Assembly: GCA_021796215.1 (NCBI GenBank) | Contig: JAJYOK010000016.1 | Location: 1-64,000 of the forward strand | Direction of reading: 5' to 3' | DNA: 64,000 bases | Origin: Bacteroidota bacterium | Lineage (GTDB): Bacteria; Bacteroidota; Ignavibacteria; UBA10030; UBA8401 | Shown: in pieces, positions 1 to 64,000 of the stretch | How positions within the stretch are numbered: position 1 is the stretch's first letter | Layout: each line of letters opens with the position of its first letter | Notes under the pieces: generated by a model | Database searches by the model: none | Told to the model about the DNA's origin: nothing | Seen by the model: the letters and a program-made list of their open reading frames with translations, nothing else | Program-made: the position numbers and the translations under genes

Positions 1-96
1 GATTACATTGAAACATTTTATAATCAACAGCGTTTGCATTCCGCCATCGGTCATCGTTCTCCGGCGCAATTCGAATTGCAAACGTCTTTTACTTAA
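1..96 (+). CDS. IS3-family transposase (OrfB), C-terminal fragment
   Basis: The frame is open from the first base of the window to a TAA at 94-96 and encodes the last 31 residues of a DDE integrase-type transposase. YIETFYNQQRLHSAIGHRSP matches the usual end of IS3-family OrfB proteins, in which the last catalytic Glu lies shortly upstream, here outside the window. The remainder of the element lies to the left. It is the only gene in the first 44 kb on the plus strand that I can support. Whether the full element is intact cannot be judged. Confidence 0.85.
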   Translation, partial: DYIETFYNQQRLHSAIGHRSPAQFELQTSFT

Positions 97-126
97 CTCA
101 CTGTCCGAGTTCTCGGGGCAAGATCA
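97..126. repeat. candidate right terminal inverted repeat of the IS3-family element
   Basis: Directly after the transposase stop is a stretch ending in CGGGGCAAGATCA. Read inward it starts TGATCTTGCCCCG, with the terminal TG...CA and G/C-run form usual for IS3-family ends. The left end and any target duplication lie outside the window, so the exact boundary (near 126) is inferred. Confidence 0.5.
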
Positions 127-204
127 GAGTTACTCTGCCGCCGTGTTTTATCTTTTGGCGGGAAAGAAGGGCCCGTGAGACCGCAAGTGAACTACGGCAT
201 GCCT

Positions 205-927
205 TTAGTTCGTTGGCGGTGGCGGTGTTCCGCCCGAATCTGGCGGCGTATTCTGTCCGTCATCGGTGTTGTGCGGCGCAGCTTCGAACCGCTTCTTTTT
301 CGCCTGTGCAAACTCATTCAACACAGAGACGTTTCCGGCAAACTCCCCTTCCGCCGCTTTATGAATCCAGTCTGCAATAGCACGGGTTGCATCCTTTGCC
401 TTTTCAAATGCGGCAGTGGCTTCGGGAGAATCTACAATTTTTACTTTTTCCTGTTCCGTATCCTTTGCCTGCAATGCATCAAGCGCGGCAGCTAAGTCAT
501 CGCGGTCTTGTTGCAGAGAAGACCCCTTCGTTGTCATAACATCTTTGTGTTTGTCCCAAGCCGCAAGAATTTCTGCACCATACCGAAGTGCGCGCGGCGT
601 GGAACCGTTTATTTCGTCCCCGACATGAAACTCTTTTAGTTCGGGAGCGTTGTTGCCGAACGCATTCTTCGCCTGTTGTTTCATCCGCTTAAAATGCCGT
701 TCTACTTCTCCGCGCAATTGCACCTCTTCCGTTGTAAGCCTGTTAAAAGTTGAGCGCATAATCTTCAGCGCCCCGCCTTGTGCAGTCATTGCCGCATCTG
801 CGTTGCTGTACTCCGTCAGCTTTGCATCCGTTACGCCGCGCGGCTGCAGCTTGTCCGCATGCCTCGTGCAAAGCTCTCTCACCAGGCGAAACTCCTGATT
901 TAAACCGTGGCTTGTTATGGTGGACAT
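205..927 (-). CDS. hypothetical helical protein next to an IS3 end
   Basis: Encodes 240 residues. The ATG at 925-927 is preceded by a clear Shine-Dalgarno sequence (GGGAGG), which fixes the start. I do not recognise the family. The sequence is rich in Ala, Lys, Glu and Asp, appears mostly alpha-helical, and has no signal peptide or membrane segment. The last ~25 residues are a low-complexity Gly/Pro/Asp/Asn tail (GGTPPPPTN), which would be flexible. Base composition looks richer in G+C than most neighbours. Together with the IS3 end 80 bp away this fits a horizontally acquired or IS-associated gene, but function is unknown. Confidence 0.7.
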   Translation of the reverse strand: MSTITSHGLNQEFRLVRELCTRHADKLQPRGVTDAKLTEYSNADAAMTAQGGALKIMRSTFNRLTTEEVQLRGEVERHFKRMKQQAKNAFGNNAPELKEFHVGDEINGSTPRALRYGAEILAAWDKHKDVMTTKGSSLQQDRDDLAAALDALQAKDTEQEKVKIVDSPEATAAFEKAKDATRAIADWIHKAAEGEFAGNVSVLNEFAQAKKKRFEAAPHNTDDGQNTPPDSGGTPPPPTN

Positions 928-1297
928 GAAAACCTCCCAGAAAGGTTATGTGTGAAAAGTAAATTAGGTTGAGAATACAAGCTGACTTCCTTCACACTTT
1001 CTTATTCTATCCGCAGTGTACATTGCGGCATGCGCACAGAAGCCAAATAGTCAACTTGTTGTAAAACGTTCCGCCCAAAGGTGATGCACGGCGGATAATT
1101 CCGCCGAAAGGTGAGACAGGGCGGAATCTCAACAGCCCTTCATGAAACCCTGTGTTGAGACAGAAAAAACATAATTACATTTTTTGGGATATGCAATAGC
1201 TGGAATGGTTTATTTTAAAATATTTTTGGGAATGGCACAGAGAGGCAGGATTGTCGGGACAATCAAAATTGGCTTTTTGCGCAACTTCAGAGAGCTG
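928..1297. other. intergenic stretch with a duplicated palindromic unit
   Basis: No convincing gene. At about 1070-1128 two direct copies of a ~29-bp unit lie side by side. Each runs CCGCC, then AAAGGTGA, then a few variable bases, and ends GGCGG, so each can form a hairpin by pairing CCGCC with GGCGG. The rest, including the A/T-rich 1160-1240 stretch, shows nothing I can name. Promoters for the gene at 205-927 should lie just above 940, but no clear -10/-35 pair is visible. Confidence 0.5.
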
Positions 1298-4200
1298 CTA
1301 GAAAAATGCCCTCACTTCCGCCCTTCCTGTATGCACAATCTTTCCGTTCTTTGATGTTCTCCCCGTGTATTGCAGCGTTGACTGAATATTGCCGGTGATG
1401 CGGTAATCCAACGAAGCGCCCCATAAAAATGTCTTTCCAACATCGCGCCCGTCGGTCAGCTCGTACGGAACCACCGAAGTCGGAGCTGAGTTTTCAAGCG
1501 TAATTTCTTCCCTCGAAAAATCCAAACGCGCCTGGCCCGCTCCTTCAAAAGAAAAGACCATCCGGATTGCCTGACTGTTGAAATTGGCATTGATCGGCGG
1601 AAAAGGAAAAAAATCTTCTGATTGTGAAGTCTGCAGAGTAAATCCCACTTCAACATTTTGCTGCGGGCGGTATGATAAATCAGATGAAAGCAAATTCCCC
1701 GAAATTTCTCTTGCACGGCCGCTCAATACCGCCGCCGCTACATTATCCTGCTTATTAACAAAATCCACCTGATCCGCTATTTCTTGTGTTAATTGAAAAC
1801 GAATGCGTGTGGAGCGCTCTCTGTTGTAGCTGTGCTCTGCTCCGGAATTATATTGTCCCAGTCCGCGTCGCTGTAAAAATCTGAATCTCATCGAGAAATC
1901 CCGGCGATTCTGAAAAACATACATGTCCTGTTGAAAAGTCTGCGCTCCAAGGATTGTCGTTTCATCATTTAGAAAATGTTTGAGGTTAAGAAGATACAAT
2001 TGCTTCGTGTCCGGATCAGAACTCTGCTCTTCAACTCTGAAAAGCGTTTCAGTCGAAAGCTGCGACAGAGTTTTTTCTAACCATGAGCTTTCGCCGGTGA
2101 AAATACGCGACGGCATTAACTGCAGCCGTGCGGAAGATTTTACGCCTACAATCGGAAAAAGCTGCTCGGTCGGCACAGTCGTGACATTATATTCACCATC
2201 GTATCTGCTGAGCTGGAAATCGTTTTCGTCCGTATAATCAACAATACCATTATGGTTACCGTCCACCCAAATGTATTGCCCTTCTCCTACAGGCACTTTA
2301 TAAAAGACTCTCTGAAGTTTCGCAGAACGCTCGCGTGAAACTTCATACAGAACATCGGCATCTACAGAACGGCGCAGCGGAGTGTACCGCGCCTGAGAAC
2401 GGACAAGCAGCGTATGAATATCCGGCGATGCCCAAAGGGAATTTTCAGTCTGCGTGAATGCTTTTTGAAACACCTTATCATGAATTGTCACATTGACATT
2501 GGAAGAAAAATCCTGAATTTCGTGCAGAAGCCATGAATAGCTTTGAGTGAATGATTGTGCCTGCGGATGAAGAGTCCCGTGCAGTGCGGCATTATCATTG
2601 CGAAACTCGTAACCCGCAGATGCATCCATTCCCCATAAATTGCGTGCGTCTAGTTTAGGAGCGATTGAAGTATACGAGAAGCTTGCATCGTTCAGCGAAT
2701 CTGCTGCCGGTGTTCCGATTCGTCTTTGTTCGGCTTGAAATCGCAAAGAAGGAATAAACGAGCCGATTGTATAACTTGCCCCGCCGCTTTGTTGTATCCA
2801 GTTGCTATTCGTTTGTTGTGCTTTATCCCCAAAGGGATTTTCAACCTGACTTGAAATTTCGGTGAGTCCGTAATCGAAGGACGGAAGTGAATCGGCAGAA
2901 AACGCAACGGACCCTCCGCGCCGTTGTGAAGAGAATTGTGCTCCGTGGTCGTTTGTTCCTAAAAATCCGCTTACGGTTAACGGCTTTATCGGTGAATACG
3001 AGAGATTGGCTTCACGAATTTCTTCCGATGACGGCTGAAGATTTACTGTGCTGTCGATACTCCACATACGGGAAAACTCAACATCGTTAATGCGGTCAAC
3101 CGGAGAAAAACTCTGATCGAGATAACGTTCCATTGCAGAAAATTGCAGAGAGCCAGCATTCATTGATCCTATCTGTATATTAGTCGGTTGAAATGACAAC
3201 GATAACTTGATTGCATTTCCTGTATTTGCAGAATTACTTAATGCAGAAAAACGATTACTGTTGAAGTTGCTGAAGGCGTATTCTCCATTGACGCTGAGGC
3301 TTTTCGTAATGCGGGCATCCGTGTTTATGTCAACAAGCTGCTGCAACTGCGGCGCGGGCAGGATCGTAATCGGTAAGTATTCTCCTTGCCCTTTCCCTGC
3401 AAAAGAATATTCACCTAATGCCTGACGATGATAATCTCCATTACCATTTCCTACAAAAGTAAACGCAACATTGTACAGCGCCTGAGGTGTTCCAGTCACA
3501 AATTTGTAAATTGTGTACACAGAATCTCCGATAACAGTGTCCGCCCGCGCGTATTGTCCTCGTCCAATTCCGGTAACAGAATCAACACCTGCATACACAA
3601 CTCCGGACTTTATGGCAGGTTGTGCTCCACTCTTCGCAAGCAAGGCTTTGTCGGAATCTGAAAGTGTGATGTCAATCGGCGTGGAAGGATCGTCCCCTTC
3701 CTGGATATAGCTTGCCGTTAAGCTTACGTCGTTGTTGGAGTATTGTGTTTTTGACTGGACAGCAAAAAAATTTCTTGCATAAAAACGATCGCTGTATTCA
3801 AAGTCTACCACAATACGAGACGCACTCGTTATCAATCTCTTTGAGGAAAAAGTAATTTCAGCCGTAGAATATTCGATAGAATAATCATTTACGTCGCCTC
3901 GTGTCATCAAATTTCCATCTACATAAACCTTTTCAGTGCCGGCTATGACAACGATGTTGCGCTCATTGTTTTTTCCGGAAAGACGGTAGGGTCCCTGGAC
4001 ACCATCAATTCCCATAAAAGTGTTTGTGAAATACTTTCCTTTCGAACTCGCTCCGGAAACAACAACAGAATCTGAAAATTTTCCTGCGTTAAACGATCCG
4101 ACGCCTTTTGCGCCTTGCAGCTTGCGGTTGATAGCGGCAAATTCGCCTCCATTCATATCGAAATAGAAATCGCCGAGTGTTGCACCATAATTTGTGCTCC

Positions 4201-4909
4201 GCAATTCTACATACACTTGGTCAATTTCCTGAAGCGTTTGTGTATTCCCTTCCGGCTGAAGAGGTGTGTTCTCATCTGTCAGTGCCGCTACAACATCAAT
4301 ATCACTGGAAAGCTTTCCCGATAGTTGAAGGCGGAAGCCGGAATTCAATTGTAAGTCTTGATTTGAACCGATTGTAAACCCGCGAAATATACTTCCGCTC
4401 TTCTGAAGATCATTTCCGAAGATATTGGAAAGCGTGAGTGCTTGCGACTGGCGTGTCGCAAATATTTCTTTCCCGCTAGAAGTATCTTTCATAACGAGAG
4501 TCTCTCGGTGCCGATAAATATCACGAAAAGTAAACGGGAAGTAATTGTAATAAACAGAGATGATGGAGTCTTTGTCAATTAATTTCTCCAGCATTTTTCT
4601 GTTTATGACAACCCGTGCAGGCGACGGACTCATGCTAAAATCTTTGCCCTCTGTTAGCTGAGTCGAACCAAGGTACACACGTTCCGAGTTGGGAATAACG
4701 AGCGGATGTGAGAGGGAAAATGTTGAGTCGTTAGGATTCGCTGAAAGTTTAAATCGTTCAGCCGCGCCTTCGCCAAGGGGAGGTGCAATCCCAATGGGGT
4801 TTGCAACCCCATTGGGGTTTACAACCTGAGCAAACAGCACTGGAGATGCTCCCGTAAAGGCGCACAAAAAAATACTGAGGAGAAAATAAAAGCGTGAGCT
4901 CGATCTCAT
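1298..4909 (-). CDS. giant outer-membrane beta-barrel protein, function unknown
   Basis: The ATG at 4907-4909 is preferred over upstream in-frame starts because it begins directly with a signal peptide: basic MRSSSR, hydrophobic core, likely cleavage after LFAQ. The product is about 1203 residues. After the signal comes a Pro/Gly linker, then a domain with strands of the type V-x-L-G-x-x-L-x-x-G-x-D near residues 60-110. A long series of alternating polar/hydrophobic strands continues to a C-terminal Phe-Phe, typical of an outer-membrane barrel. A conserved-looking block near residues 230-260 (VYVELRSTNYGATLGDFYFD) recalls large Bacteroidota surface proteins related in style to SprA, but the protein is shorter and I do not claim homology. 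No TonB box or plug is obvious. It stands alone between divergent contexts. Confidence 0.75.
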   Translation of the reverse strand: MRSSSRFYFLLSIFLCAFTGASPVLFAQVVNPNGVANPIGIAPPLGEGAAERFKLSANPNDSTFSLSHPLVIPNSERVYLGSTQLTEGKDFSMSPSPARVVINRKMLEKLIDKDSIISVYYNYFPFTFRDIYRHRETLVMKDTSSGKEIFATRQSQALTLSNIFGNDLQKSGSIFRGFTIGSNQDLQLNSGFRLQLSGKLSSDIDVVAALTDENTPLQPEGNTQTLQEIDQVYVELRSTNYGATLGDFYFDMNGGEFAAINRKLQGAKGVGSFNAGKFSDSVVVSGASSKGKYFTNTFMGIDGVQGPYRLSGKNNERNIVVIAGTEKVYVDGNLMTRGDVNDYSIEYSTAEITFSSKRLITSASRIVVDFEYSDRFYARNFFAVQSKTQYSNNDVSLTASYIQEGDDPSTPIDITLSDSDKALLAKSGAQPAIKSGVVYAGVDSVTGIGRGQYARADTVIGDSVYTIYKFVTGTPQALYNVAFTFVGNGNGDYHRQALGEYSFAGKGQGEYLPITILPAPQLQQLVDINTDARITKSLSVNGEYAFSNFNSNRFSALSNSANTGNAIKLSLSFQPTNIQIGSMNAGSLQFSAMERYLDQSFSPVDRINDVEFSRMWSIDSTVNLQPSSEEIREANLSYSPIKPLTVSGFLGTNDHGAQFSSQRRGGSVAFSADSLPSFDYGLTEISSQVENPFGDKAQQTNSNWIQQSGGASYTIGSFIPSLRFQAEQRRIGTPAADSLNDASFSYTSIAPKLDARNLWGMDASAGYEFRNDNAALHGTLHPQAQSFTQSYSWLLHEIQDFSSNVNVTIHDKVFQKAFTQTENSLWASPDIHTLLVRSQARYTPLRRSVDADVLYEVSRERSAKLQRVFYKVPVGEGQYIWVDGNHNGIVDYTDENDFQLSRYDGEYNVTTVPTEQLFPIVGVKSSARLQLMPSRIFTGESSWLEKTLSQLSTETLFRVEEQSSDPDTKQLYLLNLKHFLNDETTILGAQTFQQDMYVFQNRRDFSMRFRFLQRRGLGQYNSGAEHSYNRERSTRIRFQLTQEIADQVDFVNKQDNVAAAVLSGRAREISGNLLSSDLSYRPQQNVEVGFTLQTSQSEDFFPFPPINANFNSQAIRMVFSFEGAGQARLDFSREEITLENSAPTSVVPYELTDGRDVGKTFLWGASLDYRITGNIQSTLQYTGRTSKNGKIVHTGRAEVRAFF
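4791..4815. repeat. perfect palindrome inside the outer-membrane protein coding sequence
   Basis: An 11-bp perfect inverted repeat (CCAATGGGGTT, 3-nt loop, AACCCCATTGG) lies in frame just after the predicted signal-peptide cleavage site. It encodes the linker residues around NPNGVANPIG. This resembles the short palindromic elements that enter reading frames in other genomes. Confidence 0.7.
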
Positions 4910-5134
4910 GAAAAATGCCGCTTTACGGCATTCCATATTGAAAATCCCTTTGGGATAGCGGAACAATGAAAGACTAATAATCTTACATTGTAATCCGCCG
5001 AAGGCGGACTGATCAAACTCCAAAGTAGTGCAGAATTATTGTGAGAATATATTCCCAATGCGAAAAGCGCTTCGGGATGAAGCAATATAGGAAACTACTT
5101 TTGAGAAGGCAAGAATCTAACGAAAAACAATAGC
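4910..5134. other. intergenic region with small hairpins
   Basis: Contains TCCGCCGAAGGCGGA (about 4988-5002), ATCCCTTTGGGAT (about 4940-4955) and a weaker GCTTC...GAAGC pair near 5070-5085. These are short dispersed palindromes of the kind seen at several other places in the window. No gene or terminator with a U-tract is evident. Confidence 0.45.
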
Positions 5135-5809
5135 TCACACAGACTCAATTTCCTGCTTTGAAAGCTGGAATTTTCTTTCAGGTAAAACCCGGGAAGAGGA
5201 AAAACGCGAGTCAAAATATATCCACAACCGGAAGGCAAACAGTACTGCAATAATAATCCCGTAAGTTATCGGCCGTTGTGTATCAGCTTTGACAAGCCAC
5301 AAATAATGAATGACACCGCCAATCGCCGTGACATAAATGAGCCGGTGCAACAAATTCCACTTCCTCCCTTTTAGGCGACGGATCATTTTTTTCGTCGAAG
5401 TAACAGCCAGGGGAATCATCAAAATGAAGCTCGCAAAGCCTATCGTAATGAATGGACGTTTTGGAATGTCGCGAAGAATTGAATGCCAATCAAAAAACTG
5501 ATCAAGCCAGATATATGTAGTGAAATGAAGGCAGCCATAAAAAAATGCAAACAGCCCCACCATTCTTCTGAATCTTATCAGCGTGTGAATTTTTGTTATT
5601 CGTCTTAACGGTGTTACGGCAAGCGTAGCCACAATCAAACGAAGCGTCCAAATCCCCGTTTCATTTGTAATATCAGAAATCGGGTTTGCGCTGAGTTGTC
5701 CGTTGAATCCGTTCCATGCCAGTAATGCAAGCGGCGTAAGACACACTACAAACACGACCGGCTTGAAAATCCACGATATGACGATCTTTTTTTCCAAAAA
5801 GGTGATCAT
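5135..5809 (-). CDS. msrQ: MsrQ, haem-binding membrane subunit of the MsrPQ methionine sulfoxide reductase
   Basis: Encodes 224 residues with about six membrane helices and belongs to the ferric-reductase-like YedZ/MsrQ family. Candidate haem-ligand histidines are seen in GCLHFTTY, NLLHRLIY and GVIHYLW, spaced as expected. A basic loop (TKKMIRRLKGRKWN) faces the cytoplasm. MsrQ passes electrons from the membrane quinone pool to periplasmic MsrP, which repairs oxidised methionine in envelope proteins. It lies 79 bp downstream of msrP on the same strand, the usual pairing. Length fits the family (about 200-220). Confidence 0.93.
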   Translation of the reverse strand: MITFLEKKIVISWIFKPVVFVVCLTPLALLAWNGFNGQLSANPISDITNETGIWTLRLIVATLAVTPLRRITKIHTLIRFRRMVGLFAFFYGCLHFTTYIWLDQFFDWHSILRDIPKRPFITIGFASFILMIPLAVTSTKKMIRRLKGRKWNLLHRLIYVTAIGGVIHYLWLVKADTQRPITYGIIIAVLFAFRLWIYFDSRFSSSRVLPERKFQLSKQEIESV

Positions 5810-5888
5810 TCACCGCAAAGAGCGCGAAGTTTATTTTTATCTACTCCTCTGCGCCTTTTGCGGTTAAAAAGTTTGCTTGAGTATGGCG

Positions 5889-6848
5889 TCAAAAATATTT
5901 CCTCAGGTCCATGCCGGAATACATTGATGCCACTTGATCGCCATAGCCATTGAACATCAGTGTCGGTCTCTTAAAAAATTCACCAATGCGCCGTTCGCGC
6001 GCCTGACTCCAGCGAGGGTGATCAACATTTGGATTCACATTCGAATAAAAACCGTATTCATTCGGAGCATAACGATTCCACGATGTCGGCGGTTGATTCC
6101 CGACAAAACTAATTTTAACGATTGATTTGATTCCTTTGAAACCGTATTTCCACGGAACAACAAGACGCAGCGGCGCGCCGTCTTGTTTTGGAAGAGTCTT
6201 TCCATATAAACCAACAGCGAGTATTGTCAATGGATTCATTGCTTCATCCATCCGTAAGCCTTCGACATAAGGCCATTGCAACACGTTGTTTTGTTGTCCC
6301 ATCATCTCATTGGGGCGGTAAAGAGTTTGAAATGCGACGAACTTCGCTGCAGCAGTCGGTTCAGCCCGCTTAATGATATCCGATAATGGAAAACCGAGCC
6401 ACGGAATAACCATGGACCACCCTTCAACGCATCTCATGCGATAAATACGATCTTCCAATTTGTACGGCTTCACAAAATCTTCAAGATGATATATTGCCGG
6501 CTTTTTAACATTTCCATCAACTTCAACCGTCCACGGAGTTGTCGTCAGCCGCCAGGCATTTTCTGACGGATCGCTTTTATCAACACCGAACTCATAAAAA
6601 TTATTGTAGGTTGTCACATCTTTGTACGGTGTCAGGGTCTCAGTTGTATCAAACTTGCTGGGATTGGCCGGCTTCCATGAATTATTATCCTGAGCGAAGG
6701 CAGATGAATTCTTTTTTGAAAATAGCGTGTATGCCGTTGCCCCCGCTGCAGCCACGGCGGCAGTCTTCAGAAAATTACGGCGATTGAAATATAACTTTTC
6801 ATCTGTTATTTCTGAAGATGGAATATCGTTTTGTTTTTTGATCACCAT
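5889..6848 (-). CDS. msrP: MsrP, periplasmic molybdopterin methionine sulfoxide reductase
   Basis: The ATG at 6846-6848 gives 319 residues. A TTG 36 nt upstream is in frame but less likely. Near residue 25 is a twin-arginine signal (RRNFLK followed by an Ala-rich hydrophobic stretch), so the folded enzyme is exported by Tat. The molybdenum-ligating Cys sits in [14 protein letters not shown], matching the MsrP/YedY family, and the family pattern [12 protein letters not shown] follows. It reduces methionine sulfoxide in periplasmic proteins using electrons from MsrQ, encoded just downstream. Length matches E. coli MsrP. The 113-bp region upstream (6885-6997) shows no clear regulator site. Confidence 0.95.
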
Positions 6849-6997
6849 AGACTTAGCCTGCTTTGCTGTGAAAGGCTGGAGCAATTTATTTTGTTAAACG
6901 AAATCGCTGGACTCTTCGTTCCTCAAAGAAAGTAGGCGAAGCGGCGCTTTGTCCTGCCTATGGCGCTCTTTTTCGCAAAGATAAAACATGTAAAGAA

Positions 6998-7876
6998 TTA
7001 ACGATAGATGATAACAAGGCAGACAAAAAACCACAGGCACAGATTCACAAGCGTGGGCGCATCTTTCGTGAGAATGGCTACGGGATTTTCTCCCATTTTC
7101 TTATTGACGACAAGATAGAGATAACGAAAAATTCCAAACAAAACAAAAATTGTTGTGAAAATTAAGTTTTCCGTTCCAAACACCGTTACAGTTCTGCCGG
7201 CAACACTGTACAGCGCATAAGAAATAGCCATTCCGGTAGCAGCTATTATCATCATAGAATTTAGAAGCTCAAGGCTGTATTCTTTTAGGACTTTACGCTG
7301 CATCAGGTTGTTTATTTCAGTCAACGATACCAATTCTCCTCTGCGTTTTGCCGATGCAAGAAACAGCGAGAGAAACATTGTGCAGAGAATAATCCAGCTT
7401 GAAACCTGAACGTTAATCGCTTCAGCACCGCTGATAACACGCAGCATAAACCCTGCCGCTATGATAAACACATCAAGGATGACAATTCTCTTCAACTTAA
7501 ACGAATAAAAAAATTGCATGACAAAGTAGAAAACAATCACTACGATAAACCTGATTGGTAAAAACCAAGAGACCGCAATTGAAATAAAAAGAAGAAGTGC
7601 ACTTACAATGAATCCGGCGGTTATAGAAATTTTCCCCGAAGCAATCGGACGGTCGCGCTTTACCGGATGAACACTGTCCTCGCTGCGATCAAAAATGTCG
7701 TTAATAATGTACACGCTGCTGGAAATCAAACAGAACGCGATAAACCCTTTCGCCGCTTGAAGAAGCGGTGCGGATTCAAATAAATTTCGGGAGAAAACAA
7801 GAGGAGCAAAAATGAAGAAGTTTTTGCTCCATTGAGATGGACGCAGCAGCTTAATGTAAGAATTTGCGTTCGCCAT
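6998..7876 (-). CDS. UbiA-family decaprenyl-phosphate phosphoribosyltransferase-like protein
   Basis: Encodes 292 residues with eight or nine membrane helices. The two Asp-rich motifs of UbiA prenyltransferases are visible: NDIFDRSED near residue 60 followed by KRDRPIASG, and the second around YSFKLKRIVILDVFI. The opening LLRPSQWSKNFFIFAPL is characteristic of the branch that transfers phosphoribosyl to polyprenyl phosphate, the first step toward decaprenylphosphoryl-arabinose-type sugar donors. Substrate identity is inferred from that branch, not shown. It starts 5 bp after the acyl-CoA mutase stop, so the two are probably co-transcribed although not functionally related in an obvious way. 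Confidence 0.8.
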   Translation of the reverse strand: MANANSYIKLLRPSQWSKNFFIFAPLVFSRNLFESAPLLQAAKGFIAFCLISSSVYIINDIFDRSEDSVHPVKRDRPIASGKISITAGFIVSALLLFISIAVSWFLPIRFIVVIVFYFVMQFFYSFKLKRIVILDVFIIAAGFMLRVISGAEAINVQVSSWIILCTMFLSLFLASAKRRGELVSLTEINNLMQRKVLKEYSLELLNSMMIIAATGMAISYALYSVAGRTVTVFGTENLIFTTIFVLFGIFRYLYLVVNKKMGENPVAILTKDAPTLVNLCLWFFVCLVIIYR

Positions 7877-7881
7877 GAATT

Positions 7882-9543
7882 TTAAAAAACTGCCGGCTCT
7901 TCGTACACTCCGAATTGTTCAACCAATGCGTTACACATTTCACCAAGCGTAACATACGCGCGTGCGGCGTCAATCAATCGGGGCATAAGATTTGAGCCGT
8001 CCGCTGCGGCGCGTTGAATCTCTTTCAACGCTTGCTCAACACCTTCCTGATTTCTGCTTTGCCGCACATCGGCAAGGCGCTGCCGCTGTTTTATTTCTAC
8101 TTCGGGTGGAATTGTCAAAAGCGGTATTTCAATCTGTTCATCATCTTCAACAAAGTCATTCACACCGACAATGATTTTTTCTTTTTTATCAATTTCGTTT
8201 TGGTAACGGTACGCCGCATCTGCAATTTCTCTTTGAAAGAAGCCTTGTTCAATCGCAGCGATGACACCGCCGAGAGCATCAATCTTTTCAAAATATTGTT
8301 CGGCTTCTTCTTCCATTTGCCTTGTCAGCGATTCGATAAAATAGCTGCCGGCAAGAGGATCAATGGTATTCGCTACGCCGATTTCGTGAGCAATAATTTG
8401 CTGCGTCCGCAAAGCAATTTTCACTGCTTTCTCAGAAGGCAAGGCAAGTGTTTCATCCATAGAATTCGTATGCAGCGACTGCGTTCCACCCAACACTCCG
8501 GCAAGCGCCTGAAATGCCGTACGCATAATATTGTTTTCCGGCTGCTGAGCTGTTAGCGAACAACCTGCTGTTTGTGTGTGAAACCGGAGCATCCAGGATT
8601 TCGGGTTTTTAGCACCGTACTTGTAGCGCATTTTCTTAGCCCAAATCTTTCTCGCCGCACGAAATTTTGCAATCTCTTCAAAAAAATCCAGGTGGGAATT
8701 GAAGAAAAAAGAAAGCCGTGGAACGAATTCATCTATATCAAGTCCCGCCGCGACACCGGCTTCAACGTACGCTAATCCATCCGCAAGAGTGAACGCAAGT
8801 TCCTGCACAGCAGTTGAGCCAGCCTCGCGTATATGATAGCCGCTTATGGAGATAGGATTAAACTGCGGAAGTTCTTTCGTGCAGTACGAAAACATATCCG
8901 TGATGATTCGCATTGACGGCGTCGGAGGATAAATCCATTCCTTCTGCGCAATATATTCTTTGAGAATATCGTTTTGAATTGTTCCTCGAAGCAGCTGAGG
9001 TTGAATTTTTTGCTGTTCAGCAACTGCGACATAAAAAGCAAGCAACATTGCAGCTGGAGCATTGATTGTCATTGATGTCGAAACTTTGTCCAACGGAATT
9101 CCGTGAAAAAGAATCTCCATATCGGCTAACGAACTGACTGAGACGCCGCAAATCCCTACTTCGCCTTCTGAAAGCAGATCGTCTGCATCTCTGCCCATGA
9201 GTGTAGGTAAATCGAATGCTGTGGACAATCCGGTTTGTCCATGTTCAAGCAGATACTTAAACCGGGCATTGGTATCCTCCGGCGTTCCGAAGCCGGCAAA
9301 CTGACGCATCGTCCATAATTTCCCACGGTACATGGTATCGTGTATGCCGCGGGTGTAAGGATACTCGCCAGGAAATCCAATGTCGGACAAATAATTGATG
9401 TTCTCCACATCTTCGGGCGAGTATAGCATTTCAATAGGTGCTCCGCTGACGGTGGTGAACTTGACGCCGCGCAATTTTCCCCCTTGCTGTGCACGGTTTT
9501 GCCATTGCTCTTTTTCCCGTTTCATGGCTTGTGCATTGTCCAT
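7882..9543 (-). CDS. methylmalonyl-CoA mutase family, large (catalytic) subunit without B12 domain
   Basis: The second of two near-adjacent ATGs (9541-9543) is chosen because GGAG lies 7 nt before it; the ATG 6 nt upstream is too close to the SD. The 553-residue protein covers the TIM-barrel half of acyl-CoA mutases: [12 protein letters not shown] near 70, [44 protein letters not shown], and [15 protein letters not shown]. It ends before the C-terminal cobalamin domain, so it needs a separate small subunit, not seen in this window. YHIREAG, where classic methylmalonyl-CoA mutases have YHMQEAG, also occurs in related acyl-CoA mutases, so methylmalonyl-, isobutyryl- or hydroxyacyl-CoA are all possible substrates. 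It starts 29 bp after mutL. Confidence 0.88.
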
Positions 9544-9572
9544 TGTCATTCTCCTCTTGTTATGAATCCAGG

Positions 9573-11414
9573 TTATGATGTCCGCATGAAGCGGCGATCC
9601 AATTCTGTGAGAGAAACCTTCACCAATACCGGCCTGCCGTGCGGACAAACGTACGGCATTGCCGTTGCAAAAAGCTGATCAATAAGCACACGCATCTCAA
9701 CCTCAGTCAACGGGTCGCCTGCTTTAACAGCCGCTTTACACGCAAACGATTTCGCCACATTGTCGCGTGCCTCAAGCTTCACACGATGCTGATTGTTTTT
9801 AAATTCATCAAGAATATCCTGAAGAATGGTTGACTCGCTTCCTGCTTTCACATCTGTCGGCACACCTTCTAACACCACAGTGTTCTTTCCGAACAATTTC
9901 AATTCAAAGCCAAGCGATTGAAGCGGAGAAAGAATCTCGCTTGCCAGCGCATAATCGCCGGGCGAAAGTTGAATGGTATGAGGAAATAATAATTGCTGGG
10001 ACGATGGGACCGCATTTTCGAAGTTTGCTAACGCCCGCTCATATAAAACCCGTTCATGCGCAACGTGCTGGTCAATAATCATTAAGCCGGTACGAATCTG
10101 GGATAAAATATATTTATTATGAAGCTGCCAAATTGCTTTTCCCTCGATGATTTCACCCTCGCGCGTACCGTGTGCAAACTGTTGCGGCTTCAACTCTGGC
10201 GCAGTTGTATGATCATCGCGAGCCGAAGGTTGTGCTGAAAAAAGTTTTTCAAAATCGAATGGAAAATTGTCAGAGGAAGGCTGAGGAGGTAAAGTCTGTT
10301 CGGGAGTAAACGATGAGCCTATCGTATTCGCCTGCGGCGAGAAAAAACGCGGAATTGCTGCGTGCTGCAGCGTTGCATTGCGTGAATCGCCGGCACCTTG
10401 ATTGACATTAAGCGATGGAACAAGATCATTCATCCCTAACGTCTTACGCACCACCGCCATGATTATCCGATAAATTGCCTGTTCGTCTGCAAACTTCACC
10501 TCCATTTTTGAAGGATGAACATTCACATCAACTTTTTCCGGATCAAGCTCAATAAACAAAAGATAAAATGGGAAATTTCCTTTTTCAACAAGATGCTCGT
10601 AACCGGAAAAAACTGCATGATTCAGCGATCGGCTGACAATGTAACGCCCGTTGAGGAAAAAAAGCTGGTCAACTTTTGACTTTCGTGCGAACTCCGGTTT
10701 CCCGACGTAACCGGAGAGAGAAAGAATTTCTGTTTGCTCACGGACAGGAACAAGAGTTTCAAAAAACCTTTCGCCGTACAAATCCTTCACCCGCTCTTCT
10801 ATCGGCGAAGCCTTCACATCGAGCAGGTTCTCGTCATCACTGATAAGCTGAATTGCAACTTCCGGATGTGATAGAGCAATGCGCTGTACGACGTCGTACA
10901 CATGCTTAAATTCGGTGTTGTTCGATTTCATAAAATGCCGGCGGGCAGGTGTGCTGAAGAATAAATTCTTCACCGTAATTGTCGTTCCCTGCGGAATCCC
11001 GGTCTTCCCCTGTTCTTTTACTTCTCCACCTTCAATGCGGAGCAATGTTCCCGCTTCATCGCTGCCATTGCGTGTTTTCAATTCAACATGTGCTACCGAT
11101 GCAATAGATGCTAACGCTTCTCCGCGAAAGCCGAGCGTTTGAATATGTTCCAAATCTTCGTAGGAAGAAATTTTGCTTGTTGCATGGCGAAGAAATGCAC
11201 GTGACGCATCTTCTTCACCCATACCGATGCCGTCATCAATGATTTGAATGAAACTTTTCCCGCCGTCTTTGATAATAATTCGAATTGCAGAGGCATGAGC
11301 ATCAATACAGTTTTCAAGCAGCTCTTTTACAACAGATTCAGGGCGCTGAACAACTTCACCTGCAGCAATTTTATTTGCAAGGTGTTCCGGCAATATATTG
11401 ATTGTTGCTGCCAT
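9573..11414 (-). CDS. mutL: DNA mismatch repair protein MutL
   Basis: Encodes 613 residues. The N-terminal GHKL ATPase is complete: [25 protein letters not shown], and the [10 protein letters not shown] loop. The middle is a variable linker (about residues 340-430). The C-terminal dimerisation domain carries [12 protein letters not shown], close to the DQHA(X)2E(X)4E endonuclease motif with Val in place of Ala, plus ACKAA and CPHGRPV. This predicts a nicking MutL of the type found in bacteria lacking MutH. It starts 18 bp after the stop of the dipeptide epimerase gene upstream and is followed by the acyl-CoA mutase gene. Confidence 0.96.
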
Positions 11415-11432
11415 ACTGTGGTTTTTTGAGGC

Positions 11433-12449
11433 TTAACTTCTTAGAACAACACCTAATCCGGGATTGTTGTTCAGCTCCAATTTCCCTTTTATGTTTCTTA
11501 CGCCATCGAACGGATCGTCTGTAATCAAAACATTTCCATCCAAATCGGCATAATCCAACAATGGCGAAAGGTGCGATGCGGCAGAAATTGCAACAGCAGT
11601 TTCAATCATACATCCCATCATGATTTTCATATTCATCGCGCGGGCAGTGTGAATCATACGAAGCGCTTCGCGAATGCCGGTGCATTTCATCAGCTTAATG
11701 TTGATACCGTCGAACGCATCGCCAAGCTTTGGAATATCTGTCAAGCCGATCACACTTTCATCGGCGATGAGCGGCATTTCTACTTTATCGCGGAGCCATT
11801 TGATATCATCAAGCTGCGAGGCGGGCATTGGCTGCTCAACAAATTCGACATTTTGATCTTGCAGCCATTTGATGCGTTCGAGCGCGACTTCTTTCTTTGT
11901 CCATCCTTCGTTTGCGTCAACTCTCAACACTTTGTCTGTAACAGAACGAATCGTGCTGATAATTTCTCTATCGTTTTCCATTCCGACTTTCACTTTCAAG
12001 ATCGGATATTCTTCTGCTTCGCGGACTTTTTGGATAAGCATTTCGGGTGAATCTATGCCAATAGTAAAAGAACTTAATGCAGTTTTCGATTTATCCAGTC
12101 CGAAAAACTTGTACAACGGGAGGTTTATTTTTTTCCCAATCCAATCATGGATAGCAATATCCACGGCGCATTTCGCGCTTGTATTATGAGTCGCAAGCGA
12201 TTGGATATAAAGCAAAATCTCTTCCGTTTGAAACGGGTCGGTAAAACGCGTAAAGTCAATTCGTTTTAGAAATGCTTCGATAGTTTCAATTGTTTCGTTG
12301 TAACGCGGGCTGGGTGAAGCTTCTCCATAACCAACTATTCCATCCTGTTCCAGTGTTACAATCATGACGGGATCAATGGTTTCAACACCGCGTGAAATTC
12401 TAAAGGCGTGGCGTAAATGAAGATCGTATTGTTTCCATGAAAGTTTCAC
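11433..12449 (-). CDS. enolase-superfamily dipeptide epimerase (L-Ala-D/L-Glu epimerase type)
   Basis: Encodes 338 residues starting with GTG at 12447-12449; the start overlaps the ftsY stop as GTGA, suggesting coupled translation. The enolase-superfamily catalytic set is visible: KVKV (acid/base Lys pair) near residue 160, metal ligands in [14 protein letters not shown] and IADES, the second base Lys in [10 protein letters not shown], and a late DLDG. The family includes muconate cycloisomerases and dipeptide epimerases; the DLDG end and overall pattern favour a dipeptide epimerase that recycles murein peptides. Exact dipeptide preference cannot be read from sequence. Confidence 0.82.
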
Positions 12450-13414
12450 ACTGTTTCCTTCTCAAATAATGCCGCTGTAAAGGTTTCTGCGCTGAACGAC
12501 TGTAAATCGTCAATCTGCTCACCTACACCAACATATCGTACGGGAACGCTTAACGATTTACTGATGCTCAAAACAATTCCGCCCTTCGCTGTACCGTCCA
12601 GTTTCGTGACAACAATGCCAGTGATACCGACTGCTGAATGAAACTGCCGCGCTTGTTGAATCGCATTTTGCCCTGTTGAAGCATCAATAACCAATAACAC
12701 TTCGTGCGGCGAGCCGGTAAGGCCTTTATTCATGACACGTTTTATTTTTTTTAATTCCTCCATCAGATTGCTTTTAGTGTGAAGCCGCCCTGCTGTGTCA
12801 ATGATTACCACATCAGCATTTTGTGATCGTGCCGATTGAATTGTGTCGAACGCAACAGCGGCCGGATCGGATCCATGTCCGCTGCTGGCGGACTGAATAA
12901 TTTTCACACCGGCACGTTCAGCCCAAATTTCAAGCTGTTCGTTTGCAGCGGCACGAAATGTATCTGCCGCTCCGATAATAACATCCTTTCCCGCATTTCT
13001 ATAATTGAACGCAAGCTTTCCGATCGTTGTAGTTTTTCCAACACCATTCACACCGACGACCATAATGACATACGGTTTCACGGGCGGTGAAACAGAGAAC
13101 AGGGTTTCATCTTTATGTCCATTGAAACTATGCGTAAATACCTTCGCAATTTCATTATTGACGATAAGCTTTAATTCTTCTTCATTTTGGTAGCGTTCAT
13201 CTTTGACCCGCTGCTGAATATTCGATATGATCTCCGCTGTCATATCAACACCGACATCAGCGCTGATAAGAATTTCTTCCAGCTCATCAAGAAATTGTTT
13301 GTCAACTTTTCCGCTTGCGGAAATCAGGCGGTTCACTTTGGTGACAAGTGTATCGCGTGTTTTGGCAAGCCCTTCTTTCAAGCGGGAAAATGTCTGAGAA
13401 CCAAAAAGTTTCAT
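12446..13414 (-). CDS. ftsY: signal recognition particle receptor FtsY
   Basis: The start is the ATG at 13412-13414, which overlaps the pgsA stop as ATGA and yields 322 residues; longer in-frame extension would run deep into pgsA. It holds the NG domain of SRP GTPases: helical N domain (residues 1-100), P-loop [44 protein letters not shown] and [10 protein letters not shown]. The acidic A domain of E. coli FtsY is absent, as is common outside gammaproteobacteria. It docks ribosome-SRP complexes at the inner membrane. Confidence 0.97.
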
Positions 13415-13986
13415 TGCGAAGCTTGTTCTAATTTTGAATTCGAACCGATAATGGAGAAAAACCGTTGCGTGTAGCTCGCAAAAGAAAGCAGCATCATAAC
13501 AACGCTCGCCCATTCAGCAATTTCAAAAATATCATGAAACACCGGATTGCGTAAGAGTGCAAAAATTATTGTAATGGCAATAAGAACAACGGTGGCTTTG
13601 CCGAAAATATTGGACGCAAGCACATGTCCGGTCCGTTTTTTGACATAAACGCCGCCGCTAAATATCAGCACATCCCGCAGAATTACCGCACTGGTATACC
13701 ACAATGGAATATCCCGAAATGCCGTTAACAAAATAATAACAACGCCCACGGCTAATTTGTCGGCGAGAGGATCAATAATCTTACCTAATTCGCTTACTTG
13801 ATTGAAACGTCGAGCGAAATAACCATCAAGGGCATCGGTCATCAATGCAAGGAGCATGAAGCAAACAGCGTATTCACGATGGAATGGAATGGCACTGATC
13901 AATAAAACCACTATCGGTACCATTAGTGCAATTCTGCTAAGGCTCAGAACATTTGAAATCGTCCAGAATTTTCCTTCAATCGTCAT
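13411..13986 (-). CDS. pgsA: CDP-alcohol phosphatidyltransferase (probable phosphatidylglycerophosphate synthase)
   Basis: Encodes 191 residues with four or five membrane helices. The family signature D-x2-DG-x2-AR-x8-G-x3-D-x3-D is complete, starting at DALDGYFARRF and ending IIDPLADK. The enzyme joins a CDP-diacylglycerol to an alcohol; the short length and signature spacing fit PgsA, but other CDP-alcohol transferases share the motif. It begins 2 bp after the purF stop and overlaps ftsY by 4 bp, so purF-pgsA-ftsY-epimerase are one transcriptional run. Confidence 0.85.
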   Translation of the reverse strand: MTIEGKFWTISNVLSLSRIALMVPIVVLLISAIPFHREYAVCFMLLALMTDALDGYFARRFNQVSELGKIIDPLADKLAVGVVIILLTAFRDIPLWYTSAVILRDVLIFSGGVYVKKRTGHVLASNIFGKATVVLIAITIIFALLRNPVFHDIFEIAEWASVVMMLLSFASYTQRFFSIIGSNSKLEQASQ

Positions 13987-13988
13987 TA

Positions 13989-15485
13989 TTATGCTTCGAG
14001 GTCATTCTTGTTTTGCGTTGCAGTTTCAACTTCAGTGGGAAATTTACCTCCGAAACACGCCGTGCAATAGTGCCGCTGTTCAGTCGAAGGAGCTGCTTCC
14101 AGCATCTTTTCCATTGAAAGATAATGAATGCTATTGACACCTAATTCCTGCCGAATCTTTTCTACTTCTTCTTTGCACTGGACTGCAATCAATTCTTTTT
14201 TGCTCGGAAAATCCATCCCCCAGTAGCAGGGGCTGACAATTGGCGGTGAAGTGATTCTGAAATGAATTTCCCGCGGTTCAGCTTCCTTTAACAACTTAAC
14301 TAATTGCTTTGATGTAGTTCCTCGAACGATAGAATCATCTACGACAACGACAGTACGTCCTTTCAAGACACCTTTCACTGTATTGTATTTCGTCTTCACT
14401 TTCATCTCGCGCTGTCCCTGTTCCGGCTGGATGAAAGTCCGTCCCACATAGTGATTGCGAATTAACCCGATCTCCAATTTTGTTTTGTGCCCTAACTTGT
14501 TGCACTCTGAAACATAACCGAGAGTCGCCGTATTACTTGAATCTGGAACACTGATAACGATCGCCGGCTTGCCGTCACTGCTTTCAGGAACTGGTGCTTC
14601 TTGAGCAAGTGCTTTGCCAAGCTTACGCCTCACTTTGTCCACACTTTCACCGAAAATCTGGCTGTCTGGACGCGAGAAATAGATATATTCAAAAATGCAA
14701 TGATGATGCTGTGCTTTTTTAGACAACTTGTAAGACTTTGGTGTTTTGGTTTTGACAGTATCTTCATTGATCACTAAAATCTCTCCCGGCTCAATATCCC
14801 GCAGGTACGTAGCGTTGATCATATCAAACGCACACGTCTCAGAAGCCACAACATAGCGATCATCTTTGATTCCTAAAGCAAGTGGACGGAAACCATACGG
14901 GTCACGCGCTGCAATGAGAGCGGTGTCCGTGAGAATGACAAGCGAAAATGCTCCCTCAACTTTTTCAAGCGCTTCTCTGATTTGATCAATTTGATTCTTT
15001 TCTTTGCTTCTTGCGGTGAGATGTAAAAGAATCTCGCTATCTGAAGTCGTCTGAAAAATTGTCCCTTCATTTTGAAGCTCTGTCCTCAGTGTCCGGAAAT
15101 TTGTGAGGTTGCCGTTATGTGCGATGGCAAGATTTCCGTTTCGGTAATTCACCATAAATGGCTGAATATTTGCGCGGTTATTGGTTGAGCCTGCAGTCGA
15201 ATACCTATTATGACCAATTGATGAAAAGCCTTTTAACTGATCCTGAACCGTTTGATAATCACGAAAAACATCCGTCACCAGTCCAATGCCTTTGACTGCA
15301 TGGAAATGGTGTTTCTTCTTTTCATTATCAAATTCACATGCAACAATACCGCTCGCTTCCTGTCCTCTATGTTGAAGCGCGTGAAGCCCATAATACGTCA
15401 GAAGTGAAGCTTGCGGGTGGCCAAAAATTCCGAAAATGCCACAAGCACAACGCGGCTTATCCTTATTAATGTTTATCTTATTCAT
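13989..15485 (-). CDS. purF: amidophosphoribosyltransferase PurF
   Basis: Encodes 498 residues; first committed step of purine synthesis (PRPP plus glutamine to phosphoribosylamine). The N-terminal nucleophile Cys lies in ACGIFGIFG (about residue 15), so a short propeptide must be removed. Glutaminase motifs HRGQEASGI and HNGNLTNF follow. The PRPP loop VVVDDSIVRGTTSKQ is intact. Cysteines in SPPIVSPCYWGMD and YCTACFGGKFPTE match the Fe-S ligands of the Bacillus-type enzyme. It lies 6 bp after nadB. Confidence 0.97.
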   Translation of the reverse strand: MNKININKDKPRCACGIFGIFGHPQASLLTYYGLHALQHRGQEASGIVACEFDNEKKKHHFHAVKGIGLVTDVFRDYQTVQDQLKGFSSIGHNRYSTAGSTNNRANIQPFMVNYRNGNLAIAHNGNLTNFRTLRTELQNEGTIFQTTSDSEILLHLTARSKEKNQIDQIREALEKVEGAFSLVILTDTALIAARDPYGFRPLALGIKDDRYVVASETCAFDMINATYLRDIEPGEILVINEDTVKTKTPKSYKLSKKAQHHHCIFEYIYFSRPDSQIFGESVDKVRRKLGKALAQEAPVPESSDGKPAIVISVPDSSNTATLGYVSECNKLGHKTKLEIGLIRNHYVGRTFIQPEQGQREMKVKTKYNTVKGVLKGRTVVVVDDSIVRGTTSKQLVKLLKEAEPREIHFRITSPPIVSPCYWGMDFPSKKELIAVQCKEEVEKIRQELGVNSIHYLSMEKMLEAAPSTEQRHYCTACFGGKFPTEVETATQNKNDLEA

Positions 15486-15491
15486 TTATTA

Positions 15492-17084
15492 TCATGAATT
15501 TACAATTGTGTCTCTCAACCATTCACTATCATTTGGTTTAGGGTAATCTGTAGTATAGTGAAGACCACGGCTTTCCTTTCTAGATAATGCTGAACGAATA
15601 ATTAACTCCGCAGTTCGAGCAAGATTTCTCAATTCAATCAACTCTGCAGTTACAGCGGTACGCTTGTAAAAATCTAACACTTCCTGCAAAATAAGTTGTA
15701 TCCGGCGATTAGCCCGATCCAACCGGTGATTTGACCTCACGATACCGACATAATCCCACATAATTTGCTGAATTTCTTTTCTATCGTGCGCTATTAAAAC
15801 CCATTCGTCTGCATTGACAGTTCCACTTTCGTCCCATTCCGGAATTTCAGGAGTTATTGAAGAGTATATTTTCTTTTCTTTGATTTGCGCTGCAGCTCGC
15901 GTAGAAAACACAAGTGCCTCTAATAGCGAATTACTCGCCAGGCGATTTGCTCCGTGAACGCCTGTCATGCTTACTTCTCCGCAAGCGAAAAGTCCGACAA
16001 TAGATGTAGAGCCGTAAAGGTCTGTAACAACACCTCCACAAGAATAATGTGCTGCTGGTACGACGGGGATTAAATCTTTCGTAATATCAATGTTAAATTC
16101 AAGACAACGTTTATAAATATTTGGGAAATGCGAACTTGTCTCATTTGCTTTATGATGAGTCACATCTAAGAAAACACACTCGTCGCCGCTTCGTTTTAGT
16201 TCTGAGTCAATCGCGCGGGCGACAATATCACGCGGTGCCAGTGAACCGCGAGCGTCATATTTCTTCATAAAGTCTGCACCATCACGGGTACGAAGAATTC
16301 CGCCGAACCCTCTTACTGCTTCCGAAATAAGAAATGATGGTGCTCCCGAATTAAACAAGGTCGTCGGATGAAATTGGATGAATTCCATATTGCCAACTTT
16401 TGCTCCTGCTCGGTATGCCATTGCAATTCCATCGCCGGTAGCAATAAGCGGATTTGTCGTATGTAAATAGACTTGACCCGTGCCGCCGGTTGCAAGCATA
16501 GTGACCGACGACAAAAAGGTTTTCACCGTATTTGATTTTGAATCGAGAACATACGCTCCCCAACAATGCGTGTTTTGGCGATGTTCGGCTTTGCCGGTAT
16601 TCACCAGATGATGTTCTGTAATCAGATCAATAGCAGCGTGGTTTTCAAATACCTGAATATTTGGATGCTGATTGACTTTTTCAAGAAGGGCACGTTCAAC
16701 TTCATGCCCGGTAAGGTCTGCCGCGTGAACAATACGATGTTTCGAGTGTCCCCCTTCACGTCCTAAATCCAATTGATTATTCTTCTTCGTGAATTCAACG
16801 CCAAGAGTGAGCAATTCATTAATGCGCGCTGGTCCTTCACGAACAATCACCTCCACCGCATCGCGATGACATAAGCCGGCACCTGCATTCAAGGTATCGG
16901 CAATGTGTGAGTCAAACGAATCATCCGCAGATATGACAGAAGCAATCCCGCCTTGCGCGTAATTTGTGTTGGATTCCGCCTGTTCTTTTTTGGTGATGAT
17001 CGCAACAGTTCCCATCTCCGCAGCTTTTATTGCAAAATATAATCCGGCAATGCCGCTGCCAATAACAAGAAAATCAGTTTTCAT
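15492..17084 (-). CDS. nadB: L-aspartate oxidase NadB
   Basis: The ATG at 17082-17084 places the FAD motif at the very N-terminus ([18 protein letters not shown]), giving 530 residues; an ATG 6 nt upstream is equally possible and no SD decides between them. Family features: [58 protein letters not shown]. The enzyme oxidises aspartate to iminoaspartate for NAD synthesis. nadA and nadC are not in the window. It heads the run nadB-purF-pgsA-ftsY-epimerase, with a terminator hairpin just upstream that separates it from the barrel-protein gene. Confidence 0.96.
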
Positions 17085-17123
17085 TTGCATAAAGGAAGAT
17101 ACGAAAAAAATGAGCCAAATAAA

Positions 17124-17156
17124 AAAGGCGTCCTGAATTTGATTCAAGACGCCTTT
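17124..17156 (-). terminator. intrinsic terminator after the outer-membrane barrel gene
   Basis: A 15-bp stem with one mismatch (AAAGGCGTCCTGAAT pairing with ATTCAAGACGCCTTT around a TTG loop) with A/T tracts on both sides. It lies between the barrel gene (ends 17180) and nadB (starts 17084), so it should stop minus-strand transcription of the former. Confidence 0.85.
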
Positions 17157-17179
17157 ATGATCAAAAAAAGATTTCAGAT

Positions 17180-17866
17180 TTAGAAATAAATGTGCAGTGT
17201 GGCACCGGCAGCGCCAAAGCCAAGAATGGTTGTTGTACTTCCCATTTTTGTCGTTGTTGTTGTGCTGCCGTTAATAACCTCTTGATCTGAATTGGAGGTA
17301 ACGCTAAAAAGATTCAGGTTATATTCGGCAGACAAACTCAATTCAGGATAAAGGAAAAATTCTGCACCACAAATTCCCATTAATCCAAAAGACGTTCCTG
17401 CCGGAGGTGCGTTTTTTACTTCTGTTTGTGTTCCTCCTCCTACCACAGCATTTTTGCTATCATTTGTAGAGAGAGTAAACATTACACCACCGCCCCAATA
17501 AGGACGAACACGCCCTGCATTCATGTACATAAGATAATCGCCAGTTACGCCTAGTACAAATGCTGAAGTACTTCCGTCCGTCCCGCTCACGCCTGCCGGA
17601 GGATTTGCAGGAATGGTTGAACTTTGTGAACCAATCTGAAAACCAACCCGGACAGCGGCATCATTGCTCAAAAAATATGAAACTCCTATTCCCGCTGTCG
17701 GCGCGCCAGCAGATGGACCTGTACCATTAAGTCCAAATGTGCCGAGTCCGTTAAATGTAAAATTCAATGATTTAGAGCCGGCTTTTGCCGCCGGAGTCAC
17801 GTCTTGTGCAAAACCAATACTGGTGATAAGTAACCCAGCGACAACTATTGCCAACATCTTCTTCAT
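17180..17866 (-). CDS. small outer-membrane beta-barrel protein (OmpA/OMP_b-brl type)
   Basis: Encodes 228 residues starting at an ATG preceded by a strong AGAGGAGG Shine-Dalgarno. Residues 1-20 form a signal peptide ([20 protein letters not shown], cleaved after GFA). The mature part has Gly/Asn/Thr-rich loops alternating with amphipathic strands: [47 protein letters not shown], and ends on an aromatic strand (TLHIYF), as in eight-stranded barrels. It is monocistronic, with its own terminator downstream. Specific function is unknown; such proteins commonly act as small porins or structural barrels. Confidence 0.82.
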
Positions 17867-18019
17867 AAAAACCTCCTCTTAATGTTTGTGTATGTAGTTC
17901 ACCGTTGGTTAACAAAAGCTTAACAATAGCTTCATACGGTCAGATAAATATAGGATGAGTCAATTCTAATGTCAAGTAATATAGATACTGAAAAATGAGT
18001 AATCTTTACACCTTATATT

Positions 18020-19192
18020 TCATAGTTCATTAAGTACTTCTTGAAAGATGGTCAAAAACTCATCGGCTTCTTTTTTAGAAAGAATCAACGGCGGCAAAAT
18101 TCGCACTACTGTTGCTGCAGTTGCATTTGCCAGCACACCTTTTGCCAGCATTGCGTCAACAATAGGCGCGCTTTCGCGATGCAGCTCAACGCCAATCATT
18201 AATCCCATGCCGCGTACTTCTTTTATTACGTGATGTTTTTGTTGAAGGTCATGTAACTTCGCGAAGAGATACTCCGACATTGCATTGATATGAACCTGCA
18301 TTTCGCGCGTTGTAAGCGCGTTGAGTACCGCAAGACCTGCCGCACAAGCAACAGGATTTCCTCCGAAGGTAGTTCCATGAACGCCATACGTCCATACATC
18401 TGCGACTTTGTGTGAACCTATGATTGCGCCTAAAGGCAAACCGCCGCCAATCGGTTTTGCAACGGTTACTATATCAGGTTCAATATTAAAATGCTGGAAT
18501 GCAAAAAATTTTCCGCTCCGTTGAATGCCTGACTGAATTTCATCCGCTACAATAAGAAAACCGAATTTCTCGCTCAAGTTTTTCAGCGTTTCGACAAAAT
18601 CCTGTGTGACGGGAACAATGCCGCCTTCTCCTTGCACGAACTCTAAAAAGACCGCTGCAGTATTTACATCAACAGAACTTTTCAGGCTTTCAACATTGTT
18701 GAATTCGATATGGCCGCAATGCTCAAGAAACGGACCGTAGCCGGCGCGATACTTATCTTTATCCATTAAGGACAATGCACCCATTGTTCGTCCGCTGAAC
18801 CCGTTTGTCATACCAAAAACATTAATTTTCTTCTTGGCGCTCCCCCATTTTCGCACAAGCTTGAGCGCCCCTTCGATTGCTTCCGTTCCGCTGTTTGTGA
18901 AAAAAATCTTTTCATACCCCGAGATCTTTAACAGCTGCTCTGCGAGCTGAACTTGGGTTTCCTGGATAAAATAATTTGAAAGATGATTGTATTTTCTAAT
19001 TTGTGTTTCAATCGCCTTGATAATCGCAGGATGGTTATAGCCCAATACATTCACCGCCAAGCCGGCAAACATATCAAGATATTTTTTTCCGTCTTTAGCG
19101 AACAGGTAGCAACCTTCGCCCCGATCAATTTCAAGCGAAAGGCGTTTATATGTATGAAAAAATAATTGTTGTTCTTTTTCGGGAGTGTTCAT
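18020..19192 (-). CDS. argD: class-III aminotransferase, acetylornithine aminotransferase-like
   Basis: Encodes 390 residues, length typical of ArgD/LysJ. PLP-fold landmarks: LDMFAGLAVNVLGYNHP, NSGTEAIEGALKLVRK, FLEFVQGEGGIVPV, VADEIQSGIQRSGKFFA, the PLP lysine in VTVAKPIGGGLPLG, and GTTFGGNPVACAAGLAVL. It probably converts acetylornithine and 2-oxoglutarate to the semialdehyde and glutamate. No arg or lys genes are nearby, so another omega-amino substrate is possible. Its ATG overlaps the coaE stop (ATGA), indicating coupled translation. Confidence 0.85.
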   Translation of the reverse strand: MNTPEKEQQLFFHTYKRLSLEIDRGEGCYLFAKDGKKYLDMFAGLAVNVLGYNHPAIIKAIETQIRKYNHLSNYFIQETQVQLAEQLLKISGYEKIFFTNSGTEAIEGALKLVRKWGSAKKKINVFGMTNGFSGRTMGALSLMDKDKYRAGYGPFLEHCGHIEFNNVESLKSSVDVNTAAVFLEFVQGEGGIVPVTQDFVETLKNLSEKFGFLIVADEIQSGIQRSGKFFAFQHFNIEPDIVTVAKPIGGGLPLGAIIGSHKVADVWTYGVHGTTFGGNPVACAAGLAVLNALTTREMQVHINAMSEYLFAKLHDLQQKHHVIKEVRGMGLMIGVELHRESAPIVDAMLAKGVLANATAATVVRILPPLILSKKEADEFLTIFQEVLNEL

Positions 19193-19812
19193 TGTTTTCT
19201 TTGGGAAGGTAGTGTGAGAAAGAGTGAATGAAAAAATTCTACTTTTGAACGCAACACATCTTCAGTTTCGTTATTGTACAAAATGAAATCAGCTTTTTCA
19301 ACAATCTGCTCTACCGGCAGCTGCGAATTCATCCTTCGCATTATTTCTTTATCAGTGAGACCGTCACGTTTCATCACGCGCCCGGTACGAACTTCATCAT
19401 CGGCAACAATGCCAAGGACATAATCTAAATTTTTATACAAACCGGACTCGAATACAAGCGCTGCTTCAATGCCGATATACGGTACCGCCGCATCGTGTTC
19501 CACTCTTTTGCATTGCTGTTCGATACTACGAATGACAGCAGGATGGACAATGGAATTAAGCTCGTGCAATTTCTTCTGATTGGAAAAAACTATGTGAGCA
19601 ATATATGATCGGTCTAAAGCATTCGTCGTGCTGTTATATGAGGCAGCTCCAAACGCTTCAATGATTTTTCGACGGATAGCTTTGTCATTCTCGGTGAGGT
19701 CATTTGCAATTTCATCTGCAGAAAAAACTTTAACGCCTTTGTTTTTCAGAATTTCTGCAACAAACGATTTACCGCTTCCAATTCCTCCTGTTATTCCCAG
19801 CCGCATCAACAT
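19189..19812 (-). CDS. coaE: dephospho-CoA kinase
   Basis: Encodes about 207 residues from the ATG at 19810-19812; an ATG 6 nt later is also possible, and an upstream in-frame start would run into the hairpin after rny. P-loop GITGGIGSGKS at the N-terminus, then SADEIAND, the IVHPAV segment, and the lid RVMKRDGLTDKEIMRRMNSQ. It phosphorylates the 3'-hydroxyl of dephospho-CoA, the last step of CoA synthesis. It lies downstream of rny. Confidence 0.94.
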   Translation of the reverse strand: MLMRLGITGGIGSGKSFVAEILKNKGVKVFSADEIANDLTENDKAIRRKIIEAFGAASYNSTTNALDRSYIAHIVFSNQKKLHELNSIVHPAVIRSIEQQCKRVEHDAAVPYIGIEAALVFESGLYKNLDYVLGIVADDEVRTGRVMKRDGLTDKEIMRRMNSQLPVEQIVEKADFILYNNETEDVLRSKVEFFHSLFLTLPSQRKQ

Positions 19813-19850
19813 GGCAGTGTAAGTGTTAAATATTTGCAAATGGAATTGCC

Positions 19851-19886
19851 AAGATGGTCTCCACTTTTTGAGGCGGAGACCATCTT
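19851..19886. repeat. palindromic repeat between rny and coaE
   Basis: A perfect 12-bp stem (AAGATGGTCTCC / GGAGACCATCTT) with a 12-nt loop. There is no clear U-tract on the minus strand, so it is a poor intrinsic terminator. It is related to the palindrome inside pheT at 23577-23613: the same outer AAGATGG...CCATCTT and TGAGG in the loop, but the stem centre is swapped on both arms. Confidence 0.75.
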
Positions 19887-19890
19887 TAAA

Positions 19891-21453
19891 TCATTTCGCA
19901 AAGGAAATTGCCCTGACTTCACGAATAACGACAACTTTAATTTGTCCGGGATATTCCATTTCTTGCTGAATCTTTTGCGCGATATCATGAGAAAGCTGGT
20001 CGGCCATTGCATCATCAATTCGGTCATGTTCGACAATAACCCGTATTTCGCGCCCGGCTTGGATAGCATATGTTTTCGCAACTCCTTGAAACGATTGTGC
20101 AAGCGATTCAAGTTTTTCAAGGCGCTTCACATAGCCTTCAACAGATTCACGTCGTGCTCCTGGGCGTGCACCACTGATTGCATCAGCCGCTTGCACCAAC
20201 GCCGCGATCGGATGTTCCATTGGAATATCTTCATGATGCGATCCGATTGCATTGACAACAATCGGGTGCTCATTATACTTCTTTGCAAGCTCGTATCCCA
20301 AAAGTGCGTGAGGTCCTTCAACGCTGCGATCAACAGTCTTCCCGATATCGTGCAACAAGCCTGACCGCTTTGCAAGCATCGGGTCCATCCCGAGTTCAGA
20401 GGACATGATTCCACACAGAAAAGCAACTTCAATGCTATGCTGTAACAGATTTTGTCCGTAGCTTGAACGGTATTTCATTCGACCAATATGTTTGATAATT
20501 TCCTGATGGGCACCCGGTAATCCAACTTCAAGCAGAGCATTTTCTCCAGTGCGGATAATTTCTTCCTCCAGCTCCTTTCGAACTTTTTCTACAACTTCTT
20601 CTATCCGGGCCGGATGAATTCGTCCATCGGCAATAAGCCGCTCTAAAGATACTCGTGCAACTTCTCTGCGGAACGCATCAAACCCCGACAAGATAACAGC
20701 TTCAGGCGTATCATCTACTATTACATCTACGCCTGTGGCGGCTTCAAATGCGCGGATGTTACGTCCCTCCCGTCCAATGATTCTCCCCTTCATTTCATCG
20801 CTTTGAATATTAAGAACACTCACTGTTGATTCGACCGCATGATCTGCACCAGAGCGTTGAATCGCCTGAATGATGACTTTCTGGGCTTCTTTTTTAGCAT
20901 CTTCACGCACTTGATCTCGAATGTCCTTCAGCGTCTGAGCCGCTTCTGTCTTCGCTGTATTGATAAGATTCTCCATCAACGTCCGCTTCGCTTCGTCTCG
21001 CGACATTCCGGATGCGCGTTCAAGCCGGACATTTTCTTCATCAATCAGCTTCTGCAGATCAGTCTGCTTTACTTCAATACTCTTAGACTTTTCATCAACT
21101 TCACGGTGTAATTGATGAATTTCCCGTTCCTTCTTGTTGAGAAGCTCAACCTTTCGATCAATGTTCTCTTCCCTATTTTCGAGCTGCTTTTCGTATTGTT
21201 GAAGTTTGTTCCTGCGCTGGTTTGAGTCGGCGTCGAACTCTTGTTTCTTTTTGTACCACTCGTCCTTAACTTCGAGAAGCTTCTCTCTTGCCATTGCATT
21301 GGCATCCCGCTCCGCATCTGCAATGATTTTTTTCGCGCGTTCTTCAGAACTTATAATTTTATTTTGACCGGCGCGACTATTCAGGTACCAGCCGGCATAA
21401 AATGCAGTAGCACAGACTACAACTACCATAAGAATTATTATCACGGTATCCAT
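19891..21453 (-). CDS. rny: ribonuclease Y
   Basis: Encodes 520 residues, the family norm. One N-terminal membrane helix (about residues 4-22) anchors it. A long charged coiled coil follows (about 30-200), then a KH domain (MKGRIIGREGRNIRAFEAAT), and an HD phosphohydrolase domain with LLHDIGKTVD and HHEDIP. It begins turnover of many mRNAs by endonucleolytic cleavage at the membrane. It lies after the structured RNA gene and zapA in the same orientation; the ~75-bp gap to the RNA suggests separate processing. Confidence 0.97.
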   Translation of the reverse strand: MDTVIIILMVVVVCATAFYAGWYLNSRAGQNKIISSEERAKKIIADAERDANAMAREKLLEVKDEWYKKKQEFDADSNQRRNKLQQYEKQLENREENIDRKVELLNKKEREIHQLHREVDEKSKSIEVKQTDLQKLIDEENVRLERASGMSRDEAKRTLMENLINTAKTEAAQTLKDIRDQVREDAKKEAQKVIIQAIQRSGADHAVESTVSVLNIQSDEMKGRIIGREGRNIRAFEAATGVDVIVDDTPEAVILSGFDAFRREVARVSLERLIADGRIHPARIEEVVEKVRKELEEEIIRTGENALLEVGLPGAHQEIIKHIGRMKYRSSYGQNLLQHSIEVAFLCGIMSSELGMDPMLAKRSGLLHDIGKTVDRSVEGPHALLGYELAKKYNEHPIVVNAIGSHHEDIPMEHPIAALVQAADAISGARPGARRESVEGYVKRLEKLESLAQSFQGVAKTYAIQAGREIRVIVEHDRIDDAMADQLSHDIAQKIQQEMEYPGQIKVVVIREVRAISFAK

Positions 21454-21525
21454 GGCGTTTCCTTATTATTCGCTTCCTTCATATCCTCGGAAAATAAAAA
21501 ATCCGCACTGCAACCTTAGACAGGT

Positions 21526-21722
21526 GTATTGAAAGAACCTCAGTCCTCATACACGGTGGGTGATCGCCTAATCGTTTCTTACTTCCACTGTTTGCAACCC
21601 CAAGCATGGGGAACGCCCGAGGGCAAATTGCAAATCCTGCTGTTAAACAGCAGGCGAGGCCTGTAATATGACGACTATGAGTCGAGCTCCCATTTTAAAG
21701 AAATTGTCAGGTTCTTTAATAG
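21526..21722 (-). ncRNA. ssrS: structured non-coding RNA, probable 6S RNA
   Basis: This ~195-nt stretch between zapA and rny has no reading frame. Its ends pair (AAAGAACCT with AGGTTCTTT), a further stem pairs CTCATA with TATGAG, and CGCCT can pair with AGGCG. An inner hairpin CCTGCTGTTTAACAGCAGG and a terminal arm enclosed by TTTGCAA/TTGCAAA contain GCCCTCGGGC and a CCCC-ATGCTT-GGGG loop. A long rod with closed ends and an interrupted centre is the architecture of 6S RNA, which is often encoded next to zapA in proteobacteria; strand is chosen from that synteny. No consensus promoter is obvious. Another structured RNA class is not excluded. Confidence 0.55.
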
Positions 21723-21777
21723 TACTGACTATGGCTGACGGTGCGGATATTTTCAAATGAAAAATGACTGGCACAGG

Positions 21778-22068
21778 TTATTGTTGACTCTGGAGAGTCG
21801 TGTCAAGATAGTTGCTCATCTTGATAATCTCGTTCTCGAGATGCTGAAGCATTGATTCACTCTTGTCGCGTTCTTTGAAGAGGTCCTCGGTAATATTCAA
21901 AGCGGCAAGAACAGAAATTGTCAATGGCGGCTGCTCGGGAATTTTATCATGAATTGTATTAATCATTGTATCAACATAGGTAGCAACCTTCTTTGTAAAC
22001 TCTTCACTTTCCCCGCGCAGAGGATATTCCGATCCGAAAATTTTAACCTTAACGCTCTTTTTATCCAT
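21778..22068 (-). CDS. zapA: cell division protein ZapA
   Basis: Encodes about 96 residues from the ATG at 22066-22068 (MDKKSVKVKIFGSEYPLRG). A GTG 12 nt upstream, closer to a GAGGG Shine-Dalgarno, is an alternative that adds four residues. ZapA features are the N-terminal strand with IFG..YPLR, the VATYVDTMI helix, ISVLAALNITEDL, and a C-terminal coiled coil. It stabilises FtsZ filaments at the septum. It follows a small coiled-coil gene and pheT. Confidence 0.85.
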   Translation of the reverse strand: MDKKSVKVKIFGSEYPLRGESEEFTKKVATYVDTMINTIHDKIPEQPPLTISVLAALNITEDLFKERDKSESMLQHLENEIIKMSNYLDTTLQSQQ

Positions 22069-22132
22069 TTGTAATTGCACCGTCCCTCGCCAAATTGTTG
22101 CCTACTTAATAATTTTTCACTGCTAACAACAA

Positions 22133-22492
22133 TCACAGATACGCATTGATCTTCTCAATCAAAAGCCGAATCTTCTCCTGCAATTCTATCTTCTCTTTCG
22201 CATCCAACGTTCCGTCCGATGACTCTTTTGCACGAAGACTATCAACCAATATCCGAAGCTGATCTACTTCAATATTTTTTGAAAGTATATTGCTTTGAGC
22301 CTGGGCAATACTGATTTCCAATTCCTTAACTTTTTCCTCCAGGCCATTTTTCTCTGTTCGCAGCGCGGCAATGACCTCTGCAGCCGAACGGGTTTTTTCC
22401 CACAACTGTTGCAGTGCTTTTTCTAATGAACTGGCTTCCGCTTCGACAGTCTCGTGTTCTTCAATTTGCTGTTGCAAGGTATCCTCGTTCAT
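22133..22492 (-). CDS. small coiled-coil protein, ZapB-like in appearance
   Basis: Encodes 119 residues that are almost entirely heptad-repeat coiled coil (EKNGLEEKVKELEISIAQAQ, KIELQEKIRLLIEKINAYL). There is no signal or membrane segment. It sits 13 bp after pheT and about 65 bp before zapA on the same strand, so a role as a partner of ZapA or FtsZ is a reasonable inference from context. Sequence alone does not establish a family because coiled coils look alike. Confidence 0.72.
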   Translation of the reverse strand: MNEDTLQQQIEEHETVEAEASSLEKALQQLWEKTRSAAEVIAALRTEKNGLEEKVKELEISIAQAQSNILSKNIEVDQLRILVDSLRAKESSDGTLDAKEKIELQEKIRLLIEKINAYL

Positions 22493-22505
22493 TTATCTTG
22501 CTCGT

Positions 22506-24959
22506 TTACATTCGCCGCAACTCTGCTCCGAACTTGAGACCGATTGCCTCAGCAATCTTCGTTGTCGCTGCATCAATCTCAGAATCGGTAAGAGTTTTTT
22601 CTTCCGGTACGAAGTGCAAGGAAAATGCAACGCTCTTTACATTTTCCGGTAGATTCTTTCCTTCGTACACATCAAAAAGCGTTACTTGTTTCAACAAACT
22701 TCCCCCGCTCTTGAATATTTCAGTTTCTATATCATGTACAAATATTTTCTTCGGAACAAGAAAAGCTAAATCTCTTAACACAGAAGGAAATTTTGATAGT
22801 TGAAAGAATTGCTTGAATGACCTCCCTTGCTCCTTAATACTCGCAAGGTTAATCTCTGCAACATAAACGTCATTCTCAATTTGAAATCTTTGAAGCAAAG
22901 TAGAACTCACCTTTCCGAGATAACCGCTGTAAGTTCCATTGATTTCAATGCCTATCGTTTGTACGGTTAAAGAACTACTGCTATCATAGTAAATAAAACG
23001 AATTTTGTCAAGAAGAATTTTTAAAAAGAGCGATTCTACAATGCCCTTAATATCGAATATATCCACTATACGGTCTTCATTGTACCATGTCCGCAATTGC
23101 TTTTTTCCGGAAATGCAGATTCCAAGCCGTTCTTCCTCATGAAAACCGGGCACGGGGTCATTCCCGCCGTTTGCTCCCCTTTGTTCATATATTTTGCCTA
23201 TTTCGAAAAGACGTAAATCCTTTGTCCCGTGATTTTGATTGAAAAAAATATTTTGCAGCATGGAGGGAAGCAGACTCGGCCGCATAACGGACATTTCATT
23301 GCTGAGAGGATTTAAAATTCTAACAGTATGCGGTGAAAATATTTCTGCCGTCGTTGCATCAATCATGCTGTTTGAAATGGTTTCATGGAAGCCATTTGCT
23401 TCAAACCACGAACGTGCAGCATCGGCAACAGGCGCAATTGTAACATGCATATTTCTGAAATCTATTGCGCTCACCATTTTGTCTTCGATATTGTTATAGC
23501 CGTGAAGTCGGGCAACTTCTTCAATCAAATCAATTTCTTCTAAAAGATCGGGACGAAACGTCGGAACTGTGCATACGAAGATGGAGTCCGCCGCTGAGGT
23601 GGACTCCATCTTCACTTGAATAGCAATTGATGAAAGATATTTTTCTATATCAGCAGCATTCAGATCCGTCCCAAGAATTTTATTGGTACGCGAAATACGA
23701 AGAAGGATTTCACGCGCAGAAATTTCTTTTGGATAAATATCAATAACTCCTGCAAGAATTTTCCCGCCGGCAAATTCAGCAATCAAAGCCGCCGCACGAC
23801 GGACTGCAATAACTGTTCCGTTGGGATCAATTCCCCGTTCAAACCTTTGTGATGCATCGGTGCTCAGTCCAAGCTGCTTTGATGTCCGGCGAATGCTCGT
23901 TGGAGAAAAATACGCGCTTTCCAAAACTATCGAAGTAGTCTTTTCGGAAATTTCGGAGTTCAATCCGCCCATTACGCCGGCAACAGCGACAGCTTTTTCT
24001 GCGTCACAAATCATCAGCATATTTTCCGAAAGCTTATGCTCTTTTCCATCAAGCGTTATGAAGCGCTGTCCCTTCGTTGCATTCTGAACTACAATTTTCT
24101 TTCCCGCTATACGTTGATAATCAAACGCATGTAACGGCTGCCCCAATTCGTACATCACAAAATTTGTTACATCAACAACATTGTTGATCGGGCGGACTCC
24201 AACCGCTTTTAAGAAATTTTGCAGCCACGATGGAGATGGTCCAATGCGCACATCGCTGATCATTACAGCAGAATATCGCGGGCAGTCTGCTGTGTTCTTA
24301 ACGCTCACTGTAAGATGTTGAGAAATTTCTTCCCGCGCTTCCGCCCGGTTTATTTCTTCAGGAAAAATAAGTTGTGCGCCTGTTGCCGCTGCAAGTTCCC
24401 GCGCTACACCAATATGATTTAAACAATCAGGACGATTCGGTGTAACGCCAATTTCAAAAACCGTATCATCAAGTCCTAAATGCCGGGCGAGCGTTGTACC
24501 GACAACTGCGTTGCCGTCAAGAACCAAAATACCCTGTGCATCATCACCGATTCCTAACTCATATTCAGAACAGATCATTCCGTTAGATTCCACGCCGCGG
24601 AGTTTTACTTTCGTTAGAACAAACGGCTTGCCGTTAGCGTCATGCTGATTTCTCGGTACTGTCGCCCCGACTAATCCGACTGCCACTTTTTGACCTTCAC
24701 GCACATTCGGAGCACCACAAACAATTTGCAGAGCATTAAAAGAATCCCCTTCCACACGAACCTGACAAACCGTCAGCTTGTCCGCATTCGGATGTTTTTC
24801 CGCAGCAATAACTTCGCCAACAACAAAACGGTCTAAATGTTTTCCGAGAGGTTCGATCTTCTCAACTTCAAGACCAGCCGATGTTATAATCTGCGCAGCG
24901 TCTTCAGACGTAGAAGTAAATCCAACGTAACGTCGTAACCAATTAAAAGATATACGCAT
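22506..24959 (-). CDS. pheT: phenylalanyl-tRNA synthetase beta subunit
   Basis: Encodes 817 residues. Domain order: N-terminal B1, the tRNA-binding OB fold (residues ~40-150, HPNADKLTVCQV, VPRNQ), B3/B4 editing region (TPNRPDCLNHIGVARELAA), B5 (SAYFSPTSIRRTSKQLGLSTDAS before it), the catalytic-like core (IEEVARLHGYNNI, NPLSNEMSVMRPSLLPSMLQ), and the C-terminal anticodon-binding FDX-ACB domain (FPSVLRDLAFLV). A palindromic repeat lies within the coding sequence near residues 450-462 without breaking the frame. It pairs with PheS encoded just upstream (11 bp). Confidence 0.97.
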   Translation of the reverse strand: MRISFNWLRRYVGFTSTSEDAAQIITSAGLEVEKIEPLGKHLDRFVVGEVIAAEKHPNADKLTVCQVRVEGDSFNALQIVCGAPNVREGQKVAVGLVGATVPRNQHDANGKPFVLTKVKLRGVESNGMICSEYELGIGDDAQGILVLDGNAVVGTTLARHLGLDDTVFEIGVTPNRPDCLNHIGVARELAAATGAQLIFPEEINRAEAREEISQHLTVSVKNTADCPRYSAVMISDVRIGPSPSWLQNFLKAVGVRPINNVVDVTNFVMYELGQPLHAFDYQRIAGKKIVVQNATKGQRFITLDGKEHKLSENMLMICDAEKAVAVAGVMGGLNSEISEKTTSIVLESAYFSPTSIRRTSKQLGLSTDASQRFERGIDPNGTVIAVRRAAALIAEFAGGKILAGVIDIYPKEISAREILLRISRTNKILGTDLNAADIEKYLSSIAIQVKMESTSAADSIFVCTVPTFRPDLLEEIDLIEEVARLHGYNNIEDKMVSAIDFRNMHVTIAPVADAARSWFEANGFHETISNSMIDATTAEIFSPHTVRILNPLSNEMSVMRPSLLPSMLQNIFFNQNHGTKDLRLFEIGKIYEQRGANGGNDPVPGFHEEERLGICISGKKQLRTWYNEDRIVDIFDIKGIVESLFLKILLDKIRFIYYDSSSSLTVQTIGIEINGTYSGYLGKVSSTLLQRFQIENDVYVAEINLASIKEQGRSFKQFFQLSKFPSVLRDLAFLVPKKIFVHDIETEIFKSGGSLLKQVTLFDVYEGKNLPENVKSVAFSLHFVPEEKTLTDSEIDAATTKIAEAIGLKFGAELRRM
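23577..23613. repeat. palindromic repeat embedded in pheT
   Basis: A perfect 13-bp inverted repeat (GAAGATGGAGTCC / GGACTCCATCTTC, 11-nt loop) read in frame as residues around KMESTSAADSIF, in a loop before the VPTFRPDL block. It shares its outer stem and TGAGG loop motif with the repeat at 19851-19886, while the central stem base pairs differ on both arms. Confidence 0.75.
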
Positions 24960-24970
24960 AAGGCGTTGAT

Positions 24971-26002
24971 TTAAAATTGTTCCAAGAACTTCACATCGTT
25001 CTCCAGTAACATCCGTAGATCTGGAATGCCGTGGCGTAAAACTGTTGTTCGCTCAATTCCCATTCCAAAGGCAAATCCTGTAACCGACTCAGAGTCATAC
25101 CCAACCTTACGAAAGACATTGGGGTGAACCATTCCTGCGCCAAGAATCTCAAGCCAGCCGGTTCTTTTGCACATCGGGCACCCTTTGCCGGAGCATATAA
25201 AGCATGTGATATCCATTTCCAAGCTTGGCTCGGTGAACGGGAAGAAGCTTGGGCGAAATTTATATTTGATATTGCTGCCGTAAAACTCTTTAGCAAAAGC
25301 GACCAGCGTTCCTTTTAGCTCACTAAACGTCACGTTACGGTCAACGTACAAACCTTCGACTTGGTGAAATTGGCTCAGGCTTCGTGCACTAATCGCCTCA
25401 TTTCTGTAAACTCTTCCCGGCATAATAACACGAATCGGCGGTTGTTGATGTTCCATCACGCGAATCTGCACCGGCGAAGTATGCGTACGCAAAAGGACTT
25501 TTTCTGAAATGAAAAAAGTATCCTGCATATCGCGGGCCGGATGATCTGGCGGGAAATTCAGCGCTTCAAAATTGTGATAATCATCTTCAATTTCTGGCCC
25601 ATTTGCAACCGCAAATCCCATTGAAGTGAAGATCGCTGCGATGTCATTAAGTGTTTGTGTAATAGGATGTAACGTGCCAACGGGTAAAGCTCTTCCCGGC
25701 AGTGTCAGGTCCGGAATTTCTTCTTCTTTTTTGCTTTGCGAATTAAGCCTGTGGTGCATCGCTTCAAATAATGACTCAACGTGCGAACGCAGTTTGTTTA
25801 ATTCTTTGCCAAGGACAGGCTTCTGATCATTGGGCACAGCTTTCAGTTTGTCAAAAAGTTCAGCGATGCCGCCTTTACGGGCAAGAAATTCCACACGAAA
25901 TTTCTCAAGATCGTCAACAGAATGTACTTCTGCAGAACGCGTTTCAGCGGCTTTCATCAATGCCGCAATTTCGCTGGCAAGTGGATATTTTAAAGCAGTC
26001 AT
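24971..26002 (-). CDS. pheS: phenylalanyl-tRNA synthetase alpha subunit
   Basis: Encodes 343 residues, usual length. N-terminal coiled coil (1-95) for tRNA binding, then the class II core: HPITQTLNDI, FPPDHPARDMQDTFF, LLRTHTSPVQIR (motif 2 region), FRPSFFPFTEPSLEMDI, and motif 3 GFAFGMGIERTTVLRHGI. A Cys cluster (CFICSGKGCPMC) is typical of many bacterial PheS. It begins after a terminator hairpin that separates it from rplT, so pheST may have its own promoter or be governed by read-through. Confidence 0.97.
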   Translation of the reverse strand: MTALKYPLASEIAALMKAAETRSAEVHSVDDLEKFRVEFLARKGGIAELFDKLKAVPNDQKPVLGKELNKLRSHVESLFEAMHHRLNSQSKKEEEIPDLTLPGRALPVGTLHPITQTLNDIAAIFTSMGFAVANGPEIEDDYHNFEALNFPPDHPARDMQDTFFISEKVLLRTHTSPVQIRVMEHQQPPIRVIMPGRVYRNEAISARSLSQFHQVEGLYVDRNVTFSELKGTLVAFAKEFYGSNIKYKFRPSFFPFTEPSLEMDITCFICSGKGCPMCKRTGWLEILGAGMVHPNVFRKVGYDSESVTGFAFGMGIERTTVLRHGIPDLRMLLENDVKFLEQF

Positions 26003-26026
26003 TGTGATGCGAAAAAGTCAGAGACG

Positions 26027-26075
26027 AAAAAAAATAAAATATCCCGCCGCACTGCAAAAATGCATTACAGCGGGA
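26027..26075 (-). terminator. intrinsic terminator between rplT and pheS
   Basis: On the minus strand the stem TCCCGC...GCGGGA with an inner TGCA/TGCA pairing is followed by TATTTTATTTTTTTT. It lies 10 bp after rplT and ends 24 bp before the pheS start. It can terminate the thrS-infC-rpmI-rplT transcript and, because it lies so close to pheS, could act as an attenuator of pheST; no leader peptide rich in Phe codons was seen. Confidence 0.85.
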
Positions 26076-26085
26076 ATTACTATGA

Positions 26086-26433
26086 TTATGCCTTAACGAA
26101 TTTTACAATTTCGATGAAGGCATCAGGATTGCTGACGGCAAGTTCGGCAAGAAGCTTCCGGTTGATTCCGACATGCTTCTTGTTCAATCCGTCAATCAAT
26201 TCTGAATAAGTGGTACCGTGTAAACGCGCGGCAGCATTAATGCGCGTGATCCAAAGCTGGCGAAATGTGCGCTTCTTCGCGCGCCTGTCGCGGTACGCAT
26301 ATTGGTATCCTTTATCCACACTGTGCTTTGCAACAGTGAGAACTTTACTTCTCGCGCCCCAATAACCTTTCGCTTCGCTGAGTATCCGCTTGCGACGGCG
26401 ATGGGAGGCAACTTTATTCTGCGAACGTGGCAT
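26086..26433 (-). CDS. rplT: 50S ribosomal protein L20
   Basis: Encodes 115 residues. Basic N-terminal extension ([20 protein letters not shown]), then [34 protein letters not shown] and the C-terminal helical domain, all as in L20. L20 binds 23S rRNA early in assembly and in many bacteria represses its own operon. It sits 49 bp after rpmI. Confidence 0.98.
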
Positions 26434-26482
26434 AGTTGCTCTTGTCTCCTATAATGAGAATGAATATATCAGTGAATTAAGT

Positions 26483-26677
26483 TTAGCCGACCAACAAACG
26501 CTGTACATTTTTTGTGTCAACCGCTGAAACGAGAGCGGCACGGCGCAAGTGTCGTTTTCTTTTTCGCGACTTGCTCGTGAGAATATGACTCTTTGACATT
26601 TTATGGCGCTTAACTTTTCCGGACGCCGTTAGTTTGAACGTCTTCCGCGCTCCGCGGTGCGTTTTCATCTTTGGCAT
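26483..26677 (-). CDS. rpmI: 50S ribosomal protein L35
   Basis: Encodes 64 residues with the L35 pattern [20 protein letters not shown], then [20 protein letters not shown]. The ATG lies inside the 3' end of infC (68-nt overlap in a different frame), unlike the usual spaced arrangement. Confidence 0.97.
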
Positions 26678-27251
26678 GTTCTACCTTTTGAATATTCTTG
26701 GGTTTACTTGTTGTTTTAGTTTCAGGTTTTGGCTTTGCGGCTTTGTCCGGCGCAAAGAAAATAATCAACGCACGTCCTTCCATGTGAGCCGGTTGATCAA
26801 TTTTCGCTACCGCTGAAAGACGCTCGATCAATCTATTGAGAACATCTTCACCTTTTTCCTTGTACGTAATTTCTCTTCCTTTGAAGATGACGGTCGCTTT
26901 CACTTTGTGTCCGTCTGCAAGGAATTGAAGCGCATGTTTCGCTTTAAATTCAAAATCATGCACATCGGTATTCGGATGAAAGCGAAGCTCCTTCACAAGA
27001 GTAACGTGTTGATGCTTTTTCTGAATCTTCTCTTTCTTTTGTAGCTCGTATTTGTATTTCCCAAAATCCATTACCTTGCACACAGGCGGATTTGCATTGG
27101 GAACAACTTCAATCAAATCGCGGCTCTTGCTTTGAGCAATCACTATTGCTTCTCTCGGCGTCATAACACCGAGCTGCTGACCGTTGTCGTCAATGACGCG
27201 GATAAACGGTGAGCGGATTTCTTCATTAATACGAGGCCCTCTGCTTTTAAT
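26610..27251 (-). CDS. infC: translation initiation factor IF-3, AUU start
   Basis: The first ATG in frame would remove the conserved N-terminus. Reading upstream, the frame begins with ATT at 27249-27251, giving [16 protein letters not shown], the expected IF-3 start; an AAGGAG at 27260-27265 lies 8 nt before it. AUU starts are a known hallmark of infC and allow IF-3 to repress its own translation. The 213-residue protein has the N domain, the [13 protein letters not shown] linker, the C domain ([25 protein letters not shown]), and then a ~40-residue Lys/Pro/Glu-rich tail after FFAPDK. The tail overlaps rpmI by 68 nt. The start codon is 12 bp from the thrS stop. Confidence 0.95.
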
Positions 27252-27259
27252 ATGTGTAT

Positions 27260-27265
27260 CTCCTT
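27260..27265 (-). promoter_or_regulatory. Shine-Dalgarno site that fixes the AUU start of infC
   Basis: AAGGAG on the minus strand, 8 nt before the ATT at 27249-27251. It overlaps the thrS stop codon (27264-27266), consistent with translational coupling of thrS and infC. Confidence 0.85.
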
Positions 27266-29207
27266 ATGCTGTGACTGACTTTGTTTCGATTTCCTGTTTA
27301 ACTGTCCGTACAAATTGCTCGAACGGCATCGAGCCGAGATCGCCTTTTTTATGCTGTCGAACGGCGACGTTGCCTGAGTTTTTTTCTTTCTCTCCCAGTA
27401 TAAGCATATACGGCGCTTTCTTCATTTCCCAATCTCGGATTTTATAACCGATCTTTTCGTTTCGTTCATCTAATTCAATACGAATGCCCGCTAAGCGAAG
27501 TTTTTCAGCAATTGATTTTCCATATTCTTCCTGAGCCGAAGTAATCGGCAGCACTGCAGCTTGAACCGGTGCAAGCCATGTCGGAAATGCGCCTGCATAA
27601 TGTTCGATGAGAATTCCGATGAAACGCTCCATCGAGCCGAATGGTGCGCGATGAATAATCACAGGACGATGTTTTCCTCCGTCCGAGCCGGTATATTCAA
27701 GCTGAAAACGCTCCGGCATAACATAATCAACCTGCACTGTTCCTAGCTGCCATGTACGCCCAATCGCATCCTTCACCATGAAATCAATCTTCGGCCCATA
27801 GAACGATGCTTCGCCGATGCCTACAAAATAATCAAGCTTCATCTCATCGGCAACTTGTTTAATTTCATCCTGCGCTTGAGTCCAAAACGCAGCATCGCCG
27901 CCGTATTTTTCTACATGAACATCATCGCGAAACGACAACCGTGTGCTTACATCCATTCCGAATGTTTTAAATACGAACTGTGTCAATTCTACTGTGTTGC
28001 GGATTTCATCTTTAAGCTGATCATGCGCGCAATAAATGTGAGCGTCATCCTGCGTGAAGCCTCGCACACGTGTAAGCCCGTTCATTTCGCCGGATTGTTC
28101 ATAGCGATAAACGGTACCGAATTCTGCAAGACGCAGCGGCAAATCTCTGTACGACCGCGGTTTTGCCAAATAAATTTGATGATGATGCGGGCAATTCATC
28201 GGCTTGAGCAAAAACTGTTCGCCTTCCGGCATTGTGATAGGCGGAAACTGCGAGTCTTTGTAATACGGATAATGTCCTGAAGTTTTATACAATTCAAGAT
28301 TTGCAATGTGCGGCGTAATCACCGGAAGATAGCCGCGCTTGCGCTGTTCTTCACGGAGAAATTGCTCCAGTGTTTCACGGATTATTGTGCCGTTGGGGAG
28401 CCATAGCGGAAGACCGGAGCCGACTTTCGGAGTCAATAAAAATATTTCCAGCTCGGCGCCGAGTTTCCTGTGATCGCGCCGCTTTGCTTCTTCCAAACGG
28501 AAGAGGTAATCGTCAAGCTCCTGTTTTGTCGGGAAAGTAATTCCGTAAATGCGCTGAAGCATCTTATTTTTTTCATTCCCGCGCCAGTACGCGCCGGCAA
28601 CATTCAGCAATTTAATATATTTGATTTTTCCGGTCGAAGGAATATGAGGACCGTAGCAAAGGTCTGTGAAATTCCCTTGATGGTACATGCTGATGTGTTC
28701 GCCCTTGAACTCGTTCAGCAATTCAACTTTGTACGGATCATTTTTCTTTGTGAAATAGTCAACTGCTTCATTCCAATCAACTTCGCGACGCTCGTATGGC
28801 GAATTCTTCTTCGCGAGTTCAGCCATCTTATTCTCTATCGCGGCAAGATCATCGGCGCTTAACGAATGACCGCCAAGGTCGAGATCGTAATAAAATCCGT
28901 TTTCGATTGCAGGACCGATGCCGAATTTTGTTCCGGGAAATAATGATTCAACCGCTTCTGCCATTAAGTGCGCAGAGCTGTGCCAGTACGTTGATTTGCC
29001 TTCCGGGTCATTCCATGTATTGATCTTGATTGCAGCATTCTGAGAAATAGGGCGAGCGAGATCCCACACTTCTCCATTTACACTGATAGACAGAGCGTTT
29101 TTTGCAAGCCCATTGCTGATGCTTTGCGCGATTTGAGCGCCGGTAATTCCGCTCTCGAATTCTTTTTTGCTTCCGTCAGGAAATGTTATTTCAATTGTTT
29201 TGTTCAT
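27264..29207 (-). CDS. thrS: threonyl-tRNA synthetase
   Basis: The ATG at 29205-29207 (MNKTIEITFPDGSKKEFESG) gives 647 residues; longer in-frame extension would run into a palindromic repeat and is unlikely. Domain order: TGS (1-65), second additional/editing domain with HxxxH-type YWHSSAHLMAEA near 75, class II core with MNCPHHHQIYLAKPRSYRDL, RVRGFTQDDAHIYC and HRAPFGSMERFIGILIEHYA, then anticodon-binding domain. It begins the thrS-infC-rpmI-rplT run. Confidence 0.97.
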   Translation of the reverse strand: MNKTIEITFPDGSKKEFESGITGAQIAQSISNGLAKNALSISVNGEVWDLARPISQNAAIKINTWNDPEGKSTYWHSSAHLMAEAVESLFPGTKFGIGPAIENGFYYDLDLGGHSLSADDLAAIENKMAELAKKNSPYERREVDWNEAVDYFTKKNDPYKVELLNEFKGEHISMYHQGNFTDLCYGPHIPSTGKIKYIKLLNVAGAYWRGNEKNKMLQRIYGITFPTKQELDDYLFRLEEAKRRDHRKLGAELEIFLLTPKVGSGLPLWLPNGTIIRETLEQFLREEQRKRGYLPVITPHIANLELYKTSGHYPYYKDSQFPPITMPEGEQFLLKPMNCPHHHQIYLAKPRSYRDLPLRLAEFGTVYRYEQSGEMNGLTRVRGFTQDDAHIYCAHDQLKDEIRNTVELTQFVFKTFGMDVSTRLSFRDDVHVEKYGGDAAFWTQAQDEIKQVADEMKLDYFVGIGEASFYGPKIDFMVKDAIGRTWQLGTVQVDYVMPERFQLEYTGSDGGKHRPVIIHRAPFGSMERFIGILIEHYAGAFPTWLAPVQAAVLPITSAQEEYGKSIAEKLRLAGIRIELDERNEKIGYKIRDWEMKKAPYMLILGEKEKNSGNVAVRQHKKGDLGSMPFEQFVRTVKQEIETKSVTA

Positions 29208-29217
29208 AAAATCTATT

Positions 29218-29268
29218 TGTAGGACGATTTTCCAAATCGCTCTGCGCGAGATGGAATCTCGCACTACA
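29218..29268. repeat. paired palindromes in the thrS leader
   Basis: Two adjacent hairpins, CGATTTTCCAAATCG and GCGAGATGGAATCTCGC, enclosed by TGTAG...CTACA, so the ~51-bp whole is itself an imperfect palindrome. It starts 11 bp upstream of the thrS ATG and would be in its mRNA leader. It has the look of a REP-type dispersed repeat. Confidence 0.65.
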
Positions 29269-29476
29269 TCAAACGTCTCATTTATTTACGCAGCCAGTCA
29301 ACATGAATATCTGTACATAGAAAAATCGGAGAAGCGAACTCCGATTTTCCTGAAATGCTGCTCTGTAAATCAATGCATTATGATGTTTCGTTCCAGTCCT
29401 CGTTCACTAATCTCTGTTTAAAGTAACAAAAACGGGCTAAAAATGCAAGGTAATTCGCTTGCTGAAATTTTCCTGC

Positions 29477-30445
29477 TTACTGAGCGTTCTTTAAATGCCG
29501 CGCATGAAATTGAAGGTGCTCAAAAATGTGTCCGCTCCAGTATTCCCAATTATGCGTTCCGGGGAATTCTCCGTACTCGAAAGAAATGCCTAAATCCTGC
29601 AAGCGCTGTAAATACTCACGGTTGTCGTTCAAGGTGTGGTCGTCAATACCAACATCGAATTTAATTGCCACCTTTTGAGTCGAATGCGCATCAGTTTTTA
29701 AGGAATCCTTTGTGGCATTTGGCTGGCCCTTCAATGCCGGGGCAAGCTCAAGCAAATCGTTTTCTTTCCAAACGTCCAGATGTTCCTTTTGCGAGCCGAA
29801 GACTTTTGGCATGAACCAGCTGTCAGGATGATTGAGAATTGCCAGCACGCCGCTCATTGATGATGCCGATGCAAACATGTCGGGATATTTTGACGCGAAC
29901 TTGAGCGCGCCATAACCACCCATACTTAAACCGCAAATTCCCCGCCCGTCTTTTTCCGCGTACGTGTCGAAAGTGGAATCAATAAACGGAATTAATTCTT
30001 TGATGATGTACGATTCGTACTGATTCTCTTTCTCAAATGGACTGTCGGTGTACCAGCCGAATTGTCCGCCGTCCGGCATGACAATGATCAAATTGAATTT
30101 GTCTGCAATGTTTTCGATATCCGACTTCTCTACCCAATCCACATAGCTTCCGTATGCACCGTGAAGCAAATAGAGAACGCTGTGCCTACCGAGTGAATTC
30201 GGGACGTACACATTCAGCTTTTGTTCCTTGCCTAAAAAATGACTGTAATGTGAAAGCGTTTTGATATTCTTTTCGGTGGAGTATGTAGTGACGGAAAAAA
30301 AGAATGAAAGCAGAACCGTCAAGTGTAGCGTCATTCCTGCGAAGGCGGAAATCCATTTTCTCGCTCCTTTTTCGAGACGGGGATTCGCGACTAAGGCATT
30401 CGGGATTGACATACTTCTTGCTTTACACAGCTTCAGTGTCTTCAT
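29477..30445 (-). CDS. secreted esterase (esterase D/putative esterase family)
   Basis: An alpha/beta hydrolase. The ATG at 30443-30445 overlaps the S9 peptidase stop (ATGA), giving 322 residues; a second candidate start (30332-30334) lies inside a repeat and would give MTLHLTVLLSFFF directly as a signal peptide. Catalytic residues are visible: Ser in CGLSMGGYGALKFA, Asp in GIDDHTLND, His in FPGTHNWEYW; oxyanion region LLHGAYGSYVDW. It resembles S-formylglutathione hydrolase/trehalose mycolyltransferase-like esterases; the substrate is not predictable. The first ~35 residues include a peptide encoded by a dispersed repeat (30328-30356). Confidence 0.83.
   Translation of the reverse strand: MKTLKLCKARSMSIPNALVANPRLEKGARKWISAFAGMTLHLTVLLSFFFSVTTYSTEKNIKTLSHYSHFLGKEQKLNVYVPNSLGRHSVLYLLHGAYGSYVDWVEKSDIENIADKFNLIIVMPDGGQFGWYTDSPFEKENQYESYIIKELIPFIDSTFDTYAEKDGRGICGLSMGGYGALKFASKYPDMFASASSMSGVLAILNHPDSWFMPKVFGSQKEHLDVWKENDLLELAPALKGQPNATKDSLKTDAHSTQKVAIKFDVGIDDHTLNDNREYLQRLQDLGISFEYGEFPGTHNWEYWSGHIFEHLQFHARHLKNAQ
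30328..30356. repeat. dispersed repeat in the N-terminal coding region of the esterase
   Basis: GCGTCATTCCTGCGAAGGCG followed by GAAATCCA. It resembles the widespread short repeat reading CGTCATTCC...GCGAA...GGAATCCA in many bacteria. On the minus strand it encodes WISAFAGMT, between the coupled start codon and the hydrophobic signal segment. Confidence 0.6.
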
Positions 30446-32733
30446 AATTTTTCCAAAATAAAATCCGTGATAAGCGTGAAGAGATTCCAGCGGGTGTTGC
30501 CGCCATAAATGCTGTGATTTTTATCGGGATAGATCATGAAAGAGAATTGTTTGTTTGCATTATGCAGCGCTGTGACAAAATCCGCAGAGTTCTGGAAATG
30601 AACATTATCATCGCTCGTGCCATGGATCAACAGAAAATTTCCTTTAAGCTCTGCCGCGTCGTTAAGCGGCGCGCTTTCTTCATAGCCTTCAGGGTTTTCT
30701 TCTGGCGTTCCCATGTATCGTTCTGTGTAGATCGTGTCGTAAAACTTCCAGTGCGTTACCGGCGCCACCGCAACTGCCGTTTTGAAATAATCCGCGCCAT
30801 GAAGAATGACCATGCTCGCCATGTAGCCGCCGTAGCTCCATCCCCAAATACCGATGCGGTCTTTGTCAACGTACGGCAAGGTTGCTAAATACTTTGCTCC
30901 TTCTATCTGATCATGCACTTCCCATTTCCCTAAATGATGAAACACGATCTGCTCGAAATCTCTGCCCCGCGCTCCCGTTCCGCGATTATCAACTGTGAAA
31001 AGAATATAGCCATGCTGCGTAAGGTAGGTATTCCACATCATATCGCGATTCCACGAATCGGTGACCAGCTGTGAACCCGGCCCGCCGTACACGTAGAAGA
31101 GCACCGGATATTTTTTTCCAGCCTGAGGCTGAGTGGAATCAAAATCTGCCGGCGTTGTGATTGATGCGTTCAGCGAAACACCATCCGATGTCATAAAGCT
31201 GATGAGACGGGTCTTTGGAAGTGCGTATTCTTTCAGCGCCGGAATTTCTCCGCTCACTACTTCATCAATTTCTTTTCCGTCGTCATTTCTCAGCTCGATC
31301 CGGGGCGGCGTTGTGAGATTGGAATAGTGATCCAGGAAGAATTTATGATCGGCAGAAAATGTTGCGGTGTGCACTCCGTCAATATGCGTCAATTGTTCTT
31401 TCTTCGTTCCATCCAAACGGATACGAAATATCTGCCGCTGCAACGGCGAAGTTTCGGTTGAAGAATAATAGAGCATCTTTGCATGTTCATCAACGCCGTA
31501 GTAGCCATCAATTTGCCACTGCCCTTTTGTGATTTGGTTGACGAGCTTACCATTCTTGTCATATAAATAAAAATGAAGATAGCCGTCACGCTCCGATGAC
31601 CAGATGAACTGATTATTTTTCAGAAACGTGAGATCGTCGCGGATGTCGATCCACCCGCCAGAAAGCGTCGAGGACTGCGATTTTTCCGCTTTCTCTGTCA
31701 GAATGAGTTTTGTCGAGCCGGTGGACGCATCTGCAAAAAGAAGTTCAAGTTCGTTCTGTGCACGATTTAGTTTTTCAATCGCCAGCGTGTTATTGTCCTT
31801 CGTCCATTCAATACGAGGAATGTAAATATCGTCATTGCTTCCAATGCCGCCTTTGGCGCCATGTTCCATATCTGCCCAAGCGGTGTTCCCCGTGGCAATA
31901 TCCACAATGCCGATTTTTACAATAGAATTCGGATCGCCGGCTTTCGGATATCGCTGGTGAATCAATTTGAGATGGAGAGAATCCCATTCTGTGATTGTGT
32001 ATTCCGGCACGCGATTCTCATCGAGATGCCAGAATGCAATGCGCTTGCTGTCCGGCGACCAGTGCCAGCCGCGGATGATTGCAAACTCTTCCTGATAGAC
32101 CCAGTCGAATTGTCCGTTGATGATATGTTCCGCGCCATCGAACGTGAGCTGTGTTTCTTTTTTTGTTGCAAGGTCCATAACAAAAAGATTATTGGCGCGG
32201 ACAAAGCCGATCATTTTTCCATCAGGAGAAAAAGCGACATTACGCTGTTCTTCTTTCGAATTCGTAATCTGCGAAAACTTTTTCGTTGCAAGATCATACA
32301 AATAGAAGTTGCCGCCAGATTCCAACGTGCGGGCCGGAACAATTCCGGTGAAAAGAATTTTATCCTCGTTCGGCGACCAAATGTAATTACTGATTGAAAA
32401 ACCAGAGTCGCTTGTTTCCTCTCTCAATTCGCTGCCGTTTATAAAAAGCGAGCGCGACTTCGTTTTCACCGAATACATCCAAATGCTTCTTGATTTAGAA
32501 ACTGTATCAAAATCGAGATAGCTGAACCGCCTGCCGTCGTTCATCCAGTGAATTTCGCCAAGCGATTTTCCCCTGAATTTATTTGATGCGAAAATATCCT
32601 GCAGAGTCAACTTCTGGTCTGGCGTACCTGCCCTTAGCGGAGTTGTAACAAAAGGATTGAGCGCAGTCACGCACAACAGCACAATCAGCCAGAAGTTGAT
32701 GCGCCTTTCGCGAGCAAAAAAAATCTTCACCAT
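30442..32733 (-). CDS. S9B-type dipeptidyl peptidase (DPP-IV-like)
   Basis: Encodes 763 residues. N-terminal signal (INFWLIVLLCVTALNPFV) for export. Residues ~50-480 form an eight-bladed beta-propeller (NDGRRFSYLD, SPNEDKILF, GWHWSPDSKRIAFWHLDE), and residues ~510-763 the alpha/beta hydrolase. The catalytic Ser is in GIWGWSYGGYMASMV, Asp in IHGTSDDNVHFQ, His in PDKNHSIYGG; the double-Glu DPP-IV anchor is likely the EE in WVYQEEFAIIRGW. It removes X-Pro dipeptides from peptides in the periplasm. It is the first gene of a two-gene unit with the esterase. Confidence 0.93.
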   Translation of the reverse strand: MVKIFFARERRINFWLIVLLCVTALNPFVTTPLRAGTPDQKLTLQDIFASNKFRGKSLGEIHWMNDGRRFSYLDFDTVSKSRSIWMYSVKTKSRSLFINGSELREETSDSGFSISNYIWSPNEDKILFTGIVPARTLESGGNFYLYDLATKKFSQITNSKEEQRNVAFSPDGKMIGFVRANNLFVMDLATKKETQLTFDGAEHIINGQFDWVYQEEFAIIRGWHWSPDSKRIAFWHLDENRVPEYTITEWDSLHLKLIHQRYPKAGDPNSIVKIGIVDIATGNTAWADMEHGAKGGIGSNDDIYIPRIEWTKDNNTLAIEKLNRAQNELELLFADASTGSTKLILTEKAEKSQSSTLSGGWIDIRDDLTFLKNNQFIWSSERDGYLHFYLYDKNGKLVNQITKGQWQIDGYYGVDEHAKMLYYSSTETSPLQRQIFRIRLDGTKKEQLTHIDGVHTATFSADHKFFLDHYSNLTTPPRIELRNDDGKEIDEVVSGEIPALKEYALPKTRLISFMTSDGVSLNASITTPADFDSTQPQAGKKYPVLFYVYGGPGSQLVTDSWNRDMMWNTYLTQHGYILFTVDNRGTGARGRDFEQIVFHHLGKWEVHDQIEGAKYLATLPYVDKDRIGIWGWSYGGYMASMVILHGADYFKTAVAVAPVTHWKFYDTIYTERYMGTPEENPEGYEESAPLNDAAELKGNFLLIHGTSDDNVHFQNSADFVTALHNANKQFSFMIYPDKNHSIYGGNTRWNLFTLITDFILEKL

Positions 32734-32762
32734 ACGTATACATTTTCTCCTTTACTTTATAA

Positions 32763-33152
32763 TTAAACTCTGAATAACGGGACGATTATTGTCCCTTCGT
32801 TTGTTTCAATAGAAACTTTATGAAGTTCCGGCTTAGAGAATTCTTCCGCATCCCGCATCGGTACTACCGCAATTTTAATCACGGATTGCCGTTCAGGAAT
32901 CGTCATCGGAAGATACAAAATAGAATTGATTTGCTCCTGGATTTTCGTTCGCTGAGCTTCAGAGAAAGCAACAGACGATATTCCGCCGTATTCTGCTCGT
33001 ATTCCGTTTTTGTCAAAAAAGATTTTTTGAATTGCTATCTCCTTAGCCGTTTGATTAAAAAAACTGACGTTCATCAACCAGCAATGAAGATCGGTGCGCG
33101 GGCTGGGTCTGCTGAACGACACTCTAAAAGATTGTATCACTGTCTCAGGCAT
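32763..33152 (-). CDS. hypothetical protein
   Basis: About 129 residues from the ATG at 33150-33152 (a TTG lies 15 nt upstream). I do not recognise it. It is a mix of beta strands and short helices without signal or membrane segments: IQKIFFDKNGIRAEYGGISS, LPMTIPERQSVIKIAVVP. It lies 30 bp upstream of the S9 peptidase gene and could be transcribed with it. It may be genuine because its frame is uninterrupted and its composition protein-like, but no family supports it. Confidence 0.55.
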   Translation of the reverse strand: MPETVIQSFRVSFSRPSPRTDLHCWLMNVSFFNQTAKEIAIQKIFFDKNGIRAEYGGISSVAFSEAQRTKIQEQINSILYLPMTIPERQSVIKIAVVPMRDAEEFSKPELHKVSIETNEGTIIVPLFRV

Positions 33153-33310
33153 CTTCTCTATCTTCAATCAAGCAATGGCGCGGCAATAAAATGAGAGCAA
33201 CGTTTACAAATAATAGCTGCGTAAAATATATCTAATGAAAAGCACTCGGTCAACTGATGTTTTGAGTTCAGGGGAAATATGGAGAGAAGTCGAAAAGGAT
33301 TTTTTGTGAA

Positions 33311-33370
33311 ATCTAGAGGGTTCTCCGCCTGAGGCGGATGCGTCTTTGGCGCAGAATCTCTGACCTCCCG
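33311..33370 (-). pseudogene. partial tRNA-Val 3' copy with an interrupted T-loop
   Basis: Immediately 3' of the intact tRNA-Val is a second copy of its variable-loop/T-arm segment. On the minus strand GAGGTCAGAGATTC and GAACCCTCTAGA match the real tRNA (GAGGTCAGAGGTTC and GAACCCTCTAGA), but a 30-bp double hairpin separates them, exactly after TTC of the T-loop. The copy lacks acceptor 5' strand, D-arm and anticodon arm, so it cannot be a functional tRNA. Confidence 0.8.
33324..33353. repeat. 30-bp double-hairpin element in the tRNA-Val pseudo T-loop
   Basis: Two adjacent stem-loops on the plus strand: TCCGCC-TGA-GGCGGA and TGCGTC-TTT-GGCGCA. The 30-bp form in the tRNA-Thr array (45257-45286) agrees at 25 of 30 positions, and several differences occur in pairs that keep the stems. 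Confidence 0.8.
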
Positions 33371-33375
33371 TTTTG

Positions 33376-33450
33376 TGGGCTCTAGAGGGTTCGAACCTCT
33401 GACCTCTACCGTGTCAAGGTAGCGCTCTAAACCAACTGAGCTAAGAGCCC
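33376..33450 (-). tRNA. tRNA-Val (anticodon GAC)
   Basis: Complete cloverleaf on the minus strand: acceptor GGGCTCT/AGAGCCC, D-arm GCTC...GAGC, anticodon stem CTACC/GGTAG with loop TTGACAC (anticodon GAC), T-arm AGAGG-TTCGAAC-CCTCT, discriminator A. CCA is not encoded. A defective 3' copy follows five bases downstream. Confidence 0.97.
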
Positions 33451-33590
33451 GGGCACATTCTTAAAGACGGGATATAAGATAATTTATTTCTCTGCGATTT
33501 GCAAGAATTTTACTGTAGCTCAAACAACCAATTCGTTCGCGAACTAACAGGAGTTTGATAACATGATAACAATCTGCTTTTCTTTCACAC

Positions 33591-34697
33591 TCAATCGCCG
33601 AATGAAGTACCCAAATCCCGTGCGGTCAGCACAACATCGGAATTGAGCGGAACATTTTTCATACGCTTCGTTGCTTCTTCTAAAGGAACGTAACGGACAG
33701 TCGGCGGATCGAGTGCGACCATCACTCCGGACTTTCCTTCGTCAAGAGCACGCACTGCCGCCGCACCGAATCGCAATGAGATGAGCCTGTCAAACGTTGT
33801 CGGAGTACCACCGCGAAGTAAATGTCCCAGCACGACACAACGGGATTCTTTTCCTGTCAGCTTTTGAATTTCTTTTGCAACACGCTCGCCAATTCCGCCG
33901 ATCCGCTCGGCACGGCCTAATTCTTTGCCGATCACCGAAGTAGTTCCACCGATAGGCTTCGCTCCTTCAGCCACGACGACAATGGAAAATTTAGCGCCGC
34001 TTTTTGTCCGATCATTTATTTTTTTCGCCACTTTGTTCATGTCGTATGGAATTTCAGGAATAAGGATAACATCGGCAGTCCCTGAAACGCCGCACTCGAG
34101 CGCGATCCATCCGGCATACCGTCCCATCACTTCCACAACCATCACCCGCTGGTGCGCTTCAGCAGTTGAATGTAGACGATCAATGCATCCTGTGGCAAAC
34201 GAAACAGCGGTATCGAAACCGAATGTGATGACGGTTTTGCTAAGATCGTTATCAATTGTTTTTGGAACACCAACCACACGCATTCCTTTGTCGGAAAATA
34301 CTTTTGCGATGGAAAGCGATCCGTCGCCTCCCACTGCAATCAGTGCATCAATTTTATGTTTCTTAAATGCGCGCATAATCTCATCGCTTCTGTCTTTTTC
34401 ATACATCGTTCCGTCTTTGCGTTTCGTCGGATATTTCAAAGGATTCCCTTTGTTCGTTGTTCCGATAATCGTGCCGCCGAGATGAGTAATGCCTCGTACC
34501 GCTTGATGAGTCAGAGGCAGCAATCCTCCTTCAGGATATTCGCGCGGAAGAAACAAGCCGTTATAGCCGTCCCGAATGCCAAACACTTCCCAACCGCGAT
34601 TGATTGCTGAGATTGTCGCCGCCCGGATGACGGCGTTCAGCCCCGGTGCGTCGCCGCCGCCAGTGCTGATAGCAATGCGTTTTATTTTCGTGTTCAT
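33591..34697 (-). CDS. pfkA: 6-phosphofructokinase
   Basis: The ATG at 34695-34697 gives 368 residues; a TTG 15 nt upstream is less likely. Phosphofructokinase motifs: STGGGDAPGLNAVIRA, AVGGDGSLSIA, GVPKTIDNDLSKT, EVMGRYAGWIA, VVAEGAKP, VLGHLLRGGTPTTFDR. GGDGS (Gly where pyrophosphate-dependent enzymes usually carry Asp) favours ATP as donor, while PKTIDND (Lys) is typical of the long, group-III branch that includes both ATP and PPi enzymes. Thus ATP-dependence is likely but not certain. It stands alone, flanked by tRNA-Val and a palindromic module. Confidence 0.93.
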   Translation of the reverse strand: MNTKIKRIAISTGGGDAPGLNAVIRAATISAINRGWEVFGIRDGYNGLFLPREYPEGGLLPLTHQAVRGITHLGGTIIGTTNKGNPLKYPTKRKDGTMYEKDRSDEIMRAFKKHKIDALIAVGGDGSLSIAKVFSDKGMRVVGVPKTIDNDLSKTVITFGFDTAVSFATGCIDRLHSTAEAHQRVMVVEVMGRYAGWIALECGVSGTADVILIPEIPYDMNKVAKKINDRTKSGAKFSIVVVAEGAKPIGGTTSVIGKELGRAERIGGIGERVAKEIQKLTGKESRCVVLGHLLRGGTPTTFDRLISLRFGAAAVRALDEGKSGVMVALDPPTVRYVPLEEATKRMKNVPLNSDVVLTARDLGTSFGD

Positions 34698-34710
34698 AGT
34701 ATTTACTTTC

Positions 34711-34920
34711 AATTATTAACTGAAGTTACGCAAGAATATAATTTTGAATTGGACGACCTTCAGGTCGTGGATTTAGAAGTCAAAATAAAAACCGGCTTTA
34801 GCCTAAACAACCTTTTTTGGGCTAAAGCCCGAAAGTAGTGGGGCTGTTTTCCCCGACATAAATGTCGGGGCTATTAAAACAGGCTTCTGATAACATCAGT
34901 TATTAACTCATGTTACGCAA
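34711..34920. repeat. palindrome cluster bounded by imperfect direct repeats
   Basis: Between ATTATTAACTGAAGTTACGC (about 34712) and GTTATTAACTCATGTTACGC (about 34899) lie three hairpins: ACGACCTTCAGGTCGT, GGCTTTAGCC...GGGCTAAAGCC and CCCCGACATAAATGTCGGGG. No reading frame is present. The bounded layout suggests an inserted non-autonomous element upstream of pfkA. The remaining stretch to 35175 shows nothing I can name. Confidence 0.6.
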
Positions 34921-35175
34921 AACGGGAATGACGAAACTCTAGTTTGGTCAACAAAAGTATCAATTTGTGCGACTTCGGTTGTTAAAAAAATATCTATTGC
35001 GTGGATGGATTTCGTTGATGTTCTAAGTTCCTTTAAATTTCTTCCGACAGTGCTCAAGGCAGGCGGCTATGAAGGATTAAGCGAAAGGAAGTACGCTTTG
35101 CCCTTGGTTTTTAATTAGGAAAATTTCGCCAGCGTTGTATTTTCAAATGCGCTTTGCCATGCCTTGTGTGTGGTA

Positions 35176-37989
35176 TCATTTTTTTAAATTTGCAGCTTTT
35201 ACCACAACAACAGTCTGGTCATCGTGCTGATATGCGCCTCCGGCAAATTTCTTTACTTCTTTCATCACATTTTCACGAATTTCATTTGCAGAAAATTTGT
35301 GCGACTGTTTAAGCAAACCGGTAAGACGTTCTTCACCGAATTCTTCTTTGCTATCGTTTCTTGCTTCAGTGATTCCATCTGTAACAAACAACAATACATC
35401 TCCGGGTGCATAACGGATTTTCTTTTCCCGTAACTCGCTTGAAAACACGCCGGCGTCATTCAATCCGAGTCCCAGACCTCGTGGCGTAATTTTTTCTACG
35501 CGCTTCTCTTTCGCATTATAGAAAAACAACGGAAGATGTCCGGCACGTGCGATTGCGAGGCGCTTGGTCGTCGTATTGAATTCTGCTCCAAGCACAGTGA
35601 TGAACGAGCTTTTCTCAAGGTCGCGGCATAGCAATTCGTTCGCGCGAATCAGAAGCTCGGTTGGTGAGAGCTTGAATGCGTGAAGCGAGCGAAAAATTCC
35701 TTGCACCTTCGACATATACAGCGCCGCCGATGTTCCTTTGCCGCTCACGTCGCCGATAATGACGGTGATTTTATGCGCCGTGCCGTTCAGATAATCAAAA
35801 AAATCCCCGCCGACTTCGAGCGCCGGAAGAGAATTTCCTGCAATATCGAGTCCTTTCATTTGAGGAACATCCTGCGGCAGCGATTCCAATTGAATGCGGC
35901 GCGCAATCTGAAGCTCTTGTTTCATACGCTCTTTTTCAGCAAGTTCTTCGTACAAAAAAGCGTTTTCAATCGCCACGGAAGCCTGACGGGACGCGGTGGA
36001 AAGAAACGACAAATCTTCTTCGCCAAACGTTGTCTCAGAAAGTTTCTCGCCGACCAGCAGAGCACCGATCAGTTTTTCTTTCGAGCGAACCGGAACCACA
36101 TATTGAAATCCTTGCTGGAGAAAATTCTCGCGGATTGCCGGCGGTAGGTAATCAACCCGGAATTCTGCCGCGAATGCCCGGATCGCATTCTGGACATCCT
36201 GCTCTGACTTAAGACAAAATTCTTTCCACTCGCTGCCGTCAAATCCGTATGCTTCTTCACAGCAGCATTGCTGTTCATTTCTGAAAAAAAGAACTCCGGA
36301 ACGTTTCAGGCTCATGAGTCTGGCAAGCTTTTCCGCTATTCCCTGTGCAAGCTCTACAAGATCCAATTTCGATGCAAGAACTTCAGCAAGCTCGTTGCCT
36401 GCGCGGCGGTAATCGTAACGAGTACGGTAATATTTCCAGTCAATAAACTTTTGGCCGGCACGCCGGACATAGACAAAACCATACGTGACGACGATAGCGA
36501 GGAACATAAGAAGAACTTTCTCTAGCGCAACAACCTGCAGCCCGGCATTTTTTACATCACCGATTTCTATGGAAGCGCCGGTGAAGACAATGTTCGTCGA
36601 AGGAAAATTCAAAGAAGGCAGCTTGAAAAAAATCCATACCAACACATAATAGACTGCTATTGCCCAAAGCACTGTAAGCATAGAATACTGCACATTCCTT
36701 CGTATGCGCAGGTTGAGATCGAGCAAGCGATAGCGTCCGATAGCGTAAAGGTAAAAAACCGGAACAAGGAACATCAGCGCGCCGACCACGCCGACGACGA
36801 TTTGCGACTGAGCCGGACTCTTCAGAAACGACAGCGCAAAGAGGATTACTAAAGCAAGCAGCATTACATAACTGGCAAGTTTTAACGGACGGTTCAATTT
36901 TTTATAATCCGGGGTTTGATATTTCCTCAGTGTAAAAAATCCTGCAATCGTAACAAGCACTATCATTATCACAGCGGCTAAGAATCCCCTATCTCCAAAC
37001 ACCGCAGCGGCAATTGCGGAAATAATTGAGACTCCATACAAAATTCTGAATAACCATTTCTTTCCGGCCACTGATGATAATTCTTTTGGAAAATATGTGC
37101 GCGAATGTACCCAGAGAGCAAAACCGAAACACATGCCGTTAACCAAAAAAAATCCCCTCACATACTGAAAGGCGCTGAGTGAAGTTGGACGGTTATCAAC
37201 AAGCACGGAGAGGAAATAGCCAATCAAAAAGAATGCATAGCCAAGCAGGCGGGCTGCTTTTATTTTCGGTCTCTTGAGTGCAATGAATGCCCCAATCGCC
37301 ATATAGGAAAATCCGGTCAGCACAAAGATCAAAATTCCGATGGTGATTCCGAACTTTGCCAGCGTAACATTCAATATAATATGCTGCCCTTTCCGAAGGA
37401 TATCGTACTTCACAGTTTTCCCCGACCCTGTTGTTCGAAGCATACGGTCGGCATCAAGGGCGCTTTTGAATTGTTTATCGTTGATACGTTCGACAAGATC
37501 ACCGACTTTCATCCCTGCCCTATCCGATGCACCTCCGGGAAAAACATCGAACACATGTACGGTAAACGGAATTTGCGCAAAGCAATTTTTGGTGAAATCT
37601 TTTCCAGACACCCGATATGTAATTTTCTGATCTGCATCAGGGCGAAGTATCGTCATCGTTATTGAAGATGCCGGCTGAACTTGGCGAAGAACAGCCGCAA
37701 CGTCGCTTGTGTCTTTCACCGCACGACCATTAAGTGCAACAATAAGATCGCCGGTGTTAACGGAAGCTAAAATCTGAGGTTTTTCACCTGCTTGAATTCC
37801 GACATCAGCGCGCTCTGCCGGAATATCCTTTACGATATAAACCAACGACGGTGAATCACGAAACCAGTTCTCATCCGTTGGCGATGAGAAATAATCGTAA
37901 AAGAGCATCACAGAAATCGAAGTCATCAACGACATTACAACAATAGTGATGGCTCGAAACAGATTTGGGTGATTATCAAGATATGTCAT
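35176..37989 (-). CDS. membrane PDZ/GAF/PP2C (RsbU-type) serine phosphatase
   Basis: Encodes 937 residues. Domain order: an N-terminal membrane helix (~13-32), two PDZ-like modules (~70-120 with VNTGDLIVALNGRAV, and ~145-210 with GASDRAGMKVGDLVERIN), about ten membrane helices (~215-480), GAF domain (~535-670), coiled linker KERMKQELQIARRIQLESLP, and a C-terminal PP2C/SpoIIE phosphatase (VGGDFFDY, IGDVSGKGTSAALYMSK, FVTDGITEARN, HDDQTVVVV). The metal-binding Asp residues are present. Such proteins release anti-sigma antagonists in general stress signalling; the PDZ sensor in the membrane is unusual. No anti-sigma partner lies nearby. Confidence 0.88.
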   Translation of the reverse strand: MTYLDNHPNLFRAITIVVMSLMTSISVMLFYDYFSSPTDENWFRDSPSLVYIVKDIPAERADVGIQAGEKPQILASVNTGDLIVALNGRAVKDTSDVAAVLRQVQPASSITMTILRPDADQKITYRVSGKDFTKNCFAQIPFTVHVFDVFPGGASDRAGMKVGDLVERINDKQFKSALDADRMLRTTGSGKTVKYDILRKGQHIILNVTLAKFGITIGILIFVLTGFSYMAIGAFIALKRPKIKAARLLGYAFFLIGYFLSVLVDNRPTSLSAFQYVRGFFLVNGMCFGFALWVHSRTYFPKELSSVAGKKWLFRILYGVSIISAIAAAVFGDRGFLAAVIMIVLVTIAGFFTLRKYQTPDYKKLNRPLKLASYVMLLALVILFALSFLKSPAQSQIVVGVVGALMFLVPVFYLYAIGRYRLLDLNLRIRRNVQYSMLTVLWAIAVYYVLVWIFFKLPSLNFPSTNIVFTGASIEIGDVKNAGLQVVALEKVLLMFLAIVVTYGFVYVRRAGQKFIDWKYYRTRYDYRRAGNELAEVLASKLDLVELAQGIAEKLARLMSLKRSGVLFFRNEQQCCCEEAYGFDGSEWKEFCLKSEQDVQNAIRAFAAEFRVDYLPPAIRENFLQQGFQYVVPVRSKEKLIGALLVGEKLSETTFGEEDLSFLSTASRQASVAIENAFLYEELAEKERMKQELQIARRIQLESLPQDVPQMKGLDIAGNSLPALEVGGDFFDYLNGTAHKITVIIGDVSGKGTSAALYMSKVQGIFRSLHAFKLSPTELLIRANELLCRDLEKSSFITVLGAEFNTTTKRLAIARAGHLPLFFYNAKEKRVEKITPRGLGLGLNDAGVFSSELREKKIRYAPGDVLLFVTDGITEARNDSKEEFGEERLTGLLKQSHKFSANEIRENVMKEVKKFAGGAYQHDDQTVVVVKAANLKK

Positions 37990-38324
37990 AGGACCATCCG
38001 TTTGTAAGCTGTGTTATTTCAATAGCTGTCTTTTTCGGTATACGAGAAATGCGATAAATTGTTCGGTGTGTGCAAAATGTATGGAATCCCAATGCCAGAA
38101 TCAATGAAGTTTAATCTGCAATGGTGTTGCATCTTGATTTTTTCCTTACCAAAAGAAATTGTTACCCTGAATAATCCCGGCGCTTTTTGTCGGGAGGGTC
38201 GAACGGTTCTCAGCTCCAAAAGAAGTCCTTCGTGACAGGAGGCTGACCGCCTTAGGCGGAATAGTTCGACGCGCCCCCTGCAGGGCTAGCTCACTATGAC
38301 TTTGCTTTTGAATTGTAACACTAC
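37990..38324. other. intergenic region with several small palindromes
   Basis: No gene. It contains CCCGGCGCTTTTTGTCGGG (~38178-38196), ACCGCCTTAGGCGGA (~38249-38263) and CCCCCTGCAGGG (~38275-38286), all of the dispersed hairpin type seen elsewhere. A TCGAAC near 38200 recalls a tRNA T-loop, but no matching arm is found. Confidence 0.4.
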
Positions 38325-41162
38325 CTAATCCGCTCTCCATTTTCTTACCCAGGAAGTCCCGCATAATGTTGTAAAAGGGCATGCCGGACAATTGTCCTGC
38401 ATTTTTTTTGTCGGGGCAAAAGGCATTGACGGGTCCTGAATCTCATGAACAAGACGAAAGATAACTTCTTCAATTTTAGGGTAAAATTCGTAAGCAAGTT
38501 CTTCACTCTCAAACAACGGCTCCTCGCATTCCTCATCAAGAATATGATTACCAAGAAATACGTACGACGCGGAAATTTTATCGGAAGGAATATTCGATTG
38601 TATGCCATACATCAGCATGTACATCGGCAGTTGCAATGAGCCAATTGAGCGTTCCCACGTTTCGCGATCTGAAATTTCAAGCTTATCGAATCTAATTTTT
38701 AGAAAGCTATTTTTGCTTCCGGTTTTGTAGTCGAGAATGAAAGTGCGGCCGTTGCGCATCTCGATGCGGTCAAGTTTTCCTTGAAACCGAACGCCGTTTT
38801 TCTCTGCCTCAAGCGTACTTTCAACATCTATCAAAGTAGGTTTTTCACTGCGAAGCAGCGGATACTGACAGTCTTCCAGAAAATGCCGCAGGTGTTTCTT
38901 CAACTGATCGCGTAGTAAATAGACTGCACCGATAACATTCTCGCCAAATCGTTCTGTAAAACAACGGTCAACAATGGACTCCAGGTCGCTCCACCGAAGT
39001 GCATCTTCCGTAAGCACATGACTCCGCCATGACTGGAAAAATTCAGCGAGCGCTTTGTGAACAATAATGCCGACATCAGATTGTTCAACATCGCCGGAAA
39101 CAATTTCTTTTTCATACAAACGCAAAACGTGCCGGTAATAGAATTTAAGCTGACATTGAAGATACGTATCAAGCGCGGTCGCTGAGAAAACAAAATCTTT
39201 CAAGAATGCCGCAACGTCATTCGTTTTTTCAATCGGTCCCGGTACATCGTTCGATAGCGAAACATCGTAATGAATTGTGCGAACGAACTCAGCATCGCTC
39301 ACACTTTTGAGCGCCTTTTGTTTCTCCCAGAGTAATTTTTCAATCAAACGGCTGCGCTCTTTTTGCCCGTTTTCAACAAAGAACAGATGAACTTCTTTTG
39401 CTCCAGCGAGCAACGCTTCAAAATAATAGGAAATTGTTTCCTCTCTGTCATGGTACGTGGTCAAATGCAATGCGTGGCGAACTTGTTGGGGCAGCAACAT
39501 ATCCTGGCTCTTCGACCGCGGGATAACATCATCATTCACATCGAGCACAAACACGCGGTCAAATTTCAGATTGCGCGTTTCCAACTGACCAAGCACCTGA
39601 ACACCGTGCAATGGCGTTCCGGTAAAAGGCACTTCAACTGTCGAAAAATAATGCCTGATCAGTGAAAAGTAAGAGGCCGGTGCGTCAAACGAATGATCGT
39701 GCAGCAGAGAAGAACGCAGCTCGTCGAGCGATTCAATACACTGAACGGCAAACGGCCGGAACAACGGATGCAGATTTGCGGTGCTGTTATTAAAAATATA
39801 TTCCAGCACGGTCATGCTTTTCGCCGCAAAATCTTCCAGCGATGAAAAATTTGTAAAGGAACGAAGCAAAGCATTATGTATCGAACGAAGATGATCTTCC
39901 ATTGCCTCGCGGGTGAACGATTCGTCTACTTTTTTCACTGCATCATAAATACGAGGCTCGTGTTCCAATTCTTCTAACGCAAAGAACGTTTGAGATTTAC
40001 GCTTAATGAAATATTCTTCTATCGAATGGAAAAGCACACGAGTTACGTCGGCACGTTTGGCGAACCGGATATTTTTCGTGTAAGGATGAAGGACAAATTT
40101 AATATAATTCGGAGCATAGTATCTTCCGTTATCCATTGTCTCAATAACATTCATCAAACTGTTGAAGAAACCGAACATCGGCGTGCGAACGATCGGGTAG
40201 GAATGCGAAATATTGTATTGTTCGATCAATGGCAGCACATGATTGACAACCGGGAAAAGCGCATCGGCTGCCGGCAATACAATGACCGCCTTTTCGTCTA
40301 ATGCTGTTCCCTGCTGCTGTAATTCATGCACCAAACCGCTGAGCGCGAAAACCTGGCCGTGAGCATCCGGACTTTTGTACATCGTGATATTCGGCTTTGA
40401 AATTTCGCCTGATGCCGTTTCTTCGTGTTCAATACCGAGAGCATGAAGATGTCTTTCTATGCCTTTCCCCTTCTGGTACAAAAAAGCAACATTACTGCGG
40501 CGAAGCAATTCACGGAAAAGTAGCTGTTCGGAAGTTGTCAAAGCGAAAAAGCCGGCGAGAATTATGTTCTTGTATTCCGCCAGTTCAACTGACTGACATT
40601 GATTCGCGACAATGTTGTACTGCAGTGCGCGCGTTACGAAACCGCGGCGTTCTATTGCTGTATAAAATTGTTCATAGAGCGATGCAAGTGAACGCACGTG
40701 TCCGAAGGAAATACCGCCTACTTTTTCGCGAACAATCGAAGCGGGGACGCTGGCAATTTTCAATTCTTCCAGTTCAGAAAAAATTTTCATACCGAGAGGC
40801 AGGAACCGATCCAATTTCAAAAAGTGCTCACCACCGAGTTTGTCCTCTGTCCTGACGTGTAGCTCATGCAGTATCGCTACGGCATCCAACGGCTCTGCCA
40901 GGCGTTCACGGCGATTGAGTTTTTCCCGGAAAAGAAAATCAATAAAATTATCAATGGAAAAAATGCGTGGAGGAATAATGCTGTGTTTCGCAGCTTCTGT
41001 TCCAAGAGGGTTTCCTACAAGAGCTTTCCGCAAAAAATGTGCGGGGCGCTTTCCGGGAAATACCGTGATATTTTCAGAATAATTATTTCCATCGGAATGA
41101 AGTGCTGCCGCAACTTCTTCGATAATATTTGCAGAGGCGGAAAGTGCGCGAATTGTGCTCAT
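38325..41162 (-). CDS. addB: AddB-like PD-(D/E)XK nuclease / inactivated helicase subunit
   Basis: Encodes 945 residues whose ATG overlaps the addA stop (ATGA). The N-terminal two thirds resemble a degenerate UvrD-type helicase; the C-terminus is a PD-(D/E)XK nuclease with LIDVESTLEAEKNGVRFQGK, KLDRIEMRNGRTFILDYKTG and an upstream Cys (TYLQCQLKFYYRHVLRLYE). Together with CPACPFTTLC near the end this provides the four Cys of an Fe-S cluster, as in AddB. With AddA it would process double-strand DNA ends for recombination. Length is shorter than Bacillus AddB, and identity as AddB rests on the pairing and the Cys pattern. Confidence 0.85.
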   Translation of the reverse strand: MSTIRALSASANIIEEVAAALHSDGNNYSENITVFPGKRPAHFLRKALVGNPLGTEAAKHSIIPPRIFSIDNFIDFLFREKLNRRERLAEPLDAVAILHELHVRTEDKLGGEHFLKLDRFLPLGMKIFSELEELKIASVPASIVREKVGGISFGHVRSLASLYEQFYTAIERRGFVTRALQYNIVANQCQSVELAEYKNIILAGFFALTTSEQLLFRELLRRSNVAFLYQKGKGIERHLHALGIEHEETASGEISKPNITMYKSPDAHGQVFALSGLVHELQQQGTALDEKAVIVLPAADALFPVVNHVLPLIEQYNISHSYPIVRTPMFGFFNSLMNVIETMDNGRYYAPNYIKFVLHPYTKNIRFAKRADVTRVLFHSIEEYFIKRKSQTFFALEELEHEPRIYDAVKKVDESFTREAMEDHLRSIHNALLRSFTNFSSLEDFAAKSMTVLEYIFNNSTANLHPLFRPFAVQCIESLDELRSSLLHDHSFDAPASYFSLIRHYFSTVEVPFTGTPLHGVQVLGQLETRNLKFDRVFVLDVNDDVIPRSKSQDMLLPQQVRHALHLTTYHDREETISYYFEALLAGAKEVHLFFVENGQKERSRLIEKLLWEKQKALKSVSDAEFVRTIHYDVSLSNDVPGPIEKTNDVAAFLKDFVFSATALDTYLQCQLKFYYRHVLRLYEKEIVSGDVEQSDVGIIVHKALAEFFQSWRSHVLTEDALRWSDLESIVDRCFTERFGENVIGAVYLLRDQLKKHLRHFLEDCQYPLLRSEKPTLIDVESTLEAEKNGVRFQGKLDRIEMRNGRTFILDYKTGSKNSFLKIRFDKLEISDRETWERSIGSLQLPMYMLMYGIQSNIPSDKISASYVFLGNHILDEECEEPLFESEELAYEFYPKIEEVIFRLVHEIQDPSMPFAPTKKMQDNCPACPFTTLCGTSWVRKWRAD

Positions 41163-44100
41163 TGCACCTCCGTAAGCCGCTTCATGTCTATGTAAGCAAG
41201 CATGCCTCTGATAGTTTTCATGGGAAAAAGTTCGGAAAGAATATTGATATAGTTATTCACTTGCTCAGCGTATTTTTTATTTTTTTCGTCTGAGCCGGTT
41301 TTGTAATCAATAATAGTGACAATGTGGTCATCAATGACAATTCTATCCATGCGAAAAAGCGAGCCGTCTGCTCTGACGAATTCCTGCTCATTCAAAACCA
41401 TTCTTCCTTCACGGCGCTCAAAAAATTTCCTGATGTCTGTTTTGGAAAAGAAGTCCATCAATGATTGCTTTATTTCAGATTCTGACGCAAGGGTTCCTGT
41501 TTCCTGGATAACATCGGGTAAAAGCAAATCAATTGACGACGCAATATCGTCATCGAGAAATTCAAGGCGTGAAAGGAAGAGATGAAAACAATCACCGCGG
41601 CGTGTTTCAGCAATTCCTAATTTATCAGCTTCAACAATTTCCACGCGTTGTTCAATAGTATGATGATATGTCGGCCGGCGGTATTCTTTGCGCTGTGCAG
41701 GCGTCTGAAATGGAAGAGTTTTTTTCACAATTGAACTTCCTGCGGTTGTATATTCCAGCGGAAAAAAGGATGATGGAATCTTTCTCTCTGACACATACAC
41801 GCTGACAACATACATTTCTGTCTTTGCTCTTGTGAAAGCAACGTACAGTGTATTAAGATAGTCCACGCAATCGTCGAGAGTCTGCTCTTCATAGAGTTTT
41901 CGTAACTCACCGGGACGTTCGCCATCTTTCTTTCTTACCCGCACCAATTCAATTCCCGATACCGTTTCTTCGGCAATGTAACCGCGGCCGCGCTGGGTTT
42001 TATCATAAAGCAGCACAATGACAACCGGAAAGCCGAGCCCCTTTGCCTTGTGAACGGTCATTACTGAAACGGCGTCAATATCTTTCGGCGCATCCGATTC
42101 CCATTCGGCTGAATCATCATCTGCGTCAACAAATTCTAAAAAATCACGAAGGCTGTTGCCCGCGTCGCCGTACGTTGAGTGACCGTGCTCTTCAAAGCGC
42201 TTTACCACTTCGAGCAATTTGATGACCGCCGCTTCCTCATTCCTGCACAATGAAAAGATATCGAACACCCGGCATAGTTCTGATACAAGGTCATATAACG
42301 GCAAGTACCCGACTCGTGTGAATAGCGCAGAGAAATGTTTTTCCCATAGCTCCGGATATTCCGATTGGAAGAAACGGTAAAGAACGGAATATTTATTCTG
42401 CGCGGAAGTGTAAGAGAAAATCAAATTTTCAAACCCACTCCCGGAAACGCGAGCGTTCAAAAGACCGGCACTTTGTTGATAAAGCTCACTGAGAAGAAAT
42501 GTGGAAAAGGAAAAATCATCGATCGGAGAATCAAGAAAACGCATCAGCGCTAAAATGTCTCCAATGATTTTCCGTTTCCTGATATCAAGGCTGCTGTGAG
42601 ATACAAAAGGAATTTTTTCTTCGTTCATCCAAGCACTTGCCGTAACAACATCATTGTTGCGAAGTCCCAATACCGCAATGTCACGCCACGCATAACCACG
42701 CTGCCGGCAATCATGGATTGCGGCGAGAATTTTTTGCTTCTCTGGAAGGAGCTCATCATTGCGTTCAAGCACCTCGACTTCCACAGAGCCTTGCCCGCGG
42801 CGCTCTTCCGGCACATCCACGGTTACGTCCGAAAGTCCGCATACAGTAACGGCGGCAGAATATTCATTGTTCATCGCCGGAATGCTTTTAGCAAAAACAT
42901 CGAAAACAAATTGTGCTATCCCTTCGCTGCTGCGCCGGTTTGTTGTAAGAATAAGCTGATTGACATCCGCCGCAGGAAAAGGATTTTCGCGAAGCAAAGA
43001 CTCCATAATTCGCCAATCTGCGCCGCGAAAAGTGTACACAGACTGCTTCATATCGCCGACAACAAAGAGGCTCCCTCCCTGCGAGAGCGAATTATCAATC
43101 AACGGCTTTAAAATCTGCCATTGAACCGGTGATGTATCCTGAAATTCATCAATGAGAAAATGATAAATTGTCTCGCCTAATGTGAAATAAATTTCCGGAA
43201 CACGTTCGTTGCTTAGCTCTTTCAACAACTCGCGCGAAACATCTGCAAGCGAAACTTCCCCGACATCACGTTTAATATTGTCTATTGTTTTTTTGATCTC
43301 CTCCATTGCCTGTGTATACGGCAAATAATAATTGTGAGAAGAATCAATAAGATATGTCCGAAGAAGGTCATTCCACTCTGAAAGTTCTGTATCTATCTGA
43401 GCCGAAAGCTGAGCAGCTTTTTCCTTTTCCGTTTTTGTTTTGGGAGAATTAATGATTGAATTTTTCTCGGTCCTGTTGATAACATTGTCAATATTTCCCT
43501 CAAGCACATCACGAAGATCATCCGAAAACAATTTCTTCACAGGCAATCCGGTACTCTGCAAAAAGCTTTGCAGTTGTTTCGCCTTTGTAACGAGCGCTCG
43601 TTTCAGCTTTACCGCGTTATCTTTTGAGGAGTTGTCGTAAACAATTTCTTTCCCTTTGCGTGCAGAAATCCGATACAGCTTCAGCAATTCTGAAGAGATT
43701 TTTTCGTAAGGATTCCACAAAAAATGATCGCGAGAAGAACGTTGTTCTTCAATTAAACGAATCAACTCATCAAACAATTGCGCTGCAGAACTTTCCGAAC
43801 GCAGCGTCCTCGCAAAAACATCAAGCGCATAATTCAGCAGCTGCGCATCGTTCACTCCGATCTCAAATTCCGGATGATACCCGTAATCAATCGCAGTCGC
43901 CTTGAAAACTGATGCCATGAAGCTGTCAATCGTTCTCACTTGGAAATCGGAATAATTATCGAAAATCAGCGTCAAAAGTTCTTCCGATCGTGCGCTCAGC
44001 TTTTCCTTCTTCTCATTGACAACTGTTGATAACGTTTTCAGCTTTCCTTCGTCGCCAAGAGCAATCAGCTTAAGCGACTCAATAATGCGCTGCTTCATTT

Positions 44101-44290
44101 CAGAGGCAGCGTTATTGGTAAATGTGACGGCAAGAATATTGAGCAGGTTATTCCGGCCAATGTGATCAGAAAGAATAAACTGAAGGAAGCGCTGTGTCAA
44201 CGTAAAGGTCTTCCCTGTACCTGCGGATGCGCTGCACACAGTGAAGTCGGGAAAATGAAGATTATGATCGCTCGTTAATTGTGTTGACAT
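41159..44290 (-). CDS. addA: AddA-like UvrD/Rep helicase-nuclease
   Basis: The ATG at 44288-44290 gives 1043 residues. Helicase motifs: I CSASAGTGKTFTLTQ, Ia AVTFTNNAASEMKQR, II FLIDEFQDTSPVQW, III FVVGDMKQSVYTFRGA, IV/V VSVMTVHKAKGLGFPVV, VI LYVAFTRAKTEMYVVS. The C-terminal nuclease carries FRMDRIVIDDHIVTIIDYKT. It acts with AddB in resection of broken DNA. The gene lies divergent from the thioesterase at 44538. Confidence 0.92.
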   Translation of the reverse strand: MSTQLTSDHNLHFPDFTVCSASAGTGKTFTLTQRFLQFILSDHIGRNNLLNILAVTFTNNAASEMKQRIIESLKLIALGDEGKLKTLSTVVNEKKEKLSARSEELLTLIFDNYSDFQVRTIDSFMASVFKATAIDYGYHPEFEIGVNDAQLLNYALDVFARTLRSESSAAQLFDELIRLIEEQRSSRDHFLWNPYEKISSELLKLYRISARKGKEIVYDNSSKDNAVKLKRALVTKAKQLQSFLQSTGLPVKKLFSDDLRDVLEGNIDNVINRTEKNSIINSPKTKTEKEKAAQLSAQIDTELSEWNDLLRTYLIDSSHNYYLPYTQAMEEIKKTIDNIKRDVGEVSLADVSRELLKELSNERVPEIYFTLGETIYHFLIDEFQDTSPVQWQILKPLIDNSLSQGGSLFVVGDMKQSVYTFRGADWRIMESLLRENPFPAADVNQLILTTNRRSSEGIAQFVFDVFAKSIPAMNNEYSAAVTVCGLSDVTVDVPEERRGQGSVEVEVLERNDELLPEKQKILAAIHDCRQRGYAWRDIAVLGLRNNDVVTASAWMNEEKIPFVSHSSLDIRKRKIIGDILALMRFLDSPIDDFSFSTFLLSELYQQSAGLLNARVSGSGFENLIFSYTSAQNKYSVLYRFFQSEYPELWEKHFSALFTRVGYLPLYDLVSELCRVFDIFSLCRNEEAAVIKLLEVVKRFEEHGHSTYGDAGNSLRDFLEFVDADDDSAEWESDAPKDIDAVSVMTVHKAKGLGFPVVIVLLYDKTQRGRGYIAEETVSGIELVRVRKKDGERPGELRKLYEEQTLDDCVDYLNTLYVAFTRAKTEMYVVSVYVSERKIPSSFFPLEYTTAGSSIVKKTLPFQTPAQRKEYRRPTYHHTIEQRVEIVEADKLGIAETRRGDCFHLFLSRLEFLDDDIASSIDLLLPDVIQETGTLASESEIKQSLMDFFSKTDIRKFFERREGRMVLNEQEFVRADGSLFRMDRIVIDDHIVTIIDYKTGSDEKNKKYAEQVNNYINILSELFPMKTIRGMLAYIDMKRLTEVQ

Positions 44291-44537
44291 GTATTCCCTT
44301 GCGCTAAACACTAGCATTAGTCTTCACAAAATACAAACCTGTCCGCCGGTAGGCAAGTTGTTAGAAATAAAATCACTATCTTCAAAGAAGATTTTTTATT
44401 ATCATTTTACCAGACGGCTTTTTTTACAGCAGAGACGCAAAGAATCTTGCAAAAAATCGTTTATTAACATTTGCAGCTTTGCGGCTTAGCCGTTAATATT
44501 ATTCTTCGGACTTAAAGAAATTACTGGAACAACCATT

Positions 44538-44954
44538 ATGACTTTTCAACATTCCGTATTTGAAACCGAGCTTCAGGTTCGTCCGGACGATATTGACATG
44601 AATCAGCATGTTCACGCCAGCCGTTACATTGATTACGTGCTTGCCGCCCGCTACGACCAAATGGCACGCTGCTACAAAATGCCGATGGACGAATTTTTGA
44701 AACTAGGTTACGGCTGGGTCATCCAAGTCTCTCACATTGAATTTAAACGGCCATTATTGTTGGGAGATAGATTTGTCGTTAAAACTTCGATTGAAGAAAT
44801 TTTCAAGGATGGAGTGAAAGTTTCCTTCCGCATTGTGAAGAAAGAGACAGAAAAACTGATTTGTGACGGATATTTTCATTACACAATGGTGAGTTTGGAG
44901 AACGGACGAGCCGCGGCAATACCGGAATGGATCGCTCAGAAGTATTCGATATAA
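44538..44954 (+). CDS. 4-hydroxybenzoyl-CoA-thioesterase-like (hot-dog) acyl-CoA thioesterase
   Basis: Encodes 138 residues, a single hot-dog fold. The N-terminus has the family pattern VRPDDIDMNQHVHASRYIDY, in which Asp/Asn act in catalysis, followed by the long helix and strands GWVIQVSHIEFKRPLLLGDR. It probably hydrolyses acyl-CoA or acyl-ACP thioesters in the cytoplasm, as YbgC-type proteins do; the substrate is unknown. It is one of few plus-strand genes and reads towards the repeat array, whose first unit begins 2 bp after its stop. Confidence 0.88.
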   Translation: MTFQHSVFETELQVRPDDIDMNQHVHASRYIDYVLAARYDQMARCYKMPMDEFLKLGYGWVIQVSHIEFKRPLLLGDRFVVKTSIEEIFKDGVKVSFRIVKKETEKLICDGYFHYTMVSLENGRAAAIPEWIAQKYSI

Positions 44955-44955
44955 A

Positions 44956-45568
44956 TCAGAACCCACGTCCCGACCTTGTCGCGATTTCGAAACCTCTCAT
45001 GGTATAAAATGCTGGTGTGTGAGCTGAAGGTGGGATTTTGCGCCTGAGCGCATGAGCCTTCGGCTCAGAACCCACGTCCCGACCTTGTCGCGATTTCGAA
45101 ACCTCTCATGATATAAAATGCTGGTGTGTGAGCTGAAGGTGGGATTTTGCGCCTGAGCGCATGAGCCTTTGGCTCAGAACCCACGTCCCGACCTTGTCGG
45201 GATTACGAAGTCTCTCATGGTATAAAATGCTGGTGTGTGAGCTGAAGGTGGGATTTTGCGCCTGAGGCGTATGAGCCTTTGGCTCAGAACCCACGTCCCG
45301 ACCTTGTCGCGATTTCGAAACCTCTCATGGTATAAAATGATGGTGTGTGAGCTGAAGGTGGGATTTTGCGCCTGAGCGCATGAGCCTTTGGCTCAGAACC
45401 CACGTCCCGACCTTGTCGGGATTACGAAGTCTCTCATGGTATAAAATGCTGGTGTGTGAGCTGAAGGTGGGATTTTGCGCCTGAGGCGTATGAGCCTTTG
45501 GCTCAGAACCCACGTCCCGACCTTGTCGCGATTTCGAAACCTCTCATGGTATAAAATGATGGTGTGTG
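44956..45568 (-). repeat. tandem array of tRNA-Thr 3' ends with split T-loops
   Basis: Units start at 44956, 45065, 45174, 45284, 45393 and 45503 (period 109-110 bp) and run into the intact tRNA-Thr at 45569. On the minus strand each carries the tRNA's T-arm and acceptor 3' strand (CGTGGGTTC ... AATCCCACCTTCAGCTCAC). In the five copies away from the intact gene a 29-30 bp double hairpin splits the T-loop after TTC (plus-strand 45039-45067, 45148-45176, 45257-45286, 45367-45395, 45476-45505). Each unit also holds a CCCGACCTTGTCGGG hairpin or a variant. Open frames across the array are a by-product of the repeat and not genes. Confidence 0.9.
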
Positions 45569-45640
45569 AGCTGAAGGTGGGATTTGAACCCACGACCTGC
45601 GGTTTACGAAACCGCTGCTCTACCGCTGAGCTACTTCAGC
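45569..45640 (-). tRNA. tRNA-Thr (anticodon CGT)
   Basis: Cloverleaf on the minus strand: acceptor GCTGAAG/CTTCAGC, D-arm GCTC...GAGC, anticodon stem GCGGT/ACCGC with loop TTCGTAA (anticodon CGT), T-arm GTGGG-TTCAAAT-CCCAC, discriminator T. CCA is not encoded. It is directly followed by the tandem array of its own 3' end. Confidence 0.97.
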
Positions 45641-46148
45641 AAAAAAAGTGAATAAAAGATACTAAAACGCTGCAGGGAAAGCAAGATTTTTTGCTTTCCC
45701 GCATGCATTTACTATACAATGCAAAAAAACCTCACCAATTTTTATTTATTTCACTGTCAGAATAATTTTCTCCTGCGCAGCTTTCCTCATCCCTTCGACA
45801 AAGTTCTTCATATCAGTGAAAAAAAAATATTTTTCCGCTACTGCCCAGTTGTAAAGGAAGCGGGGTTTCTCTCACAATGCGTACTTTGCATCCGCCGTTT
45901 TTTCGCGAACACGTTGATTAAATTTGTAAAATAAAAATCTGCTTTCGTATCGCATGTTATAACTTCATAACTCAACATTCTCAGTTCAAGAGCGGCAGTG
46001 GTTTGCACAGCCTGCTCGAGCGACTGGAATGGCGGAACAAAGATCCTTTTTTAAACAAAAATTTTTTGTTGCCGCTGTACTTTATTCTCTTGACTCTTTA
46101 CTTATTAAAGAGGTTAGGTTGCGGTTAAACAATATTTTGCAATAGTTA
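45641..46148. other. intergenic region with a degenerate attC-like half-site
   Basis: No convincing gene; the small open frame at 45719-45934 has no family or ribosome-binding support. Around 45990-46036 the sequence GAGCGACTGG, with flanking GCTCGAG and TTTGCA, aligns with the arm of the attC-like site at 50100-50151, but its TATAAC box is degraded. A GTTAGGTTGCGG at 46113-46124 is an exact inverted copy of 48575-48586. Confidence 0.4.
46113..46124 (+). repeat. 12-bp inverted repeat flanking the oxidoreductase operon (left copy)
   Basis: GTTAGGTTGCGG here; its reverse complement CCGCAACCTAAC is at 48575-48586. The pair encloses the three-gene operon at 46149-48532. The GTTAGG part fits the GTTRRRY box of attC sites. 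Confidence 0.6.
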
Positions 46149-47390
46149 TTAAACACTCACGGGTATCTTGAATATTTTAGCACCGATAGTAAGGAGTGTG
46201 CGTAAAATTTCTTTTTTGAAGCCGAACGGAGACAACCACCATTGTTCAAAGAGAATTTTTCCAAGATGCCAAGCTCGTCCAATATTACGAAGTTCAAGTC
46301 GTGGAGATGGCTCACCAAAAAAATCTCCAAAAGCAAATCCCGCCAAACCTTCGCCAGCTTCGAGCATACAATATCCTGCACCGCAGAATTCAGCTTTGGG
46401 AACAATGCCGTTTATTTCATCCACAATGCGGCGAGAAACAATTTCAGCCTGAACGTGAGCAAACACACCAGCTTTGGGTAACATCATCGGAACTTCAGGT
46501 TTCCATCGTCCTGGAATACTTATAGCGGTAATATCACCAATCGCATAAATGTTTTCATATTTTGTTTTGAGCGTCAAACGATCAACGGAAATCCATCCCG
46601 CATCATTCGTTAATCCTGCTTCCCGCGCAATGCGTGATCCACGGTGCGGCGGAATTGCAACAAGCATATCGTACGAAACAGGTTCTTTGCCATCGAAAGA
46701 GAGTTTATGTTTTTTAGAGTCAACCGAAATAAGTTTATGGAGCGGATGAAAAGTTATTCCTTTGGATGTGAGCATCTGTTTAACTGCTTCGCCAAGTTGT
46801 GGTCCAGCAACAGGCATCGGTTGCGGTTCGGGTGTATATAGGTGGATATTTATTTTATCTTTCAATCCACGTCTTTGGAAGTAGTCGGCAATTAGCATAG
46901 ATGCCTCGTGCGGCGCACCAGGACACTTGTAAGGTAATGCAGAAACAACAACCGAAATATTACCGCCTTGAAATTTTTCGAGTGCCAATTGAAATCTTTG
47001 AGTTTCCTCAAATGTGTAAAAGGAAAAAACACTTTCATTGAAACCCGGTATGAGTTCAGGTGCAAGTTCAGCACCAAGAGCTACAATTAAATAGTCGAAG
47101 TCAACAGAATTATTTGTTGTAGTGATGTGACGATTTGGTACATCAATACTAATCACTTCAGCCTGAATGACTTCAACACCTGAACGAAGAAGCGTGTGTA
47201 ATGGCGTGGTGATTTTATCGGCTTTCCGATCTCCAGTCATTAGCCAAAGAAACGATGGGGCAAAGGCGTGCATAGAATTTTTTTCGACAAGTATCACTTT
47301 ATGATTATGTGGCAACTTGTGTTGAAGTTCGTTCGCAACGACAATTCCGCCAACTCCTCCACCTAATACAACAATAGTTTTGCTATTCAC
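46149..47390 (-). CDS. FAD-dependent NAD(P)H/sulfide:quinone oxidoreductase-like protein
   Basis: Encodes 413 residues, probably starting at GTG (47388-47390). Rossmann motif VVLGGGVGGIVVANEL, second NAD motif area, and AIGDITAI near residue 300 define the pyridine-nucleotide disulfide family. SALPYKCPGAPHEASML and CGAGYCMLEAGEGLAG contain the cysteines typical of sulfide:quinone reductase-like proteins. The C-terminus (KILFEQWWLSPFGFKKEI) could form membrane-associating helices. Encoded with a DsrE-family protein, it suggests sulfur-species handling; SQR versus a relative is not settled. Confidence 0.82.
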   Translation of the reverse strand: MNSKTIVVLGGGVGGIVVANELQHKLPHNHKVILVEKNSMHAFAPSFLWLMTGDRKADKITTPLHTLLRSGVEVIQAEVISIDVPNRHITTTNNSVDFDYLIVALGAELAPELIPGFNESVFSFYTFEETQRFQLALEKFQGGNISVVVSALPYKCPGAPHEASMLIADYFQRRGLKDKINIHLYTPEPQPMPVAGPQLGEAVKQMLTSKGITFHPLHKLISVDSKKHKLSFDGKEPVSYDMLVAIPPHRGSRIAREAGLTNDAGWISVDRLTLKTKYENIYAIGDITAISIPGRWKPEVPMMLPKAGVFAHVQAEIVSRRIVDEINGIVPKAEFCGAGYCMLEAGEGLAGFAFGDFFGEPSPRLELRNIGRAWHLGKILFEQWWLSPFGFKKEILRTLLTIGAKIFKIPVSV

Positions 47391-47424
47391 AATAGCTCCT
47401 TTTCTTTATAAAAATTCCCATCAT

Positions 47425-47745
47425 TCAGAAAGTGATTACTTTATCAGCCCACTCCACCATATTTAAACAATCAATCATCGTAGAAATTGGACAGACATCT
47501 GTTCCTTCTTGATTCCTTGATTTAATACAAGTTCCGCAAGCCAATACAATACCATTATTCTGCACAAACTCATCTATCTGCTTTTTAGCATTATATTTTT
47601 CGTGTACTATATTTTCGATTTCTACACCAGCGCTCATAAGAAATATTTTGACCTCGTGTCCTTGTTTCAAAGCAGTATTTCCAAACCGCACTCCATTCCA
47701 AGCTTTTTCTGGCTCATTCGTTTCTATAATTATTCCGATTTTCAT
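47425..47745 (-). CDS. DsrE/DsrF-like sulfur-relay protein
   Basis: Encodes 106 residues of the small alpha/beta DsrE fold: MKIGIIIETNEPEKAWNGVR, GHEVKIFLMSAGVEIENI, and ends in WADKVITF. A candidate sulfur-carrying Cys lies in GIVLACGTCIKSR, at the position used in this family, with further Cys in DVCPISTMIDCLN. It begins 1 bp before the nucleoside phosphorylase stop on the same strand, so translation is probably coupled. Its role is inferred as sulfur transfer in partnership with the oxidoreductase. Confidence 0.85.
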   Translation of the reverse strand: MKIGIIIETNEPEKAWNGVRFGNTALKQGHEVKIFLMSAGVEIENIVHEKYNAKKQIDEFVQNNGIVLACGTCIKSRNQEGTDVCPISTMIDCLNMVEWADKVITF

Positions 47746-47746
47746 T

Positions 47747-48532
47747 TTATTTCTCCGATGTTAGTATTTTGGCAGTATGATAAATTAAATCCAGGGTATC
47801 TAAACTACCCATTTCCTCACCCTTTTCAAAATCGCCTTCGCTTTGTGCCATTGTGTTGGTCAGGTGTGCAAAACAAATTATGTTTTTATTTTTAACTTTT
47901 GCAAAAGCATAAAGGGCGGCGGCTTCCATTTCGACACAAGTTACATTTTTATTCTTTGCAAATTCGATTGCTGAAATAGTTTCTCTAAATGGTGCATCGG
48001 TTGTCCAACTTGTACCGCTCTCAATTGAAAGCGGAGTTTCTTTATACTGGTTGATTAATTTATCCAATAAATTCTTATTGATCGAAGCATCTTCTTGTGG
48101 AGGTAAATAATGATAACTTGTTCCTTCGTCACGAATAGTTTGCTCTATTAAGATAAATCGAGAATTATTGTGAGGTGGATTAATGATACCTGCCGATGTT
48201 ACGCTAATGAGCAATTGGCAACCAGATGCAAACAGTTCCTCAGCAACTAATACTGCGAATGAAGAACCAACAACACAACCCACGATACCAAATTCGTATG
48301 TTTTGTGCTTAAAGCTATAAAGTTTTGTATGATAACAAGCCCAGCATTTATTAAGGTTTGCTTGGTTTGTCCGTAAAAGATATTCAACTAAATCACCATC
48401 TGGGTCAAGAATGCAAATATTTGGTATTTCGCAACTATCTAATTGCTTTTGTCTCCTTGCTTCTCTCAATAAGTTTTCAGGGGTAAATACTGATGATTCT
48501 TGGTAGTATTTGTTCTCTAAAAAGTTGTTCAT
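47747..48532 (-). CDS. nucleoside phosphorylase (uridine/purine phosphorylase family)
   Basis: Encodes 261 residues of the PNP/UDP phosphorylase family: GIVGCVVGSSFAVLVAEELF, SVTSAGIINP, RDEGTSYHYLPP, GTSWTTDAPFRET, and VTCVEMEAAALYAFAKVKN with the Glu pair that binds ribose. It releases a base and (deoxy)ribose-1-phosphate from a nucleoside or, in relatives, methylthioadenosine. It is the first gene of the three-gene operon with DsrE and the oxidoreductase. Upstream (48533-48580) is the boundary with the IS-interrupted attC-like site. Confidence 0.88.
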   Translation of the reverse strand: MNNFLENKYYQESSVFTPENLLREARRQKQLDSCEIPNICILDPDGDLVEYLLRTNQANLNKCWACYHTKLYSFKHKTYEFGIVGCVVGSSFAVLVAEELFASGCQLLISVTSAGIINPPHNNSRFILIEQTIRDEGTSYHYLPPQEDASINKNLLDKLINQYKETPLSIESGTSWTTDAPFRETISAIEFAKNKNVTCVEMEAAALYAFAKVKNKNIICFAHLTNTMAQSEGDFEKGEEMGSLDTLDLIYHTAKILTSEK

Positions 48533-48580
48533 CGTTTAATATTATCCAATTGTTTAATGTTATATGAAACTGTTCCGCAA

Positions 48581-48594
48581 CCTAACGGATATAT
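48581..48594 (-). other. left stub of attC-like site A, interrupted by the IS
   Basis: CCTAAC (reverse GTTAGG) fits the RYYYAAC/GTTRRRY box of integron attC sites and is followed by GG, as at the other two sites (TATAACGG). The site then breaks at the left inverted repeat of the IS and continues at 49996. Confidence 0.6.
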
Positions 48595-48662
48595 TATGAA
48601 AAGGCAACCTCAAGTGTTAAGTTGCGGTATCAATAACAAAGCACATAACAAAGGAGGCTGCC

Positions 48663-49745
48663 ATGTCATCATACGATTTCGAGATCGGACTCGATCTCCA
48701 TAAGGTTTTTTCTCTGCTTGCCACACTCGACCGGAACGGTACTTTTCTCGGATACCAACGCCTGGACAACAGCGTTGATGCCTTCGACAACTTTTTCGGG
48801 CAATGCAACGGATCGTTCCGTGTTACCTTCGAATGCTGTCCTAACTGGTATTGGGTCGCCGACTACTGTCAGGAGCACGCCATTCCTTTTATCCTTTCCA
48901 ATCCGTTACTCAACCGCGCCATTGCTCACGTCCATGCCAAGAATGATCGCTACGATGCACGCATGTTAGCCCACCTTGCCCAAACCGGACTGATTGCCAC
49001 ATGCTATGTTCCCGATAAAAACATCCGTCACTTACGAGAGTTGCTCTTTCACCGACTGAAGCTTCTTCAGGTCCGCACACGCTTCAAAAACCGTATTCAC
49101 GTCACTCTGATCAAATATAATTTCCAATCTCCCTATCAGTATATCTTTGGTCCTCATGGTATCCAGTGGATCCATTCCTGCAAGCTTCCGCCATTCATGG
49201 AACACAGCGTCTGCGAACTGCTTGAGTTAATTGCTGCACTGGATACTCATATTGAACACTATGATCAGCGCATCAGTGACCATATTCGGGACCATCCGTA
49301 TTATCAACTCCTGAGATCGGTTTATGGGATCGGCATAATTCACGCAGCTACCATCATCGCCCGCGTGGCTGACATTACTCGATTTCCCACCGTCCAGGGA
49401 TTTATCCGCTATGCCGGATTAGCTGTCAATACTCGGGCTTCTGCCGATAAACTCACCTATGGACATCTCATGCGGCAGTCCGATAAATACTTGCGAACCA
49501 GTTTCGTCGAAGCATCTCACTTAGTTATCCGCTACGATCCGGGATTACGTGCTTTTTATGATCACCTTGCAAAGCAGAAAGGACACGGTTGCGCCATTTG
49601 TGCTGTTGCCCGGAAATTAGCCCGGTCTGTGTACTTTATGTTAAAGAACTCGACTCCTTATCGTGTCCGTTCGATTCAAGGACAGTACGTGCAACAATCT
49701 CATCGCCTTTCCGTGCAGCCCGCGTCAGCGTCAAGCTCCGGTTAA
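48663..49745 (+). CDS. IS110-family DEDD transposase
   Basis: Encodes 360 residues preceded by AAAGGAGG. N-terminal RuvC-like DEDD domain: Asp in IGLDLHKVFSL, Glu in VTFECCPNWYW, and the Asp pair in KNDRYDARMLAHLA. A helical linker follows, then the C-terminal Transposase_20 domain: LLRSVYGIGIIHAATIIARV, FIRYAGLAVN, and a conserved Ser/Gly region (LRTSFVEASHLVIRYD). The family works as an RNA-guided recombinase with a bridge RNA. No frameshift is seen. Confidence 0.95.
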   Translation: MSSYDFEIGLDLHKVFSLLATLDRNGTFLGYQRLDNSVDAFDNFFGQCNGSFRVTFECCPNWYWVADYCQEHAIPFILSNPLLNRAIAHVHAKNDRYDARMLAHLAQTGLIATCYVPDKNIRHLRELLFHRLKLLQVRTRFKNRIHVTLIKYNFQSPYQYIFGPHGIQWIHSCKLPPFMEHSVCELLELIAALDTHIEHYDQRISDHIRDHPYYQLLRSVYGIGIIHAATIIARVADITRFPTVQGFIRYAGLAVNTRASADKLTYGHLMRQSDKYLRTSFVEASHLVIRYDPGLRAFYDHLAKQKGHGCAICAVARKLARSVYFMLKNSTPYRVRSIQGQYVQQSHRLSVQPASASSSG

Positions 49746-49982
49746 TCGCCCCCAGTGCTTTTCTCCTCCGGACAGATTGCAACGGTTATTACGCGACGCA
49801 GGCTGATTGTATCAATCATATAACCAACTCTTCAGGTTGAATAGATTCATAGTCACTTAGCTTTTGCCAGACTGAAATATTTTCTCTCACGGATCGTTTA
49901 GGTTGCACCGAAGCATCATATTGTCTCTCTTTCTCGTCCTTTCCTCGAAATGACGAGGAGGGATTTTTTATGCTCTTGACTT
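49746..49982 (+). ncRNA. candidate bridge RNA region of the IS110-family element
   Basis: The ~240-nt 3' non-coding end of the element can fold: GGTTAT pairs with ATAACC and GATTG with CAATC (about 49780-49825), and CGTCCTTTCCTCGAAATGACG can fold near 49935. A 9-nt TTAGGTTGC at 49898-49906 equals the complement of the target flank at 48577-48585, as expected of a target guide. IS1111-group bridge RNAs are encoded at this end. RNA ends and expression are inferred. Confidence 0.5.
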
Positions 49983-49995
49983 TTGCCTTTTCATA

Positions 49996-50151
49996 GAACC
50001 GGAGCTAAGCTGCGTTGCAACGTTCCAGCGCGCTGGATTGTGTTTTTAGATTTCTGATAACTATCGCTATTGTATGTTGTATGTTCATTTCTCGATACTT
50101 GCAAACTTGGAGCGCGAGCGGTTGCAACGTCAGCTTGAGCGACTGGTTATA
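49996..50151 (-). other. attC-like site A, main part
   Basis: Imperfect palindrome: on the plus strand GGAGCTAAGCTGCGTTGCAA (~50000-50019) pairs with the complement of GTTGCAACGTCAGCTTGAGC (~50121-50140), and the far end is GTTATA at 50146-50151 (TATAAC when read after the lipoprotein gene). The missing outer box is at 48581-48586. Joined length is about 170 bp, close to sites B and C. It directly follows the stop of the lipoprotein gene at 50161. Confidence 0.6.
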
Positions 50152-50160
50152 CCGCAACTA

Positions 50161-50652
50161 TTATTGATAGCCACCTCTCGCTGGAGGTAGTTTTTGATAC
50201 GTTGAACTAGAGTTAATAACTTCTCTGATTTTTGAAGTCAAATTGTTTAATAAGAGTGTTGATTCAGATCCCGGCTCTAAAGGATAGAACCACGTTACAG
50301 TTTTTTCCTGTCCCTCGTATTTAATTCGTAATCCGTCGGGACTTGGATTAGGTGCAATAGTAACATCTTTTTGAGAATAAATCGTATCTGGCAAAGCAAA
50401 AAAATGTGCTTCATTAACAGCTTCAAGGATGGAATTTTGTTCTTGAGTCGAAAGCCAAAATGATACTTTTGTTGTTCCGTCCATTACCAAATCCTTTTGT
50501 AAAAAGCCTTCAAAAGTATTCAGTTCGTCTTTGAAGTTATAAGAATAATCAATTTGAATAAATTGTTCATCGTGTTGTTCGACTGGATTTTCTTTTTTAC
50601 ATCCAAAGAGTGCAACTATGAATGCAATCGAAAATATTATCTTCTTTTTCAT
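50161..50652 (-). CDS. small lipoprotein, cassette gene
   Basis: Encodes 163 residues after a perfect AAAGGAGG Shine-Dalgarno. The signal ends in a lipobox (FIVALFGC, Cys at residue 18) followed by KKENP, so it is probably outer-membrane anchored. The mature part is predicted beta-rich (LQKDLVMDGTTKVSFWLSTQ) with no family I recognise. It is followed 10 bp later by attC-like site A; gene plus site form one putative cassette. Single unknown genes with their own SD are typical of cassette arrays. Confidence 0.75.
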   Translation of the reverse strand: MKKKIIFSIAFIVALFGCKKENPVEQHDEQFIQIDYSYNFKDELNTFEGFLQKDLVMDGTTKVSFWLSTQEQNSILEAVNEAHFFALPDTIYSQKDVTIAPNPSPDGLRIKYEGQEKTVTWFYPLEPGSESTLLLNNLTSKIREVINSSSTYQKLPPARGGYQ

Positions 50653-50683
50653 AAGATAAAACCTCCTTTGCTGATTGTTGCGG

Positions 50684-50872
50684 TATAACGGTGTGGCTTT
50701 TCACCCGTCCGCCCCGAACAACGATGCCGAACTGAAAAGCTACTGCCAAATATTTTTATAAATTTTATTTACATAGAACAATGCCAAACAACAACGCTTA
50801 CCTTTACCACCAAACCCGAAAATATTAATAATGCTGCAATGAAAACGCGGTCGGGTGGAAAAGCTGGTTATA
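50684..50872 (-). other. attC-like site B (189 bp)
   Basis: Read on the minus strand it begins TATAACCAGCTTTTCCACCC, 11 bp after the HNH gene stop, and ends GGGTGAAAAGCCACACCGTTATA. The two ends are complementary over TATAAC, GCTTTTC and CACCCG with an unequal spacer (CA against GGTGTG), as in R/L boxes of attC. The central part contains TTGGCAGT and GGCATCG segments shared with site C. Confidence 0.65.
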
Positions 50873-50882
50873 TTTTTGTCCA

Positions 50883-51740
50883 TCATCTATGACCAAAATG
50901 CAACTCACGATGACAATTTGGGCAAACTGCAATTGCATTTTCGACCGTATCCTCGCCACCACTCGCTAAAAATATTTTATGATGTATCTCTAAAAATGGT
51001 GTATTGTCTTTTGCTCTTAAAAATGGAGCGGGTTTATTACATTTTTCGCAATTTCCATTTGCTCTTAAAATAACTTCAGCAATTACATCAGGATTTCTTT
51101 GAAAGCCCGATGATAATATTTTAGTTCGTTTTGGTAATTTATCTACTTTTGATAAACGTTCTATTCTTTCCGCAGAAGTTAAACTTTTAGATTTTTCTAA
51201 TTCTTCTTCTAGCTCTTTTTCTAAATCTTCTGCAAGAATATTTTCTTCAAGAAATAAATATGAAGGAGGAATTTTTACAGGGCTCCAATTACCAGCTCTT
51301 GTTCTTCTTTTTAATGGTTTGTCGTCACTAACTTTTGTCAAGTATGAGACACTAAATTTATCATCAAGCTCAACAAGGTTTTTAATTTTGATTAGATTTA
51401 TACATTCACTTCCATTTGCTTCAAAATATACTTCTTTCTCGTTTGGCTGATATTTTTTTATAAAATTGTTTATTCCTTCTAATCTTGTAGCAGGAATATT
51501 TTTCTTATTTTCCCACCCTATAATTTTAGCAGTGTAGCAAACATTATTTAAATTCTTTGTTGTGGAAATAAATAATTGTATTGGATTTGAATCAGATGGA
51601 TTATTAACCTTTAGCAGTAGAATCTCACTACCGCGATAAGGCTGTAAATAGAAACTTTCAACTTCTTTAAGATTTTGAGAAGAAATAATTTCTTGCAATA
51701 CATCTTCAAAAACACCATTTAAAAACAGAGCAACTTCCAT
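50883..51740 (-). CDS. HNH endonuclease with an N-terminal recognition-like domain, cassette gene
   Basis: Encodes 285 residues from an ATG after GAGG. The C-terminus is an HNH nuclease: GNCEKCNKPAPF, FLEIHHKIFLASGGEDTVEN, AVCPNCHRELHFG, with both Zn Cys pairs and the His-His. Residues ~1-130 form a beta-rich domain (VSYLTKV, YTAKIIGWENKKN) that might recognise DNA, and ~165-205 a charged helix. McrA-type modified-DNA restriction enzymes share this layout, so a defence role is plausible but inferred. It carries attC-like site B directly downstream. Confidence 0.82.
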   Translation of the reverse strand: MEVALFLNGVFEDVLQEIISSQNLKEVESFYLQPYRGSEILLLKVNNPSDSNPIQLFISTTKNLNNVCYTAKIIGWENKKNIPATRLEGINNFIKKYQPNEKEVYFEANGSECINLIKIKNLVELDDKFSVSYLTKVSDDKPLKRRTRAGNWSPVKIPPSYLFLEENILAEDLEKELEEELEKSKSLTSAERIERLSKVDKLPKRTKILSSGFQRNPDVIAEVILRANGNCEKCNKPAPFLRAKDNTPFLEIHHKIFLASGGEDTVENAIAVCPNCHRELHFGHR

Positions 51741-51753
51741 TTTACCTCAAAAA

Positions 51754-51939
51754 TATAACGGCATTGCCAATAAGCGGCGCCCCAGAACTGCAATGCCGCT
51801 TAAACTACAACTGCCAATAATTATTAATAAAATTGTTTAATAGAACTACTTTACAAAACAACAAAACACGGAAGAATAAAACCAATAATTACAAGAATAC
51901 CGAAAGCGAATACGGCGTCCGCTTGATTGGCTGGTTATA
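51754..51939 (-). other. attC-like site C (186 bp)
   Basis: On the minus strand it begins TATAACCAGCCAATCAAGCG and ends CGCTTATTGGCAATGCCGTTATA. Ends pair over TATAAC, GCCAAT and AAGCGG/CGCC with unequal spacers (CA against GGCATT), the same plan as site B. It lies 14 bp after the stop of the lipoprotein gene at 51954. Central TTGGCAGT, GGCAT and GTTC segments recur in site B in the same order. Confidence 0.65.
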
Positions 51940-51953
51940 CCGTTTTTATATTA

Positions 51954-52514
51954 TTAAAAATTCATTGAGCCATTTGGCTGATATTTCCATTTAAAACTTG
52001 CTTCTCCAAATAAAGTTGGGGAACTTGGATTAGAACTATCTGCATATGCTTCAGTATGCAAAATTAAAATTTTCCCAAATTTATCATCAATGGTTTTTAC
52101 AGCCCAAATTTGATTTACTTTTACTGGCAATGCCAAATCCATATAATTTGAATCTGGAACTTCTGTTAAATTATCAAAAAATACTTGTGCTGAATCTGTA
52201 TTTGCGTCATTAAATTGTTTTATTAATATGAAGGAAGACTTTAATGTCCCAGCAGAACTAAAAAACACACCTAAAATATTTCCGGTCTCATTTGTTTGAA
52301 CAAGAACAATAATATCTGGAGTGATATTGTTTGAATTAGGGTATTCAATATTTCCACCTTGCGAAAAAGAAAATCCGGTGTATTTATAATTAACAATTTT
52401 AGTATTTATAGTAGTCTCACCAGATGTTTTAGGTGGCGTTGGTTCAACACTATTATCACAGCTATTTGTAAAAATGGTAAGCAAAAATAAAATTGGTATT
52501 ATTAAATATTTCAT
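51954..52514 (-). CDS. lipoprotein of unknown function, cassette gene
   Basis: Encodes 186 residues. Signal peptide MKYLIIPILFLLTIFTNSC with lipobox Cys at 19, then a Pro/Thr linker (DNSVEPTPPKTSGE) and a beta-rich domain (KYTGFSFSQGGNIEYP, NQIWAVKTIDDKFGKILILH). No family recognised. It has its own attC-like site (C) downstream and another TATAAC box (52545-52550) upstream, fitting the cassette pattern. Confidence 0.75.
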   Translation of the reverse strand: MKYLIIPILFLLTIFTNSCDNSVEPTPPKTSGETTINTKIVNYKYTGFSFSQGGNIEYPNSNNITPDIIVLVQTNETGNILGVFFSSAGTLKSSFILIKQFNDANTDSAQVFFDNLTEVPDSNYMDLALPVKVNQIWAVKTIDDKFGKILILHTEAYADSSNPSSPTLFGEASFKWKYQPNGSMNF

Positions 52515-52544
52515 ATTAAAATGACTTTTATTTTTTGTTAACGG

Positions 52545-52690
52545 TATAACTATTAATTATACTGCCACAATTGCGGGCTAACATGCCGGTGGCAGGAATA
52601 TTATATTCCAGTAAAAATTTCATTTTCAATCTGTTTTCCATAGTTCTTGCGGGCTATCACTCCGGAGATGTTGGAATGTTATCCCGCAAG
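52545..52690. other. degenerate attC-like site D with imperfect direct repeats
   Basis: Begins GGTATAAC as sites B and C do. Two imperfect copies of TTGCGGGCTAACATGCCGG lie about 75 bp apart (near 52570 and 52648); the second forms a CTTGCGGG/CCCGCAAG hairpin with CTCCGGAG in the loop. A GTTATC at ~52680 could be the opposite end. Arm pairing is weaker than in sites B and C. Confidence 0.4.
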
Positions 52691-53002
52691 TTTCTTACTC
52701 TTATCACAGCCGAACACCATCCGGCAAAAATGGGGAAATTAAAATCGTATCTGCCTGCCGGCAGCTACTGCTGTAAGAGTCTGGGGTTCTCTTACCTGCC
52801 CGCCCGAAGACAGACTTGCCTCCCAAAGCTTCAGCGTAGGAAGGCTTGTCTGCGCAATGCGTTCATCTTACTCATTCTCTCCCACAATGTCAATACATAT
52901 CCCTCAAAAACCTATGCCGCACCCATAAGCCCCTTCATTCCTAATTCTTAACTCATAATTCTTAATTCATAATTGCCAATTATCGAACAGACCCCATAGC
53001 CG
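52691..53002. other. gene-free stretch between the cassette region and the minisatellite
   Basis: No supported gene. It contains CTGCCTGCCGGCAG (~52754-52767), a GAAGCTTTG-type inverted pair and A/T-rich direct repeats of TAATTCTTAA near 52940-52975. An open frame running across it on the plus strand has low-complexity, repeat-derived content and is not accepted as a gene. Confidence 0.4.
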
Positions 53003-53317
53003 AACCCTGTACGCGTTTAGACAAACCCTGTACCGGTTTAGACAAACCCTGTACCCGTTTAGATGAACCCTGTACCCGTTTAGATAAACCCTGTACGCGT
53101 TTAGATGAACCCTGTACGCGTTTAGATGAACCCTGTACGCGTTTAGACAAACCCTGTACCGGTTTAGACAAACCCTGTACCGGTTTAGACAAACCCTGTA
53201 CCGGTTTAGACAAACCCTGTACCCGTTTAGATAAACCCTGTACCCGTTTAGATGAACCCTGTACGCGTTTAGATGAACCCTGTACCCGTTTAGATAAACC
53301 CTGTACCGGCTTAAATG
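53003..53317. repeat. 21-bp minisatellite, 15 units
   Basis: Fifteen head-to-tail units of AACCCTGTACGCGTTTAGAC plus one base, starting every 21 bp from 53003 to 53297. The core is ACGCGT, ACCGGT or ACCCGT, the first two being self-complementary, and the unit end varies between ACA, ATG and ATA. Two minus-strand frames stay open only because the period is a multiple of three. It lies 40 bp downstream of the tryptophanase stop. Confidence 0.95.
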
Positions 53318-53357
53318 AGATGTCTGACGGCTAAGGAACGCCGTCTGACATCTTCTT

Positions 53358-54728
53358 TTACAGCGGCTCAAACCTCGCAGTGAAATGCCGAAGCTGCGGG
53401 GCTTCGTACGCAATGCGGTAGCCGCGAAGCTCTTCCCTTTTTTTGAAAACGTCAATTACACATTCGCTCACGTAGTCAATATGGCTTTGAGTGTACACGC
53501 GCCGCGGAATTGCTAACCGCACAAGTTCCATCGGCGGGGAGATCAATTTTCCTTCACCATCATATTTTCCGAACATCACACTGCCGATTTCAACGCTGCG
53601 AATTCCGGCGGAGCGGTACAACTCGCACACAATTGCCTGCCCGGGATATTCGTGCGGCGGAATATGCGCTACAAATCGCCGCGCATCTAAATAAATTGCA
53701 TGTCCGCCCGGCGGCTGAAGAATCGGTACGCCGGCATTCGTCAATTTTTCACCAAGATATTCTATCGAGCGCAAACGGTACGTCAGATAATGTTCATCAA
53801 GAACTTCCGTCAATCCTTGTGCAATAGCTTCAAGGTCGCGGCCCGCCAAACCGCCGTAGGTAGAAAACCCTTCGGTGATAATCAAAAGATTGCGCGCCTT
53901 CGATGCAAGCTCGTCATCGTTCAAAGCAAGAAAGCCGCCCATGTTAACAATGGCATCTTTCTTTGCGCTCATCGTGCAGCCATCCGCGTAGGAAAACATT
54001 TCCCTGACAATTTCCTTCGGCGTTTTATTTTCGTATCCCTTTTCTCTCTTTTTGATAAAGAAAGCATTCTCCGCAAATCTGCATGCGTCGAGAAATAACG
54101 GGATGTGATACTTGCTCAAAAGTTTTTTTGTCTCACGAATATTCTCCATCGAAACAGGCTGACCGCCGCCGGAATTATTTGTCACGGTGATCATGCACAA
54201 CGGAATATTGGCGGCGCCTTTTTCTTCGATGAACCGCCCAAGCGCTTCTAGATTGATATTGCCTTTGAACGGAGCGATAATATCGGGATGAATTCCCTCT
54301 TCGGTCGGAAAATCCACAGCTTCGGCACCGGAGAATTCAACGTTCGCTCGTGTCGTATCAAAATGTGTATTGTTGGGGATAAATTTTCCTTTTCCGCCAA
54401 TGATCGAAAAAAGAATCCGCTCCGCCGCCCTTCCCTGGTGAGTCGGGATAATATACTTGAAAGCAGTAATATCTTTCACAGCTTTTTCAAAACGGAAAAA
54501 ACTTCGTGCACCGGCATACGATTCATCGCCATCCATCATCCCCGCCCACTGTTTTGCACTCATCGCGGCAGTCCCGCTGTCCGTTAACAAATCAATAAGC
54601 ACATCCTCCGCATTGATCATAAACGGATTGTAGCCTGCATTGCGAAGAATGGACGTACGCTCTTCAAGTGTGGTGAAGCGGATCGGCTCGATAGATTTTA
54701 TTTTGAACGGCTCAATGATCGTTTTCAT
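53358..54728 (-). CDS. tnaA: tryptophanase (tryptophan indole-lyase)
   Basis: Encodes 456 residues of the beta-eliminating lyase family. PLP lysine in CTMSAKKDAIVNMGG; LLTDSGTAAMS and IPTHQGRAAE are family blocks. Three residues separate tryptophanase from tyrosine phenol-lyase: here HFDTT (Asp), SVEIGS (Ile, not Arg) and LRHFTARF (His, not Phe), all on the tryptophanase side. It splits tryptophan to indole, pyruvate and ammonia. No tnaB transporter or leader peptide is seen. It is followed by the minisatellite. Confidence 0.93.
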   Translation of the reverse strand: MKTIIEPFKIKSIEPIRFTTLEERTSILRNAGYNPFMINAEDVLIDLLTDSGTAAMSAKQWAGMMDGDESYAGARSFFRFEKAVKDITAFKYIIPTHQGRAAERILFSIIGGKGKFIPNNTHFDTTRANVEFSGAEAVDFPTEEGIHPDIIAPFKGNINLEALGRFIEEKGAANIPLCMITVTNNSGGGQPVSMENIRETKKLLSKYHIPLFLDACRFAENAFFIKKREKGYENKTPKEIVREMFSYADGCTMSAKKDAIVNMGGFLALNDDELASKARNLLIITEGFSTYGGLAGRDLEAIAQGLTEVLDEHYLTYRLRSIEYLGEKLTNAGVPILQPPGGHAIYLDARRFVAHIPPHEYPGQAIVCELYRSAGIRSVEIGSVMFGKYDGEGKLISPPMELVRLAIPRRVYTQSHIDYVSECVIDVFKKREELRGYRIAYEAPQLRHFTARFEPL

Positions 54729-54738
54729 AGAAATTTTC

Positions 54739-55197
54739 CTATTCCGATTGTAGCGATTGGATAAGCTGGAGTGCCTTGGTGATATGATCTTTTACTCGTA
54801 GTTCATAATGCAATGCACCGCGGATGATTCCTTCGCGGTCAATGATGTATGTAATTCGCTTCGAAGAAAATCCGCCGAACCATACGGCATCGTAGAGCGA
54901 TGCAATCTTTTTATCAGTATCGGCAATCAAAGGAAACGGCAAACGGCACGAGTTGGCAAAACTTTGGTGCGATTCAAGCGAATCAAAACTAACGCCGAAT
55001 ACCTTTGTCTGTAATGAATTCAGCTCTTCATAACGGTCGCGGAAGGATTTCGCTTCAATTGTGCAGCCGCTGGTAAAATCTTTGGGATAAAAATAGAGAA
55101 TAATATTGAAATGATGTTTGAAACCGGAAAGCGTAAAATGTTCGCCGTTGGAAAGTTTCGCTTCAAAATCCGGCGCGATGGTATTTATCTGAAGCAT
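54739..55197 (-). CDS. bcp: peroxiredoxin, Bcp/PrxQ type
   Basis: Encodes 152 residues. Thioredoxin-fold peroxidase with peroxidatic Cys in FYPKDFTSGCTIEAKSFRD, preceded by IAPDFEAKLSNGE. A second Cys (FANSCRLPFPLIAD) could be the resolving one, although it lies later than the adjacent position used in E. coli Bcp. It reduces hydroperoxides in the cytoplasm. It sits 10 bp upstream of tnaA, so the pair could be co-transcribed. Confidence 0.92.
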   Translation of the reverse strand: MLQINTIAPDFEAKLSNGEHFTLSGFKHHFNIILYFYPKDFTSGCTIEAKSFRDRYEELNSLQTKVFGVSFDSLESHQSFANSCRLPFPLIADTDKKIASLYDAVWFGGFSSKRITYIIDREGIIRGALHYELRVKDHITKALQLIQSLQSE

Positions 55198-55245
55198 GGT
55201 GCAGTGCTTGTATTATTGGCAAACAGAACCGTCTGACATTAGCAG

Positions 55246-55767
55246 TTATTCGCTCTCGTACTGAATCAACGAAAAAATATCGTATTGCGGAAGCCGTTTG
55301 CGCGGATTCAGAAAAGAAAGTTCAATGATAAAACCGAGGCTCACAATTGTTCCGCCGAGTCGTTTCACAAGTGTGCATGCCGCTTCAATTGTGCCGCCGG
55401 TGGCGAGCAAATCGTCATGCATGAGAACACGGTCGCCGCTTTGAACTGCATCGCTGTGAATTTCCATTGCATCGGTGCCGTATTCAAGCTGGTACTCCCC
55501 GCGGAGTGTTTGTGCCGGTAATTTTCCGGGCTTTCTCACAGGAACAAAACCAGCACCGAGTTTATAAGCGAGCAAGCCGCCAATAATGAAACCTCTCGAC
55601 TCAATGCCAATTACTTTATCAATCTTTTGCCCCTGATAATGTTCCGCTAATTGGTCGGCGCAATAACGAAGTGCTTGTTCGTTTTTCAGCAGCGTTGTAA
55701 TATCCCGGAACATAATTCCCTTCTTCGGGAAATCGGGAACGGTTCGGACAAAATTTTCAAGAATCAT
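55246..55767 (-). CDS. apt: adenine phosphoribosyltransferase
   Basis: Encodes 173 residues, family length. VRTVPDFPKKGIMFRDITTL at the N-terminus, GIESRGFIIGGLLAYKLGAG, PVRKPGKLPAQTL and the PRPP loop RVLMHDDLLATGGTIEAA identify APRT, which salvages adenine to AMP. It begins 15 bp after the enoyl-CoA hydratase stop. Confidence 0.96.
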   Translation of the reverse strand: MILENFVRTVPDFPKKGIMFRDITTLLKNEQALRYCADQLAEHYQGQKIDKVIGIESRGFIIGGLLAYKLGAGFVPVRKPGKLPAQTLRGEYQLEYGTDAMEIHSDAVQSGDRVLMHDDLLATGGTIEAACTLVKRLGGTIVSLGFIIELSFLNPRKRLPQYDIFSLIQYESE

Positions 55768-55782
55768 TTTTCTTTCGCTCCG

Positions 55783-56562
55783 TTACCAATGGATCTTTTC
55801 TTTGCTCAGAAATGCTGCAATGCCTTTGCGGCAATCTTCAGACATTCTTGTCACGGCATTAATATTTGCAGCATATTCCAGCATATCGCTGAGAGTCTTT
55901 CCATCCATATTGGCAAACATTTCCTTGATTAATCCCATAGATAAAAGGCTGGAATTTTTGCATAATGAATCTGCAATAGCGTTTACCTCTTCCGACAACT
56001 TTGCGGCTGGTACTATTTCGTTGACAAGCCCTAACTCTTTTGCCTGCTGTGCAGAAATAATATCGCCGCGCAAAAGCAAGCTCCTCGCTTTCCCTTCGCC
56101 GATGCGACGAACCAAAAAAGTTAACACGACCGCAGGAATAAAACCGATCTTCACTTCCGTATAACCGAACGCCGCTTCCTCAGATGCTACAACGATGTCG
56201 CACACAGTTGCAAGACCGCAGCCGCCTGCTATTGCCGGTCCATGCACTTTCGCAATAATTGGCTTCCGCATGGAATACATCGTTTGAAAAAGCCGCATCA
56301 GGTTTTTTGAATCTTCAAGATTTTCTTCGAAATTGAACGACGACATTTTCTGCAAATAGTCGAGATCAGCGCCGGCACAAAATGCGCTGCCGTTCGCTTC
56401 AAGAACAATCACTTTAATCGCTGTGTCTTTGGATGCAGAAACAAATGCGCGGCTTAATTCCTGAATAAATTCATCATCAAGAGCGTTGCGTTTTTCCGGT
56501 CTGTTGAGTGTTATTGTGCAGATCCGTTCTTCAACGGAATACAGAAGGCGGGTATAATTCAT
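55783..56562 (-). CDS. enoyl-CoA hydratase/isomerase family protein
   Basis: Encodes 259 residues of the crotonase fold: TLNRPEKRNALDDEF, GSAFCAGADLDYLQKM (oxyanion-hole loop), GPAIAGGCGLATVCDIVVAS, EVKIGFIPAVVLTFL with a catalytic Glu, and a helical C-terminus. It may act in fatty-acid or branched-chain degradation; methylglutaconyl-CoA hydratases look similar. It follows glnA across a terminator and is first in a run with apt. Confidence 0.9.
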   Translation of the reverse strand: MNYTRLLYSVEERICTITLNRPEKRNALDDEFIQELSRAFVSASKDTAIKVIVLEANGSAFCAGADLDYLQKMSSFNFEENLEDSKNLMRLFQTMYSMRKPIIAKVHGPAIAGGCGLATVCDIVVASEEAAFGYTEVKIGFIPAVVLTFLVRRIGEGKARSLLLRGDIISAQQAKELGLVNEIVPAAKLSEEVNAIADSLCKNSSLLSMGLIKEMFANMDGKTLSDMLEYAANINAVTRMSEDCRKGIAAFLSKEKIHW

Positions 56563-56651
56563 ACAGTCATGTTCATGGTGAAATGTTGCGCTGTGTCATT
56601 TCAGCGCATGTTCCATATGAAAATAGCCAAAATGATTTCGAGAAGCAATGT

Positions 56652-56692
56652 ACAAAAGAAATCCTTGCAGCAGTTTCCCGTTGCAAGGATTT
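56652..56692 (-). terminator. intrinsic terminator after glnA
   Basis: Minus-strand hairpin AAATCCTTGCA / TGCAAGGATTT (11-bp perfect stem, 12-nt loop) followed by CTTTTGT. A separate CCTGCC/GGCAGG palindrome lies next to it (56698-56713). Confidence 0.85.
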
Positions 56693-56733
56693 TTGGCTCC
56701 TGCCTGCCGGCAGGTTTTTCCCTCCCGTTCTAT

Positions 56734-58164
56734 TTAAACATCATAGTAGAGATGAAACTCGTACGGATTCGGGCGAAGCGAAACCGGTTTCACTTCACGC
56801 GTGATCTTGTAGTTGATCCATGTTTCAACAACATCTTCTGTGAAGACATTTCCCTTCAGAAGAAAATCATGATCGCGTTCCAGCGCTTTCAATGCGTCAT
56901 CCAATGAACCCGGAGCTGATGGGACATTTTTCAATTCCTCAGGACTCATATCATAAATATCTTTATCGAGCGGTTCACCCGGATCGATTTTATTCATAAT
57001 GCCATCCAGACCAGCCATGAGCATTGCGGAGAATGCAAGATACGGATTGCAGGCAGGATCAGGCGTTCGGAATTCGATGCGCTTTGCTTTCGGACTTTGT
57101 GAATATGCGGGAATACGTACCGACGCACTTCGATTGCGTTGTGAGTAAGCAAGATTGACCGGCGCTTCAAAACCCGGGACAAGGCGCTTATAAGAGTTTG
57201 TCGTTGGGTTTGTTAAAGCGCATAACGCCGGCGCGTGTTTCAAAATTCCGCCGATGTAATACAAACCTAAATCACTCAAATTGGCGTAACCGTTTCCGAA
57301 AAAGAGAGGCTTGCCATTCTTCCACAAACTCTGATGGACGTGCATTCCGGAGCCGTTGTCGCCAAAAATCGGCTTGGGCATGAAAGTGACAGTTTTGTTA
57401 TGAAGTCTCGCCGTGTTCTTGATGATATATTTAAACAACAATAAGCCATCTGCGGCAGAAACCAGAGGAGCAAAGCGCAAGTCAATCTCTGATTGTCCGG
57501 CACAAGCAACTTCGTGATGCTGCGCTTCAACATGAAGTCCGGCCGCAATGAGATTTTGCGTCATCTCATTTCGTAAATTCATAATGGAATCGGTCGGCGG
57601 AACCGGAAAATACCCTTCTTTGTAGCGCGGCTTATAGCCGAGATTCGGCTTTTCATCTCTTCCTGAATTCCATTTTCCTTCAACGGAATCTACAAAGTAG
57701 TAGCTCGAATTTTCAGTTGAATCGAAACGAATGTCGTCGAAAATAAAAAACTCTGCTTCCGGTCCGAAATATGCTGTATCTGCAATTCCAGTTTGGCGCA
57801 GATAAGCTTCCGCTTTTTGTGCAATACTTCTGGGGCAGCGTTCATATTTTTCCTTCGTCAACGGTTCATACACATCGCACACGAGGCTAAGCGTTGGGAC
57901 AGTAATGAATGGATCAACAAGCACCGTCTTTGGGTCTGGAATGATCAGCATATCGCTTTCATGAATTGATTTCCATCCGCGAATGCTGGAACCGTCGAAG
58001 CCAAATCCGTCTTCGAACGAATCACGCGACAATTCATACACCGGCACTGTGAAATGCTGCCACTGTCCCGGAAAATCCATAAACTTAAAATCTATCATCT
58101 TGACATCGTGGTCTTTAATCAGCTTAAAGACATTGTCAATCACGTCCGTCCCTCGTTTAGCCAT
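56734..58164 (-). CDS. glnA: glutamine synthetase type I
   Basis: The ATG at 58162-58164 ([10 protein letters not shown]) follows AAAGGA and gives 476 residues. Motifs: [60 protein letters not shown] (ATP/Glu binding), [10 protein letters not shown], and [11 protein letters not shown] with Tyr at the position of adenylylation in GSI-beta enzymes. It makes glutamine from glutamate and ammonia in the cytosol. A Lrp-type regulator gene lies just upstream and may control it. Confidence 0.96.
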
Positions 58165-58203
58165 AGTGTATCCTTTCAAAAAATAATAATGATGTGAATG
58201 GTT

Positions 58204-58668
58204 TTAAATTTTTTCTTTATTTCGATTCAGTTTCAGCCGCAGCGTTTCTTTTGTGGAAGAAAGAACAACGCTCGTTCGTGTCTGCACAACACCGCTCCAT
58301 GCCTGTATTTTCGAAAGCAGTTTTTCAAGCGACGAAGCATTTTCTGTGCGAACTTTCAACAAATGAGTCCCCTCACCGGTAATTGAATGCACTTCTAATA
58401 CTTCTTCACTGGCGCTTGTGTGTTCCAAAAAAGTAGGATAATGCTTTGAGGAATCCACCGTAACGGTAATAAAAGCCGTGATATCTTTGCCAACTTTCTT
58501 CGGGTCAAGATGAGCGTAATATCCGAGAATTACGCCGCTTTCTTCCAGTTTTCGCAGGCGCTCGCTTACCGATGGAATTGAAAGTCCGACGGCTTCTGCT
58601 AAATCGTTTCTGCGTGTGCGTCCCTTTTTCTGCAAAATTTCCACGAGTGTAATATCAATATCATCCAT
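58204..58668 (-). CDS. Lrp/AsnC-family transcriptional regulator
   Basis: Encodes 154 residues: N-terminal winged HTH (MDDIDITLVEILQKKGRTRR, NDLAEAVGLSIPSVSERLRK) and a C-terminal RAM ligand-binding domain (VLEVHSITGEGTHLLKVR). These proteins form octamers and sense amino acids. It lies 39 bp upstream of glnA on the same strand, suggesting control of nitrogen assimilation. The A/T-rich region at 58680-58730 (containing AATTAAATTAGG and a mirrored ATCAATTAATTAC) may contain its promoter and an autoregulatory site. Confidence 0.93.
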   Translation of the reverse strand: MDDIDITLVEILQKKGRTRRNDLAEAVGLSIPSVSERLRKLEESGVILGYYAHLDPKKVGKDITAFITVTVDSSKHYPTFLEHTSASEEVLEVHSITGEGTHLLKVRTENASSLEKLLSKIQAWSGVVQTRTSVVLSSTKETLRLKLNRNKEKI

Positions 58669-58765
58669 AGAAAGTTATTTCTTAATTCACCTAATTAAAT
58701 TAGGATAATCAATTAATTACTTAAAAATATAAGGTACCAAAAGGAATTTGTCAAGAACTATTTTC

Positions 58766-58800
58766 ACAAAAAAAGCGGCACCAAAGTATTGATGCCGCTT
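58766..58800 (-). terminator. intrinsic terminator after nagA
   Basis: Minus-strand stem AAGCGGCA / TGCCGCTT with a 12-nt loop followed by TTTTTTT. It closes the ribD-bla-ribE-PASTA-rpe-nagA operon. Confidence 0.9.
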
Positions 58801-58833
58801 CATTGAAAAATCCTGGAAAATGATACTGGCGTT

Positions 58834-60012
58834 TTATTCCTTCATAATGTTTCCCTTCTGGTATTTCACCGTCCCCTGATAAATGGTCATATAGACATCA
58901 AACTTTGAATCCATCACAACAAGATCGGCATCCTTCCCTACTGCAATAATGCCTTTACGATTTTCACACGCCAGAACTTTCGCGCCGTTCAACGATGCCA
59001 TACGTACAGCGTCGGTCAATGGAACGCCGACAAGCTCAACCATATTTTTCACTGCCTGATCCAGCGTGAGTGTGCTGCCTGCTAATGTTCCATCTTCAAG
59101 GAATGCTTTCTTTTCCTTCACCGTTATTTTTTGGTCCATGAAAGTATAATCGCCGTCCGGCATTCCGCTCGCCCGAATCGCATCCGTAATCAGAATAATT
59201 CCGCCATCGCCTTTAATGTTGTACAACAATCTCATTACCGCAGGATGCACGTGAATCGAATCGGCGATCAATTCCAATTTCAATTCATTCCGAAGCAGCG
59301 CTCCAACCATGACTCCCGGCGTGCGGTGATGAAACGGACGCATGGCATTAAACATGTGTGTCACGTGAGCGGCGCCGTTATCAATTGCGTTTTCAATATC
59401 ATGCAGCTGCGCGGTAGAGTGTCCGATGGAAAGAACAACGCCGTCGTTAGCCGCCGCACGCATCACATCCAAATTTCCCGGAAGCTCCGGGGCAATTGTC
59501 ATCAATTTGATATAGCCCCGGCTTGCGGAAAACAGTTCCTCCCATTTCGCAACATCAGGATTCCACAAATACTCTTCCTTCATTGCTCCTTTCATTTCCG
59601 GATTTATGAAGGGACCTTCCATATGAATTCCCAATACGTTGGTTTTGCCTTTATTTTTTTCAGCGTAACCAGCAATACGGGAAACATCCTTGAGCAATAA
59701 TTTTATCGGTTTGCTGTACAGCGATGCAAGCATTCCTGTTGTGCCGTGTGAAAAGAAAAATTCAGATGCCTTTTCAATTGCGACGTCATTTTCATCCGCA
59801 AAGCCGTACCCGCCTCCGCCGTGGACAAGAAGATCAATGAAGCCCGGCGTCAGCATCATGCCATCAAGGTCGTATACTTTTGTTGAAGATGAGATTTTTA
59901 CGTCGTTCACTTCACCGAGCGCGTCAATTTTTTTTCCCGAAATAACAACTACACCCGGCTCGATAATTCTAAACGGTGTAACAATTTTTACATTCTTTAA
60001 AGCGTATTTCAT
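58834..60012 (-). CDS. nagA: N-acetylglucosamine-6-phosphate deacetylase
   Basis: Encodes 392 residues of the amidohydrolase superfamily: GFIDLLVHGGGGYGF, LGIHMEGPFINPEMKGA (metal Glu), SIGHSTAQLHD, AAHVTHMFNAMRPFHHRTPG, ELIADSIHVHPAV, and the catalytic Asp in ILITDAIRASG. It converts GlcNAc-6-P to GlcN-6-P during amino-sugar or murein recycling. The ATG overlaps the rpe stop as TAATG. No nagB is nearby. Confidence 0.95.
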   Translation of the reverse strand: MKYALKNVKIVTPFRIIEPGVVVISGKKIDALGEVNDVKISSSTKVYDLDGMMLTPGFIDLLVHGGGGYGFADENDVAIEKASEFFFSHGTTGMLASLYSKPIKLLLKDVSRIAGYAEKNKGKTNVLGIHMEGPFINPEMKGAMKEEYLWNPDVAKWEELFSASRGYIKLMTIAPELPGNLDVMRAAANDGVVLSIGHSTAQLHDIENAIDNGAAHVTHMFNAMRPFHHRTPGVMVGALLRNELKLELIADSIHVHPAVMRLLYNIKGDGGIILITDAIRASGMPDGDYTFMDQKITVKEKKAFLEDGTLAGSTLTLDQAVKNMVELVGVPLTDAVRMASLNGAKVLACENRKGIIAVGKDADLVVMDSKFDVYMTIYQGTVKYQKGNIMKE

Positions 60013-60701
60013 TAAAGTTCCTTCGATGATATCTTTGTACGGATCGCAGAAAGTGCTCCACGAATATCCTTCGCGCCGAAAATCGCACTCCCGGCGACAA
60101 GAATATCCGCGCCGGCTTCAACAATGGCGGCGGCGTTAAGTGCGCTCACTCCTCCGTCAACTTCGATAAACGCATTAATGCCGCGAGAATCGAGCATCGT
60201 GCGCAGGCGTTGAATCTTATTCAACGACTCCTGAATAAATTTCTGCCCTCCGAAACCTGGATTGACCGACATAACTAATACCAAATCAACAAAAGGAAGT
60301 ATTTCTTCAATGGAAGAAAGCGGCGTCGCCGGATTAAGACTAACCCCCGGCAGCATTCCCAGTGAACGGATTTCTGAAATCGTACGATGCAAATGGCGGC
60401 AAACTTCAACGTGAACGATAAGGCGAGTCGTTCCGGCTTTCTTAAAATCTTCCAGATACTGGTCCGGGTTTTCGATCATGAGATGCGTATCAAGAGGAAG
60501 AGATGTTAAGCGGTGCACGGTTTGTACCATCTCCGGACCGAAACTGATATTCGGCACAAAATGCCCGTCCATTATATCCAGATGAAATAAATCAGCACCA
60601 GCCTTTTCAGCCGCAGCAATATCATGCTGCAGGTCGGCAAAGTTTGCCGCCAGCACTGACGGCGCAATGAGTGTTCGCTTTTTCACGCTTTGTGGTTTCA
60701 T
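60012..60701 (-). CDS. rpe: ribulose-phosphate 3-epimerase
   Basis: Encodes 229 residues, TIM barrel: APSVLAANFADLQHDI, DLFHLDIMDGHFVPNISFGP, PLDTHLMIENPDQYL, LVLVMSVNPGFGGQKFI, and EVDGGVSALNAAAIVEAGAD. Metal-binding His and the two catalytic Asp (DIMDG, EVDGG) are present. It interconverts ribulose-5-P and xylulose-5-P. Its start overlaps the PASTA gene stop (TGATG). Confidence 0.96.
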   Translation of the reverse strand: MKPQSVKKRTLIAPSVLAANFADLQHDIAAAEKAGADLFHLDIMDGHFVPNISFGPEMVQTVHRLTSLPLDTHLMIENPDQYLEDFKKAGTTRLIVHVEVCRHLHRTISEIRSLGMLPGVSLNPATPLSSIEEILPFVDLVLVMSVNPGFGGQKFIQESLNKIQRLRTMLDSRGINAFIEVDGGVSALNAAAIVEAGADILVAGSAIFGAKDIRGALSAIRTKISSKEL

Positions 60702-61483
60702 CAGTTTTCCAGCCGGTTGTTTTTTTTCTCCGGCGCCTGTGCAACGAATAAATCAACGGCTTTCCCTGCGCTGAGCACGGCGTCCGGCTTTGGAAATTGA
60801 TCGAGAACGGTATTCGGCAAATATTCAGAATTCGCCTGATATGTAATGTTCCCTACTTTTAAATTTTTATTGGAAAGAATGTGCTCAGCATCGCTCAACG
60901 ATTTACCAATAACGTTGGGGACGGATAAACTATCTAACGAGGGACCAGCACTGACAATAACATCAATGACCGTACCACGACGGACCTTCTGTCCAAGCAG
61001 AGAATCTTGTGCAATAATCGTTCCTTCCGGAAATTCCTGAGAAACCTGTAACAGTGTGCTGCCAAGTTTCAGTCCGAAACGCTCGAGCGTAAATTTTGCA
61101 TCACGCAGCGATCGTCCTCGTAAAATCGGGACAGGAACAAGTTGTTCACCTCCGCTTACTGTGAGATAGATACGCCGTCCCGGTTTCACAACTTGTTCGG
61201 CGGAAGGATTTTGGAGAACGACATACCCTTCTGGATAATGCTTATCAGGCCGCGTCTCGCTAATGCGCGGTGAAAATTTCAGTGAATCAAGCATATGTGT
61301 TGCATCGGCTTCCTGCATGCCCACAACATTCGGCACTTCCACCGTGCCGCCGTGATTGACATACCACGGCATAAATAAATAATCGAAAAAGAGAAAGAGC
61401 AGAAAAAGAACAGCAAAAACTTTGAGAAAAAATCTCACAAAAGGTGATGCAAAAAGCCGTTGGAAGAAATTCTGTTCCGACAT
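60701..61483 (-). CDS. membrane-anchored triple-PASTA protein
   Basis: Encodes 260 residues: a short cytoplasmic N-terminus, one membrane helix (~17-40), then three PASTA domains, each with the signature P-x-V-x-G followed later by x-S-x-G (VEVPNVVGMQ, VPVPILRGRSL, LSVPNVIGKSL; LTVSGG, VIVSAGPS). PASTA domains bind muropeptides. Here there is no kinase or transpeptidase domain, so it may sense or localise at peptidoglycan; it resembles the tail of a PASTA kinase or PBP. It is encoded between ribE and rpe. Confidence 0.88.
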   Translation of the reverse strand: MSEQNFFQRLFASPFVRFFLKVFAVLFLLFLFFDYLFMPWYVNHGGTVEVPNVVGMQEADATHMLDSLKFSPRISETRPDKHYPEGYVVLQNPSAEQVVKPGRRIYLTVSGGEQLVPVPILRGRSLRDAKFTLERFGLKLGSTLLQVSQEFPEGTIIAQDSLLGQKVRRGTVIDVIVSAGPSLDSLSVPNVIGKSLSDAEHILSNKNLKVGNITYQANSEYLPNTVLDQFPKPDAVLSAGKAVDLFVAQAPEKKNNRLEN

Positions 61484-61511
61484 AGTGTAAATCCCTTAGG
61501 GCAATATCTGA

Positions 61512-62108
61512 CTATCTATGAAACGCAGCGCGTTTCAATAATTGTTCGACATACTTTCCGAGCACATCGAATTCAAGATTCACTTTTGTACCGACACCGT
61601 ACCATTGAAAAATTGTATGCTCGAGCGTATAAGGAATAATGGCAACATCGAATGAAGCTTTATGAAGCCGCGCAACTGTCAGGCTGACTCCATCCACCGC
61701 AACGGAACCGACAGAGATCAAATATTTTTGAAATTTTGCCGGAAAGTTTATCGAGATAAGCCAGCTTGACTGTAATTTTGTTATATGTTGCACGCGCCCT
61801 ATCGTATCAACATGGCCGAGAACAAGATGTCCGCCCAATAATTCTTTCAATGAAACTGCGCGTTCTAAATTCACAGGATCACCTGCTTTCAGAAAAGCAA
61901 GGTTTGTTTTCAAAAGAGTCTCACGCATCGCTTCGGTCGTGAAACTTTCCCTGCGGCGTGAAGTGACAGTCAAACATGTTCCGTTCACTGCAATACTGTT
62001 GTCAACCTTAAGATCAGATGCCTTTGCAGCGATTTGAAAAACTTTACCGTCTCCGTGCCGGCGGACAGATTTGATAGTTCCGATTTCTTTAATAATTCCT
62101 GTAAACAT
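61512..62108 (-). CDS. ribE: riboflavin synthase alpha chain
   Basis: Encodes 198 residues with two related lumazine-binding halves: MFTGIIKEIGTIKSV with GTCLTV, and the second GHVDTIGRV, AVDGVSLTVA. It joins two lumazine molecules into riboflavin. Its ATG overlaps the stop of the beta-lactamase-like gene (TGATG), and it shares a transcript with ribD. Confidence 0.96.
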   Translation of the reverse strand: MFTGIIKEIGTIKSVRRHGDGKVFQIAAKASDLKVDNSIAVNGTCLTVTSRRRESFTTEAMRETLLKTNLAFLKAGDPVNLERAVSLKELLGGHLVLGHVDTIGRVQHITKLQSSWLISINFPAKFQKYLISVGSVAVDGVSLTVARLHKASFDVAIIPYTLEHTIFQWYGVGTKVNLEFDVLGKYVEQLLKRAAFHR

Positions 62109-63010
62109 CAGCGCTGCACTTCATAATCATAAACAGCTTTGGAAACCTGTGCAATTACTTCAATGCCGGCATCTTCATGTTCCAATTTTTTTGAGAGAAT
62201 AACTAAAACATATTTTCGCCCATCCGGAAGATACACGATGCCCGAATCGTGCTCAACTCCCGTGATGCTGCCGGTCTTGTGCGCAACTTTGACATCTGCA
62301 GGAAGATAGCGGGGAATTTTTTCATTGAGTTTTTGCCTGAGCAAAATATCGCACATCGCTTCTGACGCTTTTTTGCTGACTATCTGCTTACGGGCAAGCT
62401 TTTCAAAAATAATCATCAAATCGAAAGCGGTTGTCGTGTTGTTCATGCCCGCTTCGAATGCCTTTTCATCTTCAACTCCGCGCAACACCCGAATATCTTT
62501 TGCACCGAGTGCACGCATCGTTTTCATCACATTCTTTGCGTCAACTTTATCAATGAGAATATTTGTGGCCAGATTGCTGCTCTTTGTAATCATCGCTTCT
62601 ATCAAAGAACGAATCGTTTGCTTCTTTCCGACAAACGAATACAAACTATCATCGCTGTCATCAACAAGATTTAACGCATACTCGCTGCCGTCAACCAAGC
62701 TCTTGAAACTGTTGATCACTACGAGAGAATCATCGAGGGAGAATTTTTTCTCTTGCGCCTGACGGAAAACTTCTATCATCACAGGAGTTTTCATCGTACT
62801 GGCGGCATGGAAAGTCATCCTTGCATTCAGTAAAAGAGATTTTCCCGTCTTCAAATCTTTGAATGCAAGTGCAAATGTTCCTTCCGTCGTTTTAAAGATC
62901 GAGTCAACTTTTGCCTTTAAATCATTGAGAGTCATTCTATGTGTTTTTGCTTTCGTCGTAGTGGCACACGTTCCAACAATTAGAAATATTGCCAATGCAG
63001 TTTTAATCAT
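62108..63010 (-). CDS. class A beta-lactamase-like serine hydrolase in the riboflavin operon
   Basis: Encodes 300 residues with a signal peptide (MIKTALAIFLIVGTCATTTK). The fold motifs are in order: S-x-x-K as AASTMKTP (~70), SSN for the SDN loop in TKSSNLATN, an E-x-x-M-N omega-loop (FEAGMNNTTT), and KTG in AHKTGSITG. Thus the active site is complete, with Ser in place of the Asp of SDN. It may be a true penicillinase or a related D-Ala-peptidase-like hydrolase. It starts inside the last codons of ribD (8-nt overlap) and overlaps ribE by 1 nt, so it is expressed with riboflavin genes. Confidence 0.88.
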   Translation of the reverse strand: MIKTALAIFLIVGTCATTTKAKTHRMTLNDLKAKVDSIFKTTEGTFALAFKDLKTGKSLLLNARMTFHAASTMKTPVMIEVFRQAQEKKFSLDDSLVVINSFKSLVDGSEYALNLVDDSDDSLYSFVGKKQTIRSLIEAMITKSSNLATNILIDKVDAKNVMKTMRALGAKDIRVLRGVEDEKAFEAGMNNTTTAFDLMIIFEKLARKQIVSKKASEAMCDILLRQKLNEKIPRYLPADVKVAHKTGSITGVEHDSGIVYLPDGRKYVLVILSKKLEHEDAGIEVIAQVSKAVYDYEVQR

Positions 63011-64000
63011 ACGCTACGTATCCTTCCTCCAAAACATCGCCTTCAATATCTCGAGACGATGTTGCGGTAAGGTGAAATTTGTCCGTCATTGATCCGAAAG
63101 CTGAAATTCCTTTTCCAAAAATTTTTGAAGAACGGAAAACAATAACTTTATCAGCCAAGCGCTTGCGGAGTAATTGCTCAAACATCTGCTGCCCCCCTTC
63201 AACCATCACCGATGCGATGTTGCGAGATGCAAGATCACGCAAAATCTCTTGCAGAGAAATTTTCGAATTTCTGTTCTGAATAAATCTCATCACAATTCCT
63301 TTTTCTTGCAAATGCTTCAACTTCGCACGATTCGAAGTATAGACAATCGTCAATGAACGATGGCGATCAGTAAAAAGATGTGATTGCAGCGGCGTTCGCA
63401 GCCGTCCGTCAACCAACACGCGAAACGGATTCCGTCCTTTTACATGCCGTACAGTTAAACGCGGATTATCAGTAATTGCCGTTCCGGCTCCAATAAGCAC
63501 GGCATCATATTGTGAACGCAAGCGATGAACAACGGCACGCGACGCACGGTTTGTAATCCAGCGTGAACTTCCATCAATCCGGGCAATATATCCGTCGCTG
63601 GTTTGCGCAGCTTTCAATGTCACAAACGGAAGCCCTCTCGTAATGAATTTTACAAACGCTTCATTCAACCGCGATGCATCTTTCCGGAGAACGCCCGTCA
63701 CAACTTCAATGCCTGCTGCACGAAGCTTCCGAATTCCTCTTCCTGAAACGAGCGGATTCGGGTCCTGCATTGCAATAACAACCCGTGCAAAACGATGATG
63801 AATAATTGCGTTGGTGCATGGCGGCGTTTTTCCGACATGCGAGCACGGCTCAAGATTTACGTAGATCGTCGCACCTTCAAGAGTCCGATATTTCCGAAGC
63901 GCGTCGTGGATGGCGTTGACTTCAGCGTGCGCTTTGCCGAATTTTTTGTGAAACCCGTCTCCAAGCAGCTTTCCGTGTTTTACAACGACAGCGCCGACCA
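63003..64000 (-). CDS. ribD: riboflavin biosynthesis deaminase/reductase RibD (5' end beyond window)
   Basis: The frame is open to the window edge; the N-terminus is missing. The deaminase domain shows the Zn site (AHAEVNAIHDAL and EPCSHVGKTPPC), then AIIHHRFARVVIAMQDPNPL. The reductase domain starts near FVTLKAAQTSDGYIA and includes GAGTAITDNPRLTVR and VMVEGGQQMFEQLL. It performs the second and third steps of riboflavin synthesis. It is the first gene seen of the rib operon; an FMN riboswitch, if any, would lie outside the window. Confidence 0.95.
   Translation of the reverse strand, partial: VGAVVVKHGKLLGDGFHKKFGKAHAEVNAIHDALRKYRTLEGATIYVNLEPCSHVGKTPPCTNAIIHHRFARVVIAMQDPNPLVSGRGIRKLRAAGIEVVTGVLRKDASRLNEAFVKFITRGLPFVTLKAAQTSDGYIARIDGSSRWITNRASRAVVHRLRSQYDAVLIGAGTAITDNPRLTVRHVKGRNPFRVLVDGRLRTPLQSHLFTDRHRSLTIVYTSNRAKLKHLQEKGIVMRFIQNRNSKISLQEILRDLASRNIASVMVEGGQQMFEQLLRKRLADKVIVFRSSKIFGKGISAFGSMTDKFHLTATSSRDIEGDVLEEGYVAYD

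Follow-up and report, generated by a model that had tools for sequence, protein, structure and literature searches.

Hairpin-plugged partial tRNA copies in an Ignavibacteria genome as probable severed ends left by ORF-less relatives of GIY-YIG homing-type elements

In fungal mitochondria, endonuclease ORFs are reported to carry replacement ends of the genes in which they reside and to leave the native end downstream, as described for atp6 of Allomyces and for atp6, atp9, cox2 and nad3 of Glomus, with a GIY-YIG ORF in atp9 (PMC3630166). Phage SegB, an endonuclease of the GIY-YIG type, is reported to cut within tRNA genes and to drive the tandem amplification of a tRNA-endonuclease segment, and no isotype preference has been reported for it (PMC13096335). 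The double-hairpin elements of Allomyces mitochondria and related repetitive hairpin elements are small, paired and dispersed, and are found without target duplications (PMC2800124).

The window analyzed here (the whole stretch of 64,000 nucleotides, positions 1 to 64,000 of contig JAJYOK010000016.1) contains partial copies of tRNA-Val(gac) and tRNA-Thr(cgt) in which the T-loop is interrupted by two adjacent hairpins (double hairpin, DH). These copies are probably the severed ends of tRNA genes that were split by ORF-less relatives of small, mobile, target-restoring GIY-YIG homing-type elements. The loci resemble the fungal gene-end elements in that a gene is split, a new 3' part is supplied, the native part lies downstream, an endonuclease ORF is placed between the two and the gene ends are foreign. 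Unlike in these elements, the genes targeted are tRNA genes of bacterial chromosomes, of which the 5' or the 3' half can be replaced. Hairpins plug the severed part, tandem forms without an ORF are frequent, and the protein is no more than a GIY-YIG domain. As in SegB and other free-standing GIY-YIG homing endonucleases (PMC13096335, PMC2988022), a free-standing GIY-YIG gene is found beside tRNA genes. In contrast to SegB, the protein consists of about 84 aa without a DNA-binding domain and has no phage match at the sensitivity used, the tRNA gene is split and restored with hairpin plugs, and the lineages follow the tRNA isotype. The loci combine SegB-like and fungal gene-end features on bacterial chromosomes, and the odd parts when compared to known target-restoring endonuclease elements are the bare domain and the hairpin plug, the latter without a counterpart in the literature examined. 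No paper linking GIY-YIG, split tRNA genes and bacterial chromosomes was found in the open-access literature.

The intact tRNA-Val(gac) gene is located at 33375–33450 on the minus strand, as are all features of the window described below. In the tRNA sense, the sequence continues with AAAACGG, a copy of the tRNA part 5' of the split point (GAGGTCAGAGATTC, 33354–33367), the 30-nt DH plug (TGCGCCAAAGACGCA TCCGCCTCAGGCGGA, 33324–33353), GAACCCTCTAGA and a decayed acceptor end. The severed 3' part, in which the acceptor end has changed from GCC to TTT, occupies 33302–33323 together with the start of the flank, and the partial copy as a whole spans 33302–33367. An earlier note on this DNA had described a double hairpin at the T-loop of such a copy, five bases after tRNA-Val; the insert could be placed exactly between C56 and R57, and the gap is in fact about seven bases. 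Compared to the empty allele of G001, a genome of the same genus, the locus has gained a block of 69 bp (33324–33392), made up of the tRNA 3' half (R57 to the end, 33375–33392), a 7-nt spacer, the copy of the 5' strand of the T-stem and the DH; it is this tRNA-Val half that we infer to be the newcomer. A native flank anchor (GTTGACCGAGTGC, 33242–33254) is present also 3' of tRNA-Val in G001.

The intact tRNA-Thr(cgt) gene (45568–45640) is accompanied by an ORF-less array (44955–45567) of five complete units of 109/110 bp and a truncated sixth, which ends early, after GGGTTCTGA. The five complete units have a DH at the same T-loop position as in the Val copy, of 30 nt in the unit nearest to the tRNA gene (45476–45505) and in the third (45257–45286), and of 29 nt in the second (45367–45395), fourth (45148–45176) and fifth (45039–45067). 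In addition, a single hairpin (TCGCGACAAGGTCGGGA, 45515–45531) stands in place of the 3' anticodon strand and the variable loop, with further copies, some of the form TCCCGACAAGGTCGGGA, at 45405–45421, 45296–45312, 45186–45202, 45077–45093 and 44968–44984. The Val and Thr inserts are identical at 25 of 30 positions, in agreement with the earlier note, and their differences indeed pair up; the T-G and G-T wobbles that it listed exist on the plus strand only and are C.A in the tRNA sense. No GIY-YIG gene is present in the Val and Thr inserts or elsewhere in the 64-kb window. A different split copy, particular to the sister genome G001, lies 5' of tRNA-Thr(cgt) there (L367), suggesting that this gene has been struck more than once.

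In this genome 14 of the 46 tRNA genes are affected (13 identified by search, and tRNA-Val(gac)), and a tRNA census of three genomes of the genus showed that occupancy varies from genome to genome. Two layouts are found: an intact tRNA followed by a GIY-YIG gene and the 3' part of a tRNA, or the 5' part of a tRNA followed by a GIY-YIG gene and an intact tRNA. Replacement part, ORF, native part and native flank follow in that order at loci of the Asn, Pro(ggg) and Ser(gga) type; Val(gac) and Thr(cgt) lack the ORF. Tandem arrays occur with an ORF (L210, with the DH at the same T-loop position) and without one (the Thr array of the window, a 140-bp Val array in G022 and a 79-bp Ala array in G002). 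The tRNA-Ser(tga) gene of this genome lies between ORF-less units and a GIY-YIG element that share the same junction hairpin, which ties ORF-less inserts such as those of Val and Thr to the GIY-YIG loci.

We compared the flanks of filled and empty alleles in 22 pairings, 13 of them informative, at nine tRNA loci within one genus (Asn, Pro(ggg), Pro(tgg), Pro(cgg), Ser(cga), Val(gac), Val(cac), Leu(caa) and Asp). In all 13 informative comparisons, sequence matching the flank of the empty allele starts again past the severed copy (z 4.3–35.7); next to the intact tRNA this was never the case (z at most 3.5). For Val(gac) the values are 11.9 and -0.9, respectively. The gained block therefore consists of one tRNA half, a spacer or ORF, and hairpins. 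Taken alone, this test fits insertion with restoration of the tRNA as well as a tandem duplication of the half followed by insertion. Insertion with restoration is favored because the tRNA alleles at the filled Pro(tgg) and Val(cac) loci bear little resemblance to those of either empty genome, and because the anticodon stem of Pro(ggg) has been recoded from ACTTG/CAAGT to ACTAC/GTAGT. Compared to two sister species at the same locus, tRNA-Pro(tgg) (L327, G000:C37:101000-102300) and tRNA-Val(cac) (L331, G000:C7:4700-6000) have alleles that look as if swapped in.

Within this order, members of the tRNA-linked GIY-YIG subfamily adjoin tRNA genes and invariably share their strand; a second subfamily, which is more distant, does not adjoin them. 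At least 5 of about 11 such ORFs in this genome lie within 50 nt of a tRNA gene (P about 7e-11). The protein of about 84 aa contains PF01541 essentially alone. An AlphaFold2 model (mean pLDDT 86) has UPF0213, SLX1 and the catalytic domain of I-TevI as its nearest solved folds, and the catalytic residues Y5, Y16, G18, R26 and E62 are conserved at 96–100% in 66 sequences. The dN/dS values of 0.08–0.38 in six ortholog pairs indicate purifying selection. The GIY-YIG lineages follow the tRNA isotype (21 changes on the tree; mean 38.2 and minimum 34 in 200 shufflings) and not the host (35 changes; 34.7 when shuffled), on a tree of 84 columns in which many forks are unsettled. The nuclease domain with its catalytic residues, the occupied and empty alleles (nine loci, one genus) and the target-specific lineages are features of free-standing homing endonucleases. 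Only the catalytic domain is present, without a DNA-binding domain for a long recognition site such as that of I-TevI, and we therefore call the protein homing-type rather than a proven homing endonuclease. Carriage of the gene by phages or plasmids was considered and rejected, as the phage and plasmid collections gave no match at the sensitivity used.

Hairpins at the junctions occupy the T-loop (as DH), occupy the D-loop or wholly replace the anticodon arm, and they are constant in form and varied in sequence. One or two hairpins abut the partial copy at nearly all of 40 GIY-YIG junctions, with a mean folding z of -2.5. Conservation of the fold, for which the earlier note had proposed selection, is backed by covariation in 40 T-loop cases from named genomes, where pairs 2 and 3 of hairpin 1 are Watson-Crick in 40 and 38 cases, respectively (about 20 and 19 after shuffling). 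Wobble pairs on the tRNA strand of these cases number 11 G.U and 9 C.A, about equally common, and choosing the folding strand by wobbles was therefore abandoned as carrying no signal. The long alternative hairpin raised the question of an integron attC site, which was rejected as the GTTRRRY core is absent, and an Rfam search returned tRNAs and no other family.

A covariance model of the T-arm with its insert found matches in 19 of 41 relatives, and the best matches examined have the insert at TTC/RA and adjoin intact tRNAs that represent many isotypes. When named genomes were scanned with a strict pattern, at least 116 stretches were obtained, distributed over Ignavibacteria, Bacteroidota, many Patescibacteria, a Nanoarchaeota bin, Margulisbacteria/WOR-1, Omnitrophota, Lentisphaerae and Kiritimatiellae, where single taxon labels may be wrong since most DH-bearing genomes are metagenome-assembled bins. 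Among 86 hits that were read, 44 have an intact tRNA on the same strand within 300 nt upstream, representing 21 anticodons, and 28 of these 44 contain an exact 15-nt copy of the tRNA 3' end. In an even draw of 395 genomes over the phylum the strict pattern was present in 10, 6 of which belong to this order. A mechanism acting on unrelated tRNAs at one loop position, as suggested from Val and Thr only, is thus strongly supported by 21 anticodons from several phyla. The T-loop is a recurrent site, as the earlier note had it, but one of several, since split copies with unrelated hairpins occur in D-loops and anticodon arms as well. On a contig binned as Nanoarchaeota (L187, JAUYPG010000059.1; taxon from the bin label only), a T-loop DH lies 83 nt after tRNA-Val(tac).

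Hits scattered without tRNA association had been named as evidence against a tRNA-linked element. The association with tRNAs is clear, but DHs are also found away from them: the degenerate pattern TNNGCCNNAGGCNNATNNGCCTNNGGCNNA has 69 sites in this genome of 3.37 Mb, and its reversed control has none, which excludes chance matches as the source. The flanks of dispersed DHs tend to CTTY/RAAG, and flanking stems with a score of at least 9 were observed 6 times where 0.83 were expected. A REP-like hairpin of G010, near other GIY-YIG genes, has a DH in its loop, with the empty form in the same contig and without a target duplication; at dispersed DHs in general, short direct repeats were seen by eye at a few sites and none was consistent. 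REP and BIME repeats are dispersed, paired palindromes between genes that are associated with RAYT (Y1) transposases. The DH shares the dispersed paired palindromes with these repeats, but a Y1 transposase is not required: the RAYT/Y1 mobilizer that the earlier note had suggested looking for is missing from G023, which has T-loop DHs and no Y1 match, and GIY-YIG ORFs are found directly beside split tRNAs instead. As two adjacent hairpins that are dispersed and inserted without target duplication, the DH fits a double-hairpin element by form. The likeness to the elements of Allomyces is one of form only, with no homology claimed; the DH occurs in bacteria and is linked to split tRNAs and to GIY-YIG genes. 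Where no tRNA is near, its behavior is that of a REP or double-hairpin repeat, and the plug may have been recruited from the dispersed family. Several DH copies (L219, L231, L255) lie within runs of AAGTTCAAGTTC repeats, in line with the TTC/RA preference and with no tRNA present.

Under the preferred reading, the element would sit within the tRNA gene, between C56 and R57 in the case of Val, and would resupply the half that it cuts off, so that the tRNA stays functional. The original half would be left beyond the far end of the element, plugged by one or two hairpins. In full-length versions the stand-alone GIY-YIG gene separates the intact tRNA from the plugged half, and the Thr array would be a tandem multiple of the ORF-less element. 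The GIY-YIG protein would cleave the element-free tRNA gene, after which recombinational repair from an element-bearing locus would copy in the element together with tRNA sequence and thereby spread it. The hairpin plug may prevent the leftover half from refolding with the other half of the real tRNA, may prevent recutting, or both, and ORF-less forms were presumably moved with help in trans. The uninterrupted loop of the intact tRNA counts against a cutting model, and the missing GIY-YIG gene of the Val and Thr inserts, the missing DNA-binding domain of the protein and the DHs far from tRNAs likewise count against this reading.

It is unlikely that the DH is an autonomous mobile hairpin of the REP or double-hairpin type having a preference for hairpin loops centered on TTY/RA, with the partial tRNA copies arising as separate tandem duplications and hits on sole tRNA genes being lethal and hence unseen. 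The 69 dispersed copies, the CTTY/RAAG flanks with their excess of flanking stems and the filled REP-like loop of G010 all speak for such an element. However, unrelated hairpins, single and double, fill the same tRNA positions (L108 versus L130; L127 and the L026 locus), and nearly all junctions adjoining GIY-YIG genes have a hairpin where neutral targets ought often to be empty; the GIY-YIG genes and the foreign tRNA alleles are left unexplained. Arrays with near-identical units and periods of 62–140 bp recall another process, in which tRNA 3' ends are duplicated in tandem in the ordinary way and slippage or fold-back synthesis gives rise to the hairpins. The repeats 3' of E. coli tyrT, which specify rtT RNA, are of this kind, being tandem and containing the tRNA 3' end. 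At a Pro(ggg) locus of G023 (L014) the duplicated copy even takes in the terminator, which counts against insertion with restoration. We nevertheless regard simple duplication as quite improbable: the two parts are separated by spacer or ORF sequence that is no duplicate of the flank, DH sequences are found again in other phyla and tRNA alleles are replaced. The units also differ from the tyrT repeats in their hairpin plugs and acquired spacers and have no Rfam rtT match.

Covarying hairpins, a T-stem that is mostly kept and three-way junction folds predicted for some units could also be expected if the plugged T-arm were functional at the transcript level, either as a decoy or to signal processing, with the element being incidental. 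This is highly improbable, since the similar numbers of G.U and C.A on the tRNA strand give no sign of selection at the RNA level there, Val and some Thr units fold at minimum energy into one long hairpin, and sister genomes differ in occupancy. Use of tRNA 3' ends with their subsequent restoration is widespread among integrases, and remnants of attachment sites of a tyrosine integrase using the T-loop could be envisaged. We give this almost no weight, as units of about 60–450 bp contain a GIY-YIG gene at most, those of 69–140 bp are too small for an integrase gene, and many splits duplicate the 5' half and lie in the D- or anticodon arms. Splitting and restoration by GIY-YIG homing-type elements remains the reading that we prefer.

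More tentatively, and with a chance that we put slightly below even, the loci may represent an undescribed class of chromosomal elements in several phyla that splits and rebuilds tRNA genes, swaps their alleles between species and uses a bare SLX1/UPF0213-like GIY-YIG domain with isotype-specific targeting. The hairpin plugs would be a working part of these elements, and the ORF-less and tandem forms non-autonomous derivatives. Although tRNA genes are essential and under tight constraint, about a third of those in this genome are split and rebuilt. If the proposal is correct, nuclease elements carry tRNA alleles between species, which would help to explain odd tRNAs, tRNA-flanking repeats and tRNA pseudogenes in Patescibacteria and other poorly studied phyla, and would provide a bacterial, tRNA-targeted counterpart to the fungal gene-end elements and to phage SegB. 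It raises two questions, by what means a GIY-YIG domain on its own locates one particular tRNA and what purpose the hairpin plug serves.

The second GIY-YIG subfamily, which is not tied to tRNAs, lies between REP-like palindromes in L104 (G010:C85:5600-11000) and L125 (G030:C11:50000-52200). The palindromes around these genes are GTCATGCCGAAC..GTTTCGGCATCTA and GTCATCCTGAGCG..GAAGGATG, some with a DH in the loop, and the subfamily and its palindromes are possibly a GIY-YIG counterpart of REP/RAYT systems. At three Ser(gga) loci (L210, L225, L031) the ORF of the tRNA-linked subfamily enters the T-stem and the DH and stops at a TGA in hairpin 1 (...GFSAEG).

Follow-up and report, generated by a model that had tools for sequence, protein, structure and literature searches.

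A tandem array of hairpin-split tRNA-Thr ends as the probable ORF-less remains of a tRNA-invading mobile element in a Bacteroidota bacterium

Introduction

Mobile open reading frames (ORFs) that carry a gene end have been described in fungal mitochondria, at atp6 of Allomyces and at atp6, atp9, cox2 and nad3 of Glomus (PMC3630166). The order at these loci is the 5' core of the gene, the carried C-terminal end, the endonuclease, and the native end in its displaced position; the gene in use is a hybrid, and similarity to relatives is found in the native end (PMC3630166). Compared by architecture, these ORFs appear to be the closest analogue of the tRNA elements reported in this study, in which the order of carried end, endonuclease ORF, and displaced native end is found as well, albeit not at the ORF-free tRNA-Thr locus described first below. 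A native end resembling that of relatives beside a foreign end on the working gene was matched at one locus only, the tRNA-Thr gene of the sister genome G001. While the fungal ORFs occupy mitochondrial protein genes and encode, e.g., a LAGLIDADG endonuclease at atp6, the elements reported here occupy bacterial tRNA genes and encode a GIY-YIG endonuclease of about 85 amino acids. Unlike their fungal counterparts, they also have a hairpin-split displaced end, 5' variants, and tandem arrays.

SegB, which causes a tRNA segment of phage T6 to be amplified in tandem (PMC13096335), and the related homing endonucleases of phage T4 are likewise GIY-YIG proteins at tRNA genes (PMC2988022, PMC13096335). 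They are phage-borne and lie between tRNA genes, and a displaced, hairpin-split tRNA end is not described in the excerpts of their descriptions that were compared here. The tyrT/rtT repeats of Escherichia coli are another system of tandem repeats located 3' of a tRNA gene, each with a piece of the tRNA 3' end; to our knowledge, they contain neither a T-loop hairpin nor a nuclease. REP/REPIN sequences and the double-hairpin elements of fungal mitochondria, as far as the compared excerpts of their descriptions go, share with our loci the short palindromes, the two hairpins in a row, and the compensatory changes in the stems. A search of the openly licensed literature found no description of an element of the kind reported here, although the novelty is provisional, as subscription papers lay mostly outside that search.

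In this study, we analyzed a stretch of 64,000 nucleotides (the window) from a Bacteroidota bacterium (assembly GCA_021796215.1, contig JAJYOK010000016.1, positions 1 to 64,000), for which a preliminary description had pointed out an array of tRNA-Thr 3' ends with split T-loops, and compared it with the rest of the genome and with related genomes. We consider it probable (roughly 0.7) that this array is the ORF-less, tandemly amplified remains of a tRNA-invading mobile element, which would have entered by a route of cleavage and repair.

Results

The tRNA features of the window are as follows.

45568-45640, minus strand: intact tRNA-Thr(CGU), presumably the rebuilt working gene (ARAGORN; Rfam RF00005, 76 bits)
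44959-45585, minus strand: tandem array of intact 3' half, spacer, and decayed T-arm 5' half, then five units headed by a double hairpin (Tandem Repeats Finder and unit-by-unit reading)
45476-45505, minus strand: double hairpin insert 1, 30 nt, A type, in the T-loop
45367-45395, minus strand: double hairpin insert 2, 29 nt, B type, in the T-loop
45257-45286, minus strand: double hairpin insert 3, 30 nt, A type, in the T-loop
45148-45176, minus strand: double hairpin insert 4, 29 nt, B type, in the T-loop
45039-45067, minus strand: double hairpin insert 5, 29 nt, B type, in the T-loop
45514-45531, no strand assigned: CCCGAC/GTCGNG hairpin in the decayed anticodon arm, repeated in each unit (45404, 45295, 45185, 45076, 44967)
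33375-33450, minus strand: intact tRNA-Val(GAC)
33306-33367, minus strand: broken tRNA-Val 3' copy, with a double hairpin (33324-33353) that splits its T-loop

Because tRNA-Thr(CGU) lies on the minus strand, the array stands 3' of it. Tandem Repeats Finder delimited it at 44956-45585, with a period of 109, 5.8 copies, and 94% matches, and also reported a 219-bp dimer with 97% matches. Going outward from the tRNA, T-arm 5' halves terminate at 45586, 45506, 45396, 45287, 45177, 45068, and 44959. Along the first 80 bp, the 3' half that belongs to the intact tRNA is followed by a spacer and a decayed anticodon/T-arm 5' half; the copy nearest the intact tRNA indeed has no insert, as had been noticed earlier, because this segment (45506-45585) starts with the intact tRNA's own 3' half. 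The reported array of split 3' ends is real: in each of five tandem units, a double hairpin of 29 or 30 nt lies exactly between TTC and AAA of the T-loop and is followed by AAATCCCACCTTCAGC. The last T-arm 5' half, which reaches 44959, has no 3' half, and the far end is truncated at GTGGGTTC, where it abuts the end of a thioesterase-like ORF (44538-44954). The chance expectation was 0.19 for TGAGCCTTTGGCTCA and 0.23 for GTCCCGACNNNGTCGNGA, compared with 5 and 12 occurrences observed. Since the core sequences of the units alternate A-B-A-B, dimers were duplicated, and the alternating types argue against assembly collapse or a simple error in unit number (the read type of the assembly is not stated).

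The CCCGAC/GTCGGG hairpin reported for each unit is present and replaces part of the former anticodon arm, because the unit is a decayed copy of tRNA-Thr and not only of its 3' end. The clearest view of this copy is offered by the orthologous locus of the sister genome G002, where a single unit shows the order AGCGGTTTCGTAA (anticodon arm), TCCCGACAAGGTCGGGA, TGCGGGTTC, double hairpin, and AAATCCCACCTTCAGC. Neither an ORF nor the trace of one was found at the Thr locus of the window, which we count against its being an element. At tRNA-Val(GAC), the double hairpin differs from that of the Thr array and occupies the identical position of the T-loop, and the native downstream flank, recognized by its match to G001, follows the broken copy. 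Elsewhere in the window are a tandem array at 53003-53307 (21-bp unit AACCCTGTACCCGTTTAGATA, about 14.5 copies at 93%) and, at 48663-49745 on the plus strand, a 360-aa ORF that by eye resembles an IS110-type transposase.

Broken self-copies were sought within at most 600 bp of each tRNA in the same genome (46 tRNAs) and in the sister genomes G001 (45) and G002 (40). They stand alongside 13 of the 46 tRNAs of the window's own genome and alongside 3/45 and 7/40 in the sister genomes; a control with reversed flanks gave 0/131 over the three genomes. Hairpins interrupt these copies, or take the place of part of them, at the D-, anticodon, or T-arm. At six tRNAs of the own genome, a GIY-YIG ORF of about 85 aa separates the intact tRNA from the broken copy. 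For Asn, Pro-CGG, Pro-GGG, Ser-GGA, and Ser-TGA the broken copy is a 3' copy (the nuclease ORF of Ser-TGA is disrupted), and Leu-CAA is arranged in mirror image as broken 5' copy, ORF, and intact tRNA. Ser-CGA has both, in the order 5' copy (D-loop split by a double hairpin), nuclease frame interrupted by one stop, intact tRNA, and 3' copy (T-loop split by a double hairpin), the 5' copy being on contig C17, the end of which overlaps the end of C36. More generally, the ORF has the intact tRNA on one side and the broken copy on the other, and the tRNA end found in the copy corresponds to that side, i.e., usually the 3' end where the ORF is 3' of the tRNA and the 5' end where it is 5', and some loci have both. 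The Gly, Asp, Val-CAC, and Pro-TGG genes of the own genome have partial copies without an ORF, so that plain duplication is possible there, a point against a mobile element.

Two loci of this genome have tandem 5' copies with a hairpin in place of the anticodon arm. In the tRNA-Ala/tRNA-Pro region (L084), two tandem tRNA-Pro(CGG) copies stand upstream of the intact gene, and at L101 three tRNA-Ser(UGA) copies, 62 bp apart, stand upstream of theirs.

Islands that integrate at tRNA genes usually betray themselves by a second copy of the tRNA 3' end located downstream of the intact gene. The copies found here might on that account be attachment-site remnants of lost islands or prophages whose integrases used the tRNA 3' end. 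However, the elements measure only about 80-450 bp, with one nuclease ORF or none and no integrase, copies of the 5' end also occur, the copies are hairpin-split at D-, anticodon, or T-loops, and one nuclease query had no match in phage or plasmid collections; an origin from such islands is hardly credible. An integrase island was also rejected as a candidate on the content of the 20-450 bp between the intact tRNA and the repeated end, which is a GIY-YIG ORF or no ORF at all. One of two nuclease proteins had a weak 'endonuclease' match in PHROGs, and phage matches to the DNA were tRNA genes where annotated.

The distribution of the nuclease was followed with a profile (A2) built from eight of these tRNA-adjacent proteins; the loci of the own genome are therefore not independent of the profile, whereas those of other genomes are. 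The profile matched 52 of 60 relatives and 143 of 395 genomes sampled across the phylum (E <= 1e-18), many of the sampled genomes being drafts. A same-strand tRNA adjoins the nuclease ORF at 83 of the 92 loci sampled across the phylum (29/30, 19/22 in a further set, and 35/40 from lower in the match list); among the loci without one, several are truncated by the end of a contig. Broken copies accompany 28/29 and 31/35 of the tRNA-adjacent loci. In the same genomes, ordinary UPF0213-like GIY-YIG genes had a tRNA within 1.5 kb at 0/30 loci. The same layout was seen at single named loci in Patescibacteria, Kazan, Phycisphaerae, and Zixiibacteriota, and a Hydrogenedentota locus has broken tRNA-Asn copies on both sides; a scan of named genomes with a single protein gave 7 loci.

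The nuclease ORFs of the own genome match PF01541 above the curated cut-off, and an AlphaFold model (pLDDT 92.6) predicts a GIY-YIG fold closest to UPF0213 and SLX1, which are also the nearest solved structures by sequence and fold. SLX1 is a structure-specific nuclease that cuts branched DNA and acts with SLX4. UPF0213-type genes of the same genomes are not found at tRNAs, as the count above illustrates. The residues Y6, Y17, G19, R27, H31, and E63 are invariant in 25 of the nuclease proteins, which we take to fit the GIY-YIG active site. Orthologous ORF pairs gave dN/dS values of 0.07, 0.24, and 0.13, which, on substitution rates, show purifying selection. In a tree of 63 nucleases, tRNA identity requires 27 changes compared with 45.5 after shuffling (0/200 as low), and most Pro-GGG and most Pro-CGG elements form one group each that spans families. 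The Asn element of the own genome groups with full support with an Asn element of another family, and the Asn site is without an element in both sister species. Many forks in the tree are open because the alignment is short; as a phylogenetic pattern, the target specificity of the nuclease lineages by tRNA identity is shown nonetheless.

The hairpins were analyzed at 36 distinct splits. With 1-2 bases of ambiguity allowed, 25 of these reach into a D-, T-, or anticodon loop and 8 are located in stems, the latter counting against the interpretation as an element. The splits are exact and filled by hairpins, and folding was better than in shuffled sequences for 21 of 26 inserts. Among inserts at homologous positions in different genera, 98% of cells are paired, with 7 double changes and 0/500 shuffles as high; in dispersed hairpins, the positions left free by the search pattern are paired in 166/196 cases (shuffled mean 114, maximum 130). 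Folding and compensatory stem changes thus make the hairpins a real module. The double hairpin (TNNGCCnnnGGCNNA twice) is dispersed over 51 places in the own genome, e.g., L128:715, L116:711, and L106:759. As most of these are away from tRNAs, the double hairpin alone was rejected as the whole element. The earlier suggestion of a non-autonomous element that captures or recreates tRNA ends comes close to the comparative evidence, but the double hairpin is a module rather than that element, yet one that recurs as an insert in tRNA copies. Dispersed double hairpins are preceded by CTT(T/C), and some seem to be nested in the loop of another hairpin. A narrow test for a preference of dispersed copies for the loops of other hairpins was negative (p 0.18), and a wider test gave a modest effect (6/42 with flanking stems of at least 7, permuted mean 1.3, p ~0.003).

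REP sequences are defined by a tag, GTAG or CGTC, at the base of the hairpin (PMC3733652). REP/REPIN with RAYT was rejected, as the hairpins are flanked by CTT(T/C) and A/G and have neither tag, and none of the four Y1 transposase genes found is near the TNNGCC-type double hairpin. Group I introns and known RNA families were likewise rejected, since only tRNA models passed the Rfam cut-off at 17 loci and the window.

The split copies might alternatively be functional RNAs, tRNA-like molecules with selected hairpin arms that, e.g., process or terminate a tRNA-nuclease transcript, with the nuclease as a partner. Compensatory change that keeps the stems at homologous positions would fit such a role, as would splits that fall mostly in loops and leave the arms foldable, and one unit folds better than its shuffles (z -3.8). 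However, copies are truncated at either end and decaying (Val, Ser-TGA), many lack half of the tRNA, their number ranges from 0 to 6 between sister species, and the dispersed hairpins show the same covariation, which makes a functional RNA very unlikely.

Empty sites in sister species were used to locate the native flanks. The empty-site flank follows the broken copy at Asn (compared with G002, alignment 82 vs 15), Pro-GGG (G001, 182 vs 20), and Ser-TGA (G001, 118 vs 18), and on the 5' side of Ser-CGA it matches beyond the broken copy (159 vs 17). These alignments show that the native flank follows the broken copy and not the apparent working tRNA. The flank beyond the Thr array matches that beyond the single Thr remnant of G002. 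G001 was uninformative at the Asn, Ser-GGA, and Ala flanks, and Leu-CAA was weak. At tRNA-Thr of G001, the displaced end (ATCCCACCTTCAG) is identical to the type of G000, G002, G004, and G006, and the working tRNA has another acceptor and T-stem type that also occurs in G012 and G036; the working tRNA there thus carries an incoming sequence, with the native end displaced. As displaced and working ends are usually identical, a foreign origin is clear only at this locus, which counts against an element. Architecture, empty sites, and the foreign-type working tRNA with its displaced native end are features read from the sequences themselves. At the tRNA-Thr locus of G031 (L003), several successive tRNA-Thr remnants have different acceptor types, as if it had been invaded repeatedly.

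Ordinary tandem tRNA duplications by unequal recombination, hit later by dispersed REP-like hairpins and with the nuclease incidental, would offer another history. Insertions would survive only in the spare copy because the intact copy is needed, the double hairpin is a dispersed repeat, dimer duplication is visible in the arrays, and some broken copies have no ORF. Such a history is nevertheless unlikely, as at most loci the nuclease sits exactly between the intact and the broken copy, and few members of its family are found away from tRNAs. Moreover, the native flank adjoins the broken copy, on the 5' side as well, and different families share split positions and hairpin types.

Arrays comparable to that of the window occur with and without an ORF. 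After tRNA-Leu(CAG) of G285 (one contig), 450-bp units are repeated, each consisting of a tRNA 3' half after a CCTGCCTGCCGTCAGGCAGG hairpin, a spacer, and the ORF; this array is the ORF-bearing counterpart of the Thr array. ORF-bearing arrays were also found in G184, which has the 5' version, and G132. The ORF-less ones are the Thr array and Ala-CGC in G002, where three remnants stand compared with one in G000. Unit number, for which the preliminary description had proposed a check between strains, varies between species: split copies number 5 vs 1 at Thr and 1 vs 3 at Ala, which looks like ordinary amplification of scars.

Discussion

In the element that we propose, a complete copy would consist of one tRNA end, in most cases the 3' part but in some the 5' part, together with a GIY-YIG endonuclease of minimal size (about 85 aa). 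The nuclease would cut an unoccupied tRNA gene in or near the D-, anticodon, or T-loop, and repair from the occupied allele would insert the tRNA end, the ORF, and the hairpin at the cut. The native tRNA half on one side would then join the supplied half to give an intact tRNA, so that the cell survives, while the displaced native half would stay at the far end beside its own flank, hairpin-split and non-functional. The hairpins may mark where the cut takes place and protect the displaced half from being cut again, probably by destroying the target.

As the rebuilt tRNA would still hold the site, we propose that recutting or unequal recombination adds units. Amplification by recutting is plausible by analogy with SegB, and the arrays may also grow by plain unequal recombination. 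We infer that the Thr array once carried an ORF from the architecture, hairpin family, split position, and host genome that it shares with ORF-bearing loci. Those related loci, in which a GIY-YIG ORF separates the rebuilt tRNA from the hairpin-split, displaced end, look like the autonomous version of what remains in the window.

Taken together, it is fairly probable that the loci represent a widespread, undescribed class of bacterial mobile elements, in which minimal GIY-YIG nucleases specialized by tRNA type would cut and rebuild tRNA genes, leaving hairpin-marked scars and, as derivatives, ORF-less arrays. Short and essential, tRNA genes are usually regarded as places where much larger islands dock and which themselves stay passive. 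The element described here has one gene of about 85 codons, seems to reside within the tRNA gene, and seems to persist by rebuilding it. If true, this would account for tRNA copies split by hairpins and for many GIY-YIG genes next to tRNAs that otherwise lack an explanation, add a bacterial counterpart to the gene-end-carrying mobile ORFs of fungal mitochondria, and provide a set of small target-specific nucleases to test. It would also mean that the tRNA genes of many bacteria are repeatedly replaced by selfish DNA, and the rate at which incoming copies replace working tRNA genes would become testable.
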